Positions 1 to 38,539 of a DNA stretch of 38,539 nucleotides are shown piece after piece (the first letter of the stretch is position 1; each line of letters starts with the position of its first letter). Origin of the DNA: a virus. The stretch spans positions 1 through 38,539 of the IMG/VR virus record IMGVR_UViG_3300036715_002709. The stretch is one strand, 5' to 3'. A program made the position numbers and the translations under genes. The notes below the pieces were generated by a model. That model was not told the DNA's origin, searched no databases, and worked only from the letters and a program-made list of their open reading frames with translations.

Positions 1-308
1 TGTTCAATTACCTCATGATATGTTAATTCTGATTTTGAATAACATATTCTTATAATTTCACGCATAAATGATTCAGATCCATACAGTTTTACTGCCTCAT
101 TAAGATCATCTGAACTTCCGTAATATGTTTCCCAATCACTTTTTATAAGTTTTTTCTTTGATTTAAATTTAAATAATTTTTTTCCTATATAGTACATAGG
201 TGATATATTATCTTCATTAATATTTAATCTTGTTATTTTATATATAAACCCAATTGATTTTTCTGGTATATCTGATTCTGTAAATTCTTTATTGTTATAT
301 ATCCACAT
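1..308 (-). CDS. SegE-like GIY-YIG endonuclease, partial (C-terminus outside window)
   Basis: Translating the minus strand from the ATG at 308 gives 102 codons that run off the window edge. Near the N-terminus is GFIYKIT, then YYIGKK, then DWETYYGSS, then a KLYGSESFMREI segment. This is the layout of the SegE-type GIY-YIG nuclease domain of T4-like phages: the GIY half and YIG half are followed by a conserved tract holding the catalytic Arg/Glu region. Such proteins are usually free-standing homing endonucleases that cleave related phage DNA. The start is supported by GAAGGAAAAATATTAATG. A perfect 10-bp inverted repeat lies just upstream and may control translation. Family assignment is fairly firm; activity is inferred because the catalytic C-terminal part is not visible. 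Confidence 0.75.
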   Translation of the reverse strand, partial: MWIYNNKEFTESDIPEKSIGFIYKITRLNINEDNISPMYYIGKKLFKFKSKKKLIKSDWETYYGSSDDLNEAVKLYGSESFMREIIRICYSKSELTYHEVIE

Positions 309-320
309 TAATATTTTTCC

Positions 321-352
321 TTCGAATAAATGTATTTTAATTATTTATTCGA
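321..352 (-). promoter_or_regulatory. Hairpin in leader of the endonuclease gene, with late-promoter-like core
   Basis: TCGAATAAAT (minus strand) is repeated inverted as ATTTATTCGA across an 11-nt spacer, giving a perfect 10-bp stem. The 3' arm abuts the AAGGA ribosome-binding site of the downstream endonuclease gene. The 5' arm contains AATAAATA, one base away from the T4 late -10 TATAAATA. It could also serve as a terminator for the helicase gene ending at 369, but there is no T-run. Confidence 0.5.
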
Positions 353-368
353 GGGAATAGATATTCTA

Positions 369-3044
369 TTATAGAAAATATCGGACAAACTTAATATGTT
401 CAGCTGATAATTCCATTCTTCCGTTACGTGTTTTATAACCAATATTACGTAAGAATGATTTAAATTTTTTATAATTTAATTTTTCATCAATCTCATTTAT
501 CTGTTTATCACTATACCATTTTTCAAGTCGTTTAAGTTTCAATGAATTCAAATACGTGTAAAATGCAATTATTTCTTTGTTCTGTGTTGAGTTAACACTA
601 AATGCAACAATATTAGATAACTTTTTCTCAATTTCTTCATGAGTTGACATTGCATCACTCAATAATTCAAGTTCTTTAATAAATTTACCATTATTCTTAA
701 TATCAAGTTCAGTTAGTAATATTAGATTATCACGTGAGATTCCTTTTTTCAATCTGGTCTTTACTTTATCAAGTATTAATGCAATTCGTTCATCTTCCGT
801 TAAATCAATTGTTTTAGAACGTAACTCATTGATATGTTCATCAGAATAGTCACAATTTTTGTGACGCTCAATCATCATAATTGTATCTTCTTTGACAGAT
901 TCTTTATGTTTCTTAATCATTGTATAAAAACTGAAACTTGAATCGTTTGTTTCTACCTCATGTGTATTAAAATTGAACTGTTCAGTTAGTAGTATTTTAA
1001 ATGCATTGCTATGATTATTCTCAAATATGTTAAATAATGTTTCAATTTTATTTGAGAATTTACCTAATGAACTTAATTTAAAATCACCATCTTCATCTGT
1101 TTCAATTAATAATGTGCTTTGTCTACCATTGAAGTAACTTACAATATCATTATTCGACATGATATCAAGATCATCACTATTTGTAGGATTATATTTCTGA
1201 GTTTCTTTTAAGAATGTATGTAATACTGTTGCTAGACGTGATCTTTTAATCATTTGTAATGAACTAATTACATCAGCAGCGTTTCCAGTATCGAAATGAA
1301 AATGATGTTTTACATTGTTCATATTTGATACACCAACTGTCAATGTTGGGCTATAAAGTAAAATATCCCACCCAAAACCATCTTTATTATCAAATATATC
1401 GTATATTTTTTTCTTTCGTAATTCTGGAGTTGATGCTGTTAATGTTGCAACATTGTATCCTAATTCTGTTAGTTTTTGTTCCATTGCATTTAAAGCGTTA
1501 TTAGACATTACTGACATTGTTACAGATTCACCTGGTTCACGATTTTTTAATACATTAATAACTGAACTAAAAAACATTTCTCTGTGTTTATAATTGAAAT
1601 GTGATATTTCATCACGATAATCATTTCTTATATAGAATATAAATTTCTTATCGAATAATATATTTTCATAACCATTAAGAAATGCATCTGCGATTACTAC
1701 CTTACGTGTTCCTTGTAGGATACTCTGAAACTTACTGAGATTAAAATTCTTATTATTTTTACTCAATTCACTTCGTGATTGAAATAATAATGATACAAAT
1801 TCATCAAGAATAATAATATCGAAATCTTTTAGTTTATACTTATGTAATGAATCATATTGTACAATTAGATTTTCACCACTTTTCCACATAGATGTGCCTG
1901 AATCAAGATATGTCTTAATATCATACTTTTTACTATAATCAAGTGCAACAGATATACGGTTTGATATAATAAGAATTCTCTCATCACTTCTTTCAATTAT
2001 TTTATCGATTACTAATGATTTACCGGTACCCATAGCAGATTTTATTTTCAATAATGAATTATTTGTCTGAAGAAAATTGTCAATTATATCATTGCATGTA
2101 TCGACGTTAATAAATCTATCATTAATTACAGTTAAGTTATCATATATTGTATCATCAATAATATTGTCTTCTTGTTGTTTTTTAAATAATAACTTAAGAT
2201 ATTCACGACCCTCATCAGTTTTTTTAAACTGATTCCATATACTAAAATTTCTTGATTCATTATTATGATACATAACGAATGGTTTATTAATATACATGAA
2301 GAAACCACCCTTAGATTTCACTTCAGAATGATGTGACCAGTTAATACTTCCATTTTGATTAATGTTTGTTGATACAACAGTATATCCAAGACTCAAGAAG
2401 ATATTCATACATTTTTGAATAACATTTGAATTAACAATTATTTGTGTTTGTTGTATTTTTTGTTCTTGACGAGATGGAATATCATTAATTGAAATAAAAC
2501 TTGTTCCATCTTCCTGAACATGAATAATCTCATTGTTCCTCGTGGGTGCATGATACGCAACATCGTTCTTTACTGTTTCATCAACTTTACAATAGCCACC
2601 TATATGATATCTTAAAAAATCATTATGTCGTCTAATATTATCTTCTGTACTATCAACATCAATCTTAAGAAAACCTTTGATATTAAAATTATCAATACCA
2701 TTAAACGATTTAGATTGTGATAATATACAAGTGTAATCTCTTTCTTTGAAAAATTCAATTACTTTATAATAATCATCACTTGATGTTATTTCATCTAGAT
2801 CTAATACCATTAGTTTATTTGTTACATCACGTAATTTGCTTAAATCATGTTTATCCCTGATAGCAACTAAATCCTCATCAATATTTAGTGAGTTTGAGAG
2901 ACACCAATGATTACTCAATGTCTCTGCACATTCCTCTAATGATAAACATAATTTTTTGGTAAATTTGAATGCTCTGTTTCCGTAAGGAGATATGCATAAT
3001 TTTGATTTAAAATCTTTTGCGTTAAATATTGTTATATAATACAA
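369..3044 (-). CDS. Origin-binding-type SF2 helicase, possibly fused to an AEP-like primase domain
   Basis: An 891-residue protein. The central SF2 helicase core is visible: Walker A SAMGTGKS (residues 336-343), a following IISNRISVA segment (about 360), Walker B IILDEF (411-416), a motif V-like TVGVS and a motif VI-like QMIKRSRL. The short MGTGKS loop followed by SNR resembles the herpesvirus origin-binding protein family (Herpes_ori_bp), also seen in replication proteins of other large DNA viruses. The N-terminal 180 residues carry LMVLDLDEI (78-86) and a HAPTRNNEIIH segment (165-175), the kind of acidic hhhDhD motif and downstream basic motif found in archaeo-eukaryotic primases. That part is inference. 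The gene has its own extended -10 promoter at 3068-3090. Its role is likely replication initiation or helicase loading. T4 itself has no such gene, and gp61 primase is also present here. Confidence 0.65.
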   Translation of the reverse strand: MYYITIFNAKDFKSKLCISPYGNRAFKFTKKLCLSLEECAETLSNHWCLSNSLNIDEDLVAIRDKHDLSKLRDVTNKLMVLDLDEITSSDDYYKVIEFFKERDYTCILSQSKSFNGIDNFNIKGFLKIDVDSTEDNIRRHNDFLRYHIGGYCKVDETVKNDVAYHAPTRNNEIIHVQEDGTSFISINDIPSRQEQKIQQTQIIVNSNVIQKCMNIFLSLGYTVVSTNINQNGSINWSHHSEVKSKGGFFMYINKPFVMYHNNESRNFSIWNQFKKTDEGREYLKLLFKKQQEDNIIDDTIYDNLTVINDRFINVDTCNDIIDNFLQTNNSLLKIKSAMGTGKSLVIDKIIERSDERILIISNRISVALDYSKKYDIKTYLDSGTSMWKSGENLIVQYDSLHKYKLKDFDIIILDEFVSLLFQSRSELSKNNKNFNLSKFQSILQGTRKVVIADAFLNGYENILFDKKFIFYIRNDYRDEISHFNYKHREMFFSSVINVLKNREPGESVTMSVMSNNALNAMEQKLTELGYNVATLTASTPELRKKKIYDIFDNKDGFGWDILLYSPTLTVGVSNMNNVKHHFHFDTGNAADVISSLQMIKRSRLATVLHTFLKETQKYNPTNSDDLDIMSNNDIVSYFNGRQSTLLIETDEDGDFKLSSLGKFSNKIETLFNIFENNHSNAFKILLTEQFNFNTHEVETNDSSFSFYTMIKKHKESVKEDTIMMIERHKNCDYSDEHINELRSKTIDLTEDERIALILDKVKTRLKKGISRDNLILLTELDIKNNGKFIKELELLSDAMSTHEEIEKKLSNIVAFSVNSTQNKEIIAFYTYLNSLKLKRLEKWYSDKQINEIDEKLNYKKFKSFLRNIGYKTRNGRMELSAEHIKFVRYFL

Positions 3045-3067
3045 ATTTATCCTTTATGAGTTTTTAT

Positions 3068-3090
3068 ATTATAACATAATTTACCTTAGG
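3068..3090 (-). promoter_or_regulatory. Extended -10 promoter for the helicase gene
   Basis: On the minus strand TAAGGTAAAT is followed by TATGTTATAAT. This fits the recurring box plus TGNTATAAT pattern, 24 nt ahead of the start at 3044. Confidence 0.6.
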
Positions 3091-3096
3091 AAACGA

Positions 3097-3633
3097 TTAA
3101 CGTTTCTTTTTAAGTTTTGATCTTTTAACTGCACGGTTGTAAAGTTGTTCTGCTGATTGTCCACTACTGAAATTCTCAGCTGGTAAATATATCGCTTTCA
3201 TGAAATATTCGTTAGGAATAATCATTGTTTTCACTGAAATTCTTGCTTTAATATATAATCTTATTACTGCTTTTAATTTTAAATTAATAATTATGGGAGT
3301 AAGTATTTTGTAATTAATATTAAGTGGTAATCCTCTTGCAATATTCGTTTTATTAAGTTTAAAAATATAGTTCATAAGTATTTTACGTGCAGGATGTGGT
3401 ACCCAATGAAAATTCAAACCAAGCACGTACAAATTACTTTGTCGTAGTGAAAAAATAAGAGGTGATTTATCATATACTACTTCCTGGTTCTTTGCAATAT
3501 AACCAAATGCAACCATATTCCCTGATTTAAATGTCTCACTGCTACGTGCTTTTACATTAGTTTTTAACATTTTTCTAAAATGTGCAAGTGAGTCTTTTGC
3601 TCTCGCTTTGTCTTGAAGTGTTGTTGAAGCCAA
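3097..3633 (-). CDS. Conserved phage protein of unknown function, likely late
   Basis: A 178-residue basic protein. A central stretch reads like YDKSPLIFSL, then LGLNFHWVPHPARKILM. I recognise this as a widespread family in T4-like and other large phages (PLIF...G.N.HYLP..R..L), but I cannot name its function. A link to the DNA end-protector gp2 region is only a guess from its position near gp4. It probably starts at a TTG: AAGGAG precedes TTG by 5 nt, as for the gp45 gene. The C-terminus is strongly basic (KRSKLKKKR), which suggests nucleic-acid contact. It has both a late promoter (3651-3658) and an extended -10 promoter (3707-3727) upstream. Confidence 0.6.
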   Translation of the reverse strand: MASTTLQDKARAKDSLAHFRKMLKTNVKARSSETFKSGNMVAFGYIAKNQEVVYDKSPLIFSLRQSNLYVLGLNFHWVPHPARKILMNYIFKLNKTNIARGLPLNINYKILTPIIINLKLKAVIRLYIKARISVKTMIIPNEYFMKAIYLPAENFSSGQSAEQLYNRAVKRSKLKKKR

Positions 3634-3650
3634 ATGAACTCCTTTTTAAA

Positions 3651-3658
3651 TATTTATA
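3651..3658 (-). promoter_or_regulatory. T4-type late promoter
   Basis: Exact TATAAATA on the minus strand, 18 nt upstream of the TTG start at 3633. Confidence 0.65.
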
Positions 3659-3706
3659 GAAAATATTCAGTTTCTTTAGTTGGTATTATTGTTGTTTTCA
3701 TAAATA

Positions 3707-3727
3707 ATTATAACATAAAACAACTTA
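3707..3727 (-). promoter_or_regulatory. Extended -10 promoter
   Basis: TTAAGTTGTTT followed by TATGTTATAAT on the minus strand, upstream of the 3097-3633 gene. On the plus strand the adjacent CATAAATA (3699-3706) is one base from a late -10 and could serve the divergent gene at 3747. Confidence 0.5.
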
Positions 3728-3746
3728 AAAATAGATAAGGAAAGAA

Positions 3747-4403
3747 ATGTATATTACAGTAGACCCATATTACACTATAAACGAATATAATAGAATGTTA
3801 CAAGCCCTCGAAAACAATGGAATTGATTATTCACAATGGGTTGATACTAAGATGCCCCATCATTGGTATATAAAAATTGCTGATGCAGATCAACCTAAAT
3901 TTGTCGATTTTGATGTTAAACCTATGAGTCAAGAACGATACTTAGTCAGTGCAATTGTCCCGCAACAATCACAAGATGGTTATTTACTTATGAGACGTGA
4001 GACTGACCCTGCTACATTATATTCAAAATTTATTATGAATGATTACTGGACTGAGGCAATGAATTCTGATTATGTGGTTATATTCAAATATAAAAGCCCT
4101 GAAGATATTCGTAAGATATCACAAGATGTAGGATGTAAAATTTATCAGATGGGAGTTCATAGATGGAAATTATCAATGGCATTTAATAAGTACGTGAAGG
4201 GTTATTTAACTGCAGATCAAGTTATATTTGAGAGAACAAAAAAACAGATACAGGAATTTAGTCATGCAGGTGAGTTAGAGGCTGAATTTAATTATAGGGT
4301 CCTTCGAAACACAAAGATTGAAGGAAAAACTATAAAAACAACCTATTGGAATAAAGGAATAAAATATCCAGTTATTCAGGTTTCAGATCCTACTAAGGTT
4401 TGA
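3747..4403 (+). CDS. Unknown phage protein, 218 aa
   Basis: One of the few plus-strand genes. It starts at ATG behind AAGGAAAGAA. It is rich in Tyr and Trp, with no signal peptide or membrane segment and no motif I recognise. Its 3' end overlaps the convergent gene ending at 4393 by 11 nt. Lying beside head genes and sharing the plus strand with gp4 suggests a structural or assembly role, but this is context only. Confidence 0.6.
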   Translation: MYITVDPYYTINEYNRMLQALENNGIDYSQWVDTKMPHHWYIKIADADQPKFVDFDVKPMSQERYLVSAIVPQQSQDGYLLMRRETDPATLYSKFIMNDYWTEAMNSDYVVIFKYKSPEDIRKISQDVGCKIYQMGVHRWKLSMAFNKYVKGYLTADQVIFERTKKQIQEFSHAGELEAEFNYRVLRNTKIEGKTIKTTYWNKGIKYPVIQVSDPTKV

Positions 4404-4713
4404 TAGTAATAATTATTTTACCTTCAGATTCTTTAACTTTTGCAGGTAAATCCTTTAATGTATCAAGGTATTTTAATGCTTCAGGTACGTCTGTTTTAAA
4501 TGCCAATTCAATTTGTGCATTACCTTTGTCGTCATAAACAATGTTTTTTATTTTATATCCACCAACACGAAGCAATCTTTGAATTTCAAAGATTGGATCA
4601 GTTTTAGGTTTTTCATTCAATGATACTTTTTTAATTCTTTCTCTAACAGCTTTGATTGAAGGTGCAGCACCTTCAATGATAAAATCCTTTAATGCAAATT
4701 CAGCAAAATTCAT
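4393..4713 (-). CDS. Small protein with candidate capsid-targeting N-terminus
   Basis: A 106-residue protein directly downstream of the capsid gene (10-nt gap), so probably co-transcribed with it from the late promoter at 5711. The N-terminus MNFAEFALKDFIIEGAAPS resembles the capsid-targeting peptides of T4 internal proteins. It ends in I-I-E at residues 12-14, the [I/L]-x-E cleavage rule of T4 prohead protease gp21, followed by Gly-Ala-Ala. The rest is charged alpha/beta with no recognised domain. A scaffold or internal head component is a reasonable inference. Confidence 0.6.
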   Translation of the reverse strand: MNFAEFALKDFIIEGAAPSIKAVRERIKKVSLNEKPKTDPIFEIQRLLRVGGYKIKNIVYDDKGNAQIELAFKTDVPEALKYLDTLKDLPAKVKESEGKIIITIKP

Positions 4714-4723
4714 TTATTATTCC

Positions 4724-5680
4724 TTAGAACGCTGAAAGATCAACTGTAAATTTATAAAAGAAATCACTATTTGTACCAGTTTCATCACGATCTGCTGGAT
4801 TTTTTGTTAATGCGTATCTGTTATTGACAAATATTTTCATTGTACCATCATGTCCTGATGTTGATTCATATACTTGTGTTACATAAGGTGAGAAAATATA
4901 TCCTGCATCACCTGGGTCTTTCCCTTGATGTCCTACGATTACATAATCATCTGTTGCATTGTTATCGATATAAATCTGAAAATTTGCAACAGTTCCAAGG
5001 TAGTTTTTGTGTTCTGTTTTCTCAACTGTATCTGAACCCAATGTTAACATCATACCAATTGATGGTGTACATATTACAAATGGATTAAAGAAACGGTTTG
5101 TTTTTGATAGAATTTCCCCGTAAAGTTTTTGTGCTCTATAGATAATTGAGTGTGTACCACCATCAAAGTCAGAATCTGTCTTAGGAATGAGATGTCCCGC
5201 ATCTCCTGCACATGCACGAATATCAGCAATTAATGCACTATTCATATCTTCAATAAGTGTGCTTTTCAACCATGCTGTTAAAAAATCATACCCATTTTCA
5301 CCAAACTGATTAACAAGATCTTGGATAAATTCAATAGTAAAATCTGTTTCTATTTTATGATCTACAGCTGCTACAAAGGTTCTACGTGTTTCTATACCTG
5401 AACCAGGTCCTTCAATAACATTATCATTTGCATCACGTTTACGACCAATTGCAATAATATGACCTTCTGGACCTGTTAATGGTTGTATACTACAAACTTG
5501 TCCTGCAAGCGAAGATGGGTAAACTTCTTTAATAAGTTTTCCAATAATTCTGTCTGTTGGTGAGATATCAGTTGAATCAGTTCCACTCTCATCGATATTA
5601 TCTTTAGAGACCTCAATCAATTCAGTCATTTTTGCTTTGATAGAATTTTCAATCACTAAATCTAAAAGTTTTTCATTCAT
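4724..5680 (-). CDS. Capsid protein of the gp23/gp24 family (HK97 fold)
   Basis: The first ATG at 5704 has no ribosome-binding site. The ATG at 5680 has AAAGGAACATTAT, so I take 5680, giving 318 aa. Similarity to T4 gp24/gp23 is strongest in the middle and C-terminal half: GYDFLTAWLKSTLIEDMN, FNPFVICTPSIG, the NYLGTVANFQIYID segment, DDYVIVGHQG, and IFSPYVTQVYES followed by KIFVNNRYALTKNP, which parallels gp24 DYVIVG...APYTEGL...RYALSANP. The protein is shorter than T4 gp24 (427) and gp23 (521). Candidate gp21-type cleavage sites lie near the N-terminus (V-I-E at 9-11; L-I-E at about 21-23). I cannot tell major shell from vertex protein without seeing the other paralogue. Confidence 0.75.
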   Translation of the reverse strand: MNEKLLDLVIENSIKAKMTELIEVSKDNIDESGTDSTDISPTDRIIGKLIKEVYPSSLAGQVCSIQPLTGPEGHIIAIGRKRDANDNVIEGPGSGIETRRTFVAAVDHKIETDFTIEFIQDLVNQFGENGYDFLTAWLKSTLIEDMNSALIADIRACAGDAGHLIPKTDSDFDGGTHSIIYRAQKLYGEILSKTNRFFNPFVICTPSIGMMLTLGSDTVEKTEHKNYLGTVANFQIYIDNNATDDYVIVGHQGKDPGDAGYIFSPYVTQVYESTSGHDGTMKIFVNNRYALTKNPADRDETGTNSDFFYKFTVDLSAF

Positions 5681-5710
5681 ATAATGTTCCTTTAGTTGTT
5701 TCATTTTGAT

Positions 5711-5722
5711 TATTTATAAATA
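5711..5722. promoter_or_regulatory. Overlapping divergent late promoters
   Basis: TATTTATAAATA holds the late -10 TATAAATA on the plus strand (5715-5722) and also on the minus strand (5711-5718), overlapping by four bases. It serves the capsid gene (start 5680) and the plus-strand gene (start 5739). Confidence 0.65.
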
Positions 5723-5738
5723 TTCAAAAAGAGATAAT

Positions 5739-6056
5739 ATGTCACAAACAATACTAGATTCAGTAACACTTATTGGTACAAGCGTTGATGATAATGTTGG
5801 AATTATTCAAGTAAATGGATGTACAACAATTATGACACCAGATGTTGGTGATAATTCAAAAAAACTTGCAACTCAAGAATTCATTTCTAGATTAGGTTCA
5901 GGAGTAACATTTAGTTATTATACACCAATCAATCCTGATGTTAATCCATTTAATAAAATATGGGTAGAATTAGACCCAGATAAAACAATTAATCAAATCT
6001 ATTATTGGACAAATAATAATTGGGATATTCAACCTATCAATAACGAAGAATGTTAA
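5739..6056 (+). CDS. Possible head-decoration/fibre-type protein, 105 aa
   Basis: The better start is ATG 5739 behind AAAAGAGATAAT; an in-frame ATG at 5706 lies inside the promoter. The product shares a domain with the N-terminal third of the 315-aa protein at 26879-27826. Both run SV..., VDD..G.LQ..G, TP..GD.S.K..T.EFI, VTFS...PINPD.NP...W and a Y.W..NNW ending. The W/N/P-rich pattern recalls phage head-fibre or fibre attachment domains. It shares a divergent late promoter with the capsid gene and is followed by gp4, which points to a virion role. Function is not established. Confidence 0.6.
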   Translation: MSQTILDSVTLIGTSVDDNVGIIQVNGCTTIMTPDVGDNSKKLATQEFISRLGSGVTFSYYTPINPDVNPFNKIWVELDPDKTINQIYYWTNNNWDIQPINNEEC

Positions 6057-6077
6057 AACAATATTTAAAGGATCAAT

Positions 6078-6542
6078 ATGGCACCTAAACAAGGATGGTA
6101 TAAACTAAAAAATCAGGAAAAATATATTGTTTCAAAACAATCTATAACAGAAGGAAATGGAATTCGTTATATGAGCTCATGGGAGGAGAGATTCTTCCTA
6201 TTTTGTGATATGAATCCAGCAGTTAAAAAATGGAGTTCTGAACCATTTCCTATACCTTATTTTAATGAATTAGATCAGAAAGTGCATAATTATTATGTTG
6301 ATTTATATATGGAATATGAGGATGGTAGTGGAAAAACACGACGTGTTCTTGTAGAAATTAAACCATTAAAAGAGACAATGCCACCTAAAATGCCAGTTAA
6401 AAAAACTAGTCGTGGGATGATGAATTATGAGAAGGCTATTGCAACGTTCATTATCAATCAAGCTAAATGGAACGCTGCAAAAGAATTTTGTAGTAAAAAT
6501 GGAATTGAGTTTAAGATTATAACTGAAAAAGAATTATTTTAG
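6078..6542 (+). CDS. 4: Head completion protein gp4 (TnsA-like nuclease fold)
   Basis: A 154-residue homologue of T4 gp4, the late protein that finishes filled heads before tail joining. Matching T4 features are SSWEERFFLFCDMNP (33-47), KWSSEPFPIPY (51-61), YYVDLYMEY (72-80), VLVEIKPLKET (90-100) and the C-terminal QAKWNAAKEFC...F.I.TEKEL. E36, D75 and E93-x-K95 form the PD-(D/E)XK-type triad of the TnsA N-terminal fold. Length is typical (T4 gp4 is 150). It starts at ATG behind AAAGGATCAAT, 21 nt after the 5739-6056 gene, so the two form a short plus-strand operon. Its 3' end overlaps the convergent zinc-ribbon gene by 9 nt. Confidence 0.9.
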   Translation: MAPKQGWYKLKNQEKYIVSKQSITEGNGIRYMSSWEERFFLFCDMNPAVKKWSSEPFPIPYFNELDQKVHNYYVDLYMEYEDGSGKTRRVLVEIKPLKETMPPKMPVKKTSRGMMNYEKAIATFIINQAKWNAAKEFCSKNGIEFKIITEKELF

Positions 6543-6752
6543 TTTGTCTTTAGATTTATCAGTTTCATCATCACATCCATCATTAATTAAATGTCCTTCA
6601 CTACATTCAGGACAAATATCTCCTTCAACAAATTCTTCTGTTGTTGTTTCAAAATCACAATTATCACATGCAAGATCACATATTTTTGCAATTTTAACTA
6701 CTTCTTTACTAGGGGTGTTTTCATCTTCGAAGATAAATGATTTAAATTTCAT
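6534..6752 (-). CDS. Small zinc-ribbon protein with candidate capsid-targeting N-terminus
   Basis: The ATG at 6752 is preceded by AAAGGTATAATT and is preferred over the upstream in-frame ATG at 6770. The 72-aa product has two CxxC pairs (CDNC and CPEC) spaced for one zinc, a typical small zinc ribbon. The N-terminus MKFKSFIFEDENTPSKE matches the MKFK-type start shared with three other proteins here, and contains I-F-E (7-9) as a possible prohead-protease site. It may be a DNA-associated internal protein; the function is inferred. Confidence 0.6.
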   Translation of the reverse strand: MKFKSFIFEDENTPSKEVVKIAKICDLACDNCDFETTTEEFVEGDICPECSEGHLINDGCDDETDKSKDKLK

Positions 6753-6879
6753 AATTATACCTTTAATCAATTTTTGAAATGTCTTTTATATACATCTAAA
6801 AACTCTTATAATCTTTATTTTTTCTTCTGTATATGTTAAATCTTGTAATGATATTTTATCATTAAGAAATACGCTAAAT

Positions 6880-7608
6880 TTATCCTGCAGTTATACCAAG
6901 AGGTGCTGACCAACGATCTAACAATTCTTGATTCAATCTATCAACATCAGTTTGACCTTGTGACATAATATCACTATAATTAAGTGTTGCTCCTGATAAT
7001 ATTGGTGCATTAAATTTACCAATATTATTTGCCCATTGAATACGTGCCTCTGCAACGCACATATCTTTAATCCACGGGTGATTAAAAATACCATCTATAG
7101 CATCTGGTTTATATAATGTCCAGCAATATAATAATATTTGTTTATTTCTAAGATAACAATCGTCCATAAACACTAATTTATTATTATTAGGATTGTATGA
7201 ATAGTTGACTGGAATATTGAAATAATCTTGAATCATCTGAAACTGCGCTGATAACATCTGTATATCACTAAGGGACATTGCCCCACCTGTTGATTGAAAT
7301 CCTACAAAATTATAACTGTTTGTTAGAATATAACCACCAGGAAGAGAAAATGGAGAATAACTTGATGCCGTTCTGATGTCAATTATTGATGAGATACTAT
7401 CATCTAATCTGTACTGAGATATGGTAGGATCCATTGGAATAATGAATAGACGTTCTTCCATCCCATCAATAGCATATTCAGAATATTTTCTGATAGTAGC
7501 ATCAATAATATCATCTATTTGTTCAGGTGTTAATTCAATATCATTTACTGGACTACCAAGACGACGTAGGATATAATCAGACAATTTATCTTTTGTATTG
7601 GTAGTCAT
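6880..7608 (-). CDS. 13: Neck protein gp13-like (head-tail connector)
   Basis: A 242-residue protein. The N-terminal LSDYILRRLGSPVNDIELT followed by QIDDIIDATIRKYSEY is the hallmark of T4-family gp13 (..LRRLGAP...VELT..Q..D.I..A...Y). The C-terminal half has IKDMCVAEARIQWANNIGKF followed by a Gly-rich bridge and DVDRLNQELLDRW, also as in gp13. In T4, gp13 and gp14 form the neck closing the packaged head. It is somewhat shorter than T4 gp13 (309). It lies 5 nt downstream of the repeat-protein gene and is probably co-transcribed with it from the late promoter at 8516. Confidence 0.75.
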   Translation of the reverse strand: MTTNTKDKLSDYILRRLGSPVNDIELTPEQIDDIIDATIRKYSEYAIDGMEERLFIIPMDPTISQYRLDDSISSIIDIRTASSYSPFSLPGGYILTNSYNFVGFQSTGGAMSLSDIQMLSAQFQMIQDYFNIPVNYSYNPNNNKLVFMDDCYLRNKQILLYCWTLYKPDAIDGIFNHPWIKDMCVAEARIQWANNIGKFNAPILSGATLNYSDIMSQGQTDVDRLNQELLDRWSAPLGITAG

Positions 7609-7613
7609 AAAAA

Positions 7614-8489
7614 TTAATTACCTGTTGTTGAAGTGTTAACTGCAGAAGAATTATCAAGTAACAATTCTTCTGTTGGTGCTACTGGTGTTTCAACAACTGG
7701 TGCTGTTGCATCTACTGGTGTTTCAACAACCGGTGCATCTACAACTGCTGGTGTTTCAACTGGTGCTTCGACAACTGGTGTTTCAACTGGTGCTTCAACA
7801 ATAGGTGTTTCAACTGGGGCTTCGACAGGTGCATCAACAACTACTGGTGCTGTTTCAACTGGTGCTGTTTCAACTGGTGCATCTACAACTGGTGCATCTA
7901 CAACCGGTGCATCAACAACAACTGGTGTTTCAACAACTGGTGTTTCAACTGGTGCATCTACAACTGGTACTTCAACCGCTGGTGCATCTACAACTGGTGC
8001 ATCAACAACAACTGGTGTTTCAACAACTGGTGTTTCAACTGGTGCATCTACAACTGGTACTTCAACCGCTGGTGTTTCTACAACTGGTGCATCAACAACT
8101 GGTGTTTCAACAACTGGTGTTTCAACAACTGGTGTTTCAACTGCTGGTGTTTCAACAGGTGCATCTACAACTGGTGCTGTTTCAACAACTGGTGCTTCGA
8201 CAGGTGCATCAACAATAGGAGTTTCTACAGCTGGTGCTTCAACTGGTGCATCTACAACTGGTGCATCAACAACTGGTGTTTTTACAACTGGAGTTTTAAC
8301 ACCTTTTTTACCTGATTTTATTTTAGGTGTTTCTTCAGTTGTTTCTTCAATAATTATTTTGAAATGTTTAGGGAATTTTGTAGTAAGCTCAGATTCCATA
8401 TATTCAATTCCATTTTTTATTACAACAATTTTGAATCCAAGGTCAACGCTGATACTTTCACGATCAAGATTTGCGATATATTTTTTCAT
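7614..8489 (-). CDS. Pro/Val-rich pentapeptide-repeat protein
   Basis: A 291-residue protein. The first 50 residues are non-repetitive (MKKYIANLDRESISVDLGFK...). From about residue 65 to 270 the protein is imperfect pentapeptides of the type PVVET, PVVDA, PAVEV and PVEAP, roughly 40 units, then a short tail. A proline every few residues with alternating Val and Asp/Glu predicts an extended, acidic, rod-like stalk. The DNA is a GC-richer 15-bp-type tandem repeat, unlike its neighbours. It is transcribed with the gp13 neck gene from a late promoter, so a neck- or head-attached fibre or linker is plausible. No homologue is recognised. Confidence 0.65.
   Translation of the reverse strand: MKKYIANLDRESISVDLGFKIVVIKNGIEYMESELTTKFPKHFKIIIEETTEETPKIKSGKKGVKTPVVKTPVVDAPVVDAPVEAPAVETPIVDAPVEAPVVETAPVVDAPVETPAVETPVVETPVVETPVVDAPVVETPAVEVPVVDAPVETPVVETPVVVDAPVVDAPAVEVPVVDAPVETPVVETPVVVDAPVVDAPVVDAPVETAPVETAPVVVDAPVEAPVETPIVEAPVETPVVEAPVETPAVVDAPVVETPVDATAPVVETPVAPTEELLLDNSSAVNTSTTGN
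7660..8295. repeat. Tandem minisatellite inside the repeat protein
   Basis: About 40 degenerate 15-bp units, mostly combinations of ACAACTGGTGTTTCA and ACAACTGGTGCATCT in plus-strand reading. Two longer blocks (about 7920-7990 and 8000-8070) are near-identical, indicating recent internal duplication. Confidence 0.85.
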
Positions 8490-8515
8490 TAGGTTTCCTT
8501 TATTATGTTTATCTT

Positions 8516-8523
8516 TATTTATA
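8516..8523 (-). promoter_or_regulatory. T4-type late promoter
   Basis: Exact TATAAATA on the minus strand, 27 nt upstream of the start of the repeat-protein gene at 8489. Confidence 0.65.
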
Positions 8524-8526
8524 TGT

Positions 8527-9246
8527 TTATATTACACAGATACCAGATTTACCATAATCACAATAGTCACAAAGTTTTGTTATATTCTTAACATAATCTT
8601 CACATTTCTCAATTTTAGTAATCTTGTTTGAATATGTTGTTGCATAGTTTTGTAGATATTTTCTCTTGAATATGTACTTATGTTCCTTGCAATGCTCGAC
8701 AAATACATAAGTCATCTCAATCTCATCTACGTCTTTATATTCTCTGAAAAACCAAAGTGCATACAATATACCTTGACCATTATCATGATATTGTTGCTCA
8801 GGAAATTTTCCTGTCTTCCAGTCGACGATAATATACTTATTGTTTTTTCTGATAACTTTATCAATTTTACCACGCATAATTGCGTCTTTAGCATAATACG
8901 ATACTGGTTGTAGTTTCATATCTAAACCAAATTCTACCTCTTCACCAATGAGTTCAATATCCTCAAGATAATATTTTCCAATATCAGATACTACAAAATC
9001 TTGTACTATTTTCTTTGCATTATCTTGTTCAACAGGATCAAGAACACTAAAATTAAAATTAGGAAAAGTGTTAAAATTATCATTTTTAAACGTTTCATAA
9101 TGCTCGAGAACTAAGTGAACGAATGTACCTTTTTCAAGTGCAGGACTTGTATTAGGTCCACGGATTTTATCAATGTAATATAATTTAAATTTATGGGGGC
9201 AGTTAAATAATGATATTTTACTGTATGAATAAGGAGAGAATTTAAT
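8527..9246 (-). CDS. RecB/Cas4-like PD-(D/E)XK nuclease with Fe-S cysteines, probable ATT start
   Basis: An internal ATG at 8919 would give only 130 aa, but the same frame stays open upstream to 9246 and encodes conserved sequence: KFSPYSYSKISLFNCPHKFK, then YIDKIRGPNTSPALEKGTFVH. This is the N-terminal signature of RecB-type nucleases. The 239-residue protein has C16 plus C226, C229 and C237 (AddB/Cas4-type Fe-S cluster spacing) and a catalytic set GKID (D129) and DWK (D142, K144). It should cleave or process DNA ends. No ATG, GTG or TTG precedes the conserved part. The ATT at 9246 follows AAAAAAGGACTAAC, an excellent ribosome-binding site, and sits 1 nt after the upstream stop codon. The start is therefore unusual but well placed. 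Confidence 0.75.
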   Translation of the reverse strand: MKFSPYSYSKISLFNCPHKFKLYYIDKIRGPNTSPALEKGTFVHLVLEHYETFKNDNFNTFPNFNFSVLDPVEQDNAKKIVQDFVVSDIGKYYLEDIELIGEEVEFGLDMKLQPVSYYAKDAIMRGKIDKVIRKNNKYIIVDWKTGKFPEQQYHDNGQGILYALWFFREYKDVDEIEMTYVFVEHCKEHKYIFKRKYLQNYATTYSNKITKIEKCEDYVKNITKLCDYCDYGKSGICVI

Positions 9247-9247
9247 G

Positions 9248-9409
9248 TTAGTCCTTTTTTGTAATTGCTTCCAATTCGTTTTCTAGGTCAATGATATCTG
9301 AAAGCATTCTTTTTTTATCTTCAGGTGATTGTTTATCATATATTGAAATTATCTCATCAAGAATTTTCTCTAGTTTTTCTACCCTGTTATCATTGTTAAT
9401 TGTGTTCAT
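9248..9409 (-). CDS. Small acidic helical protein, 53 aa
   Basis: ATG at 9409 behind AAAGGTACAAT. The product has many Glu, Lys, Asp and Leu residues and probably forms one or two helices or a coiled coil. Its stop codon is immediately followed by the ATT start of the nuclease gene, so the two are coupled. A late promoter lies at 9426-9433. No function recognised. Confidence 0.6.
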   Translation of the reverse strand: MNTINNDNRVEKLEKILDEIISIYDKQSPEDKKRMLSDIIDLENELEAITKKD

Positions 9410-9425
9410 ATTGTACCTTTTTTAA

Positions 9426-9433
9426 TATTTATA
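9426..9433 (-). promoter_or_regulatory. T4-type late promoter
   Basis: Exact TATAAATA on the minus strand, 17 nt from the start of the 53-aa gene. Confidence 0.6.
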
Positions 9434-9522
9434 GGTCAATATCTGGAAATTCAAACCCATCAAATATTCCTGATATTATATTTAATCAAATAGAGATTTT
9501 ATGATTTTTATATAATGTAAGA

Positions 9523-9897
9523 TTAAATAATCTTACATGGAATACTTGCATCTTCATCATATGCATAAATCGCACACATACGGTGATATCCGTCTGCAAT
9601 GATAACTTTACCATTTACTTCATCTCTAACAAGTAAAAGTGGTGATAATGAATCACCTTTTTTTATTTTTTGTTTGTTCTTTCTAACGTGAGAATTACTT
9701 ACACCTAATAAAGAAAGGTCAGAAGCCCTGAATATATCCTTAGCTTTAAACGCTGACATTGTAGTTTGTTTAAGTTGTTTAACTAAATTCTCTACCATCA
9801 CTGAATCATAAATCAAACTTAAATAAGATTCCGCTGCAGGATAATCATGTTCTTCTGGTTCATTTAACCATTTAATTTCATATGTGTTTGATGCCAT
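9523..9897 (-). CDS. ParB/Srx-like domain protein
   Basis: A 124-residue protein. The C-terminal half, SPLLLVRDEVNGKVIIADGY followed by HRMCAIYAYDED, is the ParB-nuclease/sulfiredoxin-like motif in which a conserved DGYHR sequence binds nucleotide. The N-terminal half has ALKDIFRASDLSLLGV-like spacing. Stand-alone ParB-like proteins are common in phages and their roles are mostly unknown; some act as CTPases, nucleases or ADP-ribosylation-like modifiers. It has a good ribosome-binding site (GGAGAAAAACA). No partner parA is nearby, so a partition role is unlikely. Confidence 0.7.
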   Translation of the reverse strand: MASNTYEIKWLNEPEEHDYPAAESYLSLIYDSVMVENLVKQLKQTTMSAFKAKDIFRASDLSLLGVSNSHVRKNKQKIKKGDSLSPLLLVRDEVNGKVIIADGYHRMCAIYAYDEDASIPCKII

Positions 9898-9927
9898 TGT
9901 TTTTCTCCTAATTTTTAATTATTTGTT

Positions 9928-10254
9928 TTAATTAATAGTACATTTTTCTTTTTCACGCAAAATATCTATTTCAGTTATATAATTAATATCATATTTATGA
10001 AATATCTTAAGAAAGAGTTTATGAGTATTCTCGTATTCAGCAATGTTTTTATCTGCTTCAACTAATTTTTCATATAAATCTGTTATCATTATTGATTTCT
10101 CATATGAAAGATATGAAATCTTGTGATGTGAATTCTTATATCTCTTATTTAATTCTTCTAATTCTTTTAATCTATTTTTTTCAGTGATAAAACCATATAT
10201 GTATAATATTATTACGATCAAAATAGCTATTCCTGAGGCGATTAAATCTACCAT
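9928..10254 (-). CDS. Membrane-anchored coiled-coil protein
   Basis: A 108-residue protein with one N-terminal membrane segment (residues 4-22, IASGIAILIVIILYIYGF) followed by a Lys/Glu-rich helix likely to form a coiled coil. The topology resembles spanin-like or inner-membrane phage proteins, but it has no outer-membrane partner or catalytic motif. ATG behind AAGGAATTTGC. It sits downstream of the RNA ligase, 44 nt from its end. Confidence 0.55.
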   Translation of the reverse strand: MVDLIASGIAILIVIILYIYGFITEKNRLKELEELNKRYKNSHHKISYLSYEKSIMITDLYEKLVEADKNIAEYENTHKLFLKIFHKYDINYITEIDILREKEKCTIN

Positions 10255-10298
10255 GCAAATTCCTTATAACACATTATCTTTTAAAAATGATGAATGAA

Positions 10299-11366
10299 TC
10301 ATTGAATATTTTTTACAAGTTCATCATTAAACCATCGACGTGCAACATTATTAATTAAACTACTTACATCTTTAGGTTCTAAATTTTTTTCTGCAAGAAT
10401 ATCCATTTCTTCTTTAACTACATCATTCATAACTGCTTTAAGGAAATTACCCAATGATTTAATTGATGGTTCTAATTTCTCATTATTGATACCGAATGTG
10501 TTTTGCCACGCTTGTTCAAGTCTAAGTGGGTTAGCAGCGTAATTTGCAAAATCAATTTTAATTTGTTCTTTTTCATTATCAACAGGTTTAAGAGTTTTTA
10601 CTTTAGAATTAGAATGTTTCTCACCTTTTACCTTAAACCGTTGTAATGTTCCATTGAGTAAGAAAACAAATACAATACCTTCACCTACATTTGATTCTTG
10701 TCCAAATGCTTTACCAACAGGTGATGCAGGTTCTATTACTTCTTCAACTAGTTTAATCATTTCATTCTGTGAAAGTAATGGATTATTAAAATCAATCTCA
10801 ATTTCATATGTAGGAAAGTTAGAAATATTATAAATTTTAAAATCTAAATTATCTGGTTGAATTCCCATAGTATCATACCATACAGATAATTCTTCATTAA
10901 AAGTATCGATAGGTGATACTTTAAAATGTTGGAAAATAATTGATGTTTTTTCGATTCCAGTCAATGCTGACTTAGCCTGGATATTTCCACCACACCATTC
11001 ATAGAACACAGAAACGGTATACATATCTACATCGATATTATAAATTTTAACTAATCTTGAGATTACATCAAACCAACCATCTTTATTACGATTAACAGCA
11101 AATGCACATCCTGCATTATCATTCTCGATTGTAATGATATTATTACGTGATTGAACCCATAACCCGTCAATGTTGTTATAACAAACTGCAGCGTTTGTAC
11201 CATGAATTTTTTCTGTACCAGTTACAACAATTTTAGGCATTAACGCATTATGATTATAGATTGGATTACCTTCAGCGTCTTGACCCTTATATTGAGCAAC
11301 ATGTTGTACGTTTTTAATTATCTCACGGAATTGCCCGATTGAACCAAAATTAATAAATTTTTGCAT
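10299..11366 (-). CDS. rnlB: Rnl2-type RNA ligase
   Basis: A 355-residue ATP-dependent RNA ligase of the T4 Rnl2 family. Nucleotidyltransferase motif I is EKIHGTN (residues 52-58, adenylated Lys53). Further matches are SRNNI (motif Ia region, about 73), FYEWCGGNIQ (121-130, motif III), EGIVFVF (motif IV, about 229) and FKVKGEKHSNSK (motif V, about 243). Rnl2 seals 3'-OH/5'-PO4 nicks in double-stranded RNA and is used for RNA repair. T4 Rnl2 has 334 residues, so the protein is complete. It is transcribed from the extended -10 promoter at 11471, leaving a leader of about 100 nt. Confidence 0.88.
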   Translation of the reverse strand: MQKFINFGSIGQFREIIKNVQHVAQYKGQDAEGNPIYNHNALMPKIVVTGTEKIHGTNAAVCYNNIDGLWVQSRNNIITIENDNAGCAFAVNRNKDGWFDVISRLVKIYNIDVDMYTVSVFYEWCGGNIQAKSALTGIEKTSIIFQHFKVSPIDTFNEELSVWYDTMGIQPDNLDFKIYNISNFPTYEIEIDFNNPLLSQNEMIKLVEEVIEPASPVGKAFGQESNVGEGIVFVFLLNGTLQRFKVKGEKHSNSKVKTLKPVDNEKEQIKIDFANYAANPLRLEQAWQNTFGINNEKLEPSIKSLGNFLKAVMNDVVKEEMDILAEKNLEPKDVSSLINNVARRWFNDELVKNIQ

Positions 11367-11687
11367 ATATTTTTCCTTAATTGATTATTATGTATATTTT
11401 TATACTTGAATTTTGATGTCCACAACCAGATTCAATCTAGGTAGTTTAAAATTCTTCTTTTTGTACATATATTATATCATAATAAACTTAAAATTAGATT
11501 AATAATTATCACTAAAATCATATTGTTGTAAAGTAAGATGTGAAATTTCTATATAATTAACATTGAAAAATGTTTTTGAGAAAGGTAAATTTGCGGGTTG
11601 ACAGCGATTTTATGTTTTCTTTTTCAATCACAACATACCCATCATTAGGTATGTTGGTTTCAAATTATGAATTTTTGGAACTGATTA
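11367..11687. other. Intergenic region, 321 bp, with promoter, hairpin and open frame lacking a start
   Basis: It holds the rnlB promoter (11471-11500) and a 9-bp inverted repeat (CAACATACC 11631-11639, GGTATGTTG 11648-11656) with no T-run. It also holds a 35-codon minus-strand frame (11557-11664) that translates to protein-like sequence but has no start codon. That frame may be a gene remnant. Confidence 0.5.
11471..11500 (-). promoter_or_regulatory. Extended -10 promoter for rnlB
   Basis: TTTTAAGTTTATTA then TGATATAAT on the minus strand, with the longer upstream TTAATCTAATTTTAAG shared with other copies of the family. Confidence 0.7.
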
Positions 11688-12209
11688 TCATTTGTGATAT
11701 TTAGTTAAACAATTCATAACATCAGGATATGACTGCCATAAACCTGAGTGAGTTTGAATAGATAATGATTGGTCTTGAAGTAATTGATCACGATATTTTA
11801 TATCACTCATATCACGACCAGTGTGCCACACATATGCATAACCATCTTTTATCATCATTTCATTAAGATTAATATTTTTTAAGAATACAATCGCTACATC
11901 ACGGTCATGTGATGCATCACCCGTTGGTTTTATCTCAACAATATCACCTATCTTGATGATTGAATCAAGATGATTTGAAGATAATTTAGCTGCATCCACT
12001 GTGGTTTTACCACACTCTTTAATATCACTTTTTGCTTTGTAAGAAAATAAAAATTTCTCTGGAGAATCAATATCAGCAAAACGTAATTTTGTTACATTAC
12101 CATCATTTGATTTTACTGTAATAGTATCACCATCAATAAGTTTAACAACAGTTGCTGGATATGCAAATAACGTAGCAATGAATAACAATGTCAATATAAT
12201 TTTTTTCAT
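11688..12209 (-). CDS. Secreted thermonuclease-like (SNase family) nuclease
   Basis: A 173-residue protein with a clear signal peptide (MKKIILTLLFIATLFA, cleavage near residue 16). It then has the staphylococcal nuclease fold: VVKLIDGDTI (D28), KLRFADIDSPE (R43, D48, E51) and HDRDVAIVF (R103). All catalytic and calcium-ligand positions of SNase are kept. It should hydrolyse DNA or RNA in the periplasm or outside the cell. Two cysteines (about 66 and near the C-terminus) could form a disulfide, fitting export. Export suggests roles such as degrading incoming competing phage DNA or scavenging nucleotides, both inference. Confidence 0.85.
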   Translation of the reverse strand: MKKIILTLLFIATLFAYPATVVKLIDGDTITVKSNDGNVTKLRFADIDSPEKFLFSYKAKSDIKECGKTTVDAAKLSSNHLDSIIKIGDIVEIKPTGDASHDRDVAIVFLKNINLNEMMIKDGYAYVWHTGRDMSDIKYRDQLLQDQSLSIQTHSGLWQSYPDVMNCLTKYHK

Positions 12210-12248
12210 TTTTTTCCTTTTTTAAATTATATGCACCAGATGGGTGCA

Positions 12249-12578
12249 TTAATCTTTTTCAATTAATCTTGCAATTTGATTCTTAATACCAAAATCACTT
12301 TCTAGCAATGCAAGAACAAGTTCTTCCTCACCTTTTTCAAGATCAGTAATTTTCATCTCTTTTTTGAGAATCTTAATTGCATTCATCACTTGTCCTACAA
12401 GAATACCAGAACTTTTAGCATCTTTTTTAATATCTTTGATGTAACCATCAATTTCTTTTTTCTGTAATGCATGTGTAAGAATTGCTGATGCAAATTGTAA
12501 CGTTAAATTTTGTTCTTCACTTTTTTTCGTTTCGATAAACGTTTCTATCATTGCTTCTTCGTCTGTAGATAAAGCCAT
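12249..12578 (-). CDS. Helical protein of unknown function, 109 aa
   Basis: Almost entirely charged and hydrophobic helix-forming sequence with no membrane segment. The start codon overlaps the stop of the upstream gene (TAATG), so translation is coupled. No motif recognised. Confidence 0.55.
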   Translation of the reverse strand: MALSTDEEAMIETFIETKKSEEQNLTLQFASAILTHALQKKEIDGYIKDIKKDAKSSGILVGQVMNAIKILKKEMKITDLEKGEEELVLALLESDFGIKNQIARLIEKD

Positions 12579-13048
12579 TAATTCCCCTCAATTGAAATAA
12601 ATTTTGTTGCATTTTCAAGTGCTTTCACATTTTCAAGATACGTTTCGTTATTTTGAAAATCCCAATAACAGAAATCAGATGACATTGTATATACACCACC
12701 TTGTAGTTGAATTTCTTTTGAATAATCAAGATTGAAGATGATACGATTTTTTCCGCCATCAAATACAATATTTGCAACGTGATCACCATTGATTACATAA
12801 TGATTAGGATCAGAACTTATTAGAACATTCTTACCCATTGCCTTGATAACACCTTGCATAACAGATTTTAAATCGTTATCATAAAATACATATGTGTAAT
12901 CTGCAACCATGTTACCATTACGTAATGTAATACTGTGTGAATAATTGAATATTGCTTTTGTTTCACCTTCAGGTGTTGATTTAAAACCTACACTCGATAC
13001 TGCATCAAGATTGATGATTTTTTGTCCTGGGACTCTTATATTGTTCAT
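12578..13048 (-). CDS. Unknown beta-rich protein, 156 aa
   Basis: Alternating hydrophobic and polar strands with repeated Asn and Gly (VVDxNDL, VINGDHVANIVFDGG) suggest a beta-structured protein. No signal peptide. It begins 15 nt after the 77-aa gene and is coupled to the 109-aa gene downstream. No homologue recognised. Confidence 0.55.
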   Translation of the reverse strand: MNNIRVPGQKIINLDAVSSVGFKSTPEGETKAIFNYSHSITLRNGNMVADYTYVFYDNDLKSVMQGVIKAMGKNVLISSDPNHYVINGDHVANIVFDGGKNRIIFNLDYSKEIQLQGGVYTMSSDFCYWDFQNNETYLENVKALENATKFISIEGN

Positions 13049-13062
13049 GTTTTTCCTTCAAA

Positions 13063-13296
13063 TTATAATTTATCTTTAATTTCTCTCATAAGATTATATA
13101 CTTCCTTATCACCACTAAAGGTAATAGAATATCCAAAATCTTTTTCTGTACGTATAATTAGTATGTTAGGAGCATTCTTTCTTACATACATAGTTTTTCC
13201 TGTAAGATCAATAATAAATTCTTCTATAGCTTCAGAGTAAAATGACTCCTTGATACCAATTACTTTATTTTCACCTACTTTAAAATGTAATGTCAT
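13063..13296 (-). CDS. Unknown protein, 77 aa
   Basis: ATG behind AAGGAAGAAAT. The composition is mixed alpha/beta. It heads a three-gene cluster (77, 156 and 109 aa) expressed from the late promoter at 13353, so a late or virion-related role is possible. Confidence 0.55.
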   Translation of the reverse strand: MTLHFKVGENKVIGIKESFYSEAIEEFIIDLTGKTMYVRKNAPNILIIRTEKDFGYSITFSGDKEVYNLMREIKDKL

Positions 13297-13352
13297 ATTT
13301 CTTCCTTATCTCATTATGATTCGCTCCAATTCTATCAAGGATACGTTCTGAT

Positions 13353-13360
13353 TATTTATA
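13353..13360 (-). promoter_or_regulatory. T4-type late promoter
   Basis: Exact TATAAATA within TTATAAATAATC on the minus strand, 57 nt upstream of the 77-aa gene. Confidence 0.55.
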
Positions 13361-13377
13361 ATCAAAATGTTTAAATC

Positions 13378-14274
13378 TTATATTTTTATTATTTTATCTA
13401 ATTCCTGCAATACACGTTGAGAATTTGATTTTTTGTAAATATCATCCCACATTTCTTTGATTGCCTTGTAAGATGTTTTGTCTGGATTAAATCCTTTTAC
13501 AGAAACAAATCTCATAAATCTCCAGGCACGAAGATAATCTTCTTTGATTCTGTCTTTTGGTTTACCAACAAAACGTAATGTTTTTGATTTAATATCATTA
13601 AGTCCTTGCGTTGTAGGGTCAATCAATCTACGAGTTGTTAGGTTAAAATATAATGCATTTACAGTAAAATCACGTCTTTCTGCATCATCATAAATTGTTC
13701 CAATCTCAACACTTTCGGGACGTCTACCATCAACATATGTGCCATCTTTTCTATAATTTGCAATTTCATAATTAACATTATCCTTTGATACAATCATAAC
13801 AAGAAATTGTTTTCCTTCTTCTTTAACAGTGAACCCTGCATTGATAAAAAGTTTTTCTAATTCTTCATAAGGAATATCTGTAACAAAATCGAAATCTTTT
13901 GGCGTTTTGTCAATCAATATATCACGAACACATCCACCAACGAGACATGAATTTTCTGAATGTTGAAGAACCTCAATAATATCTTTAGATAAAAATGATG
14001 AAATGAGTTTAAATTTAAAACTTGCATTATCAAGATCTCTTAAGATATTATTAAGGATTTCTGACAATATTGTAAAATCTTTATTTCCAATACAGATTTC
14101 AAATAAATCATGTACTGTATAAAACAATTCAATATCTGTATTGTCTGCAAGGTCAATAAGTTTTCCTACCTGTTCAGCAGTACAATTTGTTTTAAGTGCT
14201 TTATAATCATTTACTTTGTATCGGAAAAAATCTTCATTAATTTTATTAACTAGTATTTTTTTATATTCTTTCAT
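13378..14274 (-). CDS. tRNA nucleotidyltransferase / poly(A) polymerase family protein
   Basis: A 298-residue class II nucleotidyltransferase. LVGGCVRD (111-118) binds nucleotide, DFDF (127-130) carries the two metal-binding aspartates, and ERRDFTVNALYF (about 208-219) is the motif C region. They are followed by LIDPTTQGLNDI and the neck motif DRIKEDYLRAWRFMRF. This is the head of CCA-adding and PcnB-type enzymes. The usual long C-terminal body and tail are missing, while an extra 100-residue helical segment precedes the catalytic head. Likely substrates are tRNA 3' ends, but poly(A) activity cannot be excluded. Promoter at 14300-14321. Confidence 0.82.
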   Translation of the reverse strand: MKEYKKILVNKINEDFFRYKVNDYKALKTNCTAEQVGKLIDLADNTDIELFYTVHDLFEICIGNKDFTILSEILNNILRDLDNASFKFKLISSFLSKDIIEVLQHSENSCLVGGCVRDILIDKTPKDFDFVTDIPYEELEKLFINAGFTVKEEGKQFLVMIVSKDNVNYEIANYRKDGTYVDGRRPESVEIGTIYDDAERRDFTVNALYFNLTTRRLIDPTTQGLNDIKSKTLRFVGKPKDRIKEDYLRAWRFMRFVSVKGFNPDKTSYKAIKEMWDDIYKKSNSQRVLQELDKIIKI

Positions 14275-14299
14275 AATTGTTCTTTCCTTCTTATGTTAT

Positions 14300-14321
14300 A
14301 TTATAACACATTAAACCTTAA
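14300..14321 (-). promoter_or_regulatory. Extended -10 promoter for the nucleotidyltransferase gene
   Basis: TTAAGGTTTAA then TGTGTTATAAT on the minus strand, 26 nt from the start codon. A perfect 19-bp palindrome lies just upstream (14333-14351). Confidence 0.65.
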
Positions 14322-14332
14322 TTATTGTTTAA

Positions 14333-14351
14333 ATTGATAATAATTATCAAT
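14333..14351. promoter_or_regulatory. Fur-box-like 19-bp palindrome
   Basis: ATTGATAATAATTATCAAT is a perfect 9-1-9 palindrome that contains the 7-1-7 Fur form TGATAATNATTATCA. It lies 12 bp upstream of the promoter at 14300-14321. It could instead be a weak hairpin after the small gene ending at 14356. Confidence 0.4.
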
Positions 14352-14355
14352 ATAA

Positions 14356-14514
14356 TCATAATTTATTTTTTATATCTTTTATGCGTTGCGCTTGCTTTGG
14401 TGTCTGTCTTCTCCAAGCAAAGGTTGTAGGTTTTTTCCTCTTAATATACATATCTGATAACATGCACATGATGAGCACTAATGGAATAATTAGAAATAAT
14501 ATTTCACATCTCAT
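14356..14514 (-). CDS. Small single-pass membrane protein, 52 aa
   Basis: ATG at 14514 behind a strong TTTAGGAGATTAC. Residues 4-22 form one membrane helix (EILFLIIPLVLIMCMLSDM), followed by a basic cytoplasmic tail (KRKKP, RRQ, Lys/Arg-rich end). No known family. Its position between two operons and its good translation signal support it as a real gene. Confidence 0.6.
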   Translation of the reverse strand: MRCEILFLIIPLVLIMCMLSDMYIKRKKPTTFAWRRQTPKQAQRIKDIKNKL

Positions 14515-14551
14515 GTAATCTCCTAAATAAACATTTTTTCTTTCTAATTAA

Positions 14552-14920
14552 TCAAATATCTTGTTCAATTATGAGAGTATCATAATCAACATGTAATACA
14601 AGATCAATAAGCCATTTTACACGAAATTGACACATGAATCTATCTGATACATATGAAAGATCACCTGCAATATTTGTATAACCATATGTTTCAAATCCCG
14701 TTCTTCTATCTCTATATGAAGAACGGTCAAAATATTTATAAAGAACCATTAAATGTTTATATTCTTTTCGAAGTAAATCAAGTGTTTCGATAGTATTATC
14801 AGTGGTTAATTTATCAAAGATTAATCTAATCTTATATCTTGCTTTATCGACATTTATAGTTGATTTTCCTAGATGACGTTTTTTGAAATAAGTTTTTAAT
14901 CCATTAGAACGTTTAATCAT
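14552..14920 (-). CDS. Unknown protein, 122 aa
   Basis: A basic N-terminus (IKRSNGLKTYFKKRHLGK) and a Tyr/Arg-rich middle. Its start overlaps the preceding gene's stop by ATGA, so it is translationally coupled. No recognisable domain. Confidence 0.55.
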   Translation of the reverse strand: MIKRSNGLKTYFKKRHLGKSTINVDKARYKIRLIFDKLTTDNTIETLDLLRKEYKHLMVLYKYFDRSSYRDRRTGFETYGYTNIAGDLSYVSDRFMCQFRVKWLIDLVLHVDYDTLIIEQDI

Positions 14921-15135
14921 AACATTTCTCCTGTGAGATCATCATCTGATAATGCTTCATTTAAATGTTTTCTAAATAAATTTACTATATCTTCTGATGT
15001 AAAATTACCATCTTCTATTGCTTTTTCAATAGCACCTAAAGGAAGATCTTCATCTTCTTTTCTATCATAAAAAAGAAAATCAAATATTAAATCTTTAATA
15101 TTGTAATCTATGTTTTTAATAGTTAGATCGCTCAT
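14917..15135 (-). CDS. Unknown acidic protein, 72 aa
   Basis: Start taken at ATG 15135 (AGAGGAATTTATATG) rather than the in-frame ATG at 15162, which lacks a ribosome-binding site. Acidic C-terminus with DDDLTG. The start lies inside the end of the 45-aa gene upstream (20-nt overlap). No function recognised. Confidence 0.55.
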   Translation of the reverse strand: MSDLTIKNIDYNIKDLIFDFLFYDRKEDEDLPLGAIEKAIEDGNFTSEDIVNLFRKHLNEALSDDDLTGEML

Positions 15136-15253
15136 ATAAATTCCTCTTTCTTTCTTCTGCAATTACCTTATTCACTATATCATCAATTTTATCATCAATA
15201 CATTTTTTTTCTTCATCAGTAAGAGGTGTAGTAAGTTCATTAATTGTTTTCAT
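15116..15253 (-). CDS. Small acidic helical protein, 45 aa
   Basis: ATG at 15253 behind AAAAGGATTGAC, 26 nt from the extended -10 promoter at 15279. The 45-aa product is mostly Asp, Glu, Lys and Ile. It leads the operon of the 72- and 122-aa genes and overlaps the next start. Confidence 0.55.
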   Translation of the reverse strand: MKTINELTTPLTDEEKKCIDDKIDDIVNKVIAEERKRNLYERSNY

Positions 15254-15269
15254 GTCAATCCTTTTTTTT

Positions 15270-15277
15270 TATAAATA
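15270..15277 (+). promoter_or_regulatory. T4-type late promoter (plus strand)
   Basis: Exact TATAAATA, 33 nt before the ATG at 15311. It abuts the minus-strand extended -10 promoter at 15279-15300. Confidence 0.6.
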
Positions 15278-15278
15278 T

Positions 15279-15300
15279 ATTATATCATAATAAACTTAAG
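15279..15300 (-). promoter_or_regulatory. Extended -10 promoter for small-gene operon
   Basis: TTAAGTTTATTA followed by TGATATAAT on the minus strand, ahead of the 45-aa gene at 15253. Confidence 0.7.
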
Positions 15301-15310
15301 GTGACCTTAA

Positions 15311-15892
15311 ATGACTTTTCAAAAACTACTAGAAAAATTTACAGATATTGGAAAATTATCCGATACACAACTCAAGAAAGGACACCCACTTACTAATGAA
15401 GATTTTGTAGAAGTTGATGGCACTGTTTTTTTCAATGCAATTACAAAAATAAAAATTAATGACATTGCAAGATTAAACAAGGGATTGCCGTCAAAAGGAT
15501 TACATACTCTTACAGTATATAAGCGTGATGATTATAACAAGATGAAATGTTACATAGGTGAAAATAATTCATCAGGATATGCATTACAAGATAAACACGA
15601 ACTTGTATCTGTATTCAGTTCATTAGGTTCTTCAGGTAATGCAATTATGTTGTCTGCTGTTAAAAATGGTGCTAATCATTTAGATTGTTTTGCGTTACGT
15701 GATAAAGAAGGAAATATCTCAGGTCCATTGTACTCATTGTATTCAAAACATGGTTTCAAAATTGACAAATCAATGAATTCAGGAAAACCAGGTGAGTCAT
15801 ATGCAATTGTTAAAGGCGTTTCAGATTACGTTGATGATAATGAAATTGTTCATCCTGATGATGAAAGAGTCGTTATCTTTATGAAACGATAA
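15311..15892 (+). CDS. Possible internal head protein, weak acetyltransferase resemblance
   Basis: A 193-residue protein with ATG behind AAGGTGACCTTAA and a late promoter 33 nt upstream. The N-terminus MTFQKLLEKF resembles the capsid-targeting starts of other proteins here, with L-L-E at residues 6-8. The segment ANHLDCFALRDKEG...LYSLYSKHGF recalls the C-terminal part of GNAT acetyltransferases (LDCF...LY...GF), but the acetyl-CoA loop is not clear. Its 3' end overlaps the convergent amidohydrolase gene by 14 nt. The late plus-strand expression supports a virion role; enzyme activity is a guess. Confidence 0.55.
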   Translation: MTFQKLLEKFTDIGKLSDTQLKKGHPLTNEDFVEVDGTVFFNAITKIKINDIARLNKGLPSKGLHTLTVYKRDDYNKMKCYIGENNSSGYALQDKHELVSVFSSLGSSGNAIMLSAVKNGANHLDCFALRDKEGNISGPLYSLYSKHGFKIDKSMNSGKPGESYAIVKGVSDYVDDNEIVHPDDERVVIFMKR

Positions 15893-16622
15893 TCATTCCT
15901 GCTTCATAATTGCTGATAATTTCAAGAACATTGAATATATCAGCTTTTAAATTATCGAAATTATCAGTCTTAATTGCAACAAAATCTTCATTCCTCATAT
16001 ACAATTTCCTATTAACCTCAATCATAATGCTTTGAACTTTATCACGATGTGTTGCATACCTATCAGGACATATGCTACCACTGTATGGATAATTGAAACT
16101 TACCTTATATCCTTTAGATGATAGATATTTGTAAATTTTCAATATGAGATACTGATCGGGTGCGTTATAATCAGTGAATCCAATACATATATCAGGTTCT
16201 GCAATTCCTGCAATTCTATAACCAATTCCTTCTTGAAAAGAATGGCAATCAACAATTACTGAAACTGGATATATACCATGATATTGTTCTACAAAACTCT
16301 CTAATTTTTTGTGATAATCAATATATTCTGATATATCATAATTTTCAACAGTTTTTAGTCGAAAACCATCAAGTGTTTTTGTGTAGATAATACCACGACC
16401 AGCATTATTATTATCATATTCACGTGAATCATTGAATCGTTCCATATCAATATGTAGACGGCTTTTATCTGCAATCAATCTGGTTGATGCATCATACACA
16501 AATAATTCATCTGTGAACCAGTCAGTTGAATAGAATAATTCTTTTTTAAGTGTTTCATCATTTACGAGGAATAATCCACGCTCATAAATTTTCGAACTTG
16601 CATGTGGGATGTTTAATATCAT
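15879..16622 (-). CDS. N-formylglutamate amidohydrolase-like protein
   Basis: A 247-residue protein of the FGase family. Conserved elements are IPHASSKI (5-12), DWFTDELF (34-41), RLHIDMERFND (55-65), VDCHSF (124-129), DICIGFTD (144-151), YPYSGS (178-183) and IMIEVNRKLYM (199-209). The zinc-binding His and Asp/Glu positions are kept. In bacteria the enzyme releases formate from N-formylglutamate in histidine breakdown. In a phage the substrate is unknown, and another N-acylated amino acid or peptide is possible. The gene is complete and stands alone, 53 nt from the primase gene. Confidence 0.8.
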   Translation of the reverse strand: MILNIPHASSKIYERGLFLVNDETLKKELFYSTDWFTDELFVYDASTRLIADKSRLHIDMERFNDSREYDNNNAGRGIIYTKTLDGFRLKTVENYDISEYIDYHKKLESFVEQYHGIYPVSVIVDCHSFQEGIGYRIAGIAEPDICIGFTDYNAPDQYLILKIYKYLSSKGYKVSFNYPYSGSICPDRYATHRDKVQSIMIEVNRKLYMRNEDFVAIKTDNFDNLKADIFNVLEIISNYEAGMIIVS

Positions 16623-16675
16623 AATTTCACTTCTTCGGCACTGTTGTACCTTTTATTTTTATTTAAGGTTATATC

Positions 16676-17695
16676 TTAATCCATCTTTAAACGAACTAAT
16701 GCTGATAATCCTTGGAACACATTATTATCAAGAAACTTTTGTAATTTCTCTCTGCTTCCGCCTCTTGTAAGTATAGCATTAAAGTCTTTAAAGTTAATTT
16801 TAGGCCACACCATAACTTTAAAATTACGGATTGCATAATTTATTGCTTTTTTTAAACCAGTTTTATCAATATTAGTGTTATCATATACAAATATAGGTTC
16901 TTTTGCCATCTTGAGGAATTCCTCAGGAAAATCTGCACCTAAACAAGCAACTACATTTTTATCTTCAATACTCATTGCATCAAAGGTAGCCTCAAAAATA
17001 TATAACGGTTTATTAAAATCAACATTAAATAGATTCCACACTTTCCATCCTACATTATCTTCAGGAATTCTTGTGTAGAAATCTTTGTTCTTTGTACTTC
17101 TTGATGTAAACCCATATAATCTCTTTCCATAAAACAATGGTATTATTATGTAATCAGTAAGGTTCTTTTCTTTATCATCATCTTTAAATATCCCATTTCC
17201 TTGAACCTCAAAGAAATAATGATAATCATCCTTTGCAATTCCTCGTGTTTGTAGGTATTCATCCGCATATGAACCATCAGTGATATTATGAAAAATATCT
17301 GGAATATCAAACACATAAGGTGGACGAAAGGTATCATCTATATCTAATGTCTCTATAACAGGTTCAGATTTTTCTTGTTGAAGGAATTCTTGAATATGAT
17401 TGATTTTGTTACCATTCATTTCTTGAGTGTATGATTGAAGTAATGAAGGATAATAATCCCTAAGGAAACCATACATATTGCTTGAATATTCACAATCTCC
17501 ATTGAAACATTTTACAACGTCATGATCAAATGATGATTTTGTATATAGATGAAATCGTTTAGAGCGTTTGTTTTTACCATCACCACATATTGGGCAACGT
17601 GCAGTATAATCTTGTCGTGTTCTTCTGCCAAGTGAATTCGATGGAAGCGCTAACTCAAAGAATTTGACATTAATATCATTTAGCGTTGCACCCAT
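16676..17695 (-). CDS. 61: DNA primase gp61
   Basis: A 339-residue primase, the same length as T4 gp61 (342). The N-terminal zinc ribbon has C34-x2-C37 and C63-x4-C68 around FHLYTKSSF. The TOPRIM core has IFEATFDAMSI (E235, D239), YDN at 271-273 and KDFNAI (D304). It makes RNA primers for lagging-strand synthesis together with the replicative helicase. ATG behind AAGGGGAATAA. No gp41 helicase is in the window. Confidence 0.9.
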   Translation of the reverse strand: MGATLNDINVKFFELALPSNSLGRRTRQDYTARCPICGDGKNKRSKRFHLYTKSSFDHDVVKCFNGDCEYSSNMYGFLRDYYPSLLQSYTQEMNGNKINHIQEFLQQEKSEPVIETLDIDDTFRPPYVFDIPDIFHNITDGSYADEYLQTRGIAKDDYHYFFEVQGNGIFKDDDKEKNLTDYIIIPLFYGKRLYGFTSRSTKNKDFYTRIPEDNVGWKVWNLFNVDFNKPLYIFEATFDAMSIEDKNVVACLGADFPEEFLKMAKEPIFVYDNTNIDKTGLKKAINYAIRNFKVMVWPKINFKDFNAILTRGGSREKLQKFLDNNVFQGLSALVRLKMD

Positions 17696-17721
17696 TTATT
17701 CCCCTTAATTTAAAAATCCAA

Positions 17722-17949
17722 TCATACAACCTCTATTTTCTGAATATCATTGAAACTAAATGAATATTCTTCACATTCTTTATCGATACAACAAAAATAT
17801 TCTTCTTCATCTAAATCAACATCTGTAATCCTATACAACATATCGTTAACTGTAACCATAACATCACCAGTCATTTGTAACTCAATAATGTCTTCTATTG
17901 TGACGTTAGGTAATGAATTTCTATATTCTGTGTATGTAATTGTTCTCAT
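17722..17949 (-). CDS. Unknown acidic protein, 75 aa
   Basis: ATG behind GAAGGAATTTAA in the repeated leader. It looks like a small beta-structured protein (RITDVDLDEEEYFCCIDKE). Promoter at 17983. It is the first gene upstream of the primase in the same direction. No function recognised. Confidence 0.55.
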   Translation of the reverse strand: MRTITYTEYRNSLPNVTIEDIIELQMTGDVMVTVNDMLYRITDVDLDEEEYFCCIDKECEEYSFSFNDIQKIEVV

Positions 17950-18010
17950 TTAAATTCCTTCTTTCATTCGTTTGTTACAATAATTATATCATAATAATCT
18001 TAAAATAAGA
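17950..18010 (-). promoter_or_regulatory. Extended -10 promoter plus conserved 5' leader
   Basis: The -10 TGATATAAT lies at 17983-17991 with AAGATTATTA upstream. The leader TTACAA...GAATGAAAGAAGGA is nearly identical to those at 18320 and 37861. Confidence 0.7.
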
Positions 18011-18319
18011 TTAATAATTATCATTATATTTTTTCTTTGAAGATGAAAATGTAGCCATATCCTCAGAACAAAGATATAAATTACTCATAATAGTATTGAG
18101 TTTCATATCATCTGATGTACGATTAACGCTCTGAATAAAGCGTGCAATATGTGTCTTACTACGAAATGCACCTGCAATCTTCAATAACGTTTCTTTTTTC
18201 CATGCAATGTCATGTGAATTCCAAAATTCTTTAACCAAATCTTTTGATAATTTGTTAAGATTTTCTTTGTTATCAAAGTTCCATTTTGTGTCATTAATAA
18301 TTACGATGTTATCAGTCAT
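18011..18319 (-). CDS. Unknown protein, 102 aa
   Basis: Start at ATG 18319 (GAAGGATTTAAAATG); the alternative at 18337 lies within the leader. Charged helical protein, no motif recognised. Its last codons overlap the promoter region of the next gene. Confidence 0.55.
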   Translation of the reverse strand: MTDNIVIINDTKWNFDNKENLNKLSKDLVKEFWNSHDIAWKKETLLKIAGAFRSKTHIARFIQSVNRTSDDMKLNTIMSNLYLCSEDMATFSSSKKKYNDNY

Positions 18320-18375
18320 TTTAAATCCTTCTTTCATTCATTTGTTACAATAATTATATCATAATAACCTTAATG
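18320..18375 (-). promoter_or_regulatory. Extended -10 promoter plus conserved 5' leader
   Basis: TTAAGGTTATTA then TGATATAAT (18353-18361) with the same TTGTAACAAATGAATGAAAG leader as at 17950 and 37861. Confidence 0.7.
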
Positions 18376-18402
18376 TATTATAAAGAAAATCTTCTAATTA
18401 TT

Positions 18403-18477
18403 CAATGTATAAAATAAAATAACTGGGTTATATATTATAGTTATTTTATTTTATACATTGATTGGGAAACCCCAATC
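18403..18477 (-). terminator. Double hairpin after the TonB-receptor-like gene
   Basis: A GATTGGG/CCCAATC hairpin (18460-18477) overlaps the stop codon. It is followed by a perfect 22-bp inverted repeat (arms 18403-18424 and 18439-18460) around a 14-nt loop. There is no long T-run, so termination is likely but not certain. Confidence 0.55.
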
Positions 18478-20182
18478 AAAAATTATACCCAAGTCTTGCA
18501 GTAAAACTTCGCTCAGGTACATCAACTGCAGAACCCATAACCCTACCATCATTATTGAATATATTGTTTAATGTTATTCCATATAACCATTTATTGTAAG
18601 TATTTGAATAACCAACATCAAATGTATTCAATCCTTTATTGTTATATTCATTATATGCAGAATTTATAACTCTTACATCATTCATATCTGATGCAGATAA
18701 GTTAATTCCTTTATGTGCATAATTCCAGGTAACAAAATAATGATTATATTCATTTTTCCAATAAACTTTCCAAGGAGTGATTTTACTCATATAATCTGAA
18801 TCATCTTTCCCATATACATATTGAAAATTAAATACAGAACCGAATAAATCTTTATCATATGTTAATGTTGCATCTACACCTTTAACGATACCATTTCCAA
18901 CATTTTGTACTTGATATTGATCTACACCAGATATACGACCAACTTTAACACTTGATATTGCATTATCAAGATGCATATAATAACCACTGATATTGTAAGT
19001 AAAATAATTAATCACATCTTTAATACCTAAAGAATATGTTGTTGACGTTTCTGGAACTAATGAATTATTCGGTACATCATTTCCTTTACCTGTAGTTATT
19101 GAATAATAAAGATTATTCGCTGTAGGAAGTTTATATCCACCTCTTATGCTACCATATACAATATTTTTTTGTAATTCTACATTGTAACTGTATGTGTCGA
19201 AATTCTTAGTAACATCATTTTGTCTGTTTGTAGTTTGTGCCCATACACCATCAATATTTGTTTTTAATTTAATACCATCCAGTTCATTTTTGTAACCGAT
19301 ACCTGCAGTTGTAGTATTATATGTAAAATCTTTTTGATTATACATAAGATCTTCGTATGAATCCATCAATTTAACATTAAAACCAGAATCAAAATTATGT
19401 ATATATTTAGCACCATAAACATTATTAGTTGAATCAATCTCATTACCATTATCGTCTACATTTTCTACAAATCGTTGATAACTTATATTGAATATATCAT
19501 TACTAGTTAGTTTATATGAATCTTTGATGAAAATATAATTCTGATCTAGATATGTATATGTTTTTCCTTGAATATATTTGTCTAATCTGTCAATATCTGA
19601 TGATGTGCTATATAAAGCAATAAAAGTATTGTTTCCTGTATTATTTTTAATAAAGATTGCATTTTGATTGTATGCAGTATGATCGATATTATTATAATCA
19701 TCTGTTTTGTATAACTTCAACCCGACAGTTGTATTATCATATTTCTCAGTTGCAATTAATTTTCTACCTTGATCATATGAACTATATTCTGTGTATATTT
19801 GTGAAACATCAGTAAGATGCGAATCAACACTTAAACCAATTGCATTTCCTGATTCCAATTTGTAATCTACAAACTCATTAGGTATCCATGAAAAATATTG
19901 ATTTGGGCCGCTTCTGAAATTTGAATTATTCATAATAACATCTTCAAATTTGACACCAACTAATTCGCCTTGAAGTCCCTGAATTACTGGACTATTCATT
20001 CCAGGTGCAGTTTGTTGAATATTCATTTTAGTTTGTATTGCACTAAAATCAACCTCATTATCTCTGTATTCAGGAATAGATATATATGATGATGAATTTG
20101 CATCAACAATTATTGGTGGTAATGTAATATTATCTGATGCAGATAATATCATTCCTATTAATAATGATAAAAATATTTTCAT
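18476..20182 (-). CDS. TonB-dependent receptor-like outer membrane protein with reduced plug
   Basis: A 568-residue protein with a signal peptide (MKIFLSLLIGMILSA, likely cut after residue 15) and a TonB-box-like ITLPPIIVDA (19-28). It then has plug features: PVIQGLQGELVGVKFEDV (65-82) and NNSNFRSGPNQY (85-96), a pattern typical of siderophore and haem receptors (IRGL...DGV..NN..FR.GPNQY). The rest is amphipathic beta strands ending in SFTARLGYNF, with the terminal Phe needed for barrel assembly. Bacterial receptors usually have 650-750 residues. Here the plug stretch RIEVVRGP-SVLYGS-AIGG is replaced by the short YKLESGNAIGLS. It is driven by a weak member of the extended -10 family and closed by strong hairpins. 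Possible roles are nutrient uptake, receptor decoy or superinfection exclusion. The family call is solid; the role is not known. Confidence 0.8.
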   Translation of the reverse strand: MKIFLSLLIGMILSASDNITLPPIIVDANSSSYISIPEYRDNEVDFSAIQTKMNIQQTAPGMNSPVIQGLQGELVGVKFEDVIMNNSNFRSGPNQYFSWIPNEFVDYKLESGNAIGLSVDSHLTDVSQIYTEYSSYDQGRKLIATEKYDNTTVGLKLYKTDDYNNIDHTAYNQNAIFIKNNTGNNTFIALYSTSSDIDRLDKYIQGKTYTYLDQNYIFIKDSYKLTSNDIFNISYQRFVENVDDNGNEIDSTNNVYGAKYIHNFDSGFNVKLMDSYEDLMYNQKDFTYNTTTAGIGYKNELDGIKLKTNIDGVWAQTTNRQNDVTKNFDTYSYNVELQKNIVYGSIRGGYKLPTANNLYYSITTGKGNDVPNNSLVPETSTTYSLGIKDVINYFTYNISGYYMHLDNAISSVKVGRISGVDQYQVQNVGNGIVKGVDATLTYDKDLFGSVFNFQYVYGKDDSDYMSKITPWKVYWKNEYNHYFVTWNYAHKGINLSASDMNDVRVINSAYNEYNNKGLNTFDVGYSNTYNKWLYGITLNNIFNNDGRVMGSAVDVPERSFTARLGYNF

Positions 20183-20193
20183 TTATTTCCTTT

Positions 20194-20201
20194 TATAAAT
20201 A
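20194..20201 (+). promoter_or_regulatory. T4-type late promoter (plus strand)
   Basis: Exact TATAAATA, 24 nt before the TTG start at 20226. It overlaps the minus-strand promoter of the receptor gene. Confidence 0.55.
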
Positions 20202-20216
20202 TCGTAATTAACCTAA
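20195..20216 (-). promoter_or_regulatory. Weak extended -10-family promoter for the receptor gene
   Basis: TAGGTTAATTACGATATTTAT on the minus strand resembles the gp52 promoter AAGGTTAATTATGATATAAT but has CG for TG and a poorer -10. It lies 12 nt from the start at 20182. Confidence 0.4.
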
Positions 20217-20225
20217 AGGCCAATT

Positions 20226-20663
20226 TTGAAAAGATTCGATTTGATGTATCTAGATTTGTTAAATTCAGACTTATTAACTGATGATATGAGAAAAAATCTC
20301 AATATTGATGATGTTCGTGAGGAATTCTATGAGAAAACAAGATTCAACGAGATAAACAGTTATGAAATTGTTTATGCCTGTTTTGAGATTGCTATCACAC
20401 AGAATATTAAATTTAGCATTAATAATCTTATCAATGCTTTCAATGTAGTTAACCCAAAACATCATGTATTAGTTAAAGATTATCTTGATGATAAAATCAT
20501 TAAATTAATAAACGAATATAAGGATCAAACTGAAATTTATATTCTTATTGAATTAACTCAAGCACATCATTATTTTGATTATACTGCAGGATTTAATCCA
20601 AATAAGAAGATATGGTTAAAACATAAAGTTGTATCCCATATCATTCAGAAATTCAAAAATTAA
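20226..20663 (+). CDS. Unknown protein, 145 aa, likely late
   Basis: TTG start behind AAAGGCCAATT; an in-frame ATG follows six codons later. Helical, Asn/Asp/Ile-rich product with no recognised domain. Divergent from the receptor gene, it shares the short region with the late promoter at 20194, and its end overlaps the 72-aa gene by 4 nt. Confidence 0.55.
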   Translation: MKRFDLMYLDLLNSDLLTDDMRKNLNIDDVREEFYEKTRFNEINSYEIVYACFEIAITQNIKFSINNLINAFNVVNPKHHVLVKDYLDDKIIKLINEYKDQTEIYILIELTQAHHYFDYTAGFNPNKKIWLKHKVVSHIIQKFKN

Positions 20664-20878
20664 ACTTCTGAAGGCGCTTCAACATCAACAACAGTAAACT
20701 GTTCTTTCAATGAACTAAGTTCAACTGTAAGTGCTTGAACTGCTGCATTATGAATGATTTGTTCCAATTGAAATTTCTCCTGAATTTGCACGATACGAGC
20801 AAAAATCATTTTAGCTTGTTCTGGCAATGTTGCCATATCATAAGTTACACCGTCAAGTACGAATTGTTTTTCTTCCAT
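20660..20878 (-). CDS. DUF6447-like small protein, 72 aa
   Basis: The start FVLDGVTYDMATLPEQAKM followed by a glutamine-rich coiled helix (IVQIQEKFQLEQ) matches the small phage/bacterial family with IDGKEYDLDSLSDEAK. Function unknown. It follows the 57-aa gene by a 1-nt gap. Confidence 0.6.
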   Translation of the reverse strand: MEEKQFVLDGVTYDMATLPEQAKMIFARIVQIQEKFQLEQIIHNAAVQALTVELSSLKEQFTVVDVEAPSEV

Positions 20879-20879
20879 T

Positions 20880-21053
20880 TTAGTTTCCTTTTATTTTGAT
20901 TAATGTGTTTATATTAACAGTAATTGTCTCAGGATGTCCTGATTGAGTCATATAGATGGCATCTACTAAGTTTCCTTTAAATGCATTAACAACCATTTTT
21001 GGCGAATCTGCAAGTTTTAATCTTACATTATCACCTAGTTTAATTTCTTTCAT
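20880..21053 (-). CDS. Small protein resembling DUF2158/YodC, 57 aa
   Basis: Start at ATG 21053 (AAAGGAATAAAAATG) rather than 21077. MKEIKLGDNVRLKLADSPKM recalls YodC-like proteins (GDVVRLKSGGPKMTV). The start lies inside the end of the frame reported for rnh's downstream region, indicating tight packing. Function unknown. Confidence 0.55.
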   Translation of the reverse strand: MKEIKLGDNVRLKLADSPKMVVNAFKGNLVDAIYMTQSGHPETITVNINTLIKIKGN

Positions 21054-21063
21054 TTTTATTCCT

Positions 21064-22161
21064 TTATAACCAATCATCTAATGATGAGGTTTCTTTAACA
21101 ACGAATTGTTTTTCATCAAGATAAAAATCTTGTACGTTTTTAGCTAGTTCAATAAAATTATTTTCACCAAGAAATGTAAGGATACTGTTTTTGTTATAAA
21201 ATAATTCAGTTTGTGAAAATTCTGCAAGTATTTTATCTTCTATGTTTTTAGGTATTTCAGAAAACATCACTAATGTTTTGTTTCTCTCATAATTCTGACG
21301 ATACATTGGATGTGCATTGAGGTTTTCCTCAAGATTAAGTATAAAATTTTCTATTGCTTTAGCACCGAATGAAACTGTTTTGAATATGTCTAATTCACCT
21401 GTTTCTATACCTTTATTAGGTCCTGATTTGAATTTTTTTTGAACGGTAAATTCTTTATATAATTTCTCTGAGATTGTTAATGAATTGAAATCGTTGACCT
21501 GTTTAACATGAATGTCATTAGTTTTTAAATAGCTTATGAAGGCATCACTGAATTCCGTACCTTGTTTGATATTAGGAACATTATCCGCACTATCACCTGA
21601 AAGTATATGTTCTTTAGTCCATTTTTCCATCTCATTTTTTGATAATGAGACAAATGATTGTTTAATTGGTGCGTATAATGCAATGTTATCAAGTTTCAAT
21701 AATTGTTTAAAGTCTTTATCTTCTGATATTACAAGTGTTCTTTCTTTAAGGTTTTTTGCAAGAATAGCGATTACATCATCACCTTCAGCACCTTTTACAC
21801 CAATAACTTTATATGGAAAAATCTCTCTAATTTGTTCAATAAACTGATTTGCGAATTCATAAAATTCTTCAAAGTTAATATCTGACTCATCCCTACTCTT
21901 TGCACGTTGTGCTTTATAATCAGGATAAAAATCTTTTCTCCAGTTGTTTCCTCGTACATCAAGGCATAACACCATCTCACCATATTCACATTGATATTTC
22001 TTTTGGATCAATCTCAATGAATTAAGCATAAGGTGTTTATAAAATTGTATAAAATCAACTGTTTTGTATTTTTTTGTTTCTTTATCTTTCTTAGGTCTTG
22101 CCTGAGAAACTGCTGTGAACAAATTTCTTGATGAAAGATGTGAATAATCTACAAGTATCAA
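21064..22161 (-). CDS. rnh: RNase H / 5'-3' exonuclease (T4 Rnh, FEN-1 family)
   Basis: A 365-residue flap-endonuclease-family enzyme. Metal-binding residues are visible in MILVDYSHL (D5), RKDFYPDYKAQR (about 74-85), GAEGDDVIA (about 123-131), ISEDKDFKQL and LSGDSADNVPN, the standard FEN acid cluster. In T4, Rnh removes RNA primers from Okazaki fragments and works with gp32 and the clamp. T4 Rnh has 305 residues; this one has a longer C-terminus ending in SLDDWL, a possible SSB- or clamp-contact tail. TTG start behind AAGGATAGAT. It lies 30 nt after gp32, as in a lagging-strand operon. Confidence 0.88.
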   Translation of the reverse strand: MILVDYSHLSSRNLFTAVSQARPKKDKETKKYKTVDFIQFYKHLMLNSLRLIQKKYQCEYGEMVLCLDVRGNNWRKDFYPDYKAQRAKSRDESDINFEEFYEFANQFIEQIREIFPYKVIGVKGAEGDDVIAILAKNLKERTLVISEDKDFKQLLKLDNIALYAPIKQSFVSLSKNEMEKWTKEHILSGDSADNVPNIKQGTEFSDAFISYLKTNDIHVKQVNDFNSLTISEKLYKEFTVQKKFKSGPNKGIETGELDIFKTVSFGAKAIENFILNLEENLNAHPMYRQNYERNKTLVMFSEIPKNIEDKILAEFSQTELFYNKNSILTFLGENNFIELAKNVQDFYLDEKQFVVKETSSLDDWL

Positions 22162-22191
22162 ATCTATCCTTTCATTTTTATTGTGGACCTA

Positions 22192-23154
22192 TTAAAGGTC
22201 CGACAAGAATGCTAAATCATCTGCATCATCAATTGAATCCGCTTCTTTTTCTACAACTTTTTCAGTTTTTATTTTTTTAACTGGTTCGTCTGCAATAGTT
22301 TTTCTATCTGCCTTCATTACCATATCGTCAAGATCATCAAGACCTGTATCGATTGCTGGTGCAGATTTACCAGTTCCTTGTGCAGGTTTGTTTGTTTCTT
22401 TTGTTCCCATTACGAAAGCAAATTTATCAGCAAGTTCTGCATATGTTTTGAAATGTTTTACATCTTCAAATTCTTTAAGATTTATTGTACGAGTTGTAAT
22501 AACATCAATTGCTTCATCTTTTGAATCAAAAACTTCTGATGGTGACATGATAACTGTGTCATCATATGTTGGAAATCCACCTGCACCATTTTTAATTTTC
22601 AATTTGATGTTTGCACCTTTAAATGCATGCCACAATGGAATTGGTTTTTCACCCATTGACAAATCTTTTTCTGATGGATTTGTAACTGACATAAATTTAT
22701 CATACAATTTTGTTCCAAATTTCCAGTAAAAGATTTTACCTTCATTAGATGGATTTTCAGGATCTTTAACGATAAGTACGTTAGTAATGTAATTGATTTT
22801 ACGACTAAATGGACGTGCTTCATCTTTTGCTTCATCAGTTCCGATAGCATTCATTTCAAGGTAATGTTCAGTAATAGGACATGGTAATCCTAATGTAGAT
22901 GGACTATCTTCGATATACCACAATTTTTTATTACGGGATTTACTCCAAATACCAAATGAATGTGAATACATTTTTGTGTATGGTTTACCATTTTGATCTG
23001 GTAATAAACGAATGATTGCTTGACCATCACCTTTTTCATCACGTGATAATTTCCATTCACGTTCATCTGGCACGTATGTCGATTTTGTTTGTTGGCTATG
23101 TGCCGATAAATTTTTTGTAACGTCTGCCCAGTTTTCTTCAAATAAATTAATCAT
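22192..23154 (-). CDS. 32: Single-stranded DNA-binding protein gp32
   Basis: Start at ATG 23154 (AAGGAACAAAATTATG), 320 aa. T4 gp32 layout: N-terminal self-interaction segment; OB-fold core with DGQAIIRLLPD, SHSFGIWSKSRNKKLWYIEDSP, CPITEHY and NPSNEGKIFYWKFGTKLYDKF; and an acidic C-terminal tail (DSIDDADDLAFLSDL) for partner binding. The T4 zinc ligands (His and three Cys) are not kept: only one Cys remains near the CPITEH position, so this is a zinc-less variant as in some T4 relatives. It coats ssDNA during replication and recombination. The leader contains repeated sequence that may serve autoregulation, and a late promoter sits at 23289. Confidence 0.88.
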   Translation of the reverse strand: MINLFEENWADVTKNLSAHSQQTKSTYVPDEREWKLSRDEKGDGQAIIRLLPDQNGKPYTKMYSHSFGIWSKSRNKKLWYIEDSPSTLGLPCPITEHYLEMNAIGTDEAKDEARPFSRKINYITNVLIVKDPENPSNEGKIFYWKFGTKLYDKFMSVTNPSEKDLSMGEKPIPLWHAFKGANIKLKIKNGAGGFPTYDDTVIMSPSEVFDSKDEAIDVITTRTINLKEFEDVKHFKTYAELADKFAFVMGTKETNKPAQGTGKSAPAIDTGLDDLDDMVMKADRKTIADEPVKKIKTEKVVEKEADSIDDADDLAFLSDL

Positions 23155-23260
23155 AATTTTGTTCCTTTTTAACGATTGTTTAACGATGTGTTTTAGATAT
23201 AATATCAACTTTAGCGATTGTTTAACGATAATGTAACGAGTAAAATTCTTTTACATTTTT
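23155..23260 (-). promoter_or_regulatory. gp32 leader with repeated CGTTA boxes
   Basis: ATCGTTAAACAATCG occurs twice (followed by CTAAA or TTAAA), with further CGTTA copies nearby. This repeat-rich, weakly structured AU-rich leader lies where T4 gp32 binds its own mRNA to repress translation. Confidence 0.45.
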
Positions 23261-23288
23261 GGATGTCTCCTTTTTATGTAATCGAATT

Positions 23289-23296
23289 TATTTATA
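23289..23296 (-). promoter_or_regulatory. T4-type late promoter
   Basis: Exact TATAAATA within ATATAAATAAATTC on the minus strand, overlapping the end of the gp45 gene region and directed at gp32. Confidence 0.55.
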
Positions 23297-23304
23297 TTTT
23301 TAAA

Positions 23305-24003
23305 TTACTCAGATACTACGTTAATAACGACTTGTAAACTTGGAACATCCAAAGATGTAAACATTGTGATATACGATTTTGTTTTAGCATTTTGTGCAAC
23401 TTTTACAGAATAATTACTTGCAGGAAGTTTTTTGATGTTTTCCATATCAATAATTATATTATGTACACCTGTGTTTGTTGCATCTGCAATCTTGATTTTA
23501 AAATTGTTTGATGATACTTTGTTCTGACCTGTAATTGTAAGATCGATTGAATCATCATTTGATGCAACAACAATATGCTCAAGTTTCAATAATGAAGATG
23601 TTTTTTTCAACTTTTCAAGAACTGCACTTTCTAGTTTGAACTCCATTGCTGATGGTGCTGCTGCAATATTTTCAGGAATTTTTGGGTTTGCTGAAAATGT
23701 CTGACTCAATAGGTCAATGTTTGTTGTAAAATATTTGATTGAACTGTTATCATTTTTGATAGTAATAACACCATCATCCAATGTAACTTTTGCATTATCA
23801 ATAACACCTAAAACTGATAGTAATTCTGAAAGATTAAAAATACCATAATCCTCAAATTCTTCTTCACCAAATTGTGAAAGATCAATAAATGCGACCATTG
23901 ATTTACCTGAATCTTGAATACCTGTAATTGGGTATCTGATGATTGCTGCTGTAGAAATTGATGCTAGATCACCTAATATCGCTTGTGTTTTTTTGCTTAA
24001 CAA
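23305..24003 (-). CDS. 45: Sliding clamp gp45
   Basis: A 232-residue homologue of T4 gp45 (228). MLSKKTQAILGDLASIST, the SIKYFTTNI segment and SLLKLEHIVVASNDDSIDLT are typical of the two-domain subunit, which trimerises around DNA as processivity factor for gp43 and as late-transcription activator. TTG start behind AAAGGAGCACAT. Upstream lie tandem terminators and Fur-box-like palindromes (24080-24223), so it needs its own promoter there. The clamp-loader genes gp44/62 are not in the window. Confidence 0.88.
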   Translation of the reverse strand: MLSKKTQAILGDLASISTAAIIRYPITGIQDSGKSMVAFIDLSQFGEEEFEDYGIFNLSELLSVLGVIDNAKVTLDDGVITIKNDNSSIKYFTTNIDLLSQTFSANPKIPENIAAAPSAMEFKLESAVLEKLKKTSSLLKLEHIVVASNDDSIDLTITGQNKVSSNNFKIKIADATNTGVHNIIIDMENIKKLPASNYSVKVAQNAKTKSYITMFTSLDVPSLQVVINVVSE

Positions 24004-24079
24004 ATGTGCTCCTTTAACGAAATAAAAATTGTTGAGACCAGTTTAGATATTGGGCTCAATCACTTCTGTTTGTTGTGAT

Positions 24080-24098
24080 GATAATGATAATCATTATC
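24080..24098. promoter_or_regulatory. Perfect Fur-box-like palindrome
   Basis: GATAATGATAATCATTATC, identical to the classic E. coli Fur consensus, lies in the leader/promoter region of gp45 just after the terminator at 24116-24142. Confidence 0.6.
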
Positions 24099-24115
24099 AA
24101 TTAAATTTTTTGAGT

Positions 24116-24142
24116 TAAAAAAAACGGATATTTCTATCCGTC
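24116..24142 (-). terminator. Intrinsic terminator, copy 1
   Basis: ACGGATA/TATCCGT stem with a 4-nt loop followed by eight T on the minus strand. Confidence 0.85.
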
Positions 24143-24155
24143 TATTATCATTATT

Positions 24156-24174
24156 GATAATGATTATCATTATC
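24156..24174. promoter_or_regulatory. Fur-box-like palindrome, copy 2
   Basis: GATAATGATTATCATTATC, the T-variant of the same palindrome; with flanking ATTATCATTATT it forms overlapping half-sites. Confidence 0.55.
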
Positions 24175-24191
24175 AATTAAATTTTTTGAGT

Positions 24192-24218
24192 TAAAAAAAA
24201 CGGATATTTCTATCCGTC
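24192..24218 (-). terminator. Intrinsic terminator, copy 2
   Basis: Identical ACGGATA/TATCCGT stem and T8 run, 25 nt after the stop of the 94-aa gene. Confidence 0.85.
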
Positions 24219-24242
24219 TATTAAATATGTTTGTGAATTGTC

Positions 24243-24527
24243 TTAATTGATACGTGCGATGATTTGTTCTGATTGTTTTGTGATTACTTCTTTTGCAATA
24301 CGTGCTGCCATACGTTTATCAGCACCTTGTAAAATTAAATCATCTTTTGCTTTCGCAATAAACTCATTTACAATTGATGGAATGTTACGTGTACATTCAA
24401 TTTTCATTATTTTACCAAATGCTTCTGCAATGTCAGAAACTGCTGTTCCTTCAATTAACTTTTGTGCATATGCTTTCAATTCTTTTTCTAAATCTGCAAC
24501 GATATTTGTGTTTACTGTGATTGCCAT
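24243..24527 (-). CDS. Unknown helical protein, 94 aa
   Basis: Ala/Ile/Lys-rich, predicted all-helical. The final third (DLILQGADKRMAARIAKEV) could be a nucleic-acid-binding helix pair. ATG behind GAAGGATTTTAAA. It is bounded by an extended -10 promoter (24559) and tandem terminators, so it forms a one-gene unit, probably strongly expressed. No family recognised. Confidence 0.6.
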   Translation of the reverse strand: MAITVNTNIVADLEKELKAYAQKLIEGTAVSDIAEAFGKIMKIECTRNIPSIVNEFIAKAKDDLILQGADKRMAARIAKEVITKQSEQIIARIN

Positions 24528-24558
24528 TTTAAAATCCTTCTTTCTTTTGATATGTATT

Positions 24559-24582
24559 ATTATAACACATTTAAACTTAATT
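24559..24582 (-). promoter_or_regulatory. Extended -10 promoter
   Basis: TTAAGTTTAAA then TGTGTTATAAT on the minus strand, 32 nt from the 94-aa gene. Confidence 0.65.
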
Positions 24583-24614
24583 TTCGATTAAAAACTTACA
24601 AGTTTTTAAATCTT

Positions 24615-24809
24615 TTACCAAACGAACCCAACTAATCCCATAATAGCACCGAATGGAAATGCAAATACACCAATAATTTTAAGAACAATTATTAATGTTA
24701 AGCCACCACCTTTTACTGCGTAGATTATAATTTGAATAATATTTGCAATATAACCTACAATACCCATAACCGATACAAGAAATGTTGTAATACCTAAAGT
24801 TACAAACAT
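24615..24809 (-). CDS. Small two-helix membrane protein, 64 aa
   Basis: Start at ATG 24809 (AGGAGAAAAT), preferred over 24839. Two hydrophobic segments (about residues 5-27 and 36-63) are separated by VKGGG. Size and the ending GAIMGLVGFVW are similar in style to phage membrane immunity proteins such as T4 Imm, but sequence identity is not evident. A superinfection-exclusion role is possible but unproven. Confidence 0.55.
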   Translation of the reverse strand: MFVTLGITTFLVSVMGIVGYIANIIQIIIYAVKGGGLTLIIVLKIIGVFAFPFGAIMGLVGFVW

Positions 24810-24867
24810 ATTTTCTCCTGATGATTTTCGTTTTATCATTTAAAACCTTCTTTCTTTTGTTACATAT

Positions 24868-24900
24868 ATTATATCATAATAAACTTAAAATAAGATTAAT
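24868..24900 (-). promoter_or_regulatory. Extended -10 promoter
   Basis: TTAATCTTATTTTAAGTTTA upstream of TGATATAAT on the minus strand, a full match to the long form of the family. Confidence 0.72.
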
Positions 24901-25150
24901 TTTTGAAGTAACCGAATAAATCATCAGTTGACATTAAAAAATAATCATCAAGTGGTTCACGTAAGGCATAATTTCCAAAAGATACTATATCTCCTACCTT
25001 TACATCAAGAACTTTTTCGCCTATTGCAAGTACAGTACCGAAACGTGGTGCTTCTTTCTTACTTTTATTTAATAATACAATACCTGATGATGTCTCAGTT
25101 TCTTTTTGATGAACATTAATTAAAAGTTTGTTATTTAACGGTTGAAACAT
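24896..25150 (-). CDS. GroES-like co-chaperonin (gp31 analogue)
   Basis: An 84-residue Cpn10-fold protein. PLNNKLLINVHQKETETSSG (4-23) with the following IVLLNKSKKEAPRFGTVLAI is the GroES start and mobile loop; DVKVGDIVSFGNYA and YFLMSTDDLFGYF complete the fold. It is shorter than GroES (97) and T4 gp31 (111). Such proteins cap host GroEL to fold the phage capsid protein. The sequence is closer to bacterial GroES than to gp31. Its promoter is at 25166. Confidence 0.8.
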   Translation of the reverse strand: MFQPLNNKLLINVHQKETETSSGIVLLNKSKKEAPRFGTVLAIGEKVLDVKVGDIVSFGNYALREPLDDYFLMSTDDLFGYFKN

Positions 25151-25165
25151 GTTAATCCTTTGTTT

Positions 25166-25187
25166 ATTATATCATAAAGAACCTTAA
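25166..25187 (-). promoter_or_regulatory. Extended -10 promoter for the co-chaperonin
   Basis: TTAAGGTTCTTTA then TGATATAAT on the minus strand, 15 nt from the ATG. Confidence 0.65.
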
Positions 25188-25191
25188 AGTT

Positions 25192-26868
25192 TTATGATAT
25201 TTTTACTTCTTTTTCAGTTATTGGAAATTCGTCTTCTAAATAAACATTCATTCTATTTTTGAAATGTTTTAAAGAATGATTTTCATTTGTTGTTTTGCCT
25301 GTTTTTGTTTTAGTAGAAAAATCATCAGTAATATCCCATATCTTAATTATTTCTTTACCTTCATAAAGTCTTAATCCACGCCCTATCGATTGTCGAATTC
25401 TAATTGAACTTTTTGTAGGTGCACCAAGGATAATATTATGTAGTCTCTTGATATTGATACCAGTAGACATAGTAGCATAATTTCCTACAATAATTGCATC
25501 TTCTTTTTCATCAAGTAATTTACGAATACGCTCACGCTCATCACCTTCAATAGCGCCATAAATCATATAGATATCATAATTCTCAAGACAATCAAATCTA
25601 TCCATAATATTTTTATCAAATCCCTCTTTTTCGAGAGTTCTTATAATACTGCTACGTTGTTTATCATCTAATTTAGTATTAGTGAATACTTTGGTAGGAA
25701 AAACATCATTCTTAATCAACTCTTTAACTGATTTTGGTGTTGTCTTATCAAGTAACACTATACCCTCAATCCCAAATCTGTCTTTAAGAAGCAATTCCAT
25801 CAACCATTTACCGTGATTAATAGTATTAAATAGTAAAATAGTGTTACCAGATTTAGCAATCTTGTTAGTCATCTTTGCAATAATATTATTACGTCGATAA
25901 TGTCCTTCAAGCATCTTGATTTCTTTTTGATAATCAAGATTTTTCATTATTTTCTTATCTTCATCACTGTAATTAAAGAATAAACAATTTATCTGAACTG
26001 GTGTTGCTAATCCACGTTCAATCAATCCTTGAGCATTAATAATTTTAACATTAGTTCCTAATGAACCAATCAATGACATTCTATCAGCGAATGTCAAATC
26101 TGAAATAGTTCCAGATACTCCTAATCTATATTTACAATTAACCGCTGCTGGCAATATAATTGTATCAAATACTTCCGATTTTGCCGTGTGTGCTTCATCA
26201 ACTATGATAACATCAATCTCACTAAATAAATCAGGTGAATTATAAAGACTTTGCCATGTGCTGATTGATATAGGACAATCGAAATGTTTTTCTATTCCTG
26301 CCATCATTGTATGCACAATATCAGGTTCCTTAAAGTTATATTCATCAAAATCTGAACGAATTTGTTTAACAAGTGATACACTTGGAACGATAACTAATGT
26401 TTTCATATTTTTAGATTTAAAGAACATTGATAACATGTATATTACTAATGATTTACCAGCACCTGTAGCAAGTTGCGCTGTTATGCGTCCTCTATTAATA
26501 AATGTTACACATGCATCAATTTGATAATCATATGGTGGAAATGGCAATTCTAATGATGATATAAACTCATTGAACTCATTATGTGTAATTTTCATATATT
26601 CAGATGAATTTTCATATTGAATTTCTATATCTTCTTTTAACATTGCTTTCTTCAGATGAAGAATCAATCCTTTTGGTATAAGTAACCCATCATTTGTGAA
26701 TCCATAGAATTTCTTTTTACCATCCCATGCACCACATTTAAATGCAGGTGTGAAACGATATCCTTCTACATATGCAGAAAGGAAATTTGTCAATGTTATT
26801 TTTATTTCTATATCATCCGTTATTATTTCTACGTATGATTCGTTTACATCACGTGCTTTTAATATCAA
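25192..26868 (-). CDS. uvsW: Recombination helicase UvsW
   Basis: A 558-residue SF2 helicase. The N-terminal domain (FLSAYVEGYRFTPAFKCGAW) is typical of UvsW. The core has PYDYQIDAC, Walker A LATGAGKS (133-140), DEAH (224-227), the GVSGTI motif III, and RIRQSIGRGLRLYEG motif VI. It unwinds branched DNA and R-loops, driving the switch from origin- to recombination-dependent replication. T4 UvsW has 503 residues; the extra length is an insertion of about 50 residues between motifs IV and V. TTG start behind AAGGAAAGTT. It lies next to the fibre-like gene and uvsY. Confidence 0.9.
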   Translation of the reverse strand: MILKARDVNESYVEIITDDIEIKITLTNFLSAYVEGYRFTPAFKCGAWDGKKKFYGFTNDGLLIPKGLILHLKKAMLKEDIEIQYENSSEYMKITHNEFNEFISSLELPFPPYDYQIDACVTFINRGRITAQLATGAGKSLVIYMLSMFFKSKNMKTLVIVPSVSLVKQIRSDFDEYNFKEPDIVHTMMAGIEKHFDCPISISTWQSLYNSPDLFSEIDVIIVDEAHTAKSEVFDTIILPAAVNCKYRLGVSGTISDLTFADRMSLIGSLGTNVKIINAQGLIERGLATPVQINCLFFNYSDEDKKIMKNLDYQKEIKMLEGHYRRNNIIAKMTNKIAKSGNTILLFNTINHGKWLMELLLKDRFGIEGIVLLDKTTPKSVKELIKNDVFPTKVFTNTKLDDKQRSSIIRTLEKEGFDKNIMDRFDCLENYDIYMIYGAIEGDERERIRKLLDEKEDAIIVGNYATMSTGINIKRLHNIILGAPTKSSIRIRQSIGRGLRLYEGKEIIKIWDITDDFSTKTKTGKTTNENHSLKHFKNRMNVYLEDEFPITEKEVKIS

Positions 26869-26878
26869 AACTTTCCTT

Positions 26879-27826
26879 TTAAACTGTTGTTCTTAACATA
26901 CTTCCTGCATTTCCTATTATTGCCCAACCATCTCCAGTTGTGTAGAAATAATCTACTTGTACTGTGACATATCTAGTATTTGAAAATGGATGATTTACTA
27001 TAAATGTTCTATCTACCCCATAGGTGTGTGTAGTCCATCCTTTTGGCGGATGAAATAATATCTTTGTAGGATCTTCAAGATGAACCGTTCCTGCAATCGA
27101 ACCGTTACCATAAGTTGTTCCTGAAAAATTAGATGCAGGTACTGATAAAACTTGTGTTCCTGACGCATCATAAAAAATTATATCAGTATAATCACCTGTA
27201 CTCCATGTAGTTGTGTTTTTTCTATACCACAATTTTCCTAGATATACATTATTCGCATCATAAAATCTTAATGTTGAGTCAGTTCGTTCATTAGGATAAT
27301 AATAGTTTTGTATTAATACATCGAATGTAGCTACATCTAATGATAATTTATTAGATTCAGTTAAATATTGTGTTCCTGCTGCATAATATTGAAATTGTAC
27401 TACATGTAAATCAGTATCTGCACTTGTTTCAAATGCATAATCTGGATTAGAATATGAACTATTACTCGACATAAAAAACCCAATCATATATCTCTGAAAT
27501 CTATTAAGTACCCAATTATTAGATGAATCCCAAAAATAAACGTCAACAACTATTCTTGGATATGTAGAAGTTACTTTTATCCAAGTATGTGATGCAGGAT
27601 TTAAATCAGGATTGATGGGATCTTCAGTGCTGAATGTTACAGAAAAATCAAGATTATTGTTAATAAATTCTGTTGTACAATATTTAGAAGATATATCACC
27701 AGTAGGTGGTGTCCATGATGTTGCATATCCACTAGCTTGCAATGTACCAATAGTGTCATCCACGGTTTTGTTTACAAGAACTGATTTAATAAATTTATTT
27801 GTAGATTGTGATGTAGTATTTCCCAT
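26879..27826 (-). CDS. Fibre/decoration-like protein, 315 aa
   Basis: Residues 10-105 are homologous to the 105-aa protein at 5739-6056 (VDD..G.LQ..G, GDISSKYCTTEFI, DPINPDLNP...W, YFW...NNW). The remaining about 200 residues are Tyr/Thr/Ser/Asn-rich beta sequence of the sort seen in fibre tips and carbohydrate-binding domains. It is probably a virion surface protein, although it lies between uvsY and uvsW. Whether it is an adhesin or head decoration cannot be decided. Confidence 0.6.
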   Translation of the reverse strand: MGNTTSQSTNKFIKSVLVNKTVDDTIGTLQASGYATSWTPPTGDISSKYCTTEFINNNLDFSVTFSTEDPINPDLNPASHTWIKVTSTYPRIVVDVYFWDSSNNWVLNRFQRYMIGFFMSSNSSYSNPDYAFETSADTDLHVVQFQYYAAGTQYLTESNKLSLDVATFDVLIQNYYYPNERTDSTLRFYDANNVYLGKLWYRKNTTTWSTGDYTDIIFYDASGTQVLSVPASNFSGTTYGNGSIAGTVHLEDPTKILFHPPKGWTTHTYGVDRTFIVNHPFSNTRYVTVQVDYFYTTGDGWAIIGNAGSMLRTTV

Positions 27827-27834
27827 AATAATTC

Positions 27835-28257
27835 CTAATTAACTATTCCAGCTTTAAATTTTTCATATTCCATAAGATTCTTCAATGTCCAGCTAAAATC
27901 ACGTAATGATTTAATTGTATCTTCTGCACGGCTAGCGATTAATCGTACAATATTCATTTTTCTTATAATAGATAGAACTTCGTTATCACGCTCGATGAAT
28001 TGTTTAATGTCACTCATACTTAATGCAAAATCAAATTGATGCTTGTAATATAGAAATTTTGCTTGCCACATTTCAGCCTTTTGTAGTTCATAAACATCCA
28101 ATTTATGTTGCATATCGTAGAATACATTTTGATAATGAGACACAATTTGTGGTAATTCTAGAAGTTTCCTATCAATATTTGTTAAATCATAAATTACAAA
28201 TTCATTGTATTTTTTAAATATTGCATCCATCTGTAATTGAATATCTTGCTCAACCAT
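27835..28257 (-). CDS. uvsY: Recombination mediator UvsY
   Basis: A 140-residue protein matching T4 UvsY (137) in length and in the C-terminal pattern ASRAEDTIKSLRDFSWTLKN followed by a basic/aromatic end (T4: DAIKSRGFAIKHIQDMRAF). It loads UvsX on gp32-covered ssDNA. Its start overlaps the RNase HI stop by 8 nt. Neighbouring uvsW supports the call. Confidence 0.78.
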   Translation of the reverse strand: MVEQDIQLQMDAIFKKYNEFVIYDLTNIDRKLLELPQIVSHYQNVFYDMQHKLDVYELQKAEMWQAKFLYYKHQFDFALSMSDIKQFIERDNEVLSIIRKMNIVRLIASRAEDTIKSLRDFSWTLKNLMEYEKFKAGIVN

Positions 28258-28978
28258 TAATATCCTTTTTTATTGTTTTGTTCTTTTTTGCTACTAATGA
28301 ATCAATCAACTGATTGAAATCATGCGGATTAAGATTAGTCCCAACATTTTTTTCACCACGAGATTTCAAATAAGTATTGAAACCTGATCCTAATTGACCT
28401 TTTGAATTAGTATTTTTAATCAATGCAACAAGTCTATTATTACACGAGAATTTTCCATTATATTTAAATGCACCATTACCAGTTGCATGAAATGCTACAT
28501 ATTGTTTTTCTACTGCTTTAATAAAATCTCTCTCCCATTCTGTAATAGCAAGATTCATATATAATTTAACCTTTTTCTCAAAAGATTGTGTAAAGATATA
28601 CAATCGGAGATTTAGAATGTTATTCTTTTCAGTAGCAATAGGAGTATTTTTTTCAGTAACAACTACAGGAATATTTTTTTGACCTTCAACATATTTTGAA
28701 AGTTTATCAGCAATTCTATTCTCATTCCTAGGAATCCATACAATATTGTCTTTGAATTTTGGATATTTCAATTTTATTGTTTGCATTGCGCCAACACAAT
28801 CAGTATGAACAATTGCCTTATTTTTATATTTTTTTAATGCTAATAAACATGCAGTAGTTTCCGCACGTTGAGTATTTTTTGCACGAATAGGCATACGTAA
28901 CTGATATCCTGATTCTTCATTATAAAAACCAATATTTGTACCTTTTGAATGAATTGATGCATCTACATAAATTTTCAT
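28250..28978 (-). CDS. RNase HI-fold protein with C-terminal extension
   Basis: A 242-residue protein. The N-terminal RNase H fold has D6 (YVDAS), E40 (QRAETTA), D60 (VHTDC) and D91 (RIADKLS), the four catalytic acids. The C-terminal 110 residues are basic with no recognised motif. It should degrade RNA in RNA-DNA hybrids. It is distinct from the FEN-type Rnh at 21064, so the phage carries two unrelated RNase H activities. Confidence 0.82.
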   Translation of the reverse strand: MKIYVDASIHSKGTNIGFYNEESGYQLRMPIRAKNTQRAETTACLLALKKYKNKAIVHTDCVGAMQTIKLKYPKFKDNIVWIPRNENRIADKLSKYVEGQKNIPVVVTEKNTPIATEKNNILNLRLYIFTQSFEKKVKLYMNLAITEWERDFIKAVEKQYVAFHATGNGAFKYNGKFSCNNRLVALIKNTNSKGQLGSGFNTYLKSRGEKNVGTNLNPHDFNQLIDSLVAKKNKTIKKDING

Positions 28979-29003
28979 TTTAATCCTTCTATCTATTAGG
29001 ACA

Positions 29004-29025
29004 ATTATATCATAATAAACTTAAA
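29004..29025 (-). promoter_or_regulatory. Extended -10 promoter for RNase HI-uvsY-uvsW
   Basis: TTTAAGTTTATTA then TGATATAAT on the minus strand, 26 nt from the RNase HI start. Confidence 0.7.
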
Positions 29026-29709
29026 TTAAAATAAAATATTTACTTTATCAAATAATAATTTAGATGAATTAGTATTTTTAGGAACTACCGAAAAAAGTCC
29101 TTCAAATACAATATTAGCAATTCTTCCTTTAGAGCGTAACTTTGCTAATTCAGAATATCCTTGAACATTTACTATTTTATTAAATCCTGTAGATAATGAA
29201 TCTTTATTAGCTTTTCCTAGATCTGACCATACAGTACCATCTTTACCATTAAGTGTTAGTTTGTTATTTAATCTGATTACATATGCATCCTGATTATATT
29301 TTCTTGAAATCTTAATGGCAATGTTATTAAATTCCTCAGGTGAAATATTATCAGGTCTAATGATTAACCAAGTTTCCTCTAATGCGTTTGTTATGCTTCC
29401 TTTACAGTCAGAAATTTTCTCATCGTCTTTTAATTCTTGTGAACATTCTTTCCAATGTCCAACAATTTTATAAGCACCTGCATTAGATTTTGTTTCCTCT
29501 CGGAAAAATCTTAACAAATCATTATTATTTGAGGCATTTATCTTTTTTGAGTTACCACCACGTGCTGCCGTGATGAATAAAAAATCACTACCATCATCAA
29601 GTTTGCTTAATACCCTAGACAATCCTGCACCAGATTCATCAAGTGTTCCTGTGTAATCGTTTTCATATTGTTCTTTTATTGTTTTATTAAAAAATTCTTT
29701 AAATTTCAT
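29026..29709 (-). CDS. Candidate internal head protein, 227 aa
   Basis: N-terminus MKFKEFFNKTIKEQYEND: MKFK-type start with I-K-E at 11-13, the gp21 cleavage rule. The body has FLFITAARGGNSKK, AYKIVGHWKEC and ETWLIIR, a pattern I know from conserved phage proteins of unknown function (SA.RG...N...L...L). It has an exact late promoter TATAAATA at 29735 overlapping an extended -10 promoter. Late expression and the N-terminal signal support packaging in the head. Confidence 0.62.
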   Translation of the reverse strand: MKFKEFFNKTIKEQYENDYTGTLDESGAGLSRVLSKLDDGSDFLFITAARGGNSKKINASNNNDLLRFFREETKSNAGAYKIVGHWKECSQELKDDEKISDCKGSITNALEETWLIIRPDNISPEEFNNIAIKISRKYNQDAYVIRLNNKLTLNGKDGTVWSDLGKANKDSLSTGFNKIVNVQGYSELAKLRSKGRIANIVFEGLFSVVPKNTNSSKLLFDKVNILF

Positions 29710-29725
29710 TGTGTTTCCTTTAATT

Positions 29726-29742
29726 ATTATATCATATTTATA
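29726..29742 (-). promoter_or_regulatory. Overlapping late and extended -10 promoters
   Basis: AAGTATAAATATGATATAAT on the minus strand contains both TATAAATA (29735-29742) and TGATATAAT (29726-29734). Confidence 0.6.
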
Positions 29743-29748
29743 CTTAAA

Positions 29749-30288
29749 TTAGGCTTTATTAATAATTCTAAACATTTTAATTTTATAATAGAAACCTATA
29801 CTATCACCAAACATAATAAAATATAATGAATATTCTATTGCTTTCTGTTGAGGAAACAACCAGAATATAATAGTACTTATGAATAATCCACCAAGTATAT
29901 AAAATTTTGTGTAATCTTTTTTAACGACAATGTCCATTGACTCATGAAATATTGTACTTTCAGCACGTATTAGATATTCCTTAAAAATATCAAATAACTT
30001 CATTGCAATGATATAAACCATTATTCCTCCTGTTACAACAAAATATGTGAATCCAATCATATATGTTAAAGACAACATAATTTCAATTCTAATAAACATT
30101 TTTGCATTGAGAAGTTTATCGTAATGATGACTTAATGTAATCATTGCTAGGATTATGAATACAAAAAAGGCACTCATATAGTTCCCAGGTATCATACCTA
30201 ATCCAATGGTAAAAGGTGTTAATAATACGCCATAATTGAAATGAGCTATTTTGTAAAAGTTTACAAAATCTTTCTCGATTATTCGCAT
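29749..30288 (-). CDS. Multi-pass membrane protein, 179 aa
   Basis: Four to five hydrophobic segments (about residues 17-32, 36-52, 70-92, 130-146, 150-165). ATG overlaps the thyX stop (TAATG). It has no recognised transporter or immunity motif. Confidence 0.6.
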   Translation of the reverse strand: MRIIEKDFVNFYKIAHFNYGVLLTPFTIGLGMIPGNYMSAFFVFIILAMITLSHHYDKLLNAKMFIRIEIMLSLTYMIGFTYFVVTGGIMVYIIAMKLFDIFKEYLIRAESTIFHESMDIVVKKDYTKFYILGGLFISTIIFWLFPQQKAIEYSLYFIMFGDSIGFYYKIKMFRIINKA

Positions 30289-31064
30289 TAATGTCCCTCG
30301 ACAATCTTTAAATCTTTTGGTTTTTTGATAAATCTCATATATTTCTCAGGTGTTTTTGCAATCAATTCTTCTGCTAATTCACGAATACCATAATATGCAG
30401 ATCCCGAATCACGTAATTCAATGAAATGTTTCAATGCACGAATATTAAATGTGAGAACAGTTTTTGTTGTCCATGTTTCAGGTAAACATCTTTTTACACG
30501 GTCATTCTGTTTTTTCTTCTTTGAACCTTTTAAATTCTTTTCGAGTGGTTCTTCAAGATTGTATAAATCTAATTTATCATAAATTGCTTTTGTCTCAATG
30601 AGAATCCAATCACGATCTGTTACGATTATATTTTTAAACACAACATCAACAAGTTTATCTGTATATTTTTGTTGTTCATCAATTGAACAATCCCTTAAAT
30701 CACAATATGCATTAACTAATGACTCAATTGTATATCTTGTTGATTTAACACTAATTGCCATACCGATACGGTGGCGAGCAACCTCTTGTAGAATTTCACG
30801 TGAAAGATCTTCAACAAAAAATGATAATGTTGTGTGTTCAAGAATTGACTCATGAAAAAATGACCAAGTCAGTTTATCAAGTACATCACTACCGTCAATA
30901 TCCGCTACCTGCATTGCAGTTAAACCTGAACCATCTTCGCCGAAACTCTTTATTGATTTGTTCTCTGATAAATCAAATGAGTCATAACAAACTCTTGCAG
31001 CTATCTCGGAAACAAATAAAGGTGATGCTTGAAGCAATGTCACCTTAGGTCTTTTATATTTCAT
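30288..31064 (-). CDS. thyX: FAD-dependent thymidylate synthase ThyX
   Basis: A 258-residue protein with HESILEHTTLSFFVEDLSRE (71-90), ARHRIGMAISVKSTRY (96-111), and the C-terminal IRALKHFIELRDS segment. It makes dTMP from dUMP using FAD and folate. The signature has RHR then eight residues before STRY; the usual spacing is seven. T4 uses the unrelated ThyA (td), so thyX here is a non-orthologous replacement. A 14-bp palindrome lies upstream. Confidence 0.9.
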   Translation of the reverse strand: MKYKRPKVTLLQASPLFVSEIAARVCYDSFDLSENKSIKSFGEDGSGLTAMQVADIDGSDVLDKLTWSFFHESILEHTTLSFFVEDLSREILQEVARHRIGMAISVKSTRYTIESLVNAYCDLRDCSIDEQQKYTDKLVDVVFKNIIVTDRDWILIETKAIYDKLDLYNLEEPLEKNLKGSKKKKQNDRVKRCLPETWTTKTVLTFNIRALKHFIELRDSGSAYYGIRELAEELIAKTPEKYMRFIKKPKDLKIVEGH

Positions 31065-31079
31065 TTTTATCCTTTAATG

Positions 31080-31093
31080 TATCATATATGATA
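31080..31093. promoter_or_regulatory. Palindrome upstream of thyX
   Basis: TATCATATATGATA, a perfect 14-bp palindrome in the short gap before thyX; it may be an operator. An AT-rich TATAAAATA lies next to it. Confidence 0.35.
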
Positions 31094-31136
31094 TTTTATA
31101 GTTGGTTTTCTTAGGTAAAACATACAATATGATGTT

Positions 31137-33809
31137 TTATTCCCATTCATCAAATGATGATTGTTTTTCACCTGACCAACCAATTGGTTCAAGCATTATA
31201 TTCATTGGTGACATGAAGAATTTTTCAAACATAATATCTTTGTTGACATAATCACTTAATCCTGATTCTTCAATAAATTTAACGTCTTTATATGCTATGA
31301 CATCCTGATTTGATGCAGGATTTGGTGTTCGTAACATAACATATTTTATCTTATCCCCAGAAGAAATAAGTTCATATGAATTACCTAAATCTAACTTCTC
31401 TACAAGTAAATTATGTATAATACTTGCACGTGAATTAATAGGAATACTTTTAGATGTATGTAAGTCGTAGTTTATTTTTGATACACCAGATACTCGTGAA
31501 ATATCCTCTAATGGTGCATTATAAAATTTTTCTTTTACTTCTTTAATGTATTCCTGAGCCTCGTGTTCGTCTTTATCAAGAATAAGTTCAACACTTTCCT
31601 TTAACTTTTTTCGACAAAATGCAGGTGTACTTGAACGAACAATCTCAAGACCCATTACTTTCATCTTAGGTGAACTTAATCTTACACCTTCAACATCAAG
31701 AACCCTTGCGACATATTTTTTCTTAGCAACAAAGAATCCGCTATCAGCAACAATCTCACGATCCATTGCTTGTGCCTCAGGATCATAACAATTTAAATAT
31801 GTACTTAATTCAACTAAGGTATCATTAATAACAGGTTGTAATTTATCCTCACAAAAATCACTACAAAATGTAACAATATCATCCTTGGAAACATTAGGAT
31901 TTTCTTTAACATATTGATTAACAATTGGTGATAGTGTATGATAACTTGAGTCAGTATCTCCCGCAAGAATTGAATCATAACCATGATTATTCACATTATA
32001 TCTTGATATTTCCCATGCAGTAATTTGATTACTCACACGACCATTTGCTGTAATTGCTGCTGCAATTTCTTCATTAAACAAAACGAAATGTTTATTAGCC
32101 AGTGCACCATACAAAGAGTTTAGGCGAATCTTAATTGCCATTTGTTTAGTGTCGAAAAACGCAAGCATTTTTTCCTCATGTTTAATCTCAGGACTAGAAG
32201 AAGAAAAACCTTTTGTTTTTAGGTCTTGGATATTTTGTGAGTGGACAAACATATCTTTCTTTGCTTTCTTGCGTTGACCATATAATTCTTTAACCAATCG
32301 TGGAACAATACCTAACTTATCATTACGAAAAAATGCACCATTGACACCTGCAGATACATTATGTTTATGTAGAATTTTACCTACTTTACTGAGAAGTTCT
32401 CTATTATCCATCCACTTCATGAAATAACTCTCACGTGATGACCAAGGTGTTGGTGATTTTATATTGACATCATTACATGTAAAATTACTATCAAGAAATA
32501 ATATTTTCTCACGTATTTTCTTTAAATCATCATGCATCTTATCTTCTGTTACATATGTCTCAGGTGACATATTACACCATCTCATGATAGACGGATATAG
32601 TGATGCAAAGTCAAACGATACAATCCAGTTATGTTTTCCTTTTTTAGGGTCAGCAACCCATCCACCAACAACCCCATTATATTCAGGATTACCTGAATCA
32701 TTTGGAAGAATCAAGTTATCTGAATATGATTGATTGCTAATATATATTCCCCAAGGTTTAACTGTTCCTAATGCATCATCAACATTGATACCTGAACTAT
32801 ATGCAATCATACGTGTTAATTCAATTAAGTTTAGTTTTTCATCCAGTTTATGTAACAGTTGAACGTCTTTGATGCCATAATCTACGAATTTCTCCCAGTC
32901 ACCATGCATAAATGCTGAGATGTTTTTAAATTCGCCATAATCAACTTTTCCTTCACCTTCACCCAATTCCACCTTAATGATGTTATCTAATGAATATGAT
33001 GTTTGAGTTGTATATGTGAATTTCTTGTATAATTCCATAATATCAAGTAAATATATACCATCCCATGATGTCTGGTATTCTTTTTGATTACCTTGTTGTA
33101 TCTTTTCCCTTACAGATGCGTGTCCAACAGGACTGAGATTTGACTCACCATACCCCATCTTTTTTGCACGATTTGTAATATATGGAAAGTCGAATCCATT
33201 ACCATTCCATGCCGTTATAATTGCAGGTTTTAGATTATCTAATAATTTAAAGAATGCATAAAACAATTCCTTCTCAGATGAGAATGATTTGAATATAAGA
33301 TTGCTATATTTTTGTTTTAATTTATTATGATATTCATCTGAGATATCTTCATCAGCAAGAATAATAATTTTTTTGTTAAATGAATCATATATCTGAATCA
33401 TGTTTATTGCTGATGGTGTTTCATCAGGATAAGGAAATCCTTGATCAGGAAGAACTCTTGTTTCAATATCAAGATACCATATTCTTGATGTGAATTCTTT
33501 CTGTGTTGAATAATATTTTTGTCGAATATATCCATATGTAGATTGAATCTGACCGTAAGTATTTGCACCTATTTGTTCTTGAAATTTAATATAATCTTTA
33601 TATTCTTTTTCATCATTGAATACATGTTTTTCGAGAAATAAATTCTCATCAAGTAAATATCTATATTCAGTAGGTGCATTATTTTTTGATCTTGTGAATA
33701 TTTCAGGTTTATAATCTGCTTTTTTAATTACTGATTCTTTTGTATTCTCGTCAAAATATCTTTCGTATAATGTATATTTGCTTTGGAAAACGTTTTCATA
33801 ATTATTCAT
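31137..33809 (-). CDS. 43: DNA polymerase gp43 (family B)
   Basis: An 890-residue polymerase (T4 898). Exonuclease motifs: YLDIETR (D114, E116), ITAWNGNGFDFPYI and YGIKDVQLL. Polymerase motifs: FDFASLYPSIMRW (motif A), KIRLNSLYGALANK (motif B) and AGDTDSSYHT (motif C). It is the replicative polymerase with proofreading. The C-terminus ends SSFDEWE, the likely clamp-binding tail. ATG behind GGAGATAT. Confidence 0.95.
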   Translation of the reverse strand: MNNYENVFQSKYTLYERYFDENTKESVIKKADYKPEIFTRSKNNAPTEYRYLLDENLFLEKHVFNDEKEYKDYIKFQEQIGANTYGQIQSTYGYIRQKYYSTQKEFTSRIWYLDIETRVLPDQGFPYPDETPSAINMIQIYDSFNKKIIILADEDISDEYHNKLKQKYSNLIFKSFSSEKELFYAFFKLLDNLKPAIITAWNGNGFDFPYITNRAKKMGYGESNLSPVGHASVREKIQQGNQKEYQTSWDGIYLLDIMELYKKFTYTTQTSYSLDNIIKVELGEGEGKVDYGEFKNISAFMHGDWEKFVDYGIKDVQLLHKLDEKLNLIELTRMIAYSSGINVDDALGTVKPWGIYISNQSYSDNLILPNDSGNPEYNGVVGGWVADPKKGKHNWIVSFDFASLYPSIMRWCNMSPETYVTEDKMHDDLKKIREKILFLDSNFTCNDVNIKSPTPWSSRESYFMKWMDNRELLSKVGKILHKHNVSAGVNGAFFRNDKLGIVPRLVKELYGQRKKAKKDMFVHSQNIQDLKTKGFSSSSPEIKHEEKMLAFFDTKQMAIKIRLNSLYGALANKHFVLFNEEIAAAITANGRVSNQITAWEISRYNVNNHGYDSILAGDTDSSYHTLSPIVNQYVKENPNVSKDDIVTFCSDFCEDKLQPVINDTLVELSTYLNCYDPEAQAMDREIVADSGFFVAKKKYVARVLDVEGVRLSSPKMKVMGLEIVRSSTPAFCRKKLKESVELILDKDEHEAQEYIKEVKEKFYNAPLEDISRVSGVSKINYDLHTSKSIPINSRASIIHNLLVEKLDLGNSYELISSGDKIKYVMLRTPNPASNQDVIAYKDVKFIEESGLSDYVNKDIMFEKFFMSPMNIMLEPIGWSGEKQSSFDEWE

Positions 33810-33824
33810 ATATCTCCTTTATCT

Positions 33825-33850
33825 ATTATATCATATATCACATTAAAAAG
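33825..33850 (-). promoter_or_regulatory. Extended -10 promoter for gp43
   Basis: TTTTTAATGTGATA then TATGATATAAT on the minus strand, a weaker upstream box than in other copies. Confidence 0.5.
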
Positions 33851-33853
33851 AGA

Positions 33854-35194
33854 TTAAATGTTCGCTAACAATTCTCTTAAATCTTCACGATACATCTCTA
33901 CAGGATCTTTTTCTTTTATATAATCATATTCTGCTTTCGCATTTTTTACATCTTTTATAATTTTTTCAATAGTTTCTTTAGTTAATGAATGAATTGGCAT
34001 TCTTAGTAGATAATCGAAACCATCATCAGAAAAGAAATTCTGTTCAGTACAATAATCAATTAATGATTGTCTAGGAACATTTTTAATCTCAAGTTCACCA
34101 TCAACAACTGCTTTAACAAACTTGTATTTTGAACCTAAAAGTTTCAATTCACGTAATAAATCATTTAAGGTAATATCTTTACGTTTGTGATAATATGTTA
34201 ATCTATATTCAACGAAATACTTTACAACTTCTACTTCTGTTTCAAAATATTTCAACCTACCATTTTCATCAAGGGTATTGATATTTTCTGTTAAAGATTC
34301 ATCGATTTTAAATATTTTACGTAATGTGTCTTTCTCAAGCATTTTTGCAAGATTTTCTTTTGTCATCTTAATAACATAATGAATATCACCAGAAGATTTA
34401 TCCTCATATGATTGAATAGTTTTATTCTCAATTAATCCATCAAGATAATTTTCATATTTTTCATATGTAACACTAGGTGCGAGTTCAGTAATTTTTAATG
34501 TGGTTGCATTAACAACATCAATTTTACCTTTTGCAATCCATCTACGATTCATACCTTCTTCATCAATATCAAGTTCAAATATACCATCGAATCCATAAAT
34601 CTGAGGAATAAGACGATCTATTGGTTTATTGTCTAACGCATCAAGACACGCATTGATTACATCTGATGGGTTACGATTTAAAATGTTTGTTGCGAATCCA
34701 ACTGCAATACCGCTTGTTCCATTTAAGATAACCGTAGGAATAATTGGTAGAAAATATTTAGGCTCAATTTGATCGCCATCATCTTCTTTAAACTGAAGAA
34801 GATTTTTATCTTTAAATAATTTATTGAAGTTGTTGTTGAGTTTTACACCAATATAACGTGGAGCACCTGCATCTGTAGAACGTAATGAACCAAACTGTCC
34901 TTCACGATCAAATAGAGGCATATTGTTTTTGAAGTCTTGAGCCATTCCAGTAATTGCATTCATTAGAGATGCATCACCATGATGATATTTTTTTGTAGAT
35001 GCTGTGGCACCTGCTAATTGAAAAATCTTTCTTGTTTTTTCAGTACCTTTTCCTGTCCAAATTTCTGTTGCACATGAAAGAATCTTTCTTTGAACAGGTT
35101 TAAGGCCATCTATTACACTTGGTATAGCACGATTTTCAATCGTGTACATTGAATAATCATGATATTCTTTATTTAAATAATCTACTATAAACAC
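33854..35194 (-). CDS. 52: DNA topoisomerase II medium subunit gp52
   Basis: A 446-residue GyrA/ParC-like breakage-reunion subunit (T4 gp52 is 442). ENRAIPSVIDGLKPVQRKIL, the KKYHHGDASL segment and the DAGAPRYIGV motif, whose Tyr attacks DNA, are clear; FGFIYGNGTSGIAVGFATNI-like sequence follows as NGTSGIAVGFATNI. It works with gp39/gp60 ATPase subunits, not present here. GTG start behind AAAGGATTGAT. Confidence 0.93.
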   Translation of the reverse strand: MFIVDYLNKEYHDYSMYTIENRAIPSVIDGLKPVQRKILSCATEIWTGKGTEKTRKIFQLAGATASTKKYHHGDASLMNAITGMAQDFKNNMPLFDREGQFGSLRSTDAGAPRYIGVKLNNNFNKLFKDKNLLQFKEDDGDQIEPKYFLPIIPTVILNGTSGIAVGFATNILNRNPSDVINACLDALDNKPIDRLIPQIYGFDGIFELDIDEEGMNRRWIAKGKIDVVNATTLKITELAPSVTYEKYENYLDGLIENKTIQSYEDKSSGDIHYVIKMTKENLAKMLEKDTLRKIFKIDESLTENINTLDENGRLKYFETEVEVVKYFVEYRLTYYHKRKDITLNDLLRELKLLGSKYKFVKAVVDGELEIKNVPRQSLIDYCTEQNFFSDDGFDYLLRMPIHSLTKETIEKIIKDVKNAKAEYDYIKEKDPVEMYREDLRELLANI

Positions 35195-35223
35195 ATCAAT
35201 CCTTTATCTTTTTAATAGGTATC

Positions 35224-35250
35224 ATTATATCATAATTAACCTTAAAATAA
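35224..35250 (-). promoter_or_regulatory. Extended -10 promoter for gp52
   Basis: TTTTAAGGTTAATTA then TGATATAAT on the minus strand, 30 nt from the GTG start. Confidence 0.7.
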
Positions 35251-35343
35251 CATATAATTCCTAAATTTTTATTTCCATATCTCAAAGCGAAGAAACTAAA
35301 TTAGCAAGTATTGTATTTTAGATATAAGAAGTAAAAATTATGT

Positions 35344-36162
35344 TTACCATGTATTGATTTTTGGAGTATAATCACGTATTTTAGTAAGAAGGTCAGCTGT
35401 AATTTTTTTAGGATCAACTGGAGACCCTGGTTTTTTGATTATAATATAATTTGCTTTCGATATATAACTTCCGCCATTATCTGATGTTTTCATTTCAACA
35501 TCAACACCTTTTTTATTGAATGCCATAATAATTGAACCATCCATATATTTTTTCAGATTATCACCCATATCAATAATTTTTTTCATTGTAAGTGATGCAC
35601 CTTCATGTGTATCAATAAGAATATCCTCAGGAACAACACGATCACGAGATTTGTTCTGTTCAATAGCAACTTTAACATCATTTACTACCCATACAATATG
35701 AATATTTTGCTTATCATATCCTAGACGTAATACATCTGCAGTTAAATTGTTTAGTTTAGTAATGTCTTTTAATGTGACATCAAATATAATGTTTGGTTTT
35801 AATTTTGGGTCACTTGTTAAAATACTCGTATAAATAACACTTTTTTCTTTATCTAGAACTTTCATATCAGATAATAATGTATGCAGATTTGTAACATCTT
35901 CAGGATTTCTTAGGTTCATCCTTGACGTATCAATACCATAATCCTTCAAAGCACGTGCTTTAATTAATTCTGATTTTAACGAAAGTTCCTTAATCGCATC
36001 AACATCTACATTGATACCTTCAATAGCAAGTAATTTATCCTTAACGAATCCTTTACCTGAACCTGCACCACCTGCAAGTATAACAACGTTTCCTGAAAGT
36101 GGATAAGGTTTAGCACCAACTGTAATTAATATCTCGTTTAATAATAAATTTTTAAATTTCAT
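35344..36162 (-). CDS. P-loop kinase (zeta-toxin-like) with candidate capsid-targeting N-terminus
   Basis: Start at ATG 36162 (GAGGAAACAC). The 272-residue protein has Walker A GGAGSGKG (31-38), a DVTLKD segment and an RDRVVP basic loop, as in zeta-toxin/polynucleotide-kinase-like P-loop proteins. The first residues MKFKNLLLNE match the MKFK-type start with L-N-E at 8-10, so it may be packed into the head and injected. Substrate unknown. Confidence 0.68.
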   Translation of the reverse strand: MKFKNLLLNEILITVGAKPYPLSGNVVILAGGAGSGKGFVKDKLLAIEGINVDVDAIKELSLKSELIKARALKDYGIDTSRMNLRNPEDVTNLHTLLSDMKVLDKEKSVIYTSILTSDPKLKPNIIFDVTLKDITKLNNLTADVLRLGYDKQNIHIVWVVNDVKVAIEQNKSRDRVVPEDILIDTHEGASLTMKKIIDMGDNLKKYMDGSIIMAFNKKGVDVEMKTSDNGGSYISKANYIIIKKPGSPVDPKKITADLLTKIRDYTPKINTW

Positions 36163-36216
36163 GTGTTTCCTCAATTATCATTAATAATAATAATTCTCTT
36201 GTGTTTTATAAAGTAT

Positions 36217-36669
36217 TTATTTTTTCCCTGCATCATCAATTGCTAAGAAAATTTCGAGATCCTTTTTCAATTCAGGTGTAAGTTTCTCCCAACGTCTAGT
36301 TACACGACGTCCACGAGCAACAAGTCCTTTTTGTTCACTTAGATACATATCACGTAATAGGTAATGGTGACGAATAATATCTTTTGTCCAATCAGAAATA
36401 AAAGGACAATTTTTAATAATGTGCCAACTCATTTCCTCATGATTTGTAAAACTATAAGTTCCAGATACAACATCTTTTGGATTACGTTGATGTGCAACAA
36501 AAGGTTTACCAATATCATGAAGTAATGCAGGAACAATAAAACGAAATTGACCTGATTTAATTGCGTGAAAAGTAACACTTAATGTGTGCCCTAAAACGCT
36601 ATGTTTATGCCATCTGTTTTGTTTAATGAATAATGAGGTTAAAAATGGTTTTGATAAAATTTTGTTCAT
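36217..36669 (-). CDS. HD-domain phosphohydrolase
   Basis: A 150-residue HD protein: HKHSVLGHTL (21-30), HDIGKP (51-56), NHEEMS (76-81) and RHHYLLRD (100-107) give the metal-binding set. It is likely a nucleotide or small-phosphoester hydrolase. Its promoter is at 36692. Confidence 0.78.
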   Translation of the reverse strand: MNKILSKPFLTSLFIKQNRWHKHSVLGHTLSVTFHAIKSGQFRFIVPALLHDIGKPFVAHQRNPKDVVSGTYSFTNHEEMSWHIIKNCPFISDWTKDIIRHHYLLRDMYLSEQKGLVARGRRVTRRWEKLTPELKKDLEIFLAIDDAGKK

Positions 36670-36691
36670 AATGTTTCCTTTTTATACAATA

Positions 36692-36715
36692 ATTATATCA
36701 TATTAACCTTAAAAT
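36692..36715 (-). promoter_or_regulatory. Extended -10 promoter
   Basis: TTTTAAGGTTAATA then TGATATAATTATTGT on the minus strand, ahead of the HD gene. Confidence 0.7.
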
Positions 36716-36719
36716 AATA

Positions 36720-37232
36720 TTATAGATATGATTTAACAATAATAGTTATTGCCTTCCAATCTTCTAATTGATTTACCTCATTCTTAGAAAACCACTCAAC
36801 AGTTGCTAGTGATTCCAAATCGTTTTCAGGCTGTGGTTCAATTTGTTTACGAATATCAACTTCTACCATATACAGATAACAATGTTGATTTGATTGAGTA
36901 CTTACAAGCACTTTACCTAATGGGTGAATATCTTCTTTATTTACTACAAATCCTGCTTCTTCACGACATTCAGAAATAACAATGTCCAACATATATTCAT
37001 CTGAATCTAATGAACCACCAAATGCTGTTGCACGAAATTCATTAATAGGACATTTAAATTCACGAACCAATCCGTACTTATTTGTTCTTTGATCATACAA
37101 TACAAATGCAATAGAATCAATTCCTGCACGTTCTGAAAAATAATATCGATTGTCCCACGATTTTACTGACAAGAATGGTTCACCCATCCTATTCTTTTGT
37201 GGACTTTCCCATAATGTTGTGAATATTTCCAT
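36720..37232 (-). CDS. Nudix hydrolase with variant Nudix box
   Basis: A 170-residue Nudix protein. The box runs GSLDSDEYMLDIVISECREE followed by AGF (73-95) and fits G-x5-E-x7-RE-x2-EE-x-G except that the Arg of RE is Ser87. E91 and E92, the metal ligands, are kept. It may clean up nucleotides or cleave NAD/NADH-like compounds. The altered Arg may change activity. Confidence 0.75.
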   Translation of the reverse strand: MEIFTTLWESPQKNRMGEPFLSVKSWDNRYYFSERAGIDSIAFVLYDQRTNKYGLVREFKCPINEFRATAFGGSLDSDEYMLDIVISECREEAGFVVNKEDIHPLGKVLVSTQSNQHCYLYMVEVDIRKQIEPQPENDLESLATVEWFSKNEVNQLEDWKAITIIVKSYL

Positions 37233-37268
37233 AAGTATTCCTTTAAATTTATTATCCTTAAAAATGGA

Positions 37269-37526
37269 TTAATAACGAATTGTAGAGCCTTTAAATAACA
37301 ACCCAGAGCATACAGTACCTTCGACAGGTTTTCCTAAGAAATTTGTTGCTGTAAACCCAGTATGATAAAAATCATCTTTTGAACATGCAAACCATGAATA
37401 TCCATTCATTTGAATGTTTGTCATACCTTCTGCTTTTAACGCTTTTTCAGCATCTTGTGGAGAAGTACAACCAGTTAAACCAGCAATAATAACTACAAGA
37501 AAACTCAATTTTAACAATGTTTTCAA
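37269..37526 (-). CDS. Small lipoprotein, 85 aa
   Basis: Start taken at TTG 37526, where TTGA overlaps the upstream stop, so it is coupled. Signal and lipobox are MKTLLKLSFLVVIIAGLTGC (Cys20). The mature part has WFACSKDDFYHTGFTATN and VCSGLLFKGSTIRY, a conserved phage/enteric pattern of unknown function, with two Cys likely disulfide-bonded. Confidence 0.68.
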   Translation of the reverse strand: MKTLLKLSFLVVIIAGLTGCTSPQDAEKALKAEGMTNIQMNGYSWFACSKDDFYHTGFTATNFLGKPVEGTVCSGLLFKGSTIRY

Positions 37527-37747
37527 GATAAAAAATCTTCCCAAAACTCATCGTCTTCTGATAAATCGATTAAAATCATATCACCGATACTTTCTTCATA
37601 AGTGATACCGTTTTCCTCACAGAATTCATCAATAAACTCTGAATACTCACCTTGAATGATTAATGTATCACCATCAATCTTTCCTTTTAAATTGAAATCT
37701 TGTTTTAACCATTGCTTTGCAAATGATTCATATTGTTTGAAATCCAT
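37523..37747 (-). CDS. Unknown acidic protein, 74 aa
   Basis: Acidic product with several Asp/Glu and aromatic residues ending in DEFWEDFLS. ATG overlaps the stop of the 37-aa gene (TAATG). No motif known. Confidence 0.55.
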   Translation of the reverse strand: MDFKQYESFAKQWLKQDFNLKGKIDGDTLIIQGEYSEFIDEFCEENGITYEESIGDMILIDLSEDDEFWEDFLS

Positions 37748-37860
37748 TAAAATCCTTCTTTGTGTTTTAATTTACGTGTGTATTTTGATTTATCTCTTAT
37801 AGATCTCGTATTCATACGGATCTCACCTCTATGACTTTTTAAAATATTTAAATCTCTCAT
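37747..37860 (-). CDS. Small basic peptide, 37 aa
   Basis: ATG at 37860 behind GAAGGAATTTCAA in the conserved leader. Lys/Arg-rich, probably nucleic-acid or protein binding. It couples to the 74-aa gene. Confidence 0.5.
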   Translation of the reverse strand: MRDLNILKSHRGEIRMNTRSIRDKSKYTRKLKHKEGF

Positions 37861-37925
37861 TTGAAATTCCTTCTTTCATTCGTTTGTTACAATAATTATA
37901 TCATAATAAACTTAAAATAAGATTA
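37861..37925 (-). promoter_or_regulatory. Extended -10 promoter plus conserved leader
   Basis: -10 at 37895-37903 with the long TTAATCTTATTTTAAGTTTA upstream, and the leader shared with 17950 and 18320. Confidence 0.75.
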
Positions 37926-37926
37926 A

Positions 37927-38085
37927 TTATCTATAGTAGATTTGTGTATGTTGATAATAATGATGCTGATAATAATGTTGTCTGTAGTATGGGTGATAAT
38001 TATCATATGGATATGGGTCGTAATATGCAGTACATCCACTAAACATCAATATTATTCCGATTGTGGTAATAATTTTTCTGAACAT
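37927..38085 (-). CDS. His/Tyr-rich small lipoprotein, 52 aa
   Basis: ATG at 38085 within AAGGAAGATGAATG. Signal MFRKIITTIGIILMFSGC (lipobox FSGC, Cys18). The mature tail of about 34 residues is mostly Tyr, His and Gln (HYYQHHYYQH), possibly metal-binding. Its start overlaps the end of the 75-aa gene. Confidence 0.6.
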   Translation of the reverse strand: MFRKIITTIGIILMFSGCTAYYDPYPYDNYHPYYRQHYYQHHYYQHTQIYYR

Positions 38086-38279
38086 TCATCTTCCTTCATT
38101 TCTGTAATATCACTTGGTGTGAATTCCTCATCTATTTTATCATCAGATATAATATTGATTGATATTAGATTTGATATTTTAGAATGGTAATCTTTTGTAA
38201 GTTTTTCCATATCAAGAACTACATCATCAGGTATATCATACCATTCCATTGTTTGTTTAATTACTTTTAATCTTCTCAT
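38052..38279 (-). CDS. Unknown protein, 75 aa
   Basis: ATG behind GGAAGAAT. Acidic and helical; its end overlaps the start of the His/Tyr-rich lipoprotein by 34 nt in another frame. No motif. Confidence 0.5.
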   Translation of the reverse strand: MRRLKVIKQTMEWYDIPDDVVLDMEKLTKDYHSKISNLISINIISDDKIDEEFTPSDITEMKEDECSEKLLPQSE

Positions 38280-38454
38280 ATTCTTCCTTCCATCTTTGTT
38301 TTTGTTTTATTCTTGAATACAATTCATTATATGCATCATTTTCATATTCAAACATCTGTAGATATAATCTAATATCTACAGAATAATCGTCATCAATACC
38401 CGTATCATTCTTCATACATTTATTAAGATGTTCAATTAATTCTTGTGGTTTCAT
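38257..38454 (-). CDS. Unknown protein, 65 aa
   Basis: Start taken at ATG 38454 after the stop of the short upstream ORF, with a weak AGAAG; a TTG six codons earlier is the alternative. Charged helical product overlapping the 75-aa gene start. Confidence 0.5.
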   Translation of the reverse strand: MKPQELIEHLNKCMKNDTGIDDDYSVDIRLYLQMFEYENDAYNELYSRIKQKQRWKEEYEKIKSN

Positions 38455-38458
38455 AATC

Positions 38459-38527
38459 TTATTCTTCTGCAAATACCATTTTATTAGTTGTTAGATTTAG
38501 ATGTTCTTCATTAAAACTTTTTGACAT
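38459..38527 (-). CDS. Very short ORF, 22 aa
   Basis: ATG at 38527 behind TAGAGGCATA, ending 4 nt before the next start. It could be a leader peptide. Confidence 0.35.
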   Translation of the reverse strand: MSKSFNEEHLNLTTNKMVFAEE

Positions 38528-38539
38528 TATGCCTCTATA

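Follow-up and report, generated by a model that had tools for sequence, protein, structure and literature searches.

We identified a TonB-dependent receptor (TBDR)-like gene at positions 18476-20182 (minus strand) of the window, by which we mean the whole 38,539-nucleotide stretch of viral DNA analyzed here (IMG/VR record IMGVR_UViG_3300036715_002709). As judged from its presence at the same site in three phage lineages and from the purifying selection acting on it, this gene, of a cellular type, is a stable part of a phage genome. Its product groups with a short-plug subfamily of TBDRs found in Sulfurimonas and Sulfuricurvum. Because the neighborhoods of all known bacterial relatives hold phosphatase genes, we favor, by a modest balance of probability, a reading in which the phage receptor is an auxiliary metabolic gene for the uptake of phosphorus compounds, powered by the TonB of the host.

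The reading frame encodes 568 amino acids and ends in the terminal phenylalanine that an earlier note on this DNA, made from the letters alone, had pointed out. By eye, a hydrophobic N-terminal leader of about residues 1-15 (MKIFLSLLIGMILSA; 20138-20182, minus strand) is a probable signal peptide, and residues 20-26 (TLPPIIV; 20105-20125, minus strand) resemble a TonB box, with the pattern T-L-x-P-h-x-V present at these residues in all three phage lineages. The protein matches the Pfam family TonB_dep_Rec_b-barrel (PF00593, E 4.6e-10, above the family cut-off) and has no match to the Pfam Plug family (PF07715). Its PHROGs match, phrog_5687, is a 760-aa family without function and covers the C-terminal 232 residues; searches of NCBIfam and, with the single sequence, of PDB sequences returned no match. 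Compared profile to profile (hhalign), the family aligns with full-length TBDRs over 528 columns, plug region included (E 3e-21), and the family profile also matches the PDB sequences of PhuR (E 6.6e-14) and OprC (E 5e-5).

AlphaFold, run on an alignment of 42 homologues that contained ordinary TBDRs and so informed the model, predicts 22-23 long strand runs (DSSP) and an N-terminal plug (pLDDT 76.9, pTM 0.79); with four close sequences and without ordinary TBDRs it gave a pLDDT of 26 and no fold. In the model, residues 128-568 (18479-19801, minus strand) form a beta-barrel of ~22 strands by DSSP. Residues 45-127 (19802-20050, minus strand) form a shortened plug domain of strands and short helices, predicted at moderate confidence (pLDDT about 50-80). 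The model superposes on BtuB starting at residue 18 or 27, which takes in the plug, and the top PDB fold matches (Z 27-31) are all TBDRs. The best of them, ChuA, BtuB, ShuA, ZnuD and OprC, have tied scores (Z ~29-31) and an rmsd of ~3 Å across ~500 residues at 10-15% identity. The phage protein is thus TBDR-like with, in the model, a complete TBDR fold, the barrel with plug that the earlier note expected; it is neither a tail fibre nor a capsid protein, as it gave no match of that kind and has the fold of a TBDR. The best solved folds belong to receptors for heme (ChuA/ShuA/PhuR), copper (OprC) and B12 (BtuB), as would be the case if the protein imported a substrate other than phosphorus (heme, iron, copper or cobalamin) whose supply sets a limit to phage production or to host respiration. 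These matches, however, are to the general TBDR fold, and none of the genes adjoining the four bacterial copies described below was recognized as serving iron, heme, copper or B12. We consider import of such a substrate unlikely.

The window also carries a T4-type gene set with a gp23-like capsid protein, UvsW, UvsY, a family-B DNA polymerase, topoisomerase, ThyX, primase, RNase H/exonuclease, SSB (gp32) and clamp (gp45). Together with the Pfam barrel and the fold matches, this set bears out the initial description of a TBDR-like gene in a T4-type phage. The receptor gene is present in four IMG/VR contigs, one of them identical to the window across 24.7 kb, one carrying a copy at 87% protein identity and two, of one lineage, at 83%. 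Related phages were a suggested place to look for the gene, and they do carry it: three distinct T4-like lineages, represented by five contigs, have it at the same site, between the same T4-like replication-gene flanks and in constant gene order. When the flanking primase and RNase H served as queries in place of the receptor, the same phages came back, and the receptor gene was present in all contigs of at least 68% identity that span the site. No relative of the phage receptor was found among 50,697 phage records; an ordinary TBDR used as query of the phage collection matched mostly bacterial-looking contigs or unverified short records, which were not counted.

In contig L085, the next nearest phage (its RNase H is 49% identical), nothing separates the RNase H and primase genes, so that the receptor region has the appearance of having been inserted in this phage clade. 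The proposal that the gene behaves as an independent cassette therefore holds in part: the flanks have the look of an insertion, and the phage-family promoter included in that proposal is unsupported, promoter-like sites being no commoner than in shuffled sequence. The contig is derived from a metagenome and genes of this type are rare in phages, which might point to host sequence joined to phage sequence in the assembly, or to a decaying gene captured by chance. Against this stand the five contigs of three lineages with one site and one set of replication-gene flanks, a dN/dS of about 0.12-0.15 without frameshift or stop, and a codon usage and GC content that fit the phage; we find such an origin scarcely credible, and host contamination is ruled out by the five contigs and their synteny. 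The receptor gene belongs to the phage.

Two hairpins lie downstream of the gene (18403-18475, minus strand; MFE -29.7 kcal/mol, z -6.4). These closing hairpins, already seen in the earlier reading, are real and probably mark a transcript end or an RNA-stabilizing element. They are retained in the 87% relative and not seen in the 83% relative, and no U-tract terminator pattern matched at their position. A T4 late promoter, TATAAATA, was rejected as a candidate for the receptor gene: the sole copy near the start faces the divergent gene, and across the window the motif is not commoner than expected. With a Campylobacter-type consensus, no Pho-box-like site was found near the receptor gene, and sites elsewhere were near chance.

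Between the window copy and the other phage lineages, the dN/dS given above indicates that the receptor gene is under purifying selection. Conservation is uneven along the protein: 94% of plug residues (45-127) are invariant between phage lineages, compared with 79-83% in the barrel and 39% in the leader and TonB-box region. The plug motif NN.NFR.GPNQY, picked out at first sight, is real and sits within the most conserved part of the family. The absence of the VRGP..LYGS segment was likewise verified, but the conclusion drawn from it, that the plug is damaged, does not stand, as the same short plug is common to four bacterial homologues and is the most constant part of a protein with low dN/dS. 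A damaged or decaying receptor was rejected on the grounds of plug conservation and low dN/dS. Loss of VRGP..LYG could alter gating.

With a dS of 0.41 to the 87% relative, the receptor gene shows the least synonymous divergence of any gene compared; to the 83% relative (dS 0.72, where most genes have values of 1.0-2.5), only the capsid gene lies below it. These values suggest that the receptor gene was exchanged among these phages by recombination, later than the split of their backbones. Codon usage alone does not explain the low dS: the codon scores of gp32 and gp45 are similar to that of the receptor gene or above it, yet their dS is higher. A separate observation concerns the gp23-like capsid gene (4724-5704, minus strand), whose dS to the 83% lineage is only 0.27 while most genes exceed 1, suggesting that the capsid gene too was recently exchanged between lineages.

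The search for the closest bacterial receptor led to the Sulfurimonadaceae. The genome collection holds two full-length homologues, from Sulfuricurvum (36% identity) and Sulfurimonas (31%). In 228 Sulfurimonadaceae genomes, a profile search recovered full-length members from four (E below 1e-127), followed by a gap down to E 8e-13, where ordinary TBDRs begin; at strict cut-offs, neither a sample of 298 genomes from the phylum nor one of 399 from the order yielded any beyond the known ones. The bacterial homologues (L059-L062) are 561-565 aa long and 30-36% identical to the phage protein over the full length. In a tree with several long branches and an arbitrary root, the seven short proteins, phage and bacterial, form one clade apart from 35 ordinary TBDRs (support 100/100, recovered in all 200 bootstrap trees). 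All seven lack VRGP..LYG and share a plug motif of the G(P/S)NQYFS type.

The gene neighborhoods of the bacterial copies suggest a function. In Sulfuricurvum (L006/L061) the short gene lies in a cluster of a TBDR, PhoD, the short gene, PhoX and a phosphoesterase, and in Sulfurimonas (L007/L062) it follows ExbB, ExbD, TonB, a TPR protein and a PhoX-like gene. The L060 cluster reads phytase, TonB, ExbD, ExbB, TBDR, short gene, phosphoesterase and PhoD, and the L059 cluster comprises the end of a TBDR, the short gene, a phosphoesterase and PhoD. Phosphatase genes thus stand beside the short gene at all four bacterial loci, compared with none of 20 ordinary TBDR neighborhoods of 9.5-14 kb each from the same family. 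The exact probability of this difference, calculated by hand, is about 1e-4, an overstated figure as L059 and L060 are close relatives and the four clusters amount to about three independent cases. Taken together, Sulfurimonadaceae (Sulfurimonas, Sulfuricurvum) appear, from these neighborhoods, to employ short-plug TBDRs in partnership with phosphatases that are secreted or periplasmic.

In three of the four bacterial clusters the short gene has an ordinary full-length TBDR, or part of one, for a neighbor, and the short protein may for this reason be an accessory. Combined with a plug that is short, lacks VRGP..LYG and escapes the Pfam Plug model, this arrangement could also be taken to indicate a membrane protein without transport function, either an accessory subunit or anchor of a phosphatase or a helper in outer-membrane remodeling or lysis, in which the short plug reflects lost TonB gating. 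Against such a role, the plug is strongly conserved, and at L062 no other TBDR was seen in the 19 kb that hold the short gene, which is accompanied by an ExbB-ExbD-TonB set of its own. We therefore regard a non-transport function as improbable.

A search of the phage contigs for the phosphatase, TonB and ExbBD genes of the bacterial clusters came back empty, and the phage gene is a member of the short-plug clade by descent and not by neighborhood. TBDRs are classic phage receptors, and a phage that carries one with no metabolic partner gene, and retains it in every lineage of the clade spanning the site, might use it for superinfection exclusion or receptor masking: the phage protein would compete with, replace or complex the host receptor, or act as a decoy for free phage. 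There are also phage proteins known to inactivate FhuA (PMC11436027). However, the invariant part of the protein is the periplasm-facing plug and not the exposed loops, while a decoy is expected to need the outer surface only, and the bacterial relatives are tied to phosphatases and not to a known phage receptor. The protein also has no match to known defense families, which is uninformative for new kinds of defense. On this evidence exclusion or masking, although the main rival to phosphorus import, seems distinctly unlikely.

We return to phosphorus import as the preferred reading. Phage phosphorus genes are common, and the known auxiliary genes of this kind act in the periplasm, the inner membrane or the cytoplasm. 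In the mechanism we propose, a phage acquired a short-plug TBDR gene and retained it as an auxiliary metabolic gene. The leader, the fold and the terminal phenylalanine suggest that the product would be exported and inserted in the outer membrane via the Sec and BAM machineries of the host. Energy would come from the TonB-ExbB-ExbD of the host, the phage contigs carrying none. The receptor would then take up a phosphorus compound, such as a phosphate ester, a phytate-like molecule or a product of nucleic-acid breakdown, as the phosphatase association in bacteria suggests. Host phosphatases would finally release phosphate for viral DNA synthesis, in keeping with the precedent that phage-borne phosphorus-acquisition genes provide for phage phosphorus supply (PMC10987575). 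A second precedent is found in Bacteroidota, where Flavobacterium TBDRs linked to phosphatases are induced by phosphate starvation (PMC8115612). Against the phosphorus-import reading stand the lack of partner genes on the phage contigs and of a Pho-box-like site near the gene; moreover, association with a neighbor is not function, and the substrate may differ from that of the bacterial copies because identity is only 30-36%. In its fullest form, the proposal is that T4-like phages of chemolithotrophic Sulfurimonadaceae install a TonB-driven importer of organic phosphorus in the outer membrane to feed viral DNA synthesis, adding a new gate instead of boosting inner-membrane transport; this we hold to be plausible, if just short of probable.

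Assignment of the phage to a Sulfurimonadaceae host is likely because of DNA matches at two places in the window and of amidohydrolase homologues. A small gene at 9523-9897 and an HD-domain gene (36217-36669, minus strand) each align with DNA of Sulfurimonadaceae for more than 300 bases, at 65-73% identity. The HD-domain gene has 65-70% DNA identity to a gene in many Sulfurimonadaceae genomes and is likely host-derived and a marker of the host. Sulfurimonadaceae homologues of the N-formylglutamate amidohydrolase gene reach 48% identity in amino acids. As to the DNA polymerase, T4-like phages of Vibrio and Campylobacter have versions 33-36% identical to it. CRISPR spacers were rejected as host evidence: short near-exact matches at ~12.2 kb recur in AT-rich sequence of host genomes.

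Several other genes of the window merit description. The amidohydrolase (15879-16622, minus strand; Pfam 1.8e-32) belongs to a family unusual for a T4-like phage and has homologues in 15 of the 228 Sulfurimonadaceae genomes. A Staphylococcal-nuclease-like protein (11688-12209, minus strand) with a hydrophobic leader (MKKIILTLLFIATLFA) is kept in both other phage lineages; it is probably exported, and in that case could serve to draw on external DNA as food or to degrade the DNA of incoming phages. A gene at 13378-14274 (minus strand) encodes a Poly-A polymerase/tRNA nucleotidyltransferase head domain (Pfam 9.2e-32), and the window contains no tRNA gene. At 29026-29709 (minus strand) lies the gene of a possible anti-restriction protein, which matches the S-adenosylmethionine lyase family weakly, at the Pfam cut-off. 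Adjoining a structural gene, a long low-complexity protein (7614-8489, minus strand) is built of PVVDAPVETP-like repeat units, which match their own sequence and short stretches of host genomes.

If the receptor is used as we propose, the hold of the virus over nutrition would reach as far as the cell's outermost barrier, and the added receptor would also alter the surface used by other phages and by bacteriocins. The analysis further points to a short-plug TBDR subfamily, not described before, that goes with phytase, PhoX and PhoD in sulfur-oxidizing Campylobacterota. In the open-access literature, a phrase search for phage-encoded TonB receptors found none, a wider search led to the SusC-like TBDR of a marine megaphage (Mar_Mega_1, PMC9723777), and a phage-borne, phosphatase-linked short-plug receptor in Sulfurimonadaceae T4-like phages was not found. 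TBDRs are thus almost unknown in phages, with the megaphage SusC as the one named precedent found.

The phage protein resembles the Gram-negative TBDRs ChuA/ShuA, BtuB, Cir, OprC and PhuR in its 22-strand-type barrel, N-terminal plug, terminal phenylalanine and BtuB-like size, but differs from them in lacking VRGP..LYG, in going unseen by Pfam Plug, in being phage-borne and in its 10-15% identity. In Flavobacterium, TBDR/SusCD (PusCD) systems likewise share clusters with phosphatases or phytase and are switched on when phosphate is depleted (PMC8115612), whereas they belong to Bacteroidota, have larger receptors with extra domains, are experimentally regulated and are not phage-borne. Phage phosphorus genes of the pstS, phoH and phoD types are also thought to raise phosphorus supply in infection, but their products are periplasmic, cytoplasmic or enzymatic, and the text describing them mentions neither TonB nor phytase (PMC10987575). 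The SusC-like TBDR of marine megaphages (Mar_Mega_1, PMC9723777; A0A8D9FQQ5 in BFVD, from an uncultured marine phage) is, like the present protein, a phage-carried TBDR, proposed as an auxiliary metabolic gene; it differs in being of the SusC type, about 805 aa long, proposed for carbohydrates, located in a megaphage and only 12% identical. The SusC A0A8D9FQQ5 was the only strong full-fold match in a fold search of predicted viral proteins. The short TBDRs of Sulfurimonas and Sulfuricurvum share with the phage protein a similar length, the same short plug and one clade; the bacterial copies stand beside phosphatases, some with TonB-ExbBD, while the phage copy stands alone.
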